The translations under genes and the position numbers were made by a program. This document shows positions 1 to 46,864 of a stretch of DNA of 46,864 nucleotides, piece after piece; the first letter of the stretch is position 1; the number at the start of each line of letters is the position of its first letter. The stretch is from positions 1 to 46,864 of the forward strand of contig SLDA01000537.1 of NCBI GenBank assembly GCA_007125545.1. Reading direction: 5' to 3'. The stretch is from Thermoflexales bacterium (GTDB taxonomy: Bacteria > Chloroflexota > Anaerolineae > B4-G1 > SLSP01). The notes beneath the pieces are model-generated. The model made no database searches, was not told the origin of the DNA, and saw nothing but the letters and a program-made list of their open reading frames with translations.

Positions 1-22
1 CTTCCTGGTGAATCGATGAAGG

Positions 23-1411
23 TCATTGCTGCGCTTGCAGCAAGTCTTCCTGCAAGCCATCCAGGTAGACGATGCCCTCGACCGTCGCCAGCTCCGCCGC
101 CTGGGTCAAGACGCGCGCAGCATCCGCTTTCCGGTCTAATGCCAGGTAAACGCGTCCCAACGTCTGGAGCGACAGCGCCTGCTCAACGGGATTTGCCGCC
201 CATTCTCCGGCATGGATCGCCCGAACCTCTGCCTCGGAAAGGCGGTCAGGACGGTAGTCAGCGTAGAAGGCCGCCAAGGCATTCAGTGTCAGGAACTGGT
301 TTGGTGCCAGGCCGAGGGCGTAGAGCAGGTCGCCATGGGCACCTTCCAAGTTTGGCGGATCCTGAACCCTCTGAGACCACGACCGGGCCACATACACAAT
401 GGGAAGATTCTGAGTTATCTGCATCGCACGATTCACTGCATCGACTGCTTCGCGCACATCGCCGGCGCGGGCGGCCGCCAGCGCCATCCAGGCTTCGGCT
501 TCTGCGTTCAGTGGATCGATCTCGGCAGCCGCGTCAAATCCCTGGGCGGCTTCAGCATAGGCGCCTCGGTAGTAGTACAACAGCCCCAGTCCAAAGTAGG
601 CCTCGGATGCATCTTCATCAAGGTCAATCGCGGTAGCAAAAGCCGCCTCTGCCGCATCCCATGCGAATCCATAGAACTGAGACCATCCCAGACCGATATA
701 GGACTCTGAGAGTTGATCGTTCAGTCCTATCGCAATTTCATAGTCAGCGAGAGCCGCAGGGTAGACGCGAAGAGAGAGGTAAGCGGCACCACGCTTCAGG
801 TAGAGATCGACATTCTCGGGGTCCTGCAGAATCTGGTTATCATAGACCGTGGAGACTATCGACGGGGGGACAGGTGAAGGGGTGGGGTACGGGGTAGCCG
901 TCACCAGAACCTCTACCCGTAGCGGTGCGACGGTGGGAGTGACCGTGGCTGCGGCAGGATCAGAATCTACAAGCGGCACCAAACCCGGGTCAACCGGGAT
1001 AGGATCTCCTTCTCCGCCGGCACCGCCCATGCCTCGCAGTGTGAGAGCGCCCGAGAGCACGGCCCCAATGCCAATCCAAATCCCGACGACCAGCACGGTG
1101 AGAAAGCCCAATAGGAGCTTCTGCCCGCCCGACAAGCCCGGGCGAGCGCCTTTGCGTCTGGCCTTTCCTGCTTTTGCCTTGCCGGCATCGCCGCGCCGAG
1201 TCTGCTTACTACGAGCCTTATCCCGCCGCCGCTTCTCACGTTTCGAGGTTACTGCAGGCGACGAGCCCCCGGCCTCGTCGAAGCTCGCCTCTGCGAGGAG
1301 TGCTTCCCACGGATCCACGTAGGGAGTATCACTTTCTTCTACCACGTTCGAGTCTCGAGGGCTCTGTTTGCCGGTTTCTCGTTGCTCGCGCAGGTCGTCC
1401 AGGAATTCCAT
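23..1411 (-). CDS. Membrane-anchored TPR-repeat protein
   Basis: A 462-residue protein of unknown specific role. Residues 1-95 are hydrophilic and then strongly Lys/Arg-rich (about 57-92). One transmembrane segment follows at about 98-124. A Pro/Thr-rich linker (about 135-205) leads to tetratricopeptide repeats covering most of 205-460, recognisable by the A-Y-x-x-L-A-L/Y-E and A-x-x-x-L-A-x-D-P/E patterns. The basic N-terminus should stay in the cytoplasm with the repeats outside, giving a surface scaffold for protein contacts. A longer open frame reaches 1564, but the 51 extra residues look non-coding and overlap the rnhB promoter, so I chose the ATG at 1411. A possible promoter on this strand is TATACT at 1482-1487 with TTGCTT 16 bp upstream. 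The gene diverges from rnhB. Function is not predictable beyond the TPR fold. Confidence 0.8.
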   Translation of the reverse strand: MEFLDDLREQRETGKQSPRDSNVVEESDTPYVDPWEALLAEASFDEAGGSSPAVTSKREKRRRDKARSKQTRRGDAGKAKAGKARRKGARPGLSGGQKLLLGFLTVLVVGIWIGIGAVLSGALTLRGMGGAGGEGDPIPVDPGLVPLVDSDPAAATVTPTVAPLRVEVLVTATPYPTPSPVPPSIVSTVYDNQILQDPENVDLYLKRGAAYLSLRVYPAALADYEIAIGLNDQLSESYIGLGWSQFYGFAWDAAEAAFATAIDLDEDASEAYFGLGLLYYYRGAYAEAAQGFDAAAEIDPLNAEAEAWMALAAARAGDVREAVDAVNRAMQITQNLPIVYVARSWSQRVQDPPNLEGAHGDLLYALGLAPNQFLTLNALAAFYADYRPDRLSEAEVRAIHAGEWAANPVEQALSLQTLGRVYLALDRKADAARVLTQAAELATVEGIVYLDGLQEDLLQAQQ

Positions 1412-1481
1412 ACAGGCCTCCAATTGGTTTGGGCGCGGAGGTGATACGTGTGGTAGAGCCCACACATTTGTGTATGAAACC

Positions 1482-1550
1482 AGTATAAATGCACTCCGGT
1501 GGAAAGCAAATCTGGGTTTGGCAATCTCTTGGTTCGTGGCACAATACAAT
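1482..1550. promoter_or_regulatory. Divergent promoter region of TPR gene and rnhB
   Basis: Minus strand: TATACT (+ coordinates 1482-1487) with TTGCTT at 1504-1509, spacer 16, serving the TPR gene. Plus strand: TACAAT at 1545-1550 lies five bases before the rnhB ATG at 1556; CACAAT at 1540-1545 with TTGGCA at 1518-1523 (spacer 16) is an alternative reading. No Shine-Dalgarno site precedes the rnhB ATG, so the rnhB transcript may start at or within a few bases of its start codon. Confidence 0.5.
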
Positions 1551-1555
1551 CCAGT

Positions 1556-2215
1556 ATGGATCAAAAATGCGTCGTGAGGCGAAGTCGGCCCATCTATCCG
1601 ACCATCGAGGTGGAAACATCCCTGTCCGCAGAGGGGTGGACCGTGGTAGCAGGGCTGGACGAGGCCGGTCGTGGCCCCTGGGCCGGACCGGTCTATGCAG
1701 CCGCTGTGATCCTGCCGGAGGAGCCCGAAAAACTAGCGGCATTGTCATCTGTCCGAGATTCGAAGACCTTGAGCGCCGGTCAACGGGCGCGCTGTTTCGC
1801 TACTATCGTGGAGAACACACGCGCCTTCGGAGTGGGCGCAGGTACGGTGGATGAGATCGACAAACTGGGCATCGTGCCCGCCACCCGACTGGCGATGCAG
1901 CGTGCCCTGGCAGCGCTGGACATCCGCCCGGAAGCGCTGATTCTTGATGCCATCAGACTTCCAGATGTACCACTGCCCCAACGGGCTTTTCCCCGCGCGG
2001 ATAGCACGTGCCTGTCTGTCGCGGCTGCAGGTGTCGTCGCAAAAGTGTCGCGAGACCGTTGGATGGTAGAGGTCGCAGAGGTCGAGTATCCGGGCTACGG
2101 ATTTGCTCAGCACAAGGGCTATGGCACGCGGATGCACGCAGCGGCGTTGGATCGTATCGGTGTATGTCCGATTCACCGGCGAAGTTTCCGCCCTATCGCA
2201 ACACGTGTGACATAG
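1556..2215 (+). CDS. rnhB: Ribonuclease HII
   Basis: Cleaves the RNA strand of RNA-DNA hybrids and single ribonucleotides in DNA, in the cytoplasm, needing Mg or Mn. The protein has 219 residues, usual for the family. The DEAGRGPWAG motif at 35-44 gives the first two catalytic acids (D35, E36). D131 (LILDA) and D149 (RADS) complete the D-E-D-D set, and the KVSRD stretch after it is also typical. The frame is open from a GTG at 1499, but family alignment and the -10-like TACAAT just upstream favour the ATG at 1556. The next gene begins two bases after the stop, so the two are probably co-transcribed. Confidence 0.95.
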   Translation: MDQKCVVRRSRPIYPTIEVETSLSAEGWTVVAGLDEAGRGPWAGPVYAAAVILPEEPEKLAALSSVRDSKTLSAGQRARCFATIVENTRAFGVGAGTVDEIDKLGIVPATRLAMQRALAALDIRPEALILDAIRLPDVPLPQRAFPRADSTCLSVAAAGVVAKVSRDRWMVEVAEVEYPGYGFAQHKGYGTRMHAAALDRIGVCPIHRRSFRPIATRVT

Positions 2216-2217
2216 GG

Positions 2218-3444
2218 ATGCAACCCCTCAATGTCGTGATGATCGGCCCCTTCGGAATGCGCCCGCGTATGACTATGCAGGTACGGGCGCTCCCGCTAGC
2301 AAAGGCACTGGTCGTCCGTGGAAACACCGTCACGATACTCCTCCCCCCGTGGCAGAATCCTGAGGATGCCGGGCGTCGTTGGAATGAGGAGGGCGTCGAG
2401 ATCGAAAACGTGCCGGTTCCGCGGGGGATGCCGGGCTGGTTTCACTGGCGCCTTGCTCTCCACCTGGTACGCCGGGCGCGCGAGTTGAACCCCGATGTGG
2501 TACATACCTTCAAGCCCAAGGCCTACGCGGGCCTAGCCCACTTGGCGCTAGCCCGCCGTTATCCGGTCGTGGTGGACACGGATGATTGGGAAGGACCGGG
2601 AGGCTGGAACACTATGGGCGCATATCCGCCGCTCCTACAACGCTTCTTCACATGGCAGGAGCGCTGGGGATTGACCCACGCACGAGCTGTGACCGTCGCC
2701 AGCCGGGCGCTGCAAACGTTAGTCTGGTCGATGGGTGGAGCACCTGAACGGGTCTTCTACCTGCCCAATGGGGCTTCCCCTCACGACGAAGGCCAGACCA
2801 GCTTGGCGCCGCCGCGCACCGAACCCGGCAGACGCCCTACGGTCCTGCTCTACACGCGATTTTTCGAGTATGATCTGGCCCGTCTGTGGCGTCTGATGCG
2901 TGCTGTTCGGGCGCGCTGTTGCCAGGTTCGCTTTATAGTCGTTGGCAAGGGCTTCGCCGCGGAGGAAGAGCGACTCTTGCAGATGGCTCGGTCTGAAAAT
3001 TGGCACGTCGTTGTAACGGAAGACACCCTGCCCGACGCAGATCTAGTGTATGCCGGTTGGGGGACCGAAGACAAGCTGCCGCGCTGCTTTGCCGCAGCCG
3101 ACATCGCGATTTACCCCTTTGACGATACCCTCCTAAACCGAACCAAATGCCCGGTCAAACTGATGGACTTGCTCTCCGCCGGCATCCCGGTGGTCGGCGA
3201 TGCGGTGGGTCAGGTCGCCGACGCCGTGGTGCCCGGCAAGACGGGGATGCTGGTACAGGCAGGCGATGAGCCCCGGTTCGCGGAGGCGGTCCTGGGGCTG
3301 CTGGAAGTGCCCGAAGAGCTCGCCGCGATGCGTGAAACCGTGCGACAGGATATGGCAGAGCGCTTTGCTTGGACACATCTGTCGGAAGTAGCGGAAAACG
3401 CCTACCGGTACGCGTGCGGAGACAAACTGGATGGGGCAATGTAA
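2218..3444 (+). CDS. Glycosyltransferase, GT4-like (GT-B fold)
   Basis: Predicted to transfer a sugar from an activated donor to an unknown acceptor, probably an envelope glycan. The 408 residues show the two-lobe GT-B pattern. The N-lobe has a Rossmann start (NVVMIGPFG), a G-N-T-V-T strand and a DVVHTFKPKAY stretch. The C-lobe has a LLYTRFFEYD strand, a FIVVGKGF strand, and the donor-site block CPVKLMDLLSAGIPVVGDAVGQ resembling the family E-x7-E region. An upstream in-frame ATG at 2164 overlaps rnhB; the ATG at 2218 starts directly at the conserved core and is preferred. Donor and acceptor are unknown. Confidence 0.8.
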   Translation: MQPLNVVMIGPFGMRPRMTMQVRALPLAKALVVRGNTVTILLPPWQNPEDAGRRWNEEGVEIENVPVPRGMPGWFHWRLALHLVRRARELNPDVVHTFKPKAYAGLAHLALARRYPVVVDTDDWEGPGGWNTMGAYPPLLQRFFTWQERWGLTHARAVTVASRALQTLVWSMGGAPERVFYLPNGASPHDEGQTSLAPPRTEPGRRPTVLLYTRFFEYDLARLWRLMRAVRARCCQVRFIVVGKGFAAEEERLLQMARSENWHVVVTEDTLPDADLVYAGWGTEDKLPRCFAAADIAIYPFDDTLLNRTKCPVKLMDLLSAGIPVVGDAVGQVADAVVPGKTGMLVQAGDEPRFAEAVLGLLEVPEELAAMRETVRQDMAERFAWTHLSEVAENAYRYACGDKLDGAM

Positions 3445-3493
3445 GGTCAATGACGGACCACATGAGTGAAGCTCCTGGAGACCCTAAGTATGG

Positions 3494-3499
3494 TATAAT
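3494..3499 (+). promoter_or_regulatory. Extended -10 promoter of the DedA/asnS unit
   Basis: TATAAT preceded by TGG gives an extended -10 (TGnTATAAT). No good -35 is seen, as expected for extended -10 promoters. It would leave a leader of about 105 bases before the DedA start at 3614. Confidence 0.6.
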
Positions 3500-3504
3500 C
3501 CTCG

Positions 3505-3578
3505 GGAGTCCCGTTGGAATGGCAAGCAGCCCAACTCGACTTCGATCCTTTACAGGCGTGAGATCCCACGGGACGTCC
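3505..3578 (+). promoter_or_regulatory. Structured 5' leader of the DedA gene
   Basis: GGAGTCCCGTTGG at 3505-3517 can pair with CCACGGGACGTCC at 3566-3578, a near-complete 13-base stem with one bulge and a G-U pair, enclosing about 48 bases. It begins just after the predicted transcription start and ends 36 bases before the ATG. I recognise no known riboswitch class in it. Confidence 0.4.
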
Positions 3579-3613
3579 TGACACTAACCGAATGATTTCA
3601 TCTGGGTAGAGTT

Positions 3614-4279
3614 ATGCAGCTGACAGCTATCTTGAGCGCGATCAATGACTGGGTCGAGACTATCATCCGGACCCTGGGCTATCCGGGACTGGGATTGGCC
3701 ACGTTTCTTCAAACGGTGTTTCCCCCTATCCCATCCGAACTCGTTCTGCCGCTTGCCGGCTGGATGACACTCCGTGAAGACACCGGCTTCACCTTCCTGG
3801 GCGCGATCATCGTAAGCACGATAGGGGCCGTTGCAGGAGCCTTGTGTTTCTATGGCTTGGGGGCGTGGGTGAACGAAACGCGATTCCGCGTCCTACTCCG
3901 GCGCCATGGAAAATGGTTCCTGATGTCAGAGCGAGATCTGAATGTATCCCTAGACTGGTTCCAGCGCCACGGTGAATCCGTCGTCTTCTTTGGACGGTTG
4001 ATGCCTCTTGTCAGGAGCTTGATCTCCGTACCCGCCGGATTCGCGCACATGCACTTGGGGCGATTCACCCTCTACACCGCGCTAGGGGCCGGGCTGTGGA
4101 GTTTCTTGCTCATAGCCGCCGGGCGGATGCTGGGCAGGCGCTGGGACCTTGTCGCCGAGTTCCTCGACCGCTATCAGCCGGTGGTGATTGCCCTTGTCGT
4201 CCTGGGTGTTCTTGGTTTCATCTATATACGCTGGCGGAAATTCACCTCCTGTAAACGGGAATCTCAAGGCGTATGCTAA
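3614..4279 (+). CDS. DedA family membrane protein
   Basis: A 221-residue integral membrane protein of the DedA/VTT family, members of which act as lipid (undecaprenyl-phosphate or phospholipid) flippases or support membrane homeostasis. The family signature is clear: the re-entrant region with FLQTVFPPIPSELVLPLAGW near residue 32, the G-A-x-x-G-A-L-x-x-Y-x-x-G segment, and the FFGRLMPLVRSLISVPAGFAHM block around 121-143 with the conserved arginines. The C-terminus ends in a hydrophobic helix and basic tail. The asnS gene follows 30 bases later and probably shares the transcript. Which lipid it handles cannot be told. Confidence 0.9.
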   Translation: MQLTAILSAINDWVETIIRTLGYPGLGLATFLQTVFPPIPSELVLPLAGWMTLREDTGFTFLGAIIVSTIGAVAGALCFYGLGAWVNETRFRVLLRRHGKWFLMSERDLNVSLDWFQRHGESVVFFGRLMPLVRSLISVPAGFAHMHLGRFTLYTALGAGLWSFLLIAAGRMLGRRWDLVAEFLDRYQPVVIALVVLGVLGFIYIRWRKFTSCKRESQGVC

Positions 4280-4309
4280 ATCGATCCATTCAGAAAGAGT
4301 AGGCGAACA

Positions 4310-5653
4310 ATGCCAACACTTATTCAAGCTCGAGATATTGCAGATTATGAGGGGCAGGAGATCACACTGCAGGGGTGGGTTTACAATCGCACCCACAAAG
4401 GCAAATTGGTGTTTCTGTTGATCCGGGATGGGTATGGCTTCGTGCAGTGCGTGGCCTTCCAGGGCGAGCTAGATGCAGAGCTTTTTGAGACCCTGGCGCA
4501 TATTCCCCAGGAATCTTCTGTGATCGTCACCGGTATGGTGCGCGCCGACAGTCGCGCACCGGGAATTCCCGGCGGATACGAAGTCGGCATCATGGGTGTC
4601 GAGGTCGTTCAAGCTGTGGGGGACGAGTATCCCATATCGCTTAAGGAGCATGGGGTTGACTTTCTGCTCGACCACCGGCACCTGTGGATTCGGGTGCCCA
4701 GCCAATGGGCCATTCTCCGCATTCGCACAACTATCATCAGTGCGATTCGTGAATGGCTGGAACAAAACGGTTTCACGCTGCTCGATACGCCCATTCTGAC
4801 CCCCGCGGCATGCGAAGGAACGACGACACTTTTTGAGACTGAGTATTTCGATGAGGGCCCCGCCTATCTGGCACAGAGTGGGCAACTCTACAACGAAGCC
4901 AATATCTTCGCCTTCGGCAAGGTCTACTGCTTTGGACCGACCTTTCGCGCCGAGAAGTCCAAGACCCGGCGCCATCTGACCGAGTTCTGGATGGTGGAGC
5001 CGGAAATGGCGTTCTGTGATCTCGAGCAGTTGATGGAGGTGGAGGAGCAGTTCATCTCGCACATCGTCCAACGAACGCTGCGAGACTGCCGGAACGAGCT
5101 TCTCTCCCTCGGGCGAGATCTCTCCGTGCTCGAACGGATCGTGCCACCCTTTCCCCGCATCTCCTATGATGAAGCGCTGGAAAAACTGGCCCAGATTCGG
5201 GCCGAGACAGATGACGCAGAGGCACGAAAACTTTTGGAGATCGAGTGGGGCGACGATTTTGGCTCGCCACACGAGACAGCACTAACGAAGCTCTTTGACA
5301 AGCCCGTCTTTGTCTACGGTTATCCGACGGGTGCGAAAGCCTTCTACATGGAACCCTGGCCCGGGCGTCCCGATGTCTCAAAAAGCGTCGACCTGCTCGC
5401 GCCGGAAGGCTATGGCGAGATCACCGGTGGCAGCGAACGAATCTCCGATCCGGACCTGTTGCTCAAACGCATTCACGAGCATAACCTACCGGAGGAAGCT
5501 TTCCGCTGGTACATCGACCTACGCCGCTATGGAAGTGTGCCCCACAGTGGGTTTGGGTTAGGTGTAGAGCGCACCGTAACCTGGATCTGCGGTATAGAGC
5601 ACATTCGCGAGACGATCCCCTATCCGCGTACAATAAACCGGGTCTATCCTTAG
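4310..5653 (+). CDS. asnS: Asparaginyl-tRNA synthetase
   Basis: Charges tRNA-Asn with asparagine using ATP. The 447-residue protein has an N-terminal OB anticodon-binding domain (about 15-105; QGWVYNRTHKGKLVFLLIRD) and a class II catalytic core. Motif 1 lies near 135-165, motif 2 around 211-235 (FRAEKSKTRRHLTEF) and motif 3 at 414-423 (GFGLGVERTV). The same architecture occurs in AspRS and archaeal-type enzymes; the overall pattern, including YGYPTGAKAFYM and the TGGSERI loop, fits the AsnRS group best. Length is typical for AsnRS, with no bacterial AspRS GAD insertion. A strong terminator follows 24 bases after the stop. Confidence 0.85.
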   Translation: MPTLIQARDIADYEGQEITLQGWVYNRTHKGKLVFLLIRDGYGFVQCVAFQGELDAELFETLAHIPQESSVIVTGMVRADSRAPGIPGGYEVGIMGVEVVQAVGDEYPISLKEHGVDFLLDHRHLWIRVPSQWAILRIRTTIISAIREWLEQNGFTLLDTPILTPAACEGTTTLFETEYFDEGPAYLAQSGQLYNEANIFAFGKVYCFGPTFRAEKSKTRRHLTEFWMVEPEMAFCDLEQLMEVEEQFISHIVQRTLRDCRNELLSLGRDLSVLERIVPPFPRISYDEALEKLAQIRAETDDAEARKLLEIEWGDDFGSPHETALTKLFDKPVFVYGYPTGAKAFYMEPWPGRPDVSKSVDLLAPEGYGEITGGSERISDPDLLLKRIHEHNLPEEAFRWYIDLRRYGSVPHSGFGLGVERTVTWICGIEHIRETIPYPRTINRVYP

Positions 5654-5676
5654 AAATCGGGGAGCGCAGGCAATAC

Positions 5677-5712
5677 AAAGCCGGTCGGGGAAAGCTGCCC
5701 GACCGGCTTTTT
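5677..5712 (+). terminator. Intrinsic terminator after asnS
   Basis: Perfect 13-bp stem AAAGCCGGTCGGG (5677-5689) / CCCGACCGGCTTT (5698-5710) with an 8-base loop, running into five Ts. A strong rho-independent terminator closing the rnhB/DedA/asnS cluster. Confidence 0.92.
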
Positions 5713-5792
5713 CCTTGTGTGGCAGATGACATAGGCTAGCGATGCGATTTGGCGGCGACAGCTGCCGGCATCCCCACCGGGTGGGTTTGTGC

Positions 5793-5798
5793 TATAAT
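5793..5798 (+). promoter_or_regulatory. Extended -10 promoter upstream of the 35-residue gene
   Basis: TGCTATAAT (TG at 5790-5791, TATAAT at 5793-5798) forms an extended -10 element about 80 bases before the ATG at 5878. No -35 match is seen. It is placed to drive the small gene and the large GH13-like gene after it. Confidence 0.6.
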
Positions 5799-5877
5799 AA
5801 ACCTATTAAGTGGCGAGGGGCTGTCTACTAATTGCGCTCTATGACCTTGCCGTGAATATCAGTGAAAGGAGAGCACT

Positions 5878-5985
5878 ATGAAAAAACGCAACAACCTTAC
5901 GCGTATCGTGTTTCTGGTGATCAGCGTCCTGCTCTTGCTGAGCATGATCCTGGGCTTCGTGTCCGCCCTAATTCCCGGAGCATAA
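5878..5985 (+). CDS. 35-residue single-pass membrane peptide
   Basis: An ATG with a good Shine-Dalgarno site (GAAAGGAGAG, about seven bases upstream) opens a 35-codon frame ending in TAA. The peptide starts MKKRNNLTR, a positively charged cytoplasmic end, followed by one hydrophobic helix (about residues 10-31, IVFLVISVLLLLSMILGF) and a short ALIPGA tail. The strong ribosome site, extended -10 promoter upstream and positive-inside topology support a real gene. It lies 23 bases before the large GH13-like gene and probably shares its transcript. No function is recognised; it could be a small membrane regulator or helper. Confidence 0.7.
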   Translation: MKKRNNLTRIVFLVISVLLLLSMILGFVSALIPGA

Positions 5986-6008
5986 GCAACCCTATGTGAG
6001 GCAAGATC

Positions 6009-9000
6009 ATGCTTAAACCGCTTCCCCCCGCCTGTGACCAACCGTCTGCAGCATCTGTGTCTCGCGAGTTTCACATTTCACGGGATGCCCGTGACCACTA
6101 TCAGTTTGATGTCTCCCTTTTCTCCTTGACGGGCAATGTGATATTTGCCAATTTCCACGCGGCTCGTCTCTTCGCGCAACAGATGAACGAAAAACGGGAT
6201 GTGGTTAATCATCCCGAACGCAGCGTCCAGGCAGGCGAATTGAACGCGATGGGATTGGTAGATGAGATTCTGCACCTCATCATTGCGCAATACCGCAAAG
6301 AGCGCAAGCCCACCGTGATGGAGGAAGCGCTGACCTACCTTGAGGAGCGGGTGGGTGATGCTGCCATGGATGCGGTACTCAAGACCTTCATCCGGCAGTT
6401 CCCGCCTCTCGTCGTCTATCGCGATGAGATGACGGTTGAAGACTACTTGAACGGAGAAACCGAGGGCGTCTCCAATCGGGCGGTGACCCTGGAAGAGTTA
6501 TTGATGCTCTGGTTGGCGAACGAAAATCCAGCATCAGGCCCCTTCTTGGAGCTGTTCGACGATCAGACATTAGAAGATACAACAGCCTATGCCAGGATAC
6601 CCGAATACCTGGAGGAGTTTTTCGCACAGCAACCGCCTTTCGGCCCCGAAAACGAGAATCTGCTGGATATGCTGCGAAGTCCTTCCCGAACTAGCCCACA
6701 CTCCTGGAAGGGCCAACTGGAGTACATCCGGACACGGTGGGGCAGTATTCTAGGTGAAGTCCTCTATCGTATCCTGAGCAGTATCGATTTCCTGGAGGAA
6801 GAGCAGAAGGCGTTCTTTGGATTCGGACCCGGTCCCGCCGAGGTCTACGAGTTTGCCGGCTTGGCAATAGAGCCCGAGAACTTCAGCCCAGACAGCGACT
6901 GGATGCCGCGGGTCGTGATGCTCGCGAAGAACGTCTACGTATGGCTCGACCAACTCTCAGAGCAGTATGGACTCGCCATCACCCGCCTGGACGAGATCCC
7001 GAACGCCGAGCTGGACCGGCTCCAGCGGGGAGGCTTCACTGCTCTCTGGCTGATCGGTCTATGGGAGCGTAGCACAGCTTCAAGACAGATTAAACAGATG
7101 ATGGGTAATCCGGATGCTGTCGCTTCGGCCTATTCCATCACCGACTATGCTGTCGCAGGCGACCTGGGTGGAGAGCCGGCTTTCAACGTTCTCAAGTCAC
7201 GAGCTGCAGAACGGGGCATCCGTATGGCGAGCGATATGGTGCCAAATCATATGGGCATCGACTCCCATTGGGTCATGGATCATCCGGATTGGTTCATCAG
7301 TCTCCCCTACAGTCCATTCCCTTCCTACTCCTTCTCGGATCCGAATCTCTCGCGTGACGACCGTGTCGGCATTTACCTGGAGGATCATTATTACCAGCGT
7401 ACCGACGCTGCGGTGGTCTTCCAACGCCGCGACCACTGGACCGGAGATACTCGCTATATCTACCATGGCAACGATGGCACTCAAATGCCCTGGAACGACA
7501 CGGCGCAGTTGAACTACCTGAATCCAGAGGTGCGAGAAGCCGTGATTCAGACGATTCTGGATGTCGCCCGTCGCTCTCCTGTGATTCGATTCGACGCCGC
7601 CATGACCCTAACGAAAAAGCACTACCAGCGCCTTTGGTTCCCGGAACCGGGCACCGGCGGCGACATTCCGTCACGGGCCGACTTTGGTCTCACGAAGGCG
7701 GAGTTTGATGAGCGAATGCCCGAGGAGTTCTGGAGAGAGGTAGTCAACCGCGTCGCGCAAGAAGTACCCGACACGCTGCTTTTGGCCGAGGCTTTCTGGC
7801 TGATGGAAGGCTATTTCGTCCGCAGCTTGGGGATGCATCGTGTCTATAACAGCGCCTTTATGAACATGATGCGGGACGAGAAAAACGCCGAGTATCGTGA
7901 AGTGATGAAGAACACGCTCGCCTTTGATCCGGAAGTTCTACGACGTTACGTCAACTTTATGAACAATCCGGACGAACGCACGGCGGTGGACCAATTTGGC
8001 AAAGGCGATAAGTATTTCGGGGTGTGCACCGTGATGGCGACCATGCCGGGTCTCCCTATGTTCGGTCATGGCCAGATCGAAGGTTACGCTGAGAAATATG
8101 GGATGGAGTTCCGAAAGGCATATTGGAACGAATCTCCCGATCAATATCTGGTCGAACGTCACGAGCGCGAGATTTACCCGCTCTTACACAAGCGGTATCT
8201 CTTCGCCGGCGTCGACGACTTCTACCTGTATGACTTGATTAACCCGGATGGCTATGTCGACGAGAACGTTTTCGCCTACTCCAATCGTGTGGGCAACCAG
8301 CGTTCGCTCGTGCTCTACCACAATCGTTACGGCGACACCCGCGGCTGGATTCGAATGTCTGCCCCCTATGCCGTCAGAGGTGAGGGGGGAGAGAAGACAC
8401 TGGTTCACACTTCGCTGTCGGAGGCCCTTGATGTCGTTGGCGATCCGAATCGCTTCCTCGTCTTCCGCAATACAGTAGATGGCCTGGAGTATATCCGTAA
8501 CTGTCGCGAGCTTGCCGAACAGGGACTCTACGTCGAATTGTATGCCTACCAGGCGTATGTGCTGGTCGACTTCCGAGAACTACAGGATAACGAGGAGCAG
8601 CATTATGCTCAGCTCAGCACCTACCTGAGAGGTCGGGGCGTACCGAGCATCGATGAAGCGCTCAAGGAGCTCTATCTCCAGCCCGTACACAGTCCACTTC
8701 GTATGCTTGTCAGCGGGCCGGCATTCACATGGCTCTCAGCGCAAACCGCACCCGAGCCCGAAGCCATCGACGGTGAAATGGTCGATGAAGTGTATCAGAA
8801 GATGCTGGACCTGCTGACCAGCATCTTACAGATCGTACCGGAGGAAGAAACCTCGACCGGCTACTCTCCAGAGGCAATTGCGAATCAGGTGACAGAGAAG
8901 CTCATATGGGCGTTAGCACTTCCCGGTGTCCTCGACAACGCAGCGCCGAAGAAGGATAGTCCAGGCTATGCATCCGTGGCCAGCTTCATCCTGGATGCTT

Positions 9001-9545
9001 GGGACCCGAAGGATTGGACGATGTGGAGCAGCCTGTTCGGATGGCTCTTCACACATCGCCTTGGAGGCCTAGTAGAGACGCTGGGTGCAGAGGAGATCAG
9101 CAGAAGCTGGTTCGATGAATGGCTCTTCCACAAGCCGGTCGAACAAGCCATGGACGAGTTGGAGGTCAGCAAGAGCGAGCAGCAGCGGGTGCTCGTGACG
9201 ATTCGAATGCTGCTGACCTATCGAGGTTGGGCGCTCACCGACGCAGACGTGCTGCGCAAAGATGATGCCTTTAGGATGCTCCGCCGTGCCCTGGCATATC
9301 AGGAAGTGCGGGCTTTCCTCGGCATCAACCGCTACCAAGATGTCCTCTGGTTCCACGGTGAATCCTTCGAGCGATGGCTCTGGTGGATAGCGTGCCTGAC
9401 GGTGCTCGAAACTGCGGGTGACACTGGCGAGCAAGCCTTGGTCTCGCGGCTGTCCGCGGTACATCAACTCATAGCGCGGCTTCAAAAAGCCCAAGAAGTT
9501 GCTCAGTACAGCGTTGAAAAGCTGTTAAGGGCTGCTAAAGACTAA
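6009..9545 (+). CDS. Very large GH13 (alpha-amylase family) protein
   Basis: A 1178-residue protein with a GH13 catalytic barrel in the middle. Region I is DMVPNHMG (about 409-416). Region II is RFDAA with the nucleophile D529. Region III is LLAEAFW with the acid/base E594. Region IV is NNPDE with the stabilising D655. The three carboxylates are therefore present, but the usual His before the last Asp (HD) is Pro here. About 350 residues before the barrel and about 450 after it match nothing I recognise. There is no signal peptide, so it is probably cytoplasmic and may act on storage or compatible-solute glucans, or as a glycosyltransferase-like GH13. Its length is roughly double a usual alpha-amylase. 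Substrate unknown. Confidence 0.8.
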   Translation: MLKPLPPACDQPSAASVSREFHISRDARDHYQFDVSLFSLTGNVIFANFHAARLFAQQMNEKRDVVNHPERSVQAGELNAMGLVDEILHLIIAQYRKERKPTVMEEALTYLEERVGDAAMDAVLKTFIRQFPPLVVYRDEMTVEDYLNGETEGVSNRAVTLEELLMLWLANENPASGPFLELFDDQTLEDTTAYARIPEYLEEFFAQQPPFGPENENLLDMLRSPSRTSPHSWKGQLEYIRTRWGSILGEVLYRILSSIDFLEEEQKAFFGFGPGPAEVYEFAGLAIEPENFSPDSDWMPRVVMLAKNVYVWLDQLSEQYGLAITRLDEIPNAELDRLQRGGFTALWLIGLWERSTASRQIKQMMGNPDAVASAYSITDYAVAGDLGGEPAFNVLKSRAAERGIRMASDMVPNHMGIDSHWVMDHPDWFISLPYSPFPSYSFSDPNLSRDDRVGIYLEDHYYQRTDAAVVFQRRDHWTGDTRYIYHGNDGTQMPWNDTAQLNYLNPEVREAVIQTILDVARRSPVIRFDAAMTLTKKHYQRLWFPEPGTGGDIPSRADFGLTKAEFDERMPEEFWREVVNRVAQEVPDTLLLAEAFWLMEGYFVRSLGMHRVYNSAFMNMMRDEKNAEYREVMKNTLAFDPEVLRRYVNFMNNPDERTAVDQFGKGDKYFGVCTVMATMPGLPMFGHGQIEGYAEKYGMEFRKAYWNESPDQYLVERHEREIYPLLHKRYLFAGVDDFYLYDLINPDGYVDENVFAYSNRVGNQRSLVLYHNRYGDTRGWIRMSAPYAVRGEGGEKTLVHTSLSEALDVVGDPNRFLVFRNTVDGLEYIRNCRELAEQGLYVELYAYQAYVLVDFRELQDNEEQHYAQLSTYLRGRGVPSIDEALKELYLQPVHSPLRMLVSGPAFTWLSAQTAPEPEAIDGEMVDEVYQKMLDLLTSILQIVPEEETSTGYSPEAIANQVTEKLIWALALPGVLDNAAPKKDSPGYASVASFILDAWDPKDWTMWSSLFGWLFTHRLGGLVETLGAEEISRSWFDEWLFHKPVEQAMDELEVSKSEQQRVLVTIRMLLTYRGWALTDADVLRKDDAFRMLRRALAYQEVRAFLGINRYQDVLWFHGESFERWLWWIACLTVLETAGDTGEQALVSRLSAVHQLIARLQKAQEVAQYSVEKLLRAAKD

Positions 9546-9584
9546 CAGACAGCGCAGTTTTGAAGACCGGCCCTGGTCGATACC

Positions 9585-9892
9585 GTGCTATGGACCACGG
9601 ATCGCAGCATTCGGATCGTTGACGACAGCGCCGACATCCGTAGGTTCATCGTGGATTCTGTATTGAGGTCTGCCGGATATCGTGGCTCCGAAGCGCGAGA
9701 TGGACAAGAAGGGCTGGAACTCGCGCTCGACATCAATCCGGACCTTATGCTGCTCGATTGCGAGATGCCGTGGATGAATGGGGGTGGAGTTGTTGCGACG
9801 GATCCGAGTCCGTTGCCGTGAAAGTGTTCCGGCTCGGGGTCCGCGATTACGTTCCGCAACCTTTCTTGGTCGCTGAGATTATGGATTTCTAG
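9585..9892 (+). pseudogene. Decayed response-regulator receiver domain
   Basis: From a GTG at 9585 the frame reads a classic receiver start: RIVDDSADIRRF, then DGQEGLELAL and DLMLLDCEMPWMNG, with the paired acids and the phospho-acceptor Asp. After MNG the frame breaks in a G run (near 9780); in the +1 frame it continues VELLRRIRVRCRES. A further shift gives VFRLGVRDYVPQPFLVAEIM and a stop at 9890-9892, matching a receiver C-terminal end (the usual Lys before PF is Gln). About 25-30 residues between these parts are missing. The gene therefore carries at least two frame changes and a deletion and cannot make an intact receiver. It runs toward the opposite-strand GT2 gene, whose end lies one base further on. 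Confidence 0.8.
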
Positions 9893-9893
9893 A

Positions 9894-10664
9894 TCAGGCA
9901 CCCGTCCCTTCGCAACCGCACCGCTCCTCGGAGCGGAGATAATCGCCCCCGCGAACACTGCGTCGAATACGTATGACCTCTTGGAGCATGCGCCAGGAAT
10001 CTCGAAGCGGGTTGACACTTCCTCCCGGCCCGTAGTACCAAGGAATGCCCACCTCGATAATCCTGTAGTTCCACCGCCTGGCAATCGCCAAAACCTCCAC
10101 ATCGAAAGCAAAACCATCAATACGCTGCACCTTGAAGATGGCCTGCGCGGCTTCACGACGTAACGCCTTGAAGCCACACTGCGTATCCTGGATACCCGGT
10201 ACGGCAAGCGTGCGTACGATGAAGTTGAAGACCCGTCCCATCAAGTGCCGGTAGAAGGGTTCGTTAAACCGCTGGGCACCGGCGACCTCGCGCGATCCAA
10301 TCGCGATATCGTAGTCTCCACCCAAGGTCTCAGGAAAAAAGCGTGGCAGCTCCTCAATCGGCATTGCCAGGTCGGCATCGCAGATGAACGCGTAGTCGCC
10401 GGTCGCGGCGAGCATCCCCTTACGGACCGCAGCACCCTTGCCCTGCACCGGTTGATGAAGAACCTGCACACAAGCATGCTCGCGGGCAAAAGCTTCCGCC
10501 ACATCGCCGGTCCCATCACGGCTGTTGTTATTGACGACGATTACGTCAAGCGCTTCCGGGCGAGATCTGATAAAGGCCACTACGCGAGTGAGGGTCTGGG
10601 GTAGGCGGTGCGCTTCATTGTAGGCTGGGATTATAATGGTCATCAAGGGAGTATTAGGTTTCAT
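9894..10664 (-). CDS. Family 2 glycosyltransferase (dolichyl-phosphate glycosyltransferase-like)
   Basis: A 256-residue GT-A enzyme expected to transfer a sugar to a polyprenyl phosphate on the cytoplasmic membrane face. It begins MTIIIPAYNEAHRLPQTL, then shows VIVVNNNSRDGTGDVA, GKGAAVRKGML, the metal-binding DADL in FICDADLAMP, and the TQCGFKALRREAA acceptor-site motif, all typical of the DPG synthase/ALG5-like branch. It has no C-terminal membrane domain. The ATG at 10664 follows the PHP gene stop by one base (TGA c ATG), so translation is probably coupled. Upstream in-frame codons to 10724 lie inside the PHP gene and are not used. Confidence 0.88.
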   Translation of the reverse strand: MKPNTPLMTIIIPAYNEAHRLPQTLTRVVAFIRSRPEALDVIVVNNNSRDGTGDVAEAFAREHACVQVLHQPVQGKGAAVRKGMLAATGDYAFICDADLAMPIEELPRFFPETLGGDYDIAIGSREVAGAQRFNEPFYRHLMGRVFNFIVRTLAVPGIQDTQCGFKALRREAAQAIFKVQRIDGFAFDVEVLAIARRWNYRIIEVGIPWYYGPGGSVNPLRDSWRMLQEVIRIRRSVRGGDYLRSEERCGCEGTGA

Positions 10665-10665
10665 G

Positions 10666-11481
10666 TCACTTAAGATCGATCCATTCAGTGATGAGCCGCT
10701 GCTCGAAGCGCGCGACGCGTTCAAACCCAGCAGCTAGCGCTATATCTCGGGCAACGGCAAAGCCATGGCCGAGGTGTTCCGGACGGTGAGCATCTGATCC
10801 TATGACCAGGATCTCACCCCCGAGCTCCCGGTAGCGGCGTAATATCGCAGGACCGGGCACCGGTTCGGGTAGACCCTTGCGAAGGGCCGACGTGTTGATT
10901 TCCAAGCCACGCCCATCAGAGATCAGACGGCGCAGCACTGTATCGATCATCTCTGCATATGGTTCGAGAGTGAGGGTCTGGCGAAAGAGATCCCACGAGT
11001 CGCGCCGCACCAGGTCCAGATGGCCCAACACGTCAAAGTCGGCAACCTCCACCATAGCCAGCAGTTCCTCAAAATAACGGCGGTAAACCGCCGGAATCCC
11101 CGAATCGAAAATCGGTCGTTCCCACCCGGGCAAATCATCGATCCAGTGGACCGATCCGACGACGAGATCGAAGGGATATCGAGCCAAAATGGCTGTTACC
11201 TCTCGGGAGAACTCGTGTGGGTTTCCAAGTTCGATACCAGAAAGCAGCGTAAATGCGTCTCCAAGAGCGGCTCGTCCATTAAAGTAGGTACGAGCCTCAT
11301 CGATTTCTGAAAAGTAGGCGTCCAGATTGAGGTACCCGTAAGCTTCATCACCCGGGTACCATTCGCCGTGTTCGGTAAACACCACTCCGGTCAGACCCTG
11401 CGACTGTGCAGCTTGGGCAATAGTCAGCATAGACCCTCTGGCGTCGGGGGAATGGTGGCTGTGCACATGTGTGTCAATCAT
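10666..11481 (-). CDS. PHP-domain phosphoesterase (histidinol-phosphatase-like)
   Basis: A 271-residue PHP-domain hydrolase. Metal-binding motifs appear in order: DTHVHSHHSPD at the N-terminus, FTEHGEW, LSGIELGNPHE, VVGSVHWID, VLGHLDLVRR and IGSDAHRPEHLG near the C-terminus. This is the pattern of HisK-type histidinol-phosphate phosphatases, but no other his gene is nearby. Its neighbours are a lipid kinase and a polyprenyl glycosyltransferase, so a phosphosugar or other phosphate ester substrate is equally possible. The start is the ATG at 11481, directly before the conserved motif; upstream codons overlap the lipid kinase gene. Confidence 0.85.
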   Translation of the reverse strand: MIDTHVHSHHSPDARGSMLTIAQAAQSQGLTGVVFTEHGEWYPGDEAYGYLNLDAYFSEIDEARTYFNGRAALGDAFTLLSGIELGNPHEFSREVTAILARYPFDLVVGSVHWIDDLPGWERPIFDSGIPAVYRRYFEELLAMVEVADFDVLGHLDLVRRDSWDLFRQTLTLEPYAEMIDTVLRRLISDGRGLEINTSALRKGLPEPVPGPAILRRYRELGGEILVIGSDAHRPEHLGHGFAVARDIALAAGFERVARFEQRLITEWIDLK

Positions 11482-11509
11482 AGTGCAATGTTCCTTGAGA
11501 GCAGGATGT

Positions 11510-12457
11510 TCATAGATGCTCAGGAGACTTGCTGAACAACGTCTCCGGCGCATTGGACGGCACCAGTAAGCGCAGGGCACCGGGCCTCATCCGCACACTC
11601 GCCGGGGTATGGCCCATAGGGTCGCCATCCAGGTGGACCGCAACCGTGGGTGAGGTCTCGACCTCCATACTGCTGGCAAGCACATGCATCACATTCGGAC
11701 TATCCTGGTGGCGTTTTCCAAGCATCTCAACGGCGGACCTGAGGGCATAGGAGAAATTCAGCCCCTTGAAGACGAAGATGTCCAACAGGCCATCGTCCAT
11801 ACACCCCTGAGGCGCAATCTGAAAAAAGGCGGCGTAGAGCTGAATATTGGTGGCAACTGCCATCAGTGTGCGCGTGCGCACTACACGATCACCGAACCTG
11901 AACTGGGCTCGCACGCCACTATACTCCGAGGCCACGGCGAGTCCTGTGAAGATATACGGCAGCGTTCTAAGGCGCTTAATATGACGCGGGCGCGGCTCCA
12001 TCTGGGTCGCGATCTCCGCATCCAAGCCGAGCCCGGCCCAACAGACAAACCCGCGGTTGTTGATGATCCCGAGATCGACGCGCTGGACGCGGCTATTCGA
12101 CAGCACATCGCCGATATCCCTGACCATCGGCGCCACGGGCAACAGGGCCGGCATACGGAGTTGCTGCGCGAGGATATTGCCGGTGCCAACAGGCACAATA
12201 CCCAGCACCGTATTGGTGCCGCTGAGTCCATTGGCGACTTCATTGATCGTGCCATCGCCGCCTGCAACCAATAGCATATCGATGTGCCGGGCGGCAGAAT
12301 CACGCGCATAGCGCCCCGCATCACCCTCTTGTTCCGTCTGAACCAATTCAGTGTCCCATCCGCAAGTGCGCAGATATGCGGCGAGACGCTTGAGCGGGCG
12401 AAGCATATCCCAAGGACCTGCCGTGGGATTGTACACTAACACTGTCTTCATCGTCAT
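11510..12457 (-). CDS. YegS/LCB5-type lipid kinase (diacylglycerol kinase family)
   Basis: A 315-residue soluble kinase expected to phosphorylate diacylglycerol or a related lipid using ATP. The nucleotide site motifs are plain: VLVYNPTAGP at the start, VAGGDGTINEVANGL near residue 65 and GTGNILAQ near 94. The C-terminal beta-sandwich shows DGLLDIFVF and VHLDGDPMG. The frame has ATGs at 12457 and 12451; neither has a clear Shine-Dalgarno site. It is the first gene of the operon with the PHP and GT2 genes (gap 28 bases, then one base), which suggests a lipid or lipid-linked sugar pathway. Confidence 0.88.
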   Translation of the reverse strand: MTMKTVLVYNPTAGPWDMLRPLKRLAAYLRTCGWDTELVQTEQEGDAGRYARDSAARHIDMLLVAGGDGTINEVANGLSGTNTVLGIVPVGTGNILAQQLRMPALLPVAPMVRDIGDVLSNSRVQRVDLGIINNRGFVCWAGLGLDAEIATQMEPRPRHIKRLRTLPYIFTGLAVASEYSGVRAQFRFGDRVVRTRTLMAVATNIQLYAAFFQIAPQGCMDDGLLDIFVFKGLNFSYALRSAVEMLGKRHQDSPNVMHVLASSMEVETSPTVAVHLDGDPMGHTPASVRMRPGALRLLVPSNAPETLFSKSPEHL

Positions 12458-12497
12458 ACGCCGACGGTGTATAACCTCTAGTTTAAACGTGAGTGGG

Positions 12498-12503
12498 AGT
12501 ATA
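12498..12503 (-). promoter_or_regulatory. Extended -10 promoter of lipid kinase operon
   Basis: On the minus strand TGTTATACT (TGn-TATACT) lies about 40 bases before the start codon at 12457, between the ECF T gene end and the kinase start. The -35 region is poor. A second -10-like TATACA at 12468-12473 lies 10 bases before the ATG. Confidence 0.45.
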
Positions 12504-12530
12504 ACACAACCTCAATCCTGAGCGAATGCA

Positions 12531-13310
12531 TTATGCCAGCCATCCCTGACTGCGCCAGAGCAGGAAAAGGCCAAACGCCAACGTCACTCCGACCGCGAAG
12601 AGCCAGTCTCGGGGCGCCATCTCAACACCCCGCCATGTCGTTCGACGCTCTGAAGCTTCGAGTCCCCGCGCCGCCAAGGCCAGTGTAAGGTCATCGCTCA
12701 TCCGCAGTGTACTAATCAAGACCGCAACCAGGATAGGAATGTAGTCTCTAGTGCGCTTGAGGACATTACCCTCAGCCACCCAACCACGGGCGGCTTGCGC
12801 GTCTCTCACCGTTTGAAAAAGGCTCTGAACCGCCGGTAGAAAGCGCAGCGCCAAGCTTATTGTGAGTCCCCAGGTATAGGGGACGCCCAGGGAGACAATG
12901 CCCTGAATCAAAGCCCGGTGTTCGGTCGTGAATAGCAACCCAGCAATGATAAGCGCGACGGTGAGCGTGCGTAGCACGATAGTTATCGCGTCTAGAACGC
13001 CCCCTGTGGTCAGTCGTAGCGGGCCGAGCTCAAAAAGCTCTTGACCCGACGGGCGCGCAAAAGGCTGCAGGAGAAGGATCAATATGATGAGGACACCCAT
13101 ATCACGCCAGAAACGGAGAAGTCTGCGCCCCGGCACACCGGCGAGGTACAGGGCCACGTGAATCGCAAGCAGGAAGACCGCTGCTGAGACCGGGCCCGGC
13201 AACAAGAACGCGAACACCACGGCCAGGGTAACCGCCCACAGTTTGACCCGAGGATCGAGCCGGTGAAGGAGCGAGGAACCGGGCGCGTAGATATCAAAGA
13301 CGACAGTCAT
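12531..13310 (-). CDS. ecfT: ECF transporter transmembrane subunit T
   Basis: The energy-coupling-factor T subunit joins the substrate-binding S subunit to the two ATPases. The 259-residue protein starts with the family's YAPGSSLLHRLDPRVKLW block, has about five membrane segments, and carries two A-A-R-G motifs in the C-terminal half (QAARGWVAEG and LAARGLEAS). These mark the coupling helices that contact the ATPases. Its ATG overlaps the stop of the fused ATPase gene (ATGA at 13307-13310), so translation is coupled. Last gene of the S - AA - T operon. Confidence 0.93.
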   Translation of the reverse strand: MTVVFDIYAPGSSLLHRLDPRVKLWAVTLAVVFAFLLPGPVSAAVFLLAIHVALYLAGVPGRRLLRFWRDMGVLIILILLLQPFARPSGQELFELGPLRLTTGGVLDAITIVLRTLTVALIIAGLLFTTEHRALIQGIVSLGVPYTWGLTISLALRFLPAVQSLFQTVRDAQAARGWVAEGNVLKRTRDYIPILVAVLISTLRMSDDLTLALAARGLEASERRTTWRGVEMAPRDWLFAVGVTLAFGLFLLWRSQGWLA

Positions 13311-14788
13311 ACCACGCCTGCTCGAGCCTCTAACGACGTCAACAGCGCTTCGGGATCTCCATCGGCCTGGACGCTACCCTGGTCCAGGACGACGACGCGA
13401 TCGGCACAGCGCGCCACATCAATCTCATGGGTTACCAGTACAATCGTGACGTCCTTGCGGCGGAGAGCCGCCAGCCACTGCATAAGTCTGGCAATGCCCC
13501 ACCCATCCAGACCCACAGTCGGCTCATCGAGGATCACCACGGGCGTCTCCAGGATCGCCAGCGCTGCCAGCGAGACCGTTCTTTGTAGCCCGTATCCGAG
13601 AAGGGCAGGAGGAAGGTGGGCGATATCATGGAGTCCGAAATCGCTCAGAGTCCTTTCCAGGCGTGCCGGGATATCGGACAGCCCCAGCCGTACCGGCCCA
13701 TAGGCTAACTCCTCGCGCACCGTGGCCGAAAACAGCTGCTGCTCAGGCCGTTGAAATAAGTATCCTACCTCGCGCGCCAGAACACCAGTCGGGCGCTGAA
13801 GGGTCGCCTGCCCGCGCACTCGCACCGTGCCCACTGTCGGACGCAGCAAACCATTGAAGTGGCGTACGAGCGTACTCTTACCTGCACCATTGCGTCCTAT
13901 TACCGCGACAAACTGCCCTGTGGGAATCGACAAATCAATTCCATGCAAGACTTGGGTTCCGTCGGGATAATCAAAATGCAGGTTTTCCACTTCCAGAGCG
14001 GGTGCGCGTTCCTCTCCGGATCCCCTCGAACTCAGATCGGGCCACATCTCGCGAGGACAGGTCACACCTAACTGGACCAAACGGGGCGCCATGGCGTCGA
14101 ACTTGGCCGTCGATGTAGGGGCCTCCATCCGTCCGTCGACCAGCAGAGCTATGTCGGACGCCTCCCGGGCAACCTCGGGACGAAGCGTCAACAGCAGCAG
14201 CGTCGTGCCGGTCCTGTTCAGCGCCCCAACCGCCTCCATCACCTCGACACGTCCCTCAGGATCGAGGCCCCCGAGCGGTTCATCGAGCAGCAGAACTCGA
14301 GGTTGCATCGCCCAGACAGCAGCGAGCGCGAGGCGCTTCTGCTGACCACCGGAGAGCGCCCATGGCGCACGTCCTGCCGCGCCGGCAAGGTCGAAGCGAG
14401 CGAGCGCCTCAGTCACGCGCGGTCCAATTTCACGGGGCGGCACGCTTAAAGCTTCGAGCCCCCATGCCACCTCGTCCTCCACTGAGGTTGTGAACAATTG
14501 CGTGGCCGCGTCCTGAAAAAGCAAGCCGACCGCGCCAGGTGCGGGAGGATGTGAGGTCACATCGACACCTGCAACGTCTACCATTCCGGTTACGCTGCCG
14601 CCTGTATATCGTGGAGCGAGTCCAGCGAGCACATAAGCCAAGGTGCTTTTCCCGGCGCCGCTCGCGCCCATAATAGCCAGGGAGCCGCCTTCAAGCAGAT
14701 TAAAGGAGCAAGCTTTGAGCGCCTGAAAAGGCTCTTCTCCAGGCAACCGCGGCGCGTAGGTGAACGTGACATCACGTATAGTCAGCAT
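13307..14788 (-). CDS. Fused ECF transporter ATPase (two ABC domains), asymmetric sites
   Basis: A 493-residue fusion of the two ECF ATPases. NBD1: Walker A GASGAGKST (41-49), Q-loop FQD (Q92), signature LSGGQ (145-149), Walker B LLLDEP (E170), but Leu202 where the switch His should be (LLTLRPEV). NBD2: Walker A GRNGAGKST (298-306), Q346, Walker B VILDEP (E422), switch His present (VTHE, H454), but a degenerate signature LGYGL (397-401) instead of LSGGQ. In the closed pair the site made of NBD2 Walker A plus NBD1 signature is complete, while the other lacks both signature and His. Start ATG 14788; an upstream in-frame start at 14809 adds seven residues. Follows the S gene after a terminator-like hairpin. 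Confidence 0.93.
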   Translation of the reverse strand: MLTIRDVTFTYAPRLPGEEPFQALKACSFNLLEGGSLAIMGASGAGKSTLAYVLAGLAPRYTGGSVTGMVDVAGVDVTSHPPAPGAVGLLFQDAATQLFTTSVEDEVAWGLEALSVPPREIGPRVTEALARFDLAGAAGRAPWALSGGQQKRLALAAVWAMQPRVLLLDEPLGGLDPEGRVEVMEAVGALNRTGTTLLLLTLRPEVAREASDIALLVDGRMEAPTSTAKFDAMAPRLVQLGVTCPREMWPDLSSRGSGEERAPALEVENLHFDYPDGTQVLHGIDLSIPTGQFVAVIGRNGAGKSTLVRHFNGLLRPTVGTVRVRGQATLQRPTGVLAREVGYLFQRPEQQLFSATVREELAYGPVRLGLSDIPARLERTLSDFGLHDIAHLPPALLGYGLQRTVSLAALAILETPVVILDEPTVGLDGWGIARLMQWLAALRRKDVTIVLVTHEIDVARCADRVVVLDQGSVQADGDPEALLTSLEARAGVV

Positions 14789-14800
14789 TGGTATTCGACT

Positions 14801-14834
14801 CAAAAACAAGCGGAGGAGTTCTTAACTCCTCCGC
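14801..14834 (-). terminator. Hairpin/terminator between ECF S and ATPase genes
   Basis: On the minus strand an 11-bp perfect stem GCGGAGGAGTT / AACTCCTCCGC (arms at 14810-14820 and 14824-14834, 3-base loop) is followed by TTGTTTTTG. It lies between the S-subunit stop and the ATPase start. As the three genes belong to one transporter, it probably ends only part of the transcripts, making more S than A and T. Confidence 0.75.
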
Positions 14835-14855
14835 CCGAACTCGCATCCGCAACGC

Positions 14856-15374
14856 TCAGAGAGCTCGTTCGCGGTAGGTTCCGATAGGTGGATAGGCGTG
14901 ACGCACGGCCCAGTAGAGCGGCAGACCGACCACGCTGCCGCTGAGAGCCTGAACAATATTCGCGGGTATGTAGGTCCACGAGGCGGCAACCCCAATCAAG
15001 GGGATGCCCGCCAGGAAGTAACCTCCGGCGATGATCACAATGCTGGCAAGTGTAGCGAGGACCGCCTTGACCCAGGTTAACCTCTGACCGATGATCAGCC
15101 CCAGCGCGGCTCCCTGCACACCATGGACGATAAACGAGAAAACAGCCCACTGCGCATAGCCGAGTGCGATATCCGCAAACGCCGTCCCAAGTCCACCCGC
15201 TACCATAGCAACCCAGGGGCCAAATGCCGCAGCTGCAAACGTGATTCCCACGTCACCCAGATGTACAAATCCACCCGGACCCAGGGGAATGACCGGAATG
15301 TATGTGAGCACGAAGATCAACGCTGCCATCAGCGCTGTCAGCGTAATCCGGCGGATATTAATCGGCTTATTCAA
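14856..15374 (-). CDS. ECF transporter substrate-binding subunit S
   Basis: A 172-residue membrane protein with about six hydrophobic helices, expected to bind a vitamin or other micronutrient and deliver it to the ECF module encoded downstream. The N-terminal helix carries the alanine-rich TLTALMAALIFVL stretch typical of S subunits (contact with EcfT). The FVHLGDVGITFAAAAFGPW and GGLGTAFADIALGYAQW blocks resemble the group that includes HMP/pyridoxine-type S components rather than BioY. A TTG at 15374 has an ideal Shine-Dalgarno site (GGAAGGAG, eight bases away) and is preferred; a GTG at 15392 is also in frame but would sit before that site. Substrate not determinable. Confidence 0.85.
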   Translation of the reverse strand: MNKPINIRRITLTALMAALIFVLTYIPVIPLGPGGFVHLGDVGITFAAAAFGPWVAMVAGGLGTAFADIALGYAQWAVFSFIVHGVQGAALGLIIGQRLTWVKAVLATLASIVIIAGGYFLAGIPLIGVAASWTYIPANIVQALSGSVVGLPLYWAVRHAYPPIGTYRERAL

Positions 15375-15399
15375 CCCAGCTTCTCCTTCCACGATCGAA

Positions 15400-15441
15400 C
15401 TTGTAAATGTCTATCATAGCACGCTGGCGGACATTTACAAG
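15400..15441 (-). promoter_or_regulatory. Promoter with overlapping palindromic operator of the ECF operon
   Basis: A perfect 12-bp inverted repeat, CTTGTAAATGTC / GACATTTACAAG, has arms at 15400-15411 and 15430-15441 separated by 18 bases. Read on the minus strand, the upstream arm contains TTGTAA, and 16 bases later comes TATGAT (preceded by TGC, extended -10) abutting the second arm. The repeat therefore brackets the promoter, as expected for a repressor site. The outer TTGTAAA/TTTACAA halves resemble the BirA operator, but the arms are farther apart than in that class. Confidence 0.75.
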
Positions 15442-15524
15442 GTGACGGAAGTGAGTGATGCCCAGAAGCCCATCAGATAAACGCCAACCGGCTTTCCCAC
15501 TGACGGGCGAACAACTCGGAAAGG

Positions 15525-15923
15525 CTATCTATCTCGACGGCGCCGGGCCCTATCGCCACGATCGTCGTCGATGAAGAGGTTGAGGACCACGCTGACGAGG
15601 CTAACGATGATCGCGCCCCAGAACGCGGGCCAAAAGCCTTCGATGATGAAGCCAACCCCAAACACATCGGTGGCAATTCGTGACGCAAGCAACAACGTTA
15701 CTGCGTCGACAATCAGCGTGAACAGACCCAAAGTAAGTAAGATGAGTGGGCATGTCAACAGCTTGAGCACGGGACGAACAAGTGCATTGAGCAGACTGAG
15801 AATGATGGCCATAGCGGCATACACAAGCCACCCACCCCCATCTTCGACGACGATGCCCGGAACAATCCACGCAGCAGCAAAGAGAGCCAACGCGTTGATG
15901 GCCCAGCGAATTAGCAATTTCAC
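15525..15923 (-). CDS. YvlD-type membrane protein (phage-holin family 4 / DUF360)
   Basis: A 132-residue protein with four hydrophobic helices and a short, highly charged C-terminal tail (DDDRGDRARRRRDR). The KLLIRWAINALALFAAAWIVPGI start and the LSLLNALVRPVLKLLTCPLILLTLGLF core are hallmarks of this family, whose members are called holin-like but are chromosomal membrane proteins of unclear role. The frame is open to 16136, but a GTG at 15923 has a strong Shine-Dalgarno site (GGGAGG) and starts exactly at the conserved sequence. No adjacent gene suggests a lysis cassette. Confidence 0.88.
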   Translation of the reverse strand: MKLLIRWAINALALFAAAWIVPGIVVEDGGGWLVYAAMAIILSLLNALVRPVLKLLTCPLILLTLGLFTLIVDAVTLLLASRIATDVFGVGFIIEGFWPAFWGAIIVSLVSVVLNLFIDDDRGDRARRRRDR

Positions 15924-16130
15924 TTGGTACCTCCCGCAATACCCTAGTTCATTCGCCTGTGTTCGCCACCTCTGCGCCTGACGAGGAACACGAACCCCAG
16001 CGCGAATGTGTTTGGACATCCACTGCTCATGATACGGAGCAGGGTCCGGAAAGTTGCACGTGCGGCGCCCTTCTCTTGAGGGTGCGCTCCTATAGATGCA
16101 CAACGACCATAAAAGCTCTGAGCGGAGCAC

Positions 16131-16158
16131 TTGCACCCATCACCGAATCGACTATGAT
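16131..16158 (+). promoter_or_regulatory. Promoter of GAF/PAS histidine kinase gene
   Basis: TTGCAC (16131-16136), 16-base spacer, TATGAT (16153-16158), about 38 bases before the ATG at 16196. The rest of the 272-base gap between the YvlD-type gene and the kinase (15924-16195) holds no gene that I can support. Confidence 0.55.
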
Positions 16159-16195
16159 GGATCTAATCTCTACACAAGGCTAGACATCCCGAGCA

Positions 16196-18139
16196 ATGGA
16201 AACTCCACACGTTATCGTTTTTGATCAGAACTGCACGCCGCCTTCTAGGGTGACAGCTCTTTTGCCGGCGGATACGCGGTCTCACTGCCTGAGCGATGCT
16301 GCCGAACTGCGGGCCATGCTGCGAGATGACGATGTAGCGGCCCTTGTTCTTGTGGTGCCCGATCACGGTACGCCGGAGCGAATGGAGTTGCCCCTGCTCG
16401 CACCTTATCTCGTGCGGACCCCCTTAATCCTGGTCAGCGCACACCCACAGATTTCTGCTGCGTGGCTTCAGGCATTTATGGTGTATCAGCCCCGAGCACT
16501 GCTTACCTATCCTTTCGAGCCGGCCCGCTTAGAAGCGATCTTGTCTCAGATTGCATCCCAGAAAGCCTCTACGGTTACGACACAGGCGGGTTCGCGTGAC
16601 TTGGAGTCAATCCTTGAAAACGCCAACCGCCAGTTGAACGCACGCAGTCAGGAGATCAACACCGTCTACACCGTTGGAAAGTCGGTCACTGCATCTCTCG
16701 ACGTCAACGAAATTCTGGAGCGTGTGGTGGTACCCGCCGTTAACCTTACTCAGGCCGACAGCGGCTTCGTTATCCTCAAAGAGGACGAGCAACTGTTTGT
16801 ACACGTCGCGCGCCACCGTGAAGCGTTCGCCGCGGAACTGCTTCACACACCCACATCTGACAGGATAGCGTGGCAGGTCATCCGCTCGGGGCGTCCCGCT
16901 ATGCTTCACCGTAAGACGAAAGTGGCTACCGACCTGCTAGCACGTGCTTTTCTCTACGTGCCCCTGCAAACCCCCGGAGGCGAGATCACCGGCGTGCTGG
17001 CCATGGTCAACTGGAAAAAGAACGAGGCGTTTAGCGAAAACCAGCTTCTTACGCTCTCGACAGTAGCGGACTTTGCGGCAGTTGCCCTGGAGAATGCACG
17101 GCTTTTCAAACTGAGAGAAGCCGAGCGCTACCGGTTGGCCGCCATTCTACAGCACGCCGCAGACGCCATTATCATCACCGACCTGGACGACCGGCTGTGG
17201 CTATGGAGCGATGCCGCCGCCCGGCTCTTCGACATTTCACCTGCAGCACAAGGACAACTCCTCTCTGATCATATCCGCAACGATGAACTGCGGGAGCTTT
17301 TTTCTCAAAACTCGATGGAGTCACTTTATAATCGTGTCGAATTAAGCCTGGAGAATGGCACCATCTACAACACCCAAGTGAGTGCGGTTGACGGTATAGG
17401 TCGTATGGCCGTGATGCAGGAGATCACGCACCTCAAGGAATTGGACAAGCTGAAGTCAGAGTTTGTGTCTACCGTCTCCCACGATCTACGGACGCCCCTG
17501 ACGACTGTTCAGGGATACATCGCCTTACTGGATCGCGCCGGCCCCCTTAATGAGCTCCAGACTCAATTTGTCACGACCGCATTGGCCAGTCTTGATCATA
17601 TCACCGACTTGATCTCCGATCTCCTTGACATCGGTCGCATCGAGGCGGGTTATGATCTGGAAATGCAGCCCTTGCGATTTGATGAACTAATCGAGACAAC
17701 GGTGAGTGCATCCAGAGTCGCGGCCCGTGACGCCGGCATAGCTTTAAGTGTTCATCCATCGAGCCAAGCGCCGCTTTGGGTACGCGGTAACAGCCGCCGG
17801 CTGCGGCAGGTGATCGAAAACTTGATCAGCAATGCGGTCAAGTATAATCGTGAAGGTGGGTGGGTGCGGATCGGAATCAGCCAAGACAACAACCATGTGA
17901 TCGTAACCGTGAGCGACTCAGGCATCGGCATTCCGCCTGACGAGCAGGCTCGAGTCTTTGATCGGTTCTACCGGGTTCAGAGTTCCGAGACTGAAAGCAT
18001 CGAGGGCACCGGCCTTGGGCTTGCCATTGTCAAATCGGTAGTCGAGAAGCACAAGGGCCTGGTGTGGGTAAAGAGCACGGTTGGCAAGGGTAGTAGCTTC
18101 TGCTTCGTGTTACCGGTATACGATGCCCCCAGGGCATAA
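16196..18139 (+). CDS. Histidine kinase with pseudo-receiver, GAF and PAS domains
   Basis: A 647-residue cytoplasmic sensor kinase without membrane segments. Residues 1-120 have a receiver-like alternation of strands and helices but lack the receiver's paired acids, phospho-acceptor and conserved Lys (TYPFEP where KPF is usual), so this is a degenerate receiver. A GAF domain follows (about 155-300), then PAS (about 310-415, AAILQHAADAIIITDLDD). The HisKA domain has H429 in VSHDLRTPL. The HATPase domain shows N-box NLISNAVKYN, G1 DSGIGIPP and G2 GTGLGLAIV. It should sense a ligand, light or redox signal in the cytoplasm and phosphorylate an unlinked regulator; no response regulator is adjacent. 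Converges on scpA. Confidence 0.92.
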   Translation: METPHVIVFDQNCTPPSRVTALLPADTRSHCLSDAAELRAMLRDDDVAALVLVVPDHGTPERMELPLLAPYLVRTPLILVSAHPQISAAWLQAFMVYQPRALLTYPFEPARLEAILSQIASQKASTVTTQAGSRDLESILENANRQLNARSQEINTVYTVGKSVTASLDVNEILERVVVPAVNLTQADSGFVILKEDEQLFVHVARHREAFAAELLHTPTSDRIAWQVIRSGRPAMLHRKTKVATDLLARAFLYVPLQTPGGEITGVLAMVNWKKNEAFSENQLLTLSTVADFAAVALENARLFKLREAERYRLAAILQHAADAIIITDLDDRLWLWSDAAARLFDISPAAQGQLLSDHIRNDELRELFSQNSMESLYNRVELSLENGTIYNTQVSAVDGIGRMAVMQEITHLKELDKLKSEFVSTVSHDLRTPLTTVQGYIALLDRAGPLNELQTQFVTTALASLDHITDLISDLLDIGRIEAGYDLEMQPLRFDELIETTVSASRVAARDAGIALSVHPSSQAPLWVRGNSRRLRQVIENLISNAVKYNREGGWVRIGISQDNNHVIVTVSDSGIGIPPDEQARVFDRFYRVQSSETESIEGTGLGLAIVKSVVEKHKGLVWVKSTVGKGSSFCFVLPVYDAPRA

Positions 18140-18157
18140 CCGTATCTGATTGTTCCC

Positions 18158-18973
18158 TCAATAGACGGCTTCGGCCTCTGGGGTTTCGCCAGGCGTTTCC
18201 CCAGCTCCGACCAGGTGCGCGGAGGGAACTTGTTCAACGACAATATCACCGAACAGCTCTACCTGTCGAGCCGTCACGGCTTGCTGCTTGACCAGCTCAA
18301 GAATGGCCTGCAATGTGACTACGGCCTCAAGGCGCGTAGGCGTGGCGCCCAGCAACTTCTGAAAGCTGACCTGCGCCCAGCGATTCAGGCGCCGGCGCAC
18401 AAGTGCGATCTGCTGTGAGATTGAAAGCCGGGAGCGTTGGATGGCGTGCTCCGGTTTTGGCGTTTCCATAGGAAAGAGCGCAGTTTGGGCAGCTTCATGG
18501 AGCATAGCAAGGCTAATTCCGCTCAGGTCGAGGGTGACCCGTTTGGGCTGCGGGTGGTGGCTTCCCCGAAGATAAGAGCGGAGGCCGTGGTGGTCGCGCT
18601 CTCGCAGCCAACCAACTGCCTCCTTATACTGCCGGTAGGCTCGTAACTGGCGGACGAGCTCATCGCCGATATCGTCGTCCTTCGTCTCTGTTGCAGCTAC
18701 TGGCGGTTTGGGCAGCAACGCACGCGACTTAATCCATAGCAGTTTCGCGGCAATGAAGAGGAAATCCGCCACGAGCTCGATTTCCATATCGGCGCGCATC
18801 CGGTCGACGTGTTCCATGAACTCGTCCGTTACCTCCGCCAACGCCACGCGGGTAATATCGAGCTCGTTTTTCTCGATAAGTTTCAGAAGCAATTGCAGCG
18901 GCCCCTGGAACAGAGGGGTATGCACCTCATAAGCATTCTCAACGCTAGACTGAATGGTGTAGACGTCACTCAT
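18158..18973 (-). CDS. scpA: Segregation and condensation protein A
   Basis: The kleisin subunit of the bacterial SMC complex, which bridges SMC heads with ScpB and helps compact and segregate chromosomes. The 271-residue protein shows the N-terminal kleisin motif (VHTPLFQGPLQLLLKLIEK, residues 17-35), ELVADFLFIAAKLLWIKSRALLP around 72-94 with the usual AAxLxxIKSRxLLP pattern, and a C-terminal winged-helix region (TRLEAVVTLQAILELVKQ). The ATG at 18973 gives the normal N-terminus; the open frame continues 70 codons upstream through the decamer repeats, which looks non-coding. scpB is not adjacent. A -10-like TATCCT lies eight bases upstream and there is no Shine-Dalgarno site. Confidence 0.92.
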   Translation of the reverse strand: MSDVYTIQSSVENAYEVHTPLFQGPLQLLLKLIEKNELDITRVALAEVTDEFMEHVDRMRADMEIELVADFLFIAAKLLWIKSRALLPKPPVAATETKDDDIGDELVRQLRAYRQYKEAVGWLRERDHHGLRSYLRGSHHPQPKRVTLDLSGISLAMLHEAAQTALFPMETPKPEHAIQRSRLSISQQIALVRRRLNRWAQVSFQKLLGATPTRLEAVVTLQAILELVKQQAVTARQVELFGDIVVEQVPSAHLVGAGETPGETPEAEAVY

Positions 18974-18981
18974 ATGCCAAC

Positions 18982-19009
18982 AGGATACTTTAAAGCCCGG
19001 AATTCGCAA
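18982..19009 (-). promoter_or_regulatory. Promoter of scpA, near-leaderless
   Basis: Minus strand TTGCGA (19004-19009), 16-base spacer, TATCCT (18982-18987). Only eight bases separate the -10 from the ATG at 18973, so the transcript would start within about two bases of the start codon. Confidence 0.45.
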
Positions 19010-19014
19010 CCGCC

Positions 19015-19076
19015 ATTTGGGAAACTTGGGATAAGACTTGGGATAACTGGGATAATGGGTGGATATCTGGGTATAA
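19015..19076. repeat. Tandem decamer repeats between scpA and the M50-like gene
   Basis: Six degenerate units of about 10 bases follow one another: ATTTGGGAAA, CTTGGGATAA (plus GA), CTTGGGATAA, CTGGGATAAT, GGGTGGATAT, CTGGGTATAA. The last four are in exact 10-base register, close to one DNA helical turn. They lie between the divergent scpA and M50-like genes, next to both promoters. Confidence 0.65.
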
Positions 19077-19093
19077 ACTATGGTATCATTTGC

Positions 19094-19099
19094 TATAAG
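19094..19099 (+). promoter_or_regulatory. Extended -10 promoter of the M50-like gene
   Basis: TGCTATAAG (TG at 19091-19092, TATAAG at 19094-19099) lies about 80 bases before the ATG at 19178 and directly after the decamer repeats. Confidence 0.4.
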
Positions 19100-19177
19100 G
19101 TTGACTCGGGGCCCGACGAGGGGTGAGGTCAGCCACGAGACGTCGGATGATCCGGGTAGAGCACGGCTTGCCCGGCA

Positions 19178-19978
19178 ATGCAAAGTGCGGTAATCTTCCT
19201 CCTGATGGATACTTTGAGGTCAATGCTGACCCTGCTGGTGCAACTATTGGTTGTGCTGGGCCTCCTGCTATGGGCTGACCGCTGGTTACATCGGCACCTA
19301 CAGGGGGTTATGTTCCTCTTCAGCGGCGACTCTGAGATTGGACGCTGGCTCTATGCAGCAGTGCTTCTGCCGGGTGTGCTGCTTCACGAATTAAGTCATG
19401 CATTGATGGCTACCTTGGTAGGCGTGAAAATCGGTCGTATTCACCTGCTGCCTAAGCCCATCGCCGGCAAGCGGTTGCAGTTAGGATTTGTGCCAGTGCA
19501 AGCGACGGACATCGTTCGTGCCAGCCTGATTGGCGCGGCGCCGCTGATCTTCGGCAGTATCGGCATCGTGCTCATCGGGTCGTTGATTTTCGAGACACCG
19601 GAGATTCTACATGCGCTCTCGAACGGTAACCTGCTTCTGGCCTGGCAGGGGCTCTTACACGTCTTACAAGCACCAGACATATGGGTCTGGGTATATCTCG
19701 TCTCTGCTATCAGTAACACGATGCTACCGAGCCGGTCAGACGTGCACGCGTGGCCTGCGCTCGCGATGGTAGCGGGCATCGTGATAACGCTCCTAATGAT
19801 GATCGGAGGCACGACAGTTCTAATGGATGGGGTAGCCCAATTTCTGACGATAGCCCTGCGCTGGTTTGTGATGCTGGGCGCTAGCGTCTTTCTTGTCAAT
19901 TTGCCCCTGTTTGCAGCCCTCTTCTTGCTTGAGAAAGTGCTGGAGCGCATAAAAGGCGTTTACCTGGAGTACAAATAG
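19178..19978 (+). CDS. M50-like zinc membrane protein
   Basis: A 266-residue polytopic membrane protein with a zinc-protease signature. H70, E71 and H74 form HExxH in VLLHELSHALMATLVGVKIG within a membrane helix, as in site-2-protease-like proteins. A later NTMLPSRSDVHAW segment may supply the third metal ligand, the position where S2P family members have N-x-x-P-x-x-x-x-D. About six hydrophobic helices are seen. It may cleave membrane proteins, or be one of the many S2P-like proteins of unknown substrate. Start ATG 19178; ATG 19205 would also work. Followed after eight bases by the DUF2142-like gene. Confidence 0.75.
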   Translation: MQSAVIFLLMDTLRSMLTLLVQLLVVLGLLLWADRWLHRHLQGVMFLFSGDSEIGRWLYAAVLLPGVLLHELSHALMATLVGVKIGRIHLLPKPIAGKRLQLGFVPVQATDIVRASLIGAAPLIFGSIGIVLIGSLIFETPEILHALSNGNLLLAWQGLLHVLQAPDIWVWVYLVSAISNTMLPSRSDVHAWPALAMVAGIVITLLMMIGGTTVLMDGVAQFLTIALRWFVMLGASVFLVNLPLFAALFLLEKVLERIKGVYLEYK

Positions 19979-19986
19979 GACGTGCC

Positions 19987-21441
19987 ATGAACCAACGCAA
20001 CTTCGTGAAAACTAGCTGGCCGGCCCTTATCATTCTCGCCGTCTACCTCCTAGTCGGCGGATTGTACGTAGTTTACACCCCGCTCTGGCAGGCTCCAGAC
20101 GAGCCTGCACATTACAATTATGTACGCAGCTTGGCGCAGAACCAGGGCTTTCCGATTATGGAACCGGGGGACTATGACCAAGACTATCTCAGCCGCCTGA
20201 CCTCTGAGGGGTTCCCGGACACCTTGCCCATTGCGCCCCTCAGATACGAGGGTCACCAGCCACCTCTGTATTATCTGCTCGCGACGCCCATCTATTGGAT
20301 TACTGGAGGCGCGGTCCGCGCGCTGCGAATCTTCTCACTGCTGCTTGGGGGTATCGGTGTAGCGATGGTTTTTCTCATCCTGCGAGAGTCGGTCCCAGAG
20401 AAGCCGGGGGTCGCCTGGCTGGGAGGGGGGCTGGTCGCATTTATCCCACAGTATATCGCGATTATGGCATCGATTAACAACGACGCTCTGACAGTAGCCC
20501 TGCTCTGGCTCTGGCTCTGGCTCGGACTGATGTATCTCCGCGGGAAGATGTCTCCCTGGGTCTTGGGCTTGGTCGCCGGCCTTCTTCTGCTGACCAAGAC
20601 AACGGGATATGGTGTGTTGCCGTTGACCCTTCTTGTCCTCTACCTGCGCTACCGGCGTAATCGTATGTCGCCGCAGTGGGCGGGACGGCAGCTCGTCGCC
20701 CTGCTGCTGCCCGCGCTAATGCTGGGCGCCGTCTGGTGGAGTCGCAATATCATCGTGTATGGCTGGCCGGATGTTATGGGCTTACAGCGGCATGACATGG
20801 TAGTCACCGGGCAACCTATGACTGTAGATTGGATCGCGCAATACGGGCTGGCCCCTTTCATCCTGGACGCGGGGCGGACCACATTCCGCTCTTTCTGGGG
20901 GCAGTTTGGGTGGATGGGCGTGGTGCTCGACATTCGCATCTACCAAGGACTCCTCATTCTCACCGCACTAACAGCCTATGGAGCGATCTGGCACTTGAGT
21001 AGAGTTATCCGCGGCAGTCTTGACACCCGGCAACGAGAGGCGTTCATTCTCCTGGGTAGCGCGGCGTTCATCACGTTCGCTATGTTCGCGTTCTACAACT
21101 TGAGCTATGTGCAACACCAGGGACGCTATCTGTTTCCCGCACTACCCTTCCTCGCATTAGCGGCAGCTACAGGCTGGCAACGTCTCCTTGAGTTCAAGTT
21201 TGCCGTCATCACAGCTTTGGCCCTGGCGCCGGTCGCACTGCTCCTTGCCGTCGGCGGGTTGATAGTTGGAGAGATGCCCACTTGGCCGCTGGCGATGCTC
21301 GGGGCCACCCTGATCGGGCTGCCCGTCATGGCCAGGATCTCGGAGCGAGGCTACGCGCTGCTCATTGGTGCGACGCTCGTGGGCATGGCGGGTCTAGACC
21401 TGCTCTGTCTATTCGGATTTATCGTTCCGATATTGTCTTAG
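19987..21441 (+). CDS. Polytopic membrane protein, DUF2142/GT-C-like
   Basis: A 484-residue protein with about 11 membrane helices. After the first helix comes PLWQAPDEPAHYNYVRSLA, an acidic loop motif found in DUF2142 and related GT-C glycosyltransferases that use polyprenyl-phosphate sugars. A second loop motif, YEGHQPPLYYLL, also fits. This suggests an envelope or surface glycan glycosyltransferase acting on the outer face of the membrane. It lies between the M50-like gene and a thioesterase and may be co-transcribed with both. Activity and sugar are not predictable from the sequence. Confidence 0.78.
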   Translation: MNQRNFVKTSWPALIILAVYLLVGGLYVVYTPLWQAPDEPAHYNYVRSLAQNQGFPIMEPGDYDQDYLSRLTSEGFPDTLPIAPLRYEGHQPPLYYLLATPIYWITGGAVRALRIFSLLLGGIGVAMVFLILRESVPEKPGVAWLGGGLVAFIPQYIAIMASINNDALTVALLWLWLWLGLMYLRGKMSPWVLGLVAGLLLLTKTTGYGVLPLTLLVLYLRYRRNRMSPQWAGRQLVALLLPALMLGAVWWSRNIIVYGWPDVMGLQRHDMVVTGQPMTVDWIAQYGLAPFILDAGRTTFRSFWGQFGWMGVVLDIRIYQGLLILTALTAYGAIWHLSRVIRGSLDTRQREAFILLGSAAFITFAMFAFYNLSYVQHQGRYLFPALPFLALAAATGWQRLLEFKFAVITALALAPVALLLAVGGLIVGEMPTWPLAMLGATLIGLPVMARISERGYALLIGATLVGMAGLDLLCLFGFIVPILS

Positions 21442-21473
21442 TTGAGGTATCAGTGGAGAATGGAGAGAGTAAA

Positions 21474-21875
21474 ATGTCCCTTGAGCCCGGTCTAAAAGCT
21501 GAGATTTCCCAGGTCGTTGCCCACAGCGATACCGCGGCTGCCTATGGTAGCGGCTTGGTTCCGGTTCTCAGCACTCCCCACCTGATTGCGCTAATGGAGA
21601 GGGCGTCCCAGTCTATCGTCGAGCCCTACCTTGACGACACGCAGACCGCTGTCGGCACCCATGTAGACATGCGCCATCTCGCCGCAACGCCGGTCGGAAT
21701 GACGGTACGTGTGCAAGCCGAACTGATCGCGGTCGATGGGCGACGGTTGCGGTTCCACGTGGAGGCCTGGGATGAGCACGAGAGGGTCGGCGAAGCCGAG
21801 CACGAGCGATTCATCATCGATCGCGCTCGCTTCCTGAAGGGGGTCAACGAGAAGTCACCGTCAGATGGTGAGTGA
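21474..21875 (+). CDS. FlK-like hotdog-fold thioesterase
   Basis: A 133-residue single hotdog domain, the size of fluoroacetyl-CoA thioesterase FlK and its relatives, which hydrolyse small acyl-CoA esters. T34 (STPHL), E42 (MERAS) and H68 (MRHLAATPVG) stand at the same relative spacing (8 and 26) as the Thr42-Glu50-His76 triad known for FlK. The start is the ATG at 21474 with a Shine-Dalgarno site GGAGAGAG four bases away; the frame upstream overlaps the preceding gene and looks non-coding. It converges with the binding-protein gene, five bases away. The natural substrate is unknown; most homologues are not tested on fluoroacetyl-CoA. Confidence 0.85.
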   Translation: MSLEPGLKAEISQVVAHSDTAAAYGSGLVPVLSTPHLIALMERASQSIVEPYLDDTQTAVGTHVDMRHLAATPVGMTVRVQAELIAVDGRRLRFHVEAWDEHERVGEAEHERFIIDRARFLKGVNEKSPSDGE

Positions 21876-21879
21876 GGGA

Positions 21880-23766
21880 TCAATCGTCCCCAATGGAGAG
21901 AGCTTCGGCATTCCAGAGCGTGCCGTAAGCCGAGACATCGGGCCGGAGTCCTTTGATCTCGGGGCGTGTGACGAACCAGAAAGGACGCCAAGCCAGAAAC
22001 AGCGTCGGGTGCGCCGATTTCAACAGGCCTAGAGCCTTGTTCAACGCGACGGACTGGCTCTCCGGATCGAGGGCAAGTAGCGCTTCCCGGCAAGCCACAT
22101 CGTAGGCCTCGGCGGCAAATCCGCTGAAGTTCTCCCCGTTCCAGCCATTCGTTTCATCCGGGATGCGATCGCTGAGCCACGCACCGCAGACGTTAGGCAA
22201 TTCAGCTTGCCAACCCAGCAGGGCCATATCGAAATGGCGACCAAACAAAGGACTGGGGATGCCCGGCGTGTAGAACTGCTGTGCGTCGACCGCTCGCAGA
22301 TCCACGCCGATGCCGCATGCGTCCAGATCCGCTGCCAGGTGGGCTGCGATGACGAAATATTGGGATGCAAAGTGCAAGGTTAGGCTCAGGGGTTCGCCAT
22401 TGGTGAAGCCCGGTACGTCCTCAGCCACGCGCAAGCCATCGCCATTCAGGTCTCGCCATCCTACCGCATCTAATAGCCTTCCGGCAGCTTGGGGATTGTA
22501 ACCGGACGGCTCAGCCTCCTTCCCGGCCGGGTGATTCGGAGGAATAAAGCCCGCCGCGGGCAATATTGCCTCCGCCGGCAGGGCATAAGTGAGGCTAAGT
22601 CTTGCTACGCAGCTATTCAGCGCCTCGCGAACTTGGACGTCGCGGAGCGGAGAGGGGATCTTTTCAACCGTGCCGCCGGCGCCGTGCCGCACAGGATCGA
22701 GGTTCAAGTCCAAGCGCAAGACCGTCGGAGCCGGGTCGGCCCAGATTGTCGCCTCACCTCGCGCGCTGAGCACAGACCACTGCTGCCAAGAAGTTCCCAG
22801 GACAGGGTCGGGCAGGATCACGTCGCACGTGCCATCGATCAACAGGGCGTTCCAACTCTCGGGTGCGTATTGGGGAAAACGGACAACAATCTCTTCCAGT
22901 TGGGGCTGCGGGCCCGCATAGTGCTCATTGCGCACCAGTCGGGCCTCCCGATGAGCTTCCCAAGCCACGATCTTGAAAGGACCAGTGGCAGGCGGAGTAT
23001 GATCGGCCAAGATGGTGGGAAGTGTTTGGTCGTGCCAGCGATGTGCCGGCTGTAGAGGGAAGAGAAAACTCGGATAATCAGCACTCAGATATCCGGGAAT
23101 ACCAACCCAGCGCAGCGTCCATTCATCGAGGGCTGTAAATTGCGCTGTACGCTTCACCAACGCGCGCCAACGTCCCTGCGCCTCCGGTGCTTGCGCGAGA
23201 TGGTAGCCCAGCACAGCGTCCTTCGCTGTAATTGGCGTACCATCCGACCAGCGCAAGTCCTGCCGGAGCGTAAAAGTGACAACCAACTGCGGAAGTTGCA
23301 TGGAGCTGCCGGTCTCGTGTTGGCGCACGAACCCCAAAGCATCAGCGTAGCGCATACCAGTATCGACTGTTACGACACGTGTCATCACCTCACCATGCCT
23401 CAGTGAAGGCACTCGGGTAACCAATCGCGGCTCCCACCCATAAGAAACACGCTCGATCGCCGGTTCATAAAAGAGCGCAAGCAGATCATCGCCAGCCTGG
23501 GAAGGCGCGAACGGACTCGCAGACAGCGGTTCGGTCATACAGACGATCAGCCGGTTTCGGAAGATGGCAGCCGGTGGTGTCCAAGTAGGAGAGACGGTCG
23601 CAAGGCGTGTGGGCGGCACGGGGCTAGAAGTGGACGTCGGCGATACCGGGCTCGGCGGCGCCGCACATCCACCGATAAAATATAGACACAATACCGCCAC
23701 GGCCCACACTTGCCGTCGCGATCCTTGAAACCTTCTATTGTCCGAAGGGCGCTTGGGATCTATCAT
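21880..23766 (-). CDS. Family 5 extracellular solute-binding lipoprotein (orphan)
   Basis: A 628-residue lipoprotein of the peptide/nickel-type (SBP_bac_5) family. A basic N-region and hydrophobic stretch lead to the lipobox IGGC, with the acylated C34, followed by a Pro/Ser/Thr-rich linker. Family features include LRQDLRWSDGTPITAKDAVLGYHLA in the N-lobe, and later SYDPQ-like packing SGYNPQAAGRLLDAVGWRD, DVPGFTNGEPLSLTLHF and the C-terminal WLSDRIPDETNGWNGENFSG. No permease or ATPase gene is nearby, so its transporter is elsewhere or it has a sensing role. Start ATG 23766 (TTG at 23772 also in frame); the gene follows the transferase gene after 24 bases. Confidence 0.85.
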   Translation of the reverse strand: MIDPKRPSDNRRFQGSRRQVWAVAVLCLYFIGGCAAPPSPVSPTSTSSPVPPTRLATVSPTWTPPAAIFRNRLIVCMTEPLSASPFAPSQAGDDLLALFYEPAIERVSYGWEPRLVTRVPSLRHGEVMTRVVTVDTGMRYADALGFVRQHETGSSMQLPQLVVTFTLRQDLRWSDGTPITAKDAVLGYHLAQAPEAQGRWRALVKRTAQFTALDEWTLRWVGIPGYLSADYPSFLFPLQPAHRWHDQTLPTILADHTPPATGPFKIVAWEAHREARLVRNEHYAGPQPQLEEIVVRFPQYAPESWNALLIDGTCDVILPDPVLGTSWQQWSVLSARGEATIWADPAPTVLRLDLNLDPVRHGAGGTVEKIPSPLRDVQVREALNSCVARLSLTYALPAEAILPAAGFIPPNHPAGKEAEPSGYNPQAAGRLLDAVGWRDLNGDGLRVAEDVPGFTNGEPLSLTLHFASQYFVIAAHLAADLDACGIGVDLRAVDAQQFYTPGIPSPLFGRHFDMALLGWQAELPNVCGAWLSDRIPDETNGWNGENFSGFAAEAYDVACREALLALDPESQSVALNKALGLLKSAHPTLFLAWRPFWFVTRPEIKGLRPDVSAYGTLWNAEALSIGDD

Positions 23767-23790
23767 CGTCAAGGACAGGCAGCTACCTCC

Positions 23791-24822
23791 TCAAGAGTGC
23801 GCCTTATCGCGGCTGAGATAGAAAAGCAAGAGCAGCGTCAATCCGCCCAAGGTACCGAGTGCAACAAGCTTGTAAAGTCGCGAGGAGAGGAGGAGGCCCA
23901 GAGCTCCGGCAATGGCGGCGAAGCTCCAGTATAGGGCCACAATTGCACGGGTTGACACTCCGGCATCCTGGAGCCGAAAGTGGAGATGCCGCCGGTCGCC
24001 ATGAAAAGGGCGCAATCCGTGCCGCATCCGATCCAGAATTGTCCAGGCAACATCAACGATGGGAATGCCCATTACAAGCAGCACTGTGGCTACCCGCCCC
24101 CCGGCGATTAATCCCAGCGCTCCCATCACGTACCCCAGGAAAAAGGCACCGCTGCTGCCCAGAAAGACGCGAGCCGGCGCAGCGTTAAAGAATAAGAATC
24201 CGATTGAGGCGCCGAGTAAGGCCAGCGCCTGGGGCACCACGCTGTACTGCTCGCTGCGGATCATATGGATGGTCAGCACCAGGGCCAGAATCGCAGCCAC
24301 GCCAGCCGCCAGGCCATCTTGTCCATCCAACCAGTTCACCGTAACGATCATTCCCGTCATCCAGAAGAGGGTCAACGGGATGTAAAGGAGTATGGGCAGA
24401 ATCACGGTCTGATTGGTGAAGGGATTGTTGAAGCGTTCGAGGATAATGAGCCCTGCTGTAGCTACGGCGGCAGCCAACAGATATCCAACGATCTCCCGTC
24501 CGGGCGGCAACTCGTACCGGTCATCAATGAGGCCAAACAGCAGCATGAGAAGACCGCCGATGACAAGAGCCCAGAAGCGCCGCATCTCGTTAGCATCAGC
24601 AGAAGGGATGGCCAAGAACTGGGATGCAATCAGAGCACCAAAGAACCCTACCACCAATCCCACCCCACCCAAACGGGAAACCACCCCAGCGTGCTGTCGC
24701 CTTCCTCCCGGCACGGCGACCATGTTCAAGCGAAGTCCCAACCGCCCCATCAGCGGCGTAGCTATACAAGCCATCACGACCGCGATAGCGAGAATTAGCG
24801 CATACTCCAGTACGTAGGGCAC
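23791..24822 (-). CDS. Polyprenyl-phosphate sugar-1-phosphate transferase homologue (WecA/MraY family)
   Basis: A 343-residue protein with about ten membrane helices. Family members move a GlcNAc-1-phosphate or similar unit from a UDP-sugar to undecaprenyl phosphate to start envelope glycans. Present: the paired acids in GLIDDRYELPP (D100, D101), the NWLDGQDGLA block (N163, D166, D169) and an HGDRRHLHFRL loop (H274, H279, H281). Unusual: the catalytic-loop F-L-G-D-S/T-G motif reads FLGSSG, with Ser at 223 where Mg-binding Asp is nearly universal, and the usual HIHH reads HLHF. Start is a GTG at 24822 with GGGGAG upstream. Possibly altered activity or loss of catalysis. Confidence 0.85.
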   Translation of the reverse strand: MPYVLEYALILAIAVVMACIATPLMGRLGLRLNMVAVPGGRRQHAGVVSRLGGVGLVVGFFGALIASQFLAIPSADANEMRRFWALVIGGLLMLLFGLIDDRYELPPGREIVGYLLAAAVATAGLIILERFNNPFTNQTVILPILLYIPLTLFWMTGMIVTVNWLDGQDGLAAGVAAILALVLTIHMIRSEQYSVVPQALALLGASIGFLFFNAAPARVFLGSSGAFFLGYVMGALGLIAGGRVATVLLVMGIPIVDVAWTILDRMRHGLRPFHGDRRHLHFRLQDAGVSTRAIVALYWSFAAIAGALGLLLSSRLYKLVALGTLGGLTLLLLFYLSRDKAHS

Positions 24823-24860
24823 GTCAGATTAACTCCCCGGTCACTCCTACCAAATTCATC

Positions 24861-25487
24861 TCAAGCCGTACCGAATTGACGATCGCCGGCGTCTCCGAGC
24901 CCGGGCACAATATAGGCACGCTCATTAAGATGATCATCGAGCGCCGCGAGGTAGATCTCGACATCGGGGTGCTCGCTGTTCAGCGCCTCCACGCCCTCCG
25001 GCGCACCGATCAAGCCCAAGAACTTGATGCGTCGAGCGCCCCACTTCTTGAGAATTTCTACCGCCTTCACGGCAGAGCCGCCCGTCGCGAGCATCGGATC
25101 CAGGATTAGACACACAGACACGGTCGGATGTATCGGAAGGCGATTATAGTATGAAACCGGACGCAGAGTCTCTTCATCACGAAACAACCCTATGTGCCAT
25201 ACCTCGGCGGAAGGGATCATCTCCCAAATGCCCTCTACCATCCCCAGCCCAGAGCGCAGAATGGGAATCAGTCCGATGGGTTCGGCAAGCTTATAACCCT
25301 GGGTTGTGGTTAGCGGGGTCTCAACGGGCTTGGGTACCACCGCCAGATCACTGAGCGCCTCGTAGGCAATCAACAAACTAATTTCACGGATCAACTCGCG
25401 AAACTTCTTGGACTCAGTCGTCTTGTCGCGCAGTAGGGTCAGCTTGTGTTTCACCAGCGGGTGGTTGGAAATGTGTGGCTTTCCCAT
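24861..25487 (-). CDS. upp: Uracil phosphoribosyltransferase
   Basis: Makes UMP from uracil and PRPP in pyrimidine salvage. The 208-residue protein begins [22 protein letters not shown], carries the conserved [13 protein letters not shown] block, the PRPP-binding [16 protein letters not shown] loop and the uracil-binding C-terminal [16 protein letters not shown]. The ATG at 25487 has a good Shine-Dalgarno site (AAGGAG). First gene of a unit with the WecA/MraY-like gene and the family 5 binding protein. Confidence 0.96.
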
Positions 25488-25529
25488 AGGACTCCTTATG
25501 GTCAATCGTACAGCGTACCAACCAGCCGC

Positions 25530-25557
25530 ATTTTACTAACGGAACCGTGTTTGTCAA
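25530..25557 (-). promoter_or_regulatory. Sigma70-type promoter of upp
   Basis: Minus strand TTGACA (25552-25557), 16-base spacer, TAAAAT (25530-25535), about 43 bases before the upp ATG. A near-consensus housekeeping promoter. Confidence 0.75.
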
Positions 25558-25566
25558 CGGCCCCGT

Positions 25567-26415
25567 TCACGGGTCCATCCAACGCCTGATGAGTTCATGC
25601 AAGGTCCCGTCCTCTGCCAGGCTATCAAGCGCGGTATTGATAGCCCTGGACAGGCTAGCATCCTCCTTGCGCACCGCAATCACGTAAGGTTCGTCGGTTA
25701 CGGGCGGATCGAGAATGCGTAGCGTCGGATCTTCACCGGCAGCCAACAGTGCCGAGACATGGTCGGTCACGACGGCATCGGCCTCGCCTACATGCAGCAA
25801 CTGCGTCAACGTGATCGGTTCATCAACCGTTAGCACAGTAGGCGGCGACGCCAGTGACTCCGTTAGACGCATGATCTCCATGTGCCCGGTCGTGCCGAAC
25901 ACACAGGCCACCCGTCGTCCCGCCAAATCTTCCAGTCCGCTGACAGCAGCATTCTCACTGACGACAAGCCTATATCCGGCGTTGAAGTAAGCCGGGCTAA
26001 AAAGAAACGCTTGGCTGCGCGCCAGATCAGGATAAAGAGCGGACACAATGACATCCGCGCGTCCGGCAGTTAGAGCATCGTAGAGCGCATCGTAACCTGT
26101 CGTCACAAAGTGGGCCTGGACGCCAAGATGGTCGGCAACAGCGCGGGCCAAGTCAACATCCAGCCCCTCGATCTCACCCGTTTCGCCCACAAATTCAAAG
26201 GGTGGAAAGGATGGATCGGTCGCCACGCGCAGCACGCCGGCAGCCTGCACCCGTTCCAAGCCTCCAGACGCCTTTTTACACGCACTCATGCTCAGCAACA
26301 CAAACAGCAGGACCGCGAACAGGGCTGTTCGTAATGTAAAAACGGGGAGGCGCAGCCACCTCCCCGTACTCAGTGCCTGATGTTGTGCTGTGTGAGGGCT
26401 AGTTCCTTCCCGCAT
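25567..26415 (-). CDS. Family 3 amino-acid-type solute-binding lipoprotein
   Basis: A 282-residue lipoprotein with a long N-region, a hydrophobic stretch (about 28-44) and lipobox SMSAC (C46). The mature part is a periplasmic-type binding fold of family 3: LRVATDPSFPPFEFVGETGEIEGLDVDLA, ALTAGRADVIVSA, FLFSPAYF and LAGRRVACVFGTTGHMEIMRL. These families bind polar amino acids. No permease or ATPase gene is adjacent. The frame is open to 26451; the ATG at 26415 overlaps the end of the upstream gene by 17 bases. A terminator-like hairpin lies inside the first 26 codons, which is odd for a long leader and may attenuate expression. Confidence 0.82.
   Translation of the reverse strand: MREGTSPHTAQHQALSTGRWLRLPVFTLRTALFAVLLFVLLSMSACKKASGGLERVQAAGVLRVATDPSFPPFEFVGETGEIEGLDVDLARAVADHLGVQAHFVTTGYDALYDALTAGRADVIVSALYPDLARSQAFLFSPAYFNAGYRLVVSENAAVSGLEDLAGRRVACVFGTTGHMEIMRLTESLASPPTVLTVDEPITLTQLLHVGEADAVVTDHVSALLAAGEDPTLRILDPPVTDEPYVIAVRKEDASLSRAINTALDSLAEDGTLHELIRRWMDP
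26338..26367 (-). terminator. Terminator-like hairpin inside the start of the binding-protein gene
   Basis: Minus strand ACGGGGAGG (26359-26367) / CCTCCCCGT (26342-26350), a perfect 9-bp stem with 8-base loop running into five Ts. It lies 32 bases past the stop of the 169-residue gene, so it is well placed as that unit's terminator, yet it sits within the predicted signal-peptide codons of the next gene. Confidence 0.7.
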
Positions 26416-26908
26416 CCGCGCTCTCTTCTGGCTGGTCCAATTGGACCACAATACTACCCGTCTCCAGCGCGCGTTTGATCTCCCGCTCGAGCATATCCCC
26501 CATCATAAGTAGGTTCAGCAGTTCTGCCTCAATGGCAGGATTGTTGTGCGGCCGCAGTTTCCACGCCGTCTCGAGCGCCGTATTCATCTCCTGGAGATGG
26601 AGGAGCATATCGAGCATCACCTCTTCCGTAGAGGTGGCCCGAGAGCGCAGCATAACCAATGGACCTCCGAGCAGACCACGGGCCTGCAATTCAGCCTGAA
26701 TCATGGGGTTGAACAGGTCCGAATCCGCCAAACCTTCATAGACCTCAAAGCGGTCATCAGAAATGAGCAGATCCTCTAGAAGCTCCGGGGTCATCCATGA
26801 CATCATGCCTTCGTTGGCCAACCTATCGTAGAGGTCTTCCAAGGGCAGCAAGACATGATCTGACTCGTCCAGAATTCGTGCAGTTCGATTTGTGATGGGA
26901 TCGTTCAT
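26399..26908 (-). CDS. Unknown protein translationally coupled to rarA
   Basis: A 169-residue, acidic, mostly helical soluble protein without membrane segments or recognised domain. Visible features are leucine- and methionine-rich helices (LLLEDLLISDD, VMLDMLLHLQEMNTALETAW, EAELLNLLMMGDMLEREIKRALETG) and an acidic C-terminus (QPEESADAGRN). Its ATG overlaps the rarA stop codon (ATGA at 26905-26908), so the two are made together and the product may work with RarA or simply share expression. No homology can be named with confidence. Confidence 0.75.
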   Translation of the reverse strand: MNDPITNRTARILDESDHVLLPLEDLYDRLANEGMMSWMTPELLEDLLISDDRFEVYEGLADSDLFNPMIQAELQARGLLGGPLVMLRSRATSTEEVMLDMLLHLQEMNTALETAWKLRPHNNPAIEAELLNLLMMGDMLEREIKRALETGSIVVQLDQPEESADAGRN

Positions 26909-28227
26909 TTTTGTATCTCTCGCACTTTCCTTATAAACTCGGCAATGCGCTGCTCATAGCCATTCTCCTTGGGCTGGTACCATCCCCCCGGTACACCTTC
27001 CGGCAGATACCGTTGATTGACCCAGCCACCCTCATAATCATGAGGATACTTATAGGCCGGGCTGCCCTTGCGTTCTTCGCGGAGCAGCGTGTTCTCGTCA
27101 CGCAAATAGGTCGGGGGCGGCAAGTACCCCTGTTCCTCAACGTAGCCCCGTGCTTTCCAGTAGGCCCCCGCGCTATTCGATTTCGGTGCGGTCGCCAGAT
27201 AGAGCGCCGCCTCCGCCAGATGATATTGTCCTTCCGGCATACCTACCCATTCAAAGGCATGGGCGCAGGCAGATACGACCGCGATCGCCATCGGTGAGGC
27301 CAAACCGATATCCTCGGCTGCCGAAATAAGCATGCGTCGAAGGATAAAGCGCGGATCCTCACCCGCCAGGACCATTTTCGCCAAATAGTAGAGCGCAGCA
27401 TCAGGATCAGATCCGCGCAGCGATTTGATAAACGCGCTTGCCGTATTGTAATGCTCGTCACCCGACCTGTCATACTGCATGGCCCGCCGCTGGATCGACT
27501 CCTCAGCCACTGATAGGGTGATCTGCTGGCGCCCTTCGGCATCGGGCGGCGTCGATTCAACCGCCAACTCCAACGCATTGAGCGCACTCCGCACATCCCC
27601 ATCGGCGAAGTCAGCAAGATGCGCAAGCGCATCCTCGTCCAGCATAATATCACGCTTTCCATAGCCCCTTTCAGGATCTTCCAAAGCACGAATAACGAGT
27701 GTCTTGATGGCGTCAACTTCGAGCGCATGGAATCGGAAAATGCGCGAGCGGCTGAGGAGGGGAGAGATGATCGAGAAGTATGGGTTTTCTGTCGTCGCCC
27801 CAATTAAGGTGATGGTCCCATCCTCCACGACTGGGAGCAGTCCGTCCTGTTGTGCCTTGTTCCAACGGTGGATTTCGTCCACCATCAACAACGTCCGCTG
27901 ACCATACATCGCGCGGCGCTCGCGCGCTGCCTCAACCAGCTTGCGGAGATCCGCGACACCTGCCAACACGGCATTCAGCGTCTCAAAGCGCGCGCGCGTT
28001 GTCTGCGCTATCACGGACGCTAGCGTGGTCTTGCCGACCCCCGGAGGACCCCAGAAAAGAATCGACGTGAAGAGGCGATCTACCTCAATCGCACGACGCA
28101 GCAAACGTCCCGGACCAATGATATGTTCCTGCCCGACAAACTCGTCGAGTGTTCGAGGGCGCATGCGTGCCGCCAGCGGCGCTTCCTTCTTGATCTCTTC
28201 CTGCCGGCTGAACTCAAACAAATCCAT
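26905..28227 (-). CDS. rarA: Replication-associated recombination protein A (AAA ATPase)
   Basis: A RarA/MgsA/Mgs1-family clamp-loader-like ATPase that acts at stalled replication forks. The 440-residue protein starts with a short segment, MDLFEFSRQEE, then MRPRTLDEFVGQEHIIGPG. The Walker A is GPPGVGKTTLA (about 58-68). Walker B reads MVDEIHRWNKAQQDGLLP and the sensor 1 region IGATTENPYF. The C-terminal half has the family tetramerisation part with GDEHYNTASAFIKSLRGSDPDAALYYLAKM and KYPHDYEGGWVNQRYLP. It diverges from the histidine kinase at 28512. The promoter's -10 lies nine bases before the ATG and no Shine-Dalgarno site is seen. Confidence 0.96.
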   Translation of the reverse strand: MDLFEFSRQEEIKKEAPLAARMRPRTLDEFVGQEHIIGPGRLLRRAIEVDRLFTSILFWGPPGVGKTTLASVIAQTTRARFETLNAVLAGVADLRKLVEAARERRAMYGQRTLLMVDEIHRWNKAQQDGLLPVVEDGTITLIGATTENPYFSIISPLLSRSRIFRFHALEVDAIKTLVIRALEDPERGYGKRDIMLDEDALAHLADFADGDVRSALNALELAVESTPPDAEGRQQITLSVAEESIQRRAMQYDRSGDEHYNTASAFIKSLRGSDPDAALYYLAKMVLAGEDPRFILRRMLISAAEDIGLASPMAIAVVSACAHAFEWVGMPEGQYHLAEAALYLATAPKSNSAGAYWKARGYVEEQGYLPPPTYLRDENTLLREERKGSPAYKYPHDYEGGWVNQRYLPEGVPGGWYQPKENGYEQRIAEFIRKVREIQK

Positions 28228-28236
28228 AGTGCCTCA

Positions 28237-28264
28237 AGTATAACCTTGTCAAGGGATCAATCAA
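28237..28264 (-). promoter_or_regulatory. Promoter of rarA, near-leaderless
   Basis: Minus strand TTGATT (28259-28264), 16-base spacer, TATACT (28237-28242). Nine bases separate the -10 from the ATG at 28227, so the leader would be at most a few bases. Confidence 0.5.
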
Positions 28265-28376
28265 GAGCGAACGAGCTTGCGTCGAGACAGTCGCCCCGCA
28301 TAGCATTGTCTCCGCGATATCTGCTGCTTCACAGTCCAATAAAATTGCGCAGATGCTGGATTTGGGAAGGGAACGT

Positions 28377-28404
28377 TTGCCCGCGCCTTATCACGTGGTA
28401 TACT
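28377..28404 (+). promoter_or_regulatory. Promoter of histidine kinase operon
   Basis: TTGCCC (28377-28382), 16-base spacer, TATACT (28399-28404) preceded by TG (extended -10). It leaves a leader of about 100 bases before the ATG at 28512, in which I see no clear structure. The rest of the 284-base divergent gap (28228-28511) holds no supported gene. Confidence 0.55.
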
Positions 28405-28511
28405 GTAGTCGTTTTTTAGATCTTCTACGCTGATGAGATTGGCGCACAGACAAGGGTGGGACCGGACTTGGGTGTATTGCGGGCCGAAGGTGAGGCTTCG
28501 AGACAACGTCA

Positions 28512-29870
28512 ATGGCAATTTGGGATGTACTGGGACGTTTTTCCCATGGACTGATCTTTTTTACGCTCGGTCTGACGGTAAGTTTCCTACATTATCGTAG
28601 CCGTCGGATTTTGCTGGCGCGCCATCTCTTCTGGCTCGGTGCGTTTGCGATCGGAGAAGCGATCGTTGCCTGGTATGGCCTTATCGCGCTCTCACTTCCG
28701 GACGTCCACCTCGTTCCAGATTTCGTCCCGCTTCTGATTCGTGCCCTGGCATACACATGCTTGTTAGTCTTCGGTATCCAAACACTCGTACCCGAGGAGG
28801 TCTACCAGTCGAAGGTTAAAAGCAGCTTCCTGACCCTGTGCGCCCTTTGGTTCCTACCTTTTTTAGTAGCAGTCATTATGCGCTACCCTGATTGGGAAAG
28901 CATCATCACGCCGGGCGAGAGTTTGGTGCGTTATGGGCTAGCCTTTCCGGGCGGCGTTCTCACAGCGGTGGGCCTTAGGCGGCAGAGTTACCAGTCACTC
29001 GACCCCGCCCTCCGTAAGCGCATTCGACCCCATCTGCGAGTCATAGAGACGGCGATGAGCGGCTACGGTGTTTTGAATTTACTACTGGTGCCGCCGCTCT
29101 CGGTCATTGTCGTGGCGCGTTTCGCGGCCCCACTCCTCGACATTTTGAGAATGGGCTGGGGCTGGGCACTCTTCGGCGCCGGGATGACGTTGGGGCTAGC
29201 AGCATCTCTGACGGTCATCCAGTCCGAGATTGAGCAGTGGGTAGAGGGCGTGGAGCACCTGCAAGCACTCGTAGAGGATCGCGAGCGGATTGGACGCGAG
29301 CTGCACGATGGCATCATCCAATCCATCTATGCGGCAGGACTGCTGCTGGAAAGCGTGGCCGCCGTTATTCCCACAGATCCGGAGCGGGCGCAAGCACAGT
29401 TGGGTCGTGTCGTGGACAATCTCAACACAACGATTCAGGATATTCGCCGGTATATCTTCGACCTACGCAGTGATATGATCGACGATGACCTGCAACCGGG
29501 CATCGAGCGTCTTTTGCACGACTTTCACATCAACACCTTATTGGAGACAGAGTTCGAGGTAGAAGGCACACCGCGAACGATCCACTCAACAGCCCGCCGC
29601 CGTCACATTTTCCAGATTGTGCGTGAAGCGCTGACCAACACCGCGAAGCATGCTCACGCCCGCTGGGCCAAGGTGCACCTCCATTACGGCGAGGAAAACC
29701 TGGAACTGACGATTTCCGATGACGGCATCGGGATGGAGCAATTGTTGATCAGTAAGGGTTACGGATTGCGTAACATTCGTGAGCGTGTGCGTCTCCTGGA
29801 AGGAACCTTGCGCATTGAGAGCGCTCTAGGCGCCGGCGTAACCTATCATCTCACGGTACCCTATGGATGA
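28512..29870 (+). CDS. NarL-type sensor histidine kinase with polytopic membrane sensor
   Basis: A 452-residue kinase. The first 235 residues form about seven hydrophobic helices, a membrane sensor region without a named domain. The HisKA_3 dimerisation domain carries H265 in [18 protein letters not shown], and a HATPase domain follows ([36 protein letters not shown]), the DesK/NarX type. The response regulator starts at the end of this gene (ATG at 29863 overlaps the stop, or ATG at 29878), so they form a pair. It should autophosphorylate on His and pass phosphate to that regulator. Signal unknown. Confidence 0.92.
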
Positions 29871-29877
29871 GGCAGAA

Positions 29878-30540
29878 ATGAGTTATAGAATTCTCGTGGT
29901 AGACGATCATGAAGTTGTCCGGTTGGGGCTGCGAACGCTCTTAAGTCATCAGCCCGATTTTATCGTGGTGGATGAGGCCGCTTCTTCCGATGAAGCCGTC
30001 GAGAAGACGCGGTTGCATCAGCCTGACGTCGTGGTGATGGATATTCGACTGCCAGGCAAGAACGGGATAGTAGCGTGTCGCGAGATAAAGGACCAGTTTC
30101 CTGACGTGCAGGTCATTATGCTTACATCCTATGCTGAAGATGAGATGCTGTTCGATGCGATCAGCGCGGGCGCAGCAGGCTACGTGCTCAAACAGGGCGG
30201 CGGGGACGACCTGGTACGGGCGATTCGGCGGGTTGCCGAAGGAGATGCGCTCCTTGACCCTGCAGTCACACAGCGGGTTCTCGCGCGGGTACGTGAAGCG
30301 ACACGGCACGAGCAGGCAGCAGCATTCAAGGACCTCACAGAGCAAGAGCTCCGGGTGTTGGGCCTGGTCTCCCGGGGTTTCACCAATAAAGAGATCGCAA
30401 AAGAACTCTTTCTAGGCGAAGGAACGGTCCGCAACTACGTAAGCAGCATTCTATCCAAACTGGGACTAACCAACCGCGCCGAGGCCGCTGCCTACGCGGT
30501 GCGCCATAGCCTGCACGAGTTCCTTGACGAACTGAACTGA
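29878..30540 (+). CDS. NarL/LuxR-type response regulator
   Basis: A 220-residue two-domain regulator. The receiver has D9/D10 ([11 protein letters not shown]), phospho-acceptor D55 ([13 protein letters not shown]) and the conserved Lys in YVLKQGGG. The C-terminal HTH is of LuxR type ([44 protein letters not shown]). The ATG at 29878 has GGATGAGG upstream; the alternative ATG at 29863 overlaps the kinase stop. It should bind DNA after phosphorylation by the adjacent kinase. Its last codon overlaps the start of the binding-protein gene (TGATG). Confidence 0.94.
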
Positions 30541-31286
30541 TGAAACGCCGGACCACGGCCCTGCTGTTGCTCTTGTCCACGGCCATCGTCCTCATAATGC
30601 CCGGGTGCCGGATATTGCTACCAACACTGGTCGTCGGCACCTCGTTGGACTGGGAGCCTTTTGAATACATCGCCGAGGATGGTTCCTATGCCGGCTTCGA
30701 CATCGAACTGATGGAGGAAATCGGCAGGCGCCTCAATCTGGCTATTGACTGGCGCGAACATGCTTTCGATGGTCTGCTTGACCTACTGGTGGACGGCGAG
30801 CTCGATGCGGTCGTGGCGGCTCTCAACCCAACGCCCGAACGGGAGGCTCGGGTCGACTTCACAGATCCGTACTTCACAAGTGTGGATGCCGTCCTGATCG
30901 CGCCGAACTCGACGATCACCCTCCATGGGATAGAGGATCTAGCAGGCTATCGTATTGGAGTGCTGCCCGGCACAGTTCAGGCGTCATGGATCGAAGATAC
31001 TATCAATGCCGAGATCGTACGCTATGACCAGGCCGAGGGTGCCATCGCGGCACTGCAGAACGGGCACGTCGAAGTTGTCGTGATAGATTATTACTCGGTG
31101 TACGCCTACATCGACCGAGCTGACGTGACGCTGGCTCTTAAGTCAGAGGCCTCCGGCGACGCGATGGCGATCGCGGTCAGAAGAGGCGACAGCACCCTAC
31201 GCGACCAACTCAACACGGCCATTGCCGAGCTTCACGCAGAAGGGTTTATAGAAGAGCTGGCGCTGAAACACCTGTCGGAAGACTAA
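30540..31286 (+). CDS. Family 3 solute-binding lipoprotein in two-component operon
   Basis: A 248-residue lipoprotein: [10 protein letters not shown] signal, lipobox IMPGC with C23, then a family 3 binding fold (LVVGTSLDWEPFEYI, GSYAGFDIELMEEIGRRLN, DLLVDGELDAVVAALNPTPERE, VDFTDPYFTSVDAVLI, LAGYRIGVLPGTVQASWIED). These residues suggest amino-acid-like ligands. The start ATG at 30540 overlaps the response regulator stop, so kinase, regulator and binding protein are translated as one unit with no permease or ATPase. This suggests a role as the external ligand sensor of the kinase, though uptake with an unlinked transporter is possible. Confidence 0.88.
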   Translation: MKRRTTALLLLLSTAIVLIMPGCRILLPTLVVGTSLDWEPFEYIAEDGSYAGFDIELMEEIGRRLNLAIDWREHAFDGLLDLLVDGELDAVVAALNPTPEREARVDFTDPYFTSVDAVLIAPNSTITLHGIEDLAGYRIGVLPGTVQASWIEDTINAEIVRYDQAEGAIAALQNGHVEVVVIDYYSVYAYIDRADVTLALKSEASGDAMAIAVRRGDSTLRDQLNTAIAELHAEGFIEELALKHLSED

Positions 31287-31306
31287 TCGTCGCGCGGAAC
31301 TCCGGG

Positions 31307-31885
31307 CTAGACTTCCGTCTCCTCATTGACAGTCTCGAAAGGCTGCGCGTAGAAACAGAGCATCACGCTGCCATAACTACGCTGGTCGAACATCACCAGG
31401 TTTGTCAGCGCAACCGGTTCATATTCGGTTGGATTGATCTGCACAATCAACCAGGCATCATCTTCGAGCCACGCGGTGCGCGTATCGATCAACTGGAGAA
31501 TCTGCGCCCACCACCCCCTGTATTGCGGGGGAGCGATGAAGATGTAGTCGAACGGCTCCGGTGTGTGGGTATCAAGGTATTTGAAGGCATCGGCACGAAC
31601 AATCGTGCCGCGCTCCTGCAGCTTTGTTAACTCCAGATTCGCCTGGATCGCACGCAAAGCCGGGACGCCCAGTTCCACAAAAACGGTTTCCGCAGCCCCG
31701 CGACTTAGCGCCTCAATACCCACCTGTCCCGTGCCGGCAAACAGATCTAGAAAGCGGGACTCCTTGATGTCGGCACCGAGTATACTGAACAGGGCAGACT
31801 TGGCCCGATTAGTCATAGGCCGGGTCCCGGGACCCGGAACGGAATAAAGCTGACGTCCTTTAGCTGTTCCCGCGATCACACGCAT
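31307..31885 (-). CDS. rsmD: 16S rRNA (guanine966-N2)-methyltransferase RsmD homologue
   Basis: A 192-residue Rossmann methyltransferase. It opens MRVIAGTAKGRQLYSVPG and TRPMTNRAKSALFSILG, as RsmD proteins do, with the SAM site FLDLFAGTGQVGIEALSRGA (45-64) and VFVELGVPALRAIQANL. The catalytic N/D-P-P-Y/F motif reads APPQ at 118-121 (FIAPPQYRGWW), losing the acidic residue and the aromatic one. That could reduce activity or change the target, so the assignment to G966 is from family rather than site. Start ATG 31885 has AAGGAAG upstream; the Amt-like gene stops 13 bases before it. Confidence 0.85.
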   Translation of the reverse strand: MRVIAGTAKGRQLYSVPGPGTRPMTNRAKSALFSILGADIKESRFLDLFAGTGQVGIEALSRGAAETVFVELGVPALRAIQANLELTKLQERGTIVRADAFKYLDTHTPEPFDYIFIAPPQYRGWWAQILQLIDTRTAWLEDDAWLIVQINPTEYEPVALTNLVMFDQRSYGSVMLCFYAQPFETVNEETEV

Positions 31886-31898
31886 ATATCGTTCTTCC

Positions 31899-33422
31899 TT
31901 AACTTTCCAACTCGCCAGAGCTATGAGGGCTTTCGATTGCCGGCTCAGTTTCCGGTTCGGACACCGGGCTATCGGACTCTCCTCCATTGGAGGGTAGACT
32001 GACTTTCTCATCTCCAGCCATCGGAGCGTCTTCCGGCGTGACTTTCGCCAGAACAGGCGACTCATCCGTCGAGCCGGAGGATACCCCGGCATCTCGCATA
32101 CGAGATATGCGCACGGCGGCGGTTTTGACCCGGCCGGGGTTGGCGAGGAAACCCAAAACGGCGCCCCACAGCAAGCCCCAGAGACCCAGCACCGCCAAGC
32201 CCGTTAGTTGCGCCCACAACTGCTGGGGTTCGCCGCTGCTGAAAAGGCCGGCAACTCCCGGCCCCAGCGTGCTGCCTTCTCCGGGTGCACCGACGCCGTT
32301 CCATCCCTGTCCCCACCGACCATCTGCCAGGACGGCAACTCCCAGCAGACCAATCGGGCCACTCGTCAACCCCAGCGCCACCGCAGCCCCGGCATCACGG
32401 ACCTTTAGCCCGGCGCTGATTGCGTAGTGTACAAGCGGGAAGAGCAGTCCACTCACCGCACCCACGCTCACTGCGGCCCACGGCGGCACAAAAGGTGCGC
32501 ACGCAAGCACGGCACCCCAACCGGCGCCCAGCCCCTGTGCAGCGAGCAGGCCCTCAGGGGCGCCGAGCATCAACCAGGCATAGAGCTGCGAGGTCATAGC
32601 CGCACCCGCCATCCCCAGCAACACGTTGATAGCCGCGCGTTGCCAATCCAACACAGCTCCGGCAACGTGAAAGGGTCCGGACAATTGCCACCCCAACCAG
32701 CCTATACCCATCAACAGCGCCCCCACGTTCGCCATCAAGGGCGCATAGCTGCGCGGAGGCGCGGGGCTGCGCAGCTGCACAGCAGATTCCTCTCCTGTGG
32801 AGTGCGGTTGCAGCAGGAGGATAGGCAAGACAATCATGCCGGGCAGCCAGAAAAGCAATGCGGTGCCGCCAAAGTCGACAAATCCGTGCCCCAAATCCAT
32901 CGTACTTCCCAGACGGGCAAGCCAGCCGCTACCCCACATCCAACAAGCCGCGATGGGCACGATCACTGTGGCGGTCAACAAGCCGGCTACTACCATTACT
33001 CCCCGGCGGGTATGCGCGAGGGCCAGCGTCACCAACAAAGCCGCTGTCGTCATCAGTGGCAGATAGGTCAGGAAAAGCTCGTACACAGTTGTGGTTAGGC
33101 CCTCGCCGTGGAGGAAAAAGCCGGACAAGCCGGCAATGCCCCAACCCGCGTCGCCTGGCAGGAGCGGCAGCATCCGGTCGAGACCCTGAAGGGCCGGGTC
33201 TGATGTCACCGGAAAAGCGCCGCCCATATGCAACGCAAAACCCACAGCCCAATAGCCCAGGACTGATAGCGTGAGCGCGGTTGTGACCATGCCGGTGACC
33301 CGGCGCGCCTTCCGAGGCGACAACCCTGCCCACACCAGCATCAGCAGCCCGATGGGGATAAAATAGCCCCACAGCCAATTGTAAGCGCCTGGGGATGCGT
33401 ACAGCGGTAAGTTAGGATCCAT
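31899..33422 (-). CDS. Amt/Rh-family ammonium channel homologue lacking the twin histidines
   Basis: A 507-residue protein with about 11 membrane helices and a Pro/Ser/acid-rich C-terminal tail of about 75 residues. Order of matches to Amt: WMWGSGWLARLGSTMDLGHGF (161-181, for the DFAGG region), LLMGIGWLGWQLSG (for the IGWFGF region), AAINVLLGMAGAAMTSQL, LLAAQGLGAGWGAVLACAPFVPPWAAVSVGAVSG (the SGA-x-AGL region) and VRDAGAAVALGLTSGPIGLLG (for the V-D-D-x-x-D-V-F-G-V-H-G region). The pore His of E. coli AmtB, H168 and H318, align to Phe184 and Gly351. It is thus not a usual ammonium channel. ATG 33422 has GGAG upstream; a TTG at 33428 is also in frame. Confidence 0.8.
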   Translation of the reverse strand: MDPNLPLYASPGAYNWLWGYFIPIGLLMLVWAGLSPRKARRVTGMVTTALTLSVLGYWAVGFALHMGGAFPVTSDPALQGLDRMLPLLPGDAGWGIAGLSGFFLHGEGLTTTVYELFLTYLPLMTTAALLVTLALAHTRRGVMVVAGLLTATVIVPIAACWMWGSGWLARLGSTMDLGHGFVDFGGTALLFWLPGMIVLPILLLQPHSTGEESAVQLRSPAPPRSYAPLMANVGALLMGIGWLGWQLSGPFHVAGAVLDWQRAAINVLLGMAGAAMTSQLYAWLMLGAPEGLLAAQGLGAGWGAVLACAPFVPPWAAVSVGAVSGLLFPLVHYAISAGLKVRDAGAAVALGLTSGPIGLLGVAVLADGRWGQGWNGVGAPGEGSTLGPGVAGLFSSGEPQQLWAQLTGLAVLGLWGLLWGAVLGFLANPGRVKTAAVRISRMRDAGVSSGSTDESPVLAKVTPEDAPMAGDEKVSLPSNGGESDSPVSEPETEPAIESPHSSGELES

Positions 33423-33558
33423 CCTCAACTCCAGATATGACGTTAGCGTCGTTCCCTACTTGCTCCATCTTACCAGACTCCCAGATTACTGCCAGACTTT
33501 GACGGGCATCGATGAATATCGCCCGAACATAAGGCGACAATACCTTGCCACAAAGTGC

Positions 33559-33586
33559 TGGACAAAAAGACGAGATGCGGTATACT
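33559..33586 (+). promoter_or_regulatory. Promoter of rpsT
   Basis: TGGACA (33559-33564), 16-base spacer, TATACT (33581-33586), about 43 bases before the rpsT start. Confidence 0.55.
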
Positions 33587-33628
33587 CCAGAATCGACATA
33601 GAGAATAAGCAGTCTTGGAGGAGCAAGC

Positions 33629-33895
33629 GTGGCAAATACTCAAGCAGCGAAGAAGCAGATTCGCAACTCATATCGAAAATGGTTGCGGAATCGTTATACG
33701 ATGGGCAAGATGCGATCGGCCGTGCGGACGGTCCGTCAGGCCATCAGTGCCGGCGACTATGAAACCGCTCATCAGTGGATGCCCCGTGCAGAGAGCGAGC
33801 TGGATAAAGCTGCTCGCAAACACGTGATCCACCCGAACAAAGCAGCCCGGCTGAAGTCTCGCCTTATGAGCCAGATTCACGAGCTACAGCAATAG
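33629..33895 (+). CDS. rpsT: Small ribosomal subunit protein bS20
   Basis: An 88-residue basic helical protein of the 30S subunit that binds 16S rRNA. It shows the S20 pattern: N-terminal ANTQAAKKQIRNSYRKWLRNRYT, a three-helix bundle and the ARKHVIHPNKAARLKSRLMSQI C-terminal block. The start is a GTG at 33629 with GGAGGAG upstream. Two terminator hairpins follow. Confidence 0.97.
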   Translation: MANTQAAKKQIRNSYRKWLRNRYTMGKMRSAVRTVRQAISAGDYETAHQWMPRAESELDKAARKHVIHPNKAARLKSRLMSQIHELQQ

Positions 33896-33905
33896 CGGAC
33901 TTATA

Positions 33906-33930
33906 CCGGAACTGACGTTCCGGCTTTGTT
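33906..33930 (+). terminator. Terminator after rpsT
   Basis: CCGGAAC (33906-33912) / GTTCCGG (33917-33923) with a 4-base loop, followed by CTTTGTT. A 7-bp stem 10 bases after the rpsT stop; a moderate rho-independent terminator. Confidence 0.7.
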
Positions 33931-33946
33931 GGTACTATTAGATAGC

Positions 33947-33976
33947 AATTAGGAGAGCCCGGGCTCTCCTAATTTT
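33947..33976. terminator. Bidirectional terminator between rpsT and proC
   Basis: A 28-base perfect palindrome (AATTAGGAGAGCCC at 33947-33960 followed directly by its reverse complement to 33974), flanked by A and T residues on both sides. It can stop transcription both from rpsT and from proC, whose stop lies at 34003. Confidence 0.8.
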
Positions 33977-34002
33977 GCGTACTTGAGTATCGGCGCCGGG
34001 GG

Positions 34003-34815
34003 CTACTCTTCGCGCCCCAGCTCTTGAGAGCGAACGAACGCTGCCCAGATCGCACGAGATAGTACGGTGCGGAAGCCACCCTTATCCAAATGATAAAGGG
34101 CTTCAGCGGTTGTGCCTCCCGGTGACGTGACCTGGTTGCGCAGCGCAGCCAAATGCAGCCCGGATTGGCGCGCATAATCTGCCGAGCCGAGAACAGTCTG
34201 GAACACGAGTTTTTCAGCGACGTGGCGCGAGAACCCCAGATGCACCCCCGCGTCTACCATCGCCTCCATAAAGATGTAGATGTAGGCTGGCCCTGTCCCC
34301 GAAAGCGCGGTCGCCATATCGAGATAGTACTCATCTTCGACATAGACCTCCTCACCCAGCGCCTTCAGAATCGTCAATGCGTAGCCTCGCTGCTGCGCCG
34401 TGACCGCCGGGGTCGCCGTCCAGACGGTAATCCCCTGCCCAATCTGCGCGGGTGTGTTGGGCATCGCGCGGATGATGCTCTCAACCCCGGACCCCTGCCG
34501 CATTTTTTTCACAGGCACCCCGGCAGCAATGGAAAAGATGAGCACGTCGGGACGCAGCACGCCGCGTAGGCCCTCCAGCGCCGTACTCATAACTTGGGGC
34601 TTGACCGACAGAAAGACGATGTCCACGCTCTGCGCCGCCGCGGCATTGTCTTCCGCCGTTTGAATTCCGTATGTCTCTCTTAGAAAAGCTAGGCGCTCCT
34701 CCCATGGATCCGAGGCGATGACCATCGCGGGATCGATCAACTTCTCACGCATAAGTCCTTTAATCAGGGCCTCGCCCATTGTTCCGGCGCCGATTATGGC
34801 AATTGATGGCAACAT
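34003..34815 (-). CDS. proC: Pyrroline-5-carboxylate reductase
   Basis: Reduces pyrroline-5-carboxylate to proline using NAD(P)H, the last step of proline synthesis. The 270-residue protein has a Rossmann N-domain (IAIIGAGTMGEALIKGL, residues 5-21), VFLSVKPQVM, IRAMPNTPAQIGQG, and the C-terminal dimer domain with LSGTGPAYIYIFMEA and NQVTSPGGTTAEAL. Start ATG 34815 has GGAGAG upstream. It follows the capA-like gene (36 bases) and may share its transcript. Confidence 0.96.
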   Translation of the reverse strand: MLPSIAIIGAGTMGEALIKGLMREKLIDPAMVIASDPWEERLAFLRETYGIQTAEDNAAAAQSVDIVFLSVKPQVMSTALEGLRGVLRPDVLIFSIAAGVPVKKMRQGSGVESIIRAMPNTPAQIGQGITVWTATPAVTAQQRGYALTILKALGEEVYVEDEYYLDMATALSGTGPAYIYIFMEAMVDAGVHLGFSRHVAEKLVFQTVLGSADYARQSGLHLAALRNQVTSPGGTTAEALYHLDKGGFRTVLSRAIWAAFVRSQELGREE

Positions 34816-34851
34816 CCTAACTCTCCGTTTTTTTTGGATCCGCTCACAAGA

Positions 34852-36591
34852 TTACTGCGGGCGCATATCAAACATCATCTGCAAGAACGCACGGCGATCG
34901 GCAGCCGGGTCTGGATCACCGACTGTCATCGGGCGAGGGCGCCCATACTCTTCCAGGATCGTTGTGTGCAGATCGATATTCAGTAAGCGGCCCTGATAAA
35001 ACGTGTAGATGGGAATAAACGCTTGCCGGACTCCTACAGCCCACATCTGATCAAAGAAGAAGTTCCCGGGTCCATAGTGAACGAAAGCGCCATTGCGAAA
35101 CTCCATTGGCTTGACCCAGTGAGCTTGGCTACCATGAACAATCACAGCACCAGCATCGGCAAAGCCGCGAAGATGTGCAAGGTGTTGCGGAGCCGGCTCA
35201 TACTGATCGAATTCCCGATCCTGTAAAGTCACGATAGGCTGATACCCAAGACCGCGAAGCTCCCGCACTTGCTCATGCACTAGCTCGCGCTGCGCGGGCA
35301 TAGAGCACAAGGCCGCACCGGGCATATCCTCGGTAGCAAAGAAACCCACGCCACTGGGATTGCAGCCCAGAAATGCCAATTGATTACCATTGTGAGTAAT
35401 CGTCAGGGGTCGTGTAGCGTCTGCAATGTCCGCTCCCCCACCATACCAGTCCCAACCGCGTTGTTGGTACATATCCAGGGTATGCAGGATCCAGCTACGT
35501 CCCATATCACCGAGATGATTCCCGGTCAGTTCGACAATATTAACATTGATGGCCTCCAGTAGACCGATGTAGCTGTCATGGGAACAGAAGGACATCGCCC
35601 CATATCCAGCCGCCACACAATTAGGCATAAACGATACCTCATTGCTGACATGGACGAAGTCGGCATCTTGGAACCAGTGCAAAATGTCCCTGGCGGGGTA
35701 GGTCACACCTTTCCTATCCATGAGCCGTGCGGTGGCCCGGCTCATAGCAGTAACCCCGGTCATCACCACTCGCGTCATCTGCCCTTCATCTCGGTTGATC
35801 AGAAGCTGCGGCGTGATGTCCAGCAAGTCCAGAACCTCAGGTCGGGTCTGACTCCCAAGATAGAGAGAGTTGCTCAGAGGATAGGCGTCCAACGTACCCA
35901 TGCGGTTGGGAAGGAAGTAGTCATCCAGTCGCATCACCTTCCACTCGGCTTTCAGAGCGTGGAATGGAACCAAAGCCCAGCCACCCTGAGCCTCGGCCTG
36001 CGCTAGCAGATCCTCGGCAGCGACCTGGCGCACTGCCGCATCGGCAGGCGCACCCCACAATTCGGCGAGGGCTGCGACGGTATCCGGCGCCGCCATCAGC
36101 GGGTGGATTTCGAAGGGGCCGGTCGCATTTCCCATCCAGGTCGCCTGAAGATCGGCGAACGTGAGTTCATCCGCTACGGTGAAGAAAGGAGCCGCGACCG
36201 CATAGAACCACCTACCCGTCTCATCTCCACCTGTTACCGGCTGCGTACTGAGGCGCACTTGCGCGTCACTGCCCCCAACCCACGCGAAGTGGGCGGGATC
36301 TTGCGCTACCAACGACTCCAATCGCCCGCACGCGTCCAGCGGTACGGACTCCGTGCAGCCGACCGTGACCGGGAAGGCTGGTGTGGGACTCGGAGTGGGC
36401 GTAAGGGTGGCCGTCGGTGTGGGCGTGGAAGTGGATGTTGGGGTCAATGAGGGTTGCGGTGTCCGCGTGGGGGTTGCCGTCGGCGTGACGGTCACCATTC
36501 CGCAACCACTCCACAGAAGTAGTCCCAGGGCCAGAACCAGAATAGACCAGAAGCGATGGTCGAGTGCGGATTTTGCTGAGTTATGCGTCAT
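34852..36591 (-). CDS. CapA family lipoprotein (poly-gamma-glutamate capsule-type)
   Basis: A 579-residue lipoprotein: an N-terminal basic segment and hydrophobic helix end in lipobox LWSGC (C30), followed by a Pro/Thr-rich linker of about 45 residues. A first domain (about 75-265) is unassigned. The second half is a CapA/PgsA-like metallophosphoesterase-type fold: VVMTGVTAMSRATARLM, FVHVSNEVSFMP, NIVELTGNHLGDMG, VTLQDREFD, VIVHGSQAHWVKPMEF and VHYGPGNFFFDQM. Such proteins occur in polyglutamate capsule production but are also widespread without capsules; no pgsB/C genes are seen, so no capsule is inferred. A weak promoter (TTGACA at 36635-36640, minus) lies upstream. Confidence 0.88.
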   Translation of the reverse strand: MTHNSAKSALDHRFWSILVLALGLLLWSGCGMVTVTPTATPTRTPQPSLTPTSTSTPTPTATLTPTPSPTPAFPVTVGCTESVPLDACGRLESLVAQDPAHFAWVGGSDAQVRLSTQPVTGGDETGRWFYAVAAPFFTVADELTFADLQATWMGNATGPFEIHPLMAAPDTVAALAELWGAPADAAVRQVAAEDLLAQAEAQGGWALVPFHALKAEWKVMRLDDYFLPNRMGTLDAYPLSNSLYLGSQTRPEVLDLLDITPQLLINRDEGQMTRVVMTGVTAMSRATARLMDRKGVTYPARDILHWFQDADFVHVSNEVSFMPNCVAAGYGAMSFCSHDSYIGLLEAINVNIVELTGNHLGDMGRSWILHTLDMYQQRGWDWYGGGADIADATRPLTITHNGNQLAFLGCNPSGVGFFATEDMPGAALCSMPAQRELVHEQVRELRGLGYQPIVTLQDREFDQYEPAPQHLAHLRGFADAGAVIVHGSQAHWVKPMEFRNGAFVHYGPGNFFFDQMWAVGVRQAFIPIYTFYQGRLLNIDLHTTILEEYGRPRPMTVGDPDPAADRRAFLQMMFDMRPQ

Positions 36592-36674
36592 AGATAGATC
36601 TCCATTCGCCGGATTTTCGATGGTTGCAGCACTTTGTCAAGTCGAATGCGGCGCAGGGGTAGTATGAGGCAACG

Positions 36675-36701
36675 AAAAAGGCCGGGGGATTCCCCGGCCT
36701 T
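36675..36701 (-). terminator. Terminator after tRNA-Val
   Basis: Minus strand AAGGCCGGGG / CCCCGGCCTT, a 10-bp stem with a 4-base loop (arms at 36678-36687 and 36692-36701), running into five Ts. It begins two bases after the mature tRNA end. Confidence 0.88.
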
Positions 36702-36702
36702 G

Positions 36703-36776
36703 TGGGCGATACAGGACTTGAACCTGCGACCTCCACGATGTCAACGTGGCGCTCTAGCCGGCTGAGCTAACCGCCC
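36703..36776 (-). tRNA. tRNA-Val (GAC)
   Basis: A 74-base cloverleaf: acceptor GGGCGGT paired with ATCGCCC, D-arm GCTCAGCCGGC, anticodon stem CCACG/CGTGG with loop TTGACAT (anticodon GAC), TPsiC arm with GGTTCGAGTCC, discriminator A. The CCA end is not encoded. It has its own promoter and terminator. Confidence 0.96.
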
Positions 36777-36787
36777 AAGCAAGCCAA

Positions 36788-36815
36788 AGTATATCATGTT
36801 TCGAATTTCGTGCAA
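36788..36815 (-). promoter_or_regulatory. Promoter of tRNA-Val
   Basis: Minus strand TTGCAC (36810-36815), 16-base spacer, TATACT (36788-36793), 11 bases before the mature tRNA start. Confidence 0.65.
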
Positions 36816-36870
36816 GAGTCAGATCGCTAATCACTACTACAAGGCTCAGCAGGAAAGCGGCGGGGTAACC

Positions 36871-37998
36871 CTAGAGCTCCCACCGGTAGACCCGGTGGTG
36901 CTTGTAGAGTGTGCCACCGGTACGCTCCAGATCTCGACGCATCTGCACCGCCGTCTCGGCAACTTGTGTTAGGTCAGCATGCGTGAACCTCTGTTCCCGG
37001 ACGGACTTCTCCATTTCGCTATAGAGTAAGGCGGTACCGCCGATACCATGCAGCTCCGGCACCAGCCCGGCGCCGTTGAGCGCCAACCATTTCGTGCGGC
37101 GCCGCTCCCACAGGAGGTCCAGCAGTGCCCAAGGCGTTAACCGTCCACGCGCCCGCTGCAATGCGGCAGAGACATCGGGGAAACCAAAGAGAAACCCCAT
37201 CATCTCGTCGCCCCGTACGATGATCTTGATCAGCCGGTGGTCGGAGAGGCTGATAGCATTGTCCATCAGGAAATCCGCCTCACGCTCAGTAATCGGCGAG
37301 AATTCCCAGTTGTCCGCAAAGGCTCGATTGTAGGTCTCACGGATACGTTGGGTCCAGCTCTTGATCTCGCGGATGCTCTTAAAGCGCTTGACCTCAAGAT
37401 TACTACGCTCCATCACGCGCTCTGCGATGCGGTGAATGCGCTCAGGCAAGTCAAACGTATCAATGTCGATATGGCACGAGGCGAAGTCCACCTCTTTCTC
37501 GAATCCAAGGTGCTCAAGCAGCCGGGGATAGTAGGGGTAATTGTAGTTCATCATTGTCATAACCTGGCGATGCTCGAAACCCTCCACCAGAACGCCATAA
37601 CCGTCCAACAAGCCGAACCCCTTCGGCCCGACAAGCGTGGTCAGCCCGCGGCGCTGTGCCCAGTCCCGGACTCTGTTCACCAGCGCTTCCACGACAGCCC
37701 CGTCATCGACCGTGTCAAAAAGGTAGAAGTTGGCCTGTTTTCGCTGATGGTGGCGGTTATAGTTTCGATTTTCCAGGGCCGCGATACGGCCTACCACCTC
37801 TCCGTCGCGTTCGACCACGAAGAAATCCGCATCCGAATGCTCATAAAAAGGGTGTTTGTCACGATCGAGCATCATCCGAATATCCGCGCGAATCGGCGGA
37901 ACCCATTGAGGATGACCGGCATAGAGGCGATAGGGAAGATCGACGAAACGGCGTACCTGGTGCCGGTTACGGGTATCAATCCGTTCAGCAGCGAGCAT
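36871..37998 (-). CDS. GNAT-like acyltransferase domain protein
   Basis: A 375-residue soluble protein, twice a single GNAT length. The first part carries a GNAT-like core: RFVDLPYRLYAGHPQWVPP, DFFVVERDGEVVGRIAALEN (about 57-76) and NFYLFDTVDDGAVVEALVNRVRDWAQRRG, with a GPKGFGLLDGYGVLVEGF loop at the acyl-CoA site. The second half (about 180-375) resembles a further acyltransferase-like part of unknown role. The ATG at 37998 has AAGGTG six bases upstream; a GTG at 38007 is also in frame. It starts 12 bases after the dnaE stop and is probably co-transcribed. Substrate unknown. Confidence 0.72.
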   Translation of the reverse strand: MLAAERIDTRNRHQVRRFVDLPYRLYAGHPQWVPPIRADIRMMLDRDKHPFYEHSDADFFVVERDGEVVGRIAALENRNYNRHHQRKQANFYLFDTVDDGAVVEALVNRVRDWAQRRGLTTLVGPKGFGLLDGYGVLVEGFEHRQVMTMMNYNYPYYPRLLEHLGFEKEVDFASCHIDIDTFDLPERIHRIAERVMERSNLEVKRFKSIREIKSWTQRIRETYNRAFADNWEFSPITEREADFLMDNAISLSDHRLIKIIVRGDEMMGFLFGFPDVSAALQRARGRLTPWALLDLLWERRRTKWLALNGAGLVPELHGIGGTALLYSEMEKSVREQRFTHADLTQVAETAVQMRRDLERTGGTLYKHHRVYRWEL

Positions 37999-38010
37999 CA
38001 ATGGCACCTT

Positions 38011-41000
38011 CTATGATACGATCTGGAGGACTCTCAAATTCTCAGCACCGACGAGGGATGCGATCTGTTCACGCAGGCTTGGTGTCCAGAGCGTCGAATC
38101 ACGCGGGAAGGTCAACTCAATCTTCCGCTCACCCTCAAGAACGACCACAAACCGATCGGGACCCGGCTTTGTACACAGCACCTGGTAAAGCTGCGAGAGC
38201 TTGTCGAAGTCACGGTTGTTGTTTCCAGAGCGCTTGAGGGTGATGTAGAGTGTGGCGGGTGGGGAAGGCGGCTCTGGCGGCATCTCTGCCGGCTTCGCAG
38301 ATAGGTTCATCTCAGGGTCACCGCCTTGAACGGGGACCGATTCCCCAATACCGGCGTCTGCGACGTCTGGTGCCCCTACGCTGCGCTCGACCGGGTCAAC
38401 CGGTCTCTGGGCAAGTTCGTCGCCCGCTGTCTCGTGCCCATTGCCATCACCGGCAGGCGAGTGAGAGGATGGCGCCGACGCCGGTACGACATAACCGTAA
38501 TCTGATTCTGCGACGTAGCCCTGTCCTGCAGATCCTTCCGCACCGTAGGGCGCGTGCGGGCCTCCGAGAAGGAATTCGTGGGGCTCTTTGAACCAGTCAG
38601 CGATCAGATTATGGTCCTCACGATCCTGGCGGCTGTCCAGCTTGCCCCCTACGACGAGAACACGATTGGGAATTAGCATGTCCTTGCATTTCTCAAAGGT
38701 CCGTGGGAACACCACAGCATCCAGTGTTCCCGCCGAGCCCTCCAAGGTCACAAAGGCCATCATATCGTTCTTCTTTGTCGTTATCCGGCGCACTCGCTGA
38801 ATCATACCGACGAGTTTGAGATTCTGCCCCATCGCCTCAGTCGCATGAGCACCAATAAGCGTGGTGATCAAACCCTGGTCGAGCAAATCCCGTTCCTGGT
38901 CCGCCAAAGGATGCTTGGAAAGGTAGGTTCCCAGCAATTCCTTCTCCCACTCCAGCAACTGGCGGTCCGCAATAGGCGGAACAAAATCGGGCAGGGTGAT
39001 GGTGCGGCGCATCTCTGACATATTATCGAAGAGCATAAACTGGCCCACGTCACGCGCGCTGTGAATCTGATTGCTCATCCCCAGCAGCGTGTCGATTAAC
39101 GTCATCAAAGCAGCCCGCTCACCGAACTCATCCATAGCCCCTGCCTGAATGAGACATTCCAGCGTCTTGCGGTTGAGCTTCCGCAGGTCGACACGATCCA
39201 CCAAATCATCCATTGACGAAAAGGGGCCTTTGGCGTTACGCAGCTCCACCACCATCTGCATCGCGTCATCGCCCACATTCTTGATGGCGCCAAGTCCCAG
39301 GCGAATCCGCGACTCGCCCTGCGGGTCGCGCTCGATGGTGCACTCGACTGAAGAGTGGTTGATCGAAGGCGCAACTACCTGGAGTCCGGTACGGCGCGCA
39401 TCCGCGATTAGGAACCCCAGCTTCTCAGTGTTGTGGCGCTCCGTAGTCATAAGAGCTGTCATAAACTCGAGCGGATAATGTGCTTTGAGATAAGCCGTCT
39501 GCGCCGTAATGACGGCGTAATCGGTGGCGTGCGCCCGGTTGAAGCCATAGCGGGCGAAGAACTCGATGTCGCCCCAGACGCGCGCAGCGACTTCAGGTGT
39601 GATGCCCTTATTAATCGCACCTGCGGTGAACATACGCTGGTGCTTCTCCATCAGATACTGAACCTTCTTGGCGACCGCCTTGCGGATCATATCCGCTTCG
39701 CCCGGCTGGTAACCGGCCATCGCCACCGCGATCTGCATAATCTGTTCCTGGTAGACGATAATGCCGTACGTGTCGTCCAGGATATCGGCCAGGATCGGAT
39801 GATGATATTCCACCGGCTCCTCGCCATGCATACGCTTAATATAGGTGGGAATGTTGTCCATCGGGCCTGGCCGGTAGAGCGCCAGGACGGCGATGATGTG
39901 CTGAAATTGCTCGGGGCGCATGTCGCGCAGCGTGCGGCGCATCCCCGCCCCTTCCACCTGGAAGACGCCGGTCGTCTCTCCGGTCGATAGCAACTCGTAA
40001 AGGGCTCGAACGTCGGCATCCAGTTCAGGGTCCTCGGGCACACGCTCGTACGGAATCGTCGTCAGATCCAACTTGCGGCCATGCTCCTGTTCGATCAGTT
40101 CACAGGCCTTACGCATATGCGTCAGGGTGCGCAATCCCAGAAAGTCGACTTTGAGCATCCCCATAGCGTCGACGATCTCCATCGGCCACTGGGAGACGCG
40201 ATCGACGGGGCTATCATCGGACTCCGCTCTGGTAGGACGGCTAAGGGGCAGATACTCATCGAGCGGGTGGTCGGAGATGATAATGCCGGCGGCGTGCGTG
40301 CTCGCGTGCCGGGTGACCCCCTCTACCTCTTTGGCAGTTTCCAGCAATTTCTTGATGTAGGGCGTTCCCTGGTAGGCATCCAGTAATTCCGGCACCGTGT
40401 CCAGAGCCTGGCTGATCGAGACAGGTTTACCGGGGACGTTGGGAATCAGCCGGGCTACCTTATCGACTTCGCCGAGGGGGACGTCCAGCGCACGCCCCAC
40501 GTCGCGGATAGCGGCCCGGGCGCCGAGCGTTCCAAAAGTGATAATCGCCGAAACGTGATCCGCGCCATAGCGGTCCTTGGTGTAAGCAATCAACTCAGCC
40601 CGGCGGTCATCGGGATAGTCGAGATCAATATCAGGCATAGAAATGCGGTCCGGGTTCAGGAACCGCTCAAACATCAAGCGATTCCTAAAGGGGTCAACAC
40701 TGGTGATTCCCAGCGTATAGGCAACCACACTCCCAGCACCCGATCCACGTACGTTCCACCAAATATCGCGTTCCTCAGCGGCCCGTGAAAGATCCCAAAC
40801 GATCAGGAAATAGTCGTTAAATCCCATCTGGTGAATGATGGAGAGCTCGTACTCCAGACGCTCGACATAATCCGGTCTGGCGTGGTCCTCTCCATAGCGC
40901 GCCTTCATCCCTTCCTTGCAGAGATAGTGCAGATATGCCTGCGACGATCCTCCCCCCTCGGGCACGGGAAACTTCGGCAAATGATAGGGAGGGGCAAATT

Positions 41001-41823
41001 GGAGTTCGACCTCGCACTGTTCGGCAATCTTGACGGTGTTGAGCAGGGCCTCAGGCAGCTCGTGGTAGAGCTGCCACATCTCGTCGGGAGACCGCATATA
41101 GTAAGACGCGTCCGTCATACGCAGGCGGTTCGGCTCGTTCACCGTCTTACCGGTGCCGATACAGAGCAAGACGTCGTGCGCATCGGCTTGCTCGCGGCGG
41201 ACATAGTGGGTGTCATTGGTTGCGACGAGCGGCACTTGCATCTCCTGAGCCAGCGTCGCCAGTTGGCGGTACGTCTGCTCGTGCTCGGGGATGTCGTGAC
41301 TCTGAAGTTCGATGTAGAAGCGCCCGGCGAAGCGCTCTTGGTACCAGCGTACAGCTTCGCGCGCCTTGGCCTCCTGGCGTTGGTAAAGAAGCTGGGGTAT
41401 TTCACCTTGGACACAGGCGGAGAGGAGGATAAGGCCCTCGCCATGTGTTTCGAGCACCTCTTTGTCGATACGCGGTCTGTAATAGAAGCCCTCCAGTTGG
41501 GCGATGCTGGCGAGCTTGAGGAGGTTGCCATAGCCCACCTGATTCTGCGCTAGCAGCACAAGATGATGCGGCTTACCATCTTCGCGGTCTCGACTCGTCC
41601 GATGCGTTTGAGCCACGTATGCTTCCATGCCGATGATCGGTTTGATGCCGGCGGCTTTACAAGCCTGGTAGAAAGCGACGGCCCCGTACATCACACCATG
41701 ATCGGTTATGGCCAGTGCCGGCATGCCTAGCTCCGCCGCGTACTGCGCTAGCGCCGGGCACTGGCTCAAGCCGTCAAGCAAGGAGTATTCGGTGTGGTTG
41801 TGCAGGTGAACAAAGTCTCGCAT
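38011..41823 (-). CDS. dnaE: DNA polymerase III alpha subunit
   Basis: The main replicative polymerase. The 1270-residue protein has an N-terminal PHP domain (VHLHNHTEYSLLDG, ITDHG, GMEAYVA, HHLVLLA, LILLSAC, ATNDTHYV), the palm with the PDIDLDYPDDRR catalytic acids, fingers with GVFQVEGAGMRRTLRDMRPEQF and YQEQIMQIA, helix-hairpin-helix/OB regions (ELLGTYLSKHP, LVGMIQRVRRITTKKNDMMAF) and a variable acidic, Ser/Pro-rich segment near 1090-1195 before a final domain. The PHP metal motifs look complete, unlike in E. coli, so it may carry an active exonuclease. Shine-Dalgarno site AAAGGAGG and TATAAT lie just upstream of the ATG at 41823. Confidence 0.97.
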   Translation of the reverse strand: MRDFVHLHNHTEYSLLDGLSQCPALAQYAAELGMPALAITDHGVMYGAVAFYQACKAAGIKPIIGMEAYVAQTHRTSRDREDGKPHHLVLLAQNQVGYGNLLKLASIAQLEGFYYRPRIDKEVLETHGEGLILLSACVQGEIPQLLYQRQEAKAREAVRWYQERFAGRFYIELQSHDIPEHEQTYRQLATLAQEMQVPLVATNDTHYVRREQADAHDVLLCIGTGKTVNEPNRLRMTDASYYMRSPDEMWQLYHELPEALLNTVKIAEQCEVELQFAPPYHLPKFPVPEGGGSSQAYLHYLCKEGMKARYGEDHARPDYVERLEYELSIIHQMGFNDYFLIVWDLSRAAEERDIWWNVRGSGAGSVVAYTLGITSVDPFRNRLMFERFLNPDRISMPDIDLDYPDDRRAELIAYTKDRYGADHVSAIITFGTLGARAAIRDVGRALDVPLGEVDKVARLIPNVPGKPVSISQALDTVPELLDAYQGTPYIKKLLETAKEVEGVTRHASTHAAGIIISDHPLDEYLPLSRPTRAESDDSPVDRVSQWPMEIVDAMGMLKVDFLGLRTLTHMRKACELIEQEHGRKLDLTTIPYERVPEDPELDADVRALYELLSTGETTGVFQVEGAGMRRTLRDMRPEQFQHIIAVLALYRPGPMDNIPTYIKRMHGEEPVEYHHPILADILDDTYGIIVYQEQIMQIAVAMAGYQPGEADMIRKAVAKKVQYLMEKHQRMFTAGAINKGITPEVAARVWGDIEFFARYGFNRAHATDYAVITAQTAYLKAHYPLEFMTALMTTERHNTEKLGFLIADARRTGLQVVAPSINHSSVECTIERDPQGESRIRLGLGAIKNVGDDAMQMVVELRNAKGPFSSMDDLVDRVDLRKLNRKTLECLIQAGAMDEFGERAALMTLIDTLLGMSNQIHSARDVGQFMLFDNMSEMRRTITLPDFVPPIADRQLLEWEKELLGTYLSKHPLADQERDLLDQGLITTLIGAHATEAMGQNLKLVGMIQRVRRITTKKNDMMAFVTLEGSAGTLDAVVFPRTFEKCKDMLIPNRVLVVGGKLDSRQDREDHNLIADWFKEPHEFLLGGPHAPYGAEGSAGQGYVAESDYGYVVPASAPSSHSPAGDGNGHETAGDELAQRPVDPVERSVGAPDVADAGIGESVPVQGGDPEMNLSAKPAEMPPEPPSPPATLYITLKRSGNNNRDFDKLSQLYQVLCTKPGPDRFVVVLEGERKIELTFPRDSTLWTPSLREQIASLVGAENLRVLQIVS

Positions 41824-41840
41824 CAGAGCCTCCTTTCCTG

Positions 41841-41846
41841 ATTATA
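41841..41846 (-). promoter_or_regulatory. Possible -10 box of dnaE
   Basis: Minus strand TATAAT at 41841-41846, 17 bases before the ATG at 41823, with a Shine-Dalgarno site AAAGGAGG in between. No good -35 is seen. Confidence 0.35.
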
Positions 41847-41943
41847 AGGCAAAGATCGAAATACAGAAAGGCCTGGAGAAGTGTAATACTAGAGTAGGGA
41901 GGCTTTTTCGTGGCGTGCTGCTACCCCAGCAGTATATCACTCG

Positions 41944-41949
41944 TATAAT
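41944..41949 (+). promoter_or_regulatory. -10 box of the Yip1-type gene
   Basis: TATAAT at 41944-41949, about 57 bases before the ATG at 42007; no clear -35. Confidence 0.35.
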
Positions 41950-42006
41950 AAAGAAGAGCGAGTTCTGCTATCCAAACCGGTTGTGTGTATTCCTGAGGAG
42001 GGAACG

Positions 42007-42561
42007 ATGTTCGATCGCATACTACGTGTTTTCAAACTGGACCGGCGGGTCTTTGCGGAGATCGAGAATGATGAGTCCGCGACCACGCAAGCTGTTTTGG
42101 TAGTCACTCTTGTTGCCATAACAGCAGTCATTGGGGCAGTTATTCTGCTCCCCTTCCAACTTTTCTTGCCATTTCTCCGCCCTGACGCGCGTGGGGCCGG
42201 AGCTATACTGGTTAGCATTGTACTGACCATCCTCACTACATACCTCAACTGGTCCATCTGGGCGGCTGCCACGTACCTTGTAGGTACGCAGCTCTTTAAG
42301 GGACGAGCCAGCTTCACCGGTATGTTGCGAGTGCTCGGGTTTGCTTATGCACCACGGATGCTAGGCATCATCCCATGCATCGGAGCTATCATTGGCGCGA
42401 TCTGGTCCCTGATTGCAGGTTACTTTGCCATCCGGGAAGGTCACGGACTAGATGATCTCGCGACCCTGGTCACGATCGTAGTCGGCTGGATTCTTACGCT
42501 TGTCATTCAGGCCTTCATCAGCGCCATCCCCGGTTTCGGCCTCTTTGCCTCGATCTTCTGA
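42007..42561 (+). CDS. Yip1-family polytopic membrane protein
   Basis: A 184-residue protein with five hydrophobic helices of the bacterial Yip1 domain type. It starts MFDRILRVFKLDRRVFAEIENDESATTQAVLVV, the N-terminal segment typical of these proteins (short amphipathic helix, FxEIExDxxATxQA), and ends in a hydrophobic SAIPGFGLFASIF. Function of bacterial Yip1 proteins is unclear. The ATG at 42007 has GAGGAGG upstream; the frame reaches 41983 but is less plausible. A 10-bp hairpin without a T-run follows at 42602-42632. Confidence 0.85.
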   Translation: MFDRILRVFKLDRRVFAEIENDESATTQAVLVVTLVAITAVIGAVILLPFQLFLPFLRPDARGAGAILVSIVLTILTTYLNWSIWAAATYLVGTQLFKGRASFTGMLRVLGFAYAPRMLGIIPCIGAIIGAIWSLIAGYFAIREGHGLDDLATLVTIVVGWILTLVIQAFISAIPGFGLFASIF

Positions 42562-42666
42562 TCTGACTTACCGACACCGCATCGAAATAGGACTGCCCCG
42601 AGCCTGACCGGCGCGATGCCTCCCGGTCAGGCCTCCACTCGCATCCCATTAATTAGCAAGACAAAC

Positions 42667-42694
42667 TTGACAAAAAAGCGTAGTCGCCTATACT
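42667..42694 (+). promoter_or_regulatory. Promoter of the suf operon
   Basis: TTGACA (42667-42672), 16-base spacer, TATACT (42689-42694); one base from the sigma70 consensus. It leaves a leader of about 80 bases before sufC. I see no clear operator in it. Confidence 0.85.
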
Positions 42695-42781
42695 CAGGAC
42701 GACAAATTACGAAGCCAAAATGGTGCCCGGTAGCGCCTACCCAAGCTCGCAGGGCGAAAGCGCACTTAAGGAGAACAACGA

Positions 42782-43579
42782 ATGGCGTTAGAGATTCGCG
42801 ACCTGCATGTAGCGGTCGACGGCAAGGAAATTCTCAAAGGCGTGAGCCTCGTGGTAGAGCGGGGAGCTACTCACGCACTTATGGGCCCAAATGGATCGGG
42901 CAAGAGCACGCTCTCCTACGCACTTATGGGCCACCCGAAATACCAGATCACGCGGGGTGATGTTCTGCTCGACGGCACTAGCCTACTGGAGATGACACCC
43001 GACCTGCGTGCCCGCCAGGGCCTCTTCCTGGCGATGCAGTACCCGGTCGCGGTATCCGGCGTGACCCTCTACTCGTTCCTGCACGCGGCTACCAGCGCCG
43101 TGCGCGGCTATGGGGACCAGAAGAAGTCTGCTGCGCCCGGTCGCCGTAACGCCCATATGATGCCAATGCGGGAGTTCCGCAAAGAGGTGGATGAGAAATT
43201 GGACCTCATCAAGATGGACTCGGCTTTCCTGCGGCGATATCTCAATGAAGGATTCTCCGGGGGTGAGAAGAAACGTGCCGAGATTCTGCAGATGGCGCTC
43301 CTGCAACCACGCTATGCTGTGTTGGACGAAACCGATTCCGGTCTCGATATCGATGCGCTGCGCATCGTGTCCGAAGGCATCAACACCCTGCAAGAGAGCC
43401 TACAGGTGGGATTGCTGGTCATCACACATTATCAGCGCATTCTCAACTATATCCATCCGGACGTGGTCCATATCTTCGTGGATGGGCGGGTGGTGAAGAC
43501 CGGAGATGCCGCGCTGGTGGACTTGCTGGAAGAACGCGGATACGACTGGGTCAGACAAGAGTTGGCAGCCGGTGGGTAA
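42782..43579 (+). CDS. sufC: Fe-S cluster assembly ATPase SufC
   Basis: The soluble ABC-type ATPase that powers the SufBCD scaffold in Fe-S cluster assembly. The 265-residue protein has Walker A GPNGSGKST (about 38-46), the Q-loop in LFLAMQYP, signature SGGEKKR near 159, Walker B VLDETDSGLD and switch His in ITHYQRIL. The GEKKRAEILQMALLQP and DIDALRIVSEGIN stretches are SufC-typical. First gene of the operon; sufB starts 10 bases after its stop. Confidence 0.97.
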   Translation: MALEIRDLHVAVDGKEILKGVSLVVERGATHALMGPNGSGKSTLSYALMGHPKYQITRGDVLLDGTSLLEMTPDLRARQGLFLAMQYPVAVSGVTLYSFLHAATSAVRGYGDQKKSAAPGRRNAHMMPMREFRKEVDEKLDLIKMDSAFLRRYLNEGFSGGEKKRAEILQMALLQPRYAVLDETDSGLDIDALRIVSEGINTLQESLQVGLLVITHYQRILNYIHPDVVHIFVDGRVVKTGDAALVDLLEERGYDWVRQELAAGG

Positions 43580-43589
43580 AGAGGAGACC

Positions 43590-44999
43590 GTGTCAGACCT
43601 GCATCAAGACCTACGTGACATCAAAGAACAGGATCAGTACAACTTCCGTACCGAGATCGACTACGCGCACAGTTCACGCCGCGGAATCGGCGAGGATGTT
43701 GTACGCGAGCTATCCTCGCTCAAGGATGAACCCGAGTGGATGCTAGACTTCCGTCTCAAGGCACTCGACATCTTTTTCAGTATGCCGATGCCGACCTGGG
43801 GCGTTGATCTCGGTACCCTTGATTTCGAGCAATTCTACTATTTTATGCGCGCCACACGCGGCAAGACGAGGACCTGGGACGAGGTGCCGGATGCAATCAA
43901 GGACACCTTTGAGAAACTGGGGATACCCGAAGCCGAGCGCAAGTATCTGGCCGGTGTCGAGACGCAGATGGACTCGGAGACGGTCTACAGCTCGCTAAAA
44001 GTTGAGTGGGAACGCCACGGCATCATCTTCGTGGATATGGATACCGCGGTGCGGGAGTATCCCGATCTCGTCCAAGCCCACATCAGCAAATGCGTGCCGG
44101 TTCGCGACAACAAGTTCGCGGCCCTGAACAGCGCCTTCTGGTCGGGCGGCAGCTTCGTCTATGTGCCGCCGGGTGTGGATGTGGAGATCCCGCTCCAAGC
44201 CTATTTCCGTATCAATGCGCAGAGTCTAGGGCAGTTTGAGCGGACGATCATTATCGCCGATGAGGGCAGCAATGTCCACTATATTGAGGGGTGCACGGCG
44301 CCCCAGTATACGGAGGCGGCTCTCCACACCGGCGTCATTGAGATCTTCGTCAAGAAGGGCGCCCACGCCCGCTATACGACGATACAGAACTGGTCGCGCA
44401 ATGTCTACAATCTGGTGACACAGCGCGCTATCGTCGACGAGGATGGGTTGATGGAGTGGGTCGACGGCAACCTGGGAAGCGGTATTACGATGAAGTATCC
44501 GGCCGTGATCCTGCGCGGCGCGCGAGCTCGAGGTGAGATTCTCTCGATCGCGTTTGCAGCCGAGGGCCAGCACTACGATGCAGGCGCAAAAGCCATTCAT
44601 CTGGCGCCGGATACCCGGTCAAGTATCACATCCAAATCGATAAGCAAAGGCAACGGCCGGTCCGGCTTCCGTGGACTCGTGCGCATCGGCCGGGGGGCCG
44701 AACGGGCACAGTCCAAAGTTCTGTGTGACGCCTTGCTGCTGGATCCCGAGTCACGCTCCGACACCTATCCCTATATCGACGTGAGCGAGGATGATTCCCG
44801 GGTCGAGCATGAAGCTACCGTCAGCAGGATCAGTGAGGATCAACTCTTCTACCTTATGAGTCGAGGCTTGAGCGAACAACAGGCTTCAGCCCTCATTATT
44901 AACGGCTTCCTCGAACCCTTCGTCAAAGAACTGCCTATGGAGTATGCGGTGGAGCTAAACCGCCTCGTGCAGTTGCAGATGGAGGGCTCCGTTGGATAA
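43590..44999 (+). CDS. sufB: Fe-S cluster assembly scaffold SufB
   Basis: A 469-residue scaffold subunit on which new Fe-S clusters form, paired with SufD and SufC. The beta-helix core and family blocks are clear: EPEWMLDFRLKALDIF, the KLGIPEAERKYLAGVETQMDSETVY block, AALNSAFWSGGSFVYVPPGV, EGCTAPQYTEAALHTGVIEI, and KVLCDALLLDPESRSDTYPYIDV with the conserved Cys, then VEHEATVSRISEDQLFYLMSRGLS. The start is a GTG at 43590 with GAGGAG upstream; the upstream frame overlaps sufC. Confidence 0.96.
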   Translation: MSDLHQDLRDIKEQDQYNFRTEIDYAHSSRRGIGEDVVRELSSLKDEPEWMLDFRLKALDIFFSMPMPTWGVDLGTLDFEQFYYFMRATRGKTRTWDEVPDAIKDTFEKLGIPEAERKYLAGVETQMDSETVYSSLKVEWERHGIIFVDMDTAVREYPDLVQAHISKCVPVRDNKFAALNSAFWSGGSFVYVPPGVDVEIPLQAYFRINAQSLGQFERTIIIADEGSNVHYIEGCTAPQYTEAALHTGVIEIFVKKGAHARYTTIQNWSRNVYNLVTQRAIVDEDGLMEWVDGNLGSGITMKYPAVILRGARARGEILSIAFAAEGQHYDAGAKAIHLAPDTRSSITSKSISKGNGRSGFRGLVRIGRGAERAQSKVLCDALLLDPESRSDTYPYIDVSEDDSRVEHEATVSRISEDQLFYLMSRGLSEQQASALIINGFLEPFVKELPMEYAVELNRLVQLQMEGSVG

Positions 45000-45009
45000 G
45001 GGAGGGCCG

Positions 45010-46371
45010 ATGACGCAACGTCTCACCGAAACGCCACCTCCGGTTCAAACATCGGCGCCCGAGACCATGGTTCCCGGTCCGGATGCGGTGAACAGGCTGT
45101 CAGATCTCTATAATGAACCGGACTGGATGCGGGAAGCACGACACGCAGCCCTGGACCTCTTCACCACAATGGCGCTACCTGATCCGGAAGAGGAGGCCTG
45201 GCGCCGGACCGATCTCGGACATTATCCACTCGACTCAGTGCGCTTAACCTTTCCGGCACAAGGACAGGGCAAGCACGAACTCCCGCCCTGTTGGGACTAT
45301 GCGCTGGCTCCTGTGGAGCAGGTCTCGGGTGCGCTGGTCCACTGTAATGCGACCAGGACCTATGGAGCTATGCGCCCGGACGATGCCCGTAACGGCGTGG
45401 TGCTGGAAGGGCTGCATGGCGCACTGCAAACGCACGGCGACTTGATCCGCCGCTACTGGATGAGAGGCGCAACGACGCACCCGAGCTTCAATGCCTTTAC
45501 TGCTCTCAATGGGGCACTTTGGCATGGCGGAACCTTCGTCTACGCGCCGGCCGGCAAACAGGTTGCACGCCCCTTGCAGTCACTTGTGGCCTACGACACA
45601 GCCGGCGGCACGGGATTACACCATACACTCATCATCGCGGAAAAAGGCAGCCGGGTCACTTTGATTCAGGACCGTGTCTCTCAGGACCTGCAGGATGAGG
45701 TCAATGCTGAAGTCGTAGAGATCTATGCGGAAGCCGGCACGTGGGTCCGGTACGTCAGCTTGCAGCATTGGAGCGAGCGTCGTTACACCGTCTCCGTTCA
45801 GGAAGCACAGATCAGCCGCGATGCCAACCTCGTATGGGTCGCCGGTTCCGTGGGCAGCACTATGACCAAGGACTTCATCCGCACCAACCTCCTTGAGCCC
45901 GGCGCGCGCGCCTTAATGGCAGGATTCAACTTTATGCGGGGTAGTCAACGCATGGATCAGAGCACCTATCAGCACCACCAAGCTCCTGATACCTATAGCG
46001 ACCTTCTGATTCGGAACGTGCTCCGCGACCGCGCCCGCACCATCTTCTACGGTATGATCCGTGTCGAGAATGAGGCCAACGGCGGCACCGAGGGTTACCA
46101 GGCCAACCACAACCTGTTGTTGGACGATGCCCGCGCTCATGCCATTCCCGGATTGGAGATCCTTGCCAACGACGTGCGCTGCAGTCACGGCGCCACCGTA
46201 TCGCGTATCGATCCTGAGGAACGCTTCTATCTACAGGCGCGCGGGATCCCGCGCCCCGAGGCGGAGAGCCTGATTGTGCAGGGATTTGTACGCCCGGTCA
46301 TCGAGCGCATCCCTACCGCGCATGTACGTCAGCGACTCGAGGAAGAGATCTCCGAACGCTTCTGGGGTTGA
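45010..46371 (+). CDS. sufD: Fe-S cluster assembly protein SufD
   Basis: The SufB paralogue that completes the SufBC2D complex. The 453-residue protein shows a variable N-terminus, EEEAWRRTDLGHYPLD, ALNGALWHGGTFVYAPAGKQVARPL, the beta-helix, and DVRCSHGATVSRIDPEERFYLQARGI with the conserved His of SufD. The ATG at 45010 has GGGAGG upstream; a TTG at 44992 overlaps the sufB stop and is less likely. No sufS or sufU follows; the next genes are tRNAs on the other strand. Confidence 0.95.
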   Translation: MTQRLTETPPPVQTSAPETMVPGPDAVNRLSDLYNEPDWMREARHAALDLFTTMALPDPEEEAWRRTDLGHYPLDSVRLTFPAQGQGKHELPPCWDYALAPVEQVSGALVHCNATRTYGAMRPDDARNGVVLEGLHGALQTHGDLIRRYWMRGATTHPSFNAFTALNGALWHGGTFVYAPAGKQVARPLQSLVAYDTAGGTGLHHTLIIAEKGSRVTLIQDRVSQDLQDEVNAEVVEIYAEAGTWVRYVSLQHWSERRYTVSVQEAQISRDANLVWVAGSVGSTMTKDFIRTNLLEPGARALMAGFNFMRGSQRMDQSTYQHHQAPDTYSDLLIRNVLRDRARTIFYGMIRVENEANGGTEGYQANHNLLLDDARAHAIPGLEILANDVRCSHGATVSRIDPEERFYLQARGIPRPEAESLIVQGFVRPVIERIPTAHVRQRLEEEISERFWG

Positions 46372-46398
46372 AAACACATCAGCGGAAAGGCCGGTTGA

Positions 46399-46560
46399 GT
46401 TGACATCACCGGACCGGACACGTCGAGCGAGGTGGGTGTAACCCAACTCAAGTTGCTTGAAGAAGCGGTCGGAGCCCATGCTGACATAAGGGTGATCGCC
46501 GAAGACATCGGCGACTCAAGCGGCACGATTTTCGGCCCCGATCTCTGGCGTGAGATCTAG
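46399..46560 (+). pseudogene. Possible gene remnant after sufD
   Basis: After a TGA at 46396 an open frame of 53 codons runs to TAG at 46558-46560, reading in part GVTQLKLLEEAVGAH and IRVIAEDIGDSSG. About 70% of its third positions are G or C, as in nearby genes, and the amino-acid mix looks protein-like, but there is no ATG and no ribosome site; only a GTG at 46432 is available. It may be the end of a lost gene, or chance. I recognise no family. Confidence 0.25.
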
Positions 46561-46583
46561 TACCGCAATCGTGTTGTTCTTGA

Positions 46584-46666
46584 TGGGGCGGGTGGGAGTC
46601 GAACCCACACGCTCTTTCGAGCAGAGGATTTTAAGTCCACGGCGTCTGCCATTCCGCCACCGCCCC
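46584..46666 (-). tRNA. tRNA-Leu (TAA)
   Basis: An 83-base class II tRNA: acceptor GGGGCGG/CCGCCCC, D-arm, anticodon loop CTTAAAA (anticodon TAA), long variable arm (GCTCGAAAGAGC), TPsiC arm with GGTTCGACTCC, discriminator A. CCA is not encoded. The anticodon stem has one T-T mismatch. Confidence 0.95.
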
Positions 46667-46680
46667 GCTATCTTGCCTGG

Positions 46681-46711
46681 ACAACAAACGGGCATCCCAG
46701 AAAGATGCCCG
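46681..46711 (-). terminator. Hairpin between tRNA-Cys and tRNA-Leu
   Basis: Minus strand CGGGCATC / GATGCCCG (arms 46689-46696 and 46704-46711), 8-bp stem with 7-base loop followed by TTTGTTGT. It follows tRNA-Cys and precedes tRNA-Leu on that strand, so it may be a terminator or a processing hairpin. Confidence 0.6.
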
Positions 46712-46733
46712 ATGGTGTCTATGTGGAAGAGAG

Positions 46734-46805
46734 AGGCGACGGTCGGAATCGAACCGACGAATAAGGCTTTTGCAGAGCCCTGCCTTACCACTTGGCTACG
46801 TCGCC
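46734..46805 (-). tRNA. tRNA-Cys (GCA)
   Basis: A 72-base tRNA: acceptor GGCGACG/CGTCGCC, anticodon stem GGGCT/AGCCT with loop CTGCAAA (anticodon GCA), TPsiC arm CGGTTCGATTCCG, discriminator U, which is a Cys identity element. CCA not encoded. Confidence 0.96.
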
Positions 46806-46808
46806 GAG

Positions 46809-46864
46809 AGCGGGCTAAGGGATTCGAACCCTTGACCTTCTCCTTGGCAAGGAGACATTCTACC
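46809..46864 (-). tRNA. tRNA-Gly (GCC), partial
   Basis: The 3' part of a tRNA whose 5' end lies beyond the window: anticodon stem TCTCC/GGAGA with loop TTGCCAA (anticodon GCC), TPsiC arm AGGGTTCGAATCCCT, acceptor strand AGCCCGC and discriminator U. Only three bases separate it from tRNA-Cys, so the two are likely one transcript. Confidence 0.93.

Follow-up and report, generated by a model that had tools for sequence, protein, structure and literature searches.

In ABC ATPases, each composite site is formed by the Walker A and B motifs and the Q- and H-loops of one domain together with the signature of its partner, the two domains being packed as a head-to-tail sandwich (PMC7756269). Degenerate ATP sites are well known in ABC exporters, e.g., CFTR, TAP, and MRP1 (PMC7756269). 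Fused importer ATPases with a degenerate site have also been described (RbsA and NupO), by a study that did not cover ECF transporters (PMC11466899), and our search of the open-access literature found no report of an ECF transporter with such a site. In the ECF importer ECF-FolT2, the ATPases close when ATP binds, with deformation of EcfT and expulsion of the S component (PMC10368641). Replacing either catalytic Glu by Gln abolished ATPase activity and transport in ECF-FolT2 (PMC10368641), so group II importers do not, as a rule, run on one site. A turnover structure of the same importer kept ATP in EcfA and ADP in EcfA' (PMC10368641), and in its operon EcfA is the first gene and EcfA' the second (PMC4820897). 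Here, we report a fused ECF ATPase in which changes to catalytic motifs are limited to one composite site (site 1), the other (site 2) being intact.

Materials and Methods

The window is the whole 46,864-nucleotide stretch of DNA analyzed. Residues of the fused ATPase were counted from the ATG at 14788, and motif positions were reread on the minus strand. The fold was predicted with AF2 from 28 sequences. The clade set comprised 27 relatives from a scan of named genomes, all from Anaerolineae-type bacteria (Thermoflexus, Thermoflexales, Caldilineales, and Ardenticatenales).

Two broader samples of ECF ATPases were compiled. The first held 132 nonredundant fused ECF ATPases, mostly found by similarity to the query and biased towards it; five non-ECF double-NBD proteins were taken out, and a Q-helix filter on NBD2 was dropped because it discarded genuine ECF fusions. 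Because of the bias, the rule was retested on a neutral sample of loci anchored on EcfT (PF02361), from Chloroflexota and Bacillota only, with 91 ATPase pairs (52 unfused and 39 fused). Loss events were counted on a quick FastTree tree with the motif columns left out.

Results

The fused ATPase gene (EcfA-EcfA'; 13307..14788, minus strand) encodes 493 amino acids if translation starts at the ATG (14788) and 500 if it starts 7 codons earlier, at the in-frame TTG (14809). The reading frame is on the minus strand; the plus strand of 13307-14788 has many stop codons. The protein matched PF00005 twice and scored above the cut-off for TIGR04520/TIGR04521 (whole protein, two domains summed), and its NBD1 groups with EcfA1 and its NBD2 with EcfA2, in agreement with its initial description as a fused ECF ATPase. 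It lies between the gene for an HmpT/PdxU2-like S component (14856..15392, minus strand; 178 amino acids; PF07155, E=5e-28) and that for the EcfT transmembrane component (12531..13310, minus strand; 259 amino acids; PF02361, E=2e-35), whose ATG overlaps the ATPase stop codon as ATGA, as read directly from the sequence. The gene order S-AA'-T is that of an ECF importer operon, and the locus holds what defines the ECF (type III) class: two CbiO/EcfA-type ATPase domains, an EcfT/CbiQ component in the operon, and a putative S component. The S, A, and T genes share one operon in the window and in relatives, the S gene being directly upstream in 24 of the 27 clade loci (2 of the remaining 3 are cut off there). 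No riboswitch was found near the operon or near the operons of relatives. Elsewhere, the window ends in three tRNA genes in a row (46584-46864, minus strand), the last one cut off, and a fourth tRNA gene lies at 36703-36776.

The S component, the window's one clue to the cargo, matches HmpT/PdxU2 of ECF-HmpT (4hzu_S, E=3e-13). Five of the six ligand-pocket residues discussed for HmpT (PMC4860826) are kept (Trp76, His84, Tyr120, Asn140, and Gln143), and Glu41 is replaced by Asp. A MocR-type regulator above the NCBIfam cut-off for PdxR sits directly upstream of the S gene in four sister loci (L141, L144, L146, and L147); no PdxR relative was found in the window. Vitamin B6 is the likely and best-supported cargo, because the S component resembles HmpT/PdxU2 in these residues and PdxR lies upstream in the four sister loci.

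In NBD1, the Walker A motif (GASGAGKST, residues 41 to 49; 14642..14668), the signature (LSGGQ, residues 145 to 149; 14342..14356), and the Walker B motif (LLLDEP, Asp169-Glu170; 14276..14293) are intact, and the switch-His position is occupied by Leu202 (CTT; 14183..14185). In NBD2, the Walker A motif (GRNGAGKST, residues 298 to 306; 13871..13897), the Walker B motif (ILDEP, Asp421-Glu422; 13520..13534), and the switch His (His454, CAT; 13427..13429) are intact, and LGYGL replaces LSGGQ as the signature (residues 397 to 401; 13586..13600; all motifs on the minus strand). The altered signature of CFTR, LSHGH, is also in NBD2. Because composite sites pair the loops of one domain with the partner's signature, Leu202 and LGYGL belong to the same site, site 1, together with the Walker A and B motifs of NBD1; the LSGGQ of NBD1 joins the NBD2 motifs in site 2. 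Site 1 thus retains its Walker A Lys, its Gln, and its Walker B Glu but has neither a switch His nor a normal signature. Loss of the Walker B Glu at the altered site, a mark of degenerate sites, is not seen in the window protein, where Glu170 is present. The residue numbers of the preliminary description proved exact, and its central claim, that both changes fall on the site of NBD1 Walker A and NBD2 signature and leave the other site intact, held for the motifs as verified and for the pattern kept in relatives.

The AF2 model (pLDDT, 91.8; pTM, 0.91) was closer to ATP-bound than to apo Mycobacterium tuberculosis DppD over the whole length (TM, 0.86 versus 0.67) and resembles a closed head-to-tail sandwich formed within one chain, of the kind that sets the NBD1 Walker A opposite the NBD2 signature. 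In the model, Leu202 is the second residue after strand 196-200 and His454 the second residue after strand 448-452. An alignment slip at Leu202 was ruled out by this matching strand position and by the relatives, in which no His has consistently moved to a neighboring position; the His does not, then, lie elsewhere in the alignment.

Both changes are present in each of the 16 full-length proteins of the near family, a count that includes the window protein (the relatives are 50 to 61% identical to it), and in 27/27 clade relatives (41 to 61% identical), so that no clade homologue keeps both motifs and the changes are not private to the window sequence. Across the 28-sequence clade alignment, the LSGGQQ of NBD1 and the Walker A, Gln, Asp-Glu, and Thr-His of NBD2 are invariant, and every member (28/28) is off consensus at the switch-His position of NBD1 and in the signature of NBD2. 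The NBD1 position holds Leu, Phe, Pro, Ala, Gln, Lys, Asn, or Ser, and the NBD2 His is never replaced. The NBD2 signature follows L[GSD]YGx throughout the near family, its third residue being a constant Tyr. The reading frame is open in all full-length relatives, the operon is conserved, and dN/dS between close relatives is about 0.08 to 0.12 for NBD1 and 0.04 to 0.16 for NBD2. Some sister loci have further losses, always at site 1: the Walker B Glu of NBD1 is Gln in L144, L146, and L147, and the Q-loop Gln is Glu in L144 and L146. The NBD1 Walker A Lys is replaced (by Arg) in L145 only, among clade members with the motif present.

In the query-similar set (n = 132), domain 1 had lost the His in 38 proteins and the Glu in 10, and its signature was altered in 2; the domain 2 signature was off SGG 113 times, and that domain never lost its Lys, Gln, Glu, or His. 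The neutral sample showed a general rule: of 16 domains without the switch His, 15 had a partner with an altered signature and none (0/16) had an altered signature of its own. Not one of the 91 pairs was altered at both sites. The domains sort by position, domain 1 with Bacillus subtilis EcfA1 and domain 2 with EcfA2 (294/296).

The signature change is often, indeed mostly, older than the His loss; Fisher P values that ignore ancestry are therefore inflated, and events on the tree were counted instead. The His was lost 13 times in domain 1 and once in domain 2, 13 of these 14 events being on the matched site, which points to about 14 independent switch-His losses, in fused and unfused pairs. 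For the Walker B Glu, the count was 5 losses in domain 1 and 0 in domain 2, and for the Q-loop Gln, 10 and 0. A test on independent pairs was without power, as just 4 pairs could be used.

The preliminary description also took it that EcfA/EcfA' pairs usually keep both sites. That stands for group II: in solved structures, both sites of EcfA1 and EcfA2 are canonical (engineered Glu-to-Gln chains apart), as they are in 29 of the 37 sampled pairs with a group-II-like D-loop. It fails for the 54 pairs without such a D-loop, which comprise 6 with both sites canonical, 33 with a signature change only, and 15 that have lost His, Glu, or Lys. Since so few of the latter pairs are canonical, the window protein is, judged by its motifs, an advanced case of a common tendency among ECF ATPases, fused or not.

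Several other loci are recorded here for their motifs. Four unfused, EcfT-anchored Chloroflexota pairs (L385, L334, L339, and L342) are altered at the opposite composite site, again partner matched, with domain 1 signatures LSMAD, MSMAA, QSMAD, and LSSAQ and the domain 2 His lost; their domain 2 Walker A ends in GKTR or GKTE in three and in GRST in L342. A fused Bacillota group (L212, L214, L216, L218, L223, L224, L228, and L231) has lost the His of NBD1 and naturally carries Gln in place of the catalytic Glu of that domain (LDQP), with an LSRGQ or LSSGQ signature in NBD2 and the D-loop GLN in several, and is an independent, stronger degeneration of the site altered in the window protein. The window's genome encodes a second fused ECF ATPase (L201; G000:C476:44500-51000), with LSAGQ in NBD1 and other motifs canonical, and another (L359; G000:C608:2979-8671) with the NBD1 Q-loop Gln changed to Glu and an NBD2 signature of LPRGD, changes that fall on the same composite site as in the window protein.

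Discussion

We consider it probable that the protein serves as the fused ATPase of an ECF importer of the dedicated (group I) type, whose cargo is most likely vitamin B6, and that of its two ATP sites one can hydrolyze ATP and the other is impaired in doing so. Most likely, judging from the motifs, one site hydrolyzes ATP and the other mainly holds it. In such a cycle, ATP bound at both sites would close the sandwich, and closing would deform EcfT and expel the S component; site 2, which is intact, would then hydrolyze its ATP and so reopen the motor for the next loaded S component, while site 1 would hold ATP as a wedge, slowly exchanged or slowly hydrolyzed. Slow hydrolysis at site 1 of the window protein is possible because the Walker A Lys, the Gln, and Glu170 remain, and the Gly-to-aromatic signature change may on its own be tolerated.

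The strongest competing explanation, although we think it unlikely, is that both sites still hydrolyze ATP, Leu202 and LGYGL being tolerated with compensating changes nearby, and that the protein is part of an ordinary ECF motor. The intact Lys, Gln, and Glu of site 1 would fit this, as would the many ECF ATPases that combine an LSFGQ-type signature with an intact His and so show that the signature can vary; the constant Tyr of the near family may likewise have a role. It accords poorly, however, with a clade in which the NBD1 His position is unconstrained and the NBD2 His is constant, and with the loss of the catalytic Glu at the same site in some sister loci.

We give still less credence to the asymmetry as a by-product of fusion, in which tethered domains drift apart since one site suffices and the difference has no mechanistic meaning. 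In its favor, one site is degenerate in both RbsA and NupO, which are fused ATPases from B. subtilis (PMC11466899), and 28 of the 33 sampled fused pairs without a group-II-like D-loop are altered; unfused non-group-II pairs are equally affected, however (20/21 altered, 7 with loss of His, Glu, or Lys), and in the four unfused Chloroflexota pairs it is the opposite site that has degenerated, again with the changes matched between partners. Fusion of the ATPases thus does not by itself account for the asymmetry, which is found in unfused ECF pairs as well; this bears on a point raised in PMC11466899. Relaxed selection, with the operon on its way out and the site 1 changes as early steps, is hardly credible: the diverse residues at the NBD1 His position are as expected of an unconstrained position, but frames are open in full-length relatives, the operon is conserved, and site 2 and the NBD1 LSGGQ are invariant, so that conservation already contradicts it, and because all 27 clade relatives share both changes, the other site is invariant, and dN/dS is about 0.1 in both domains, the changes reflect neither decay nor sequencing error, in line with the earlier suggestion of selection rather than decay.

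If one site hydrolyzes and the other holds ATP, the side concerned can be compared with ECF-FolT2. The NBD1/NBD2 order in the window protein corresponds to the EcfA/EcfA' gene order, and the altered site carries the EcfA1-type Walker A, by analogy the side that still holds ATP in one ECF-FolT2 turnover structure. More tentatively, and with some doubt on our part, ECF importers may be able to run on one hydrolysis per cycle, a state repeatedly fixed by disarming one site, nearly always the EcfA1-type one, which would be left as an ATP-binding wedge. If true, a difference in role would be inherent to the two ATP sites of an ECF motor, even where both look canonical.

Compared with the group II EcfA1-EcfA2-EcfT module (Lactobacillus delbrueckii ECF-FolT2; Lactobacillus brevis ECF-HmpT, 4HZU), the locus has the same components and an HmpT-like S component, but its ATPases are fused, its S gene is adjacent, and one of its sites is altered, whereas solved group II EcfA1/A2 chains are canonical at both. 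Like B. subtilis YkoEDC (group I ECF; fused ATPase YkoD; PMC5037267), it combines a fused double ATPase with S and T components of its own; the likely cargo differs, that of YkoEDC being thiamine related. M. tuberculosis DppD (8WDB), whose ATP-bound closed state the model resembles, is the best whole-length fold match; DppD is, however, the ATPase of a dipeptide importer and about 25% identical. CFTR, TAP, and MRP1 are exporters or a channel with another membrane fold and have usually lost the catalytic Glu too, whereas Glu170 is kept here. RbsA and NupO, from type II importers, likewise combine fused NBDs with one degenerate site but belong to a different family, have a second Walker A without Lys, and work with solute-binding proteins (PMC11466899). 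A degenerate site is thus known for exporters and for the RbsA/NupO importers, and an ECF case with a testable general rule appears, as far as the open-access literature goes, to be new; the natural disarming of one site, repeated and mostly on the same side, makes the ECF family a direct test case.
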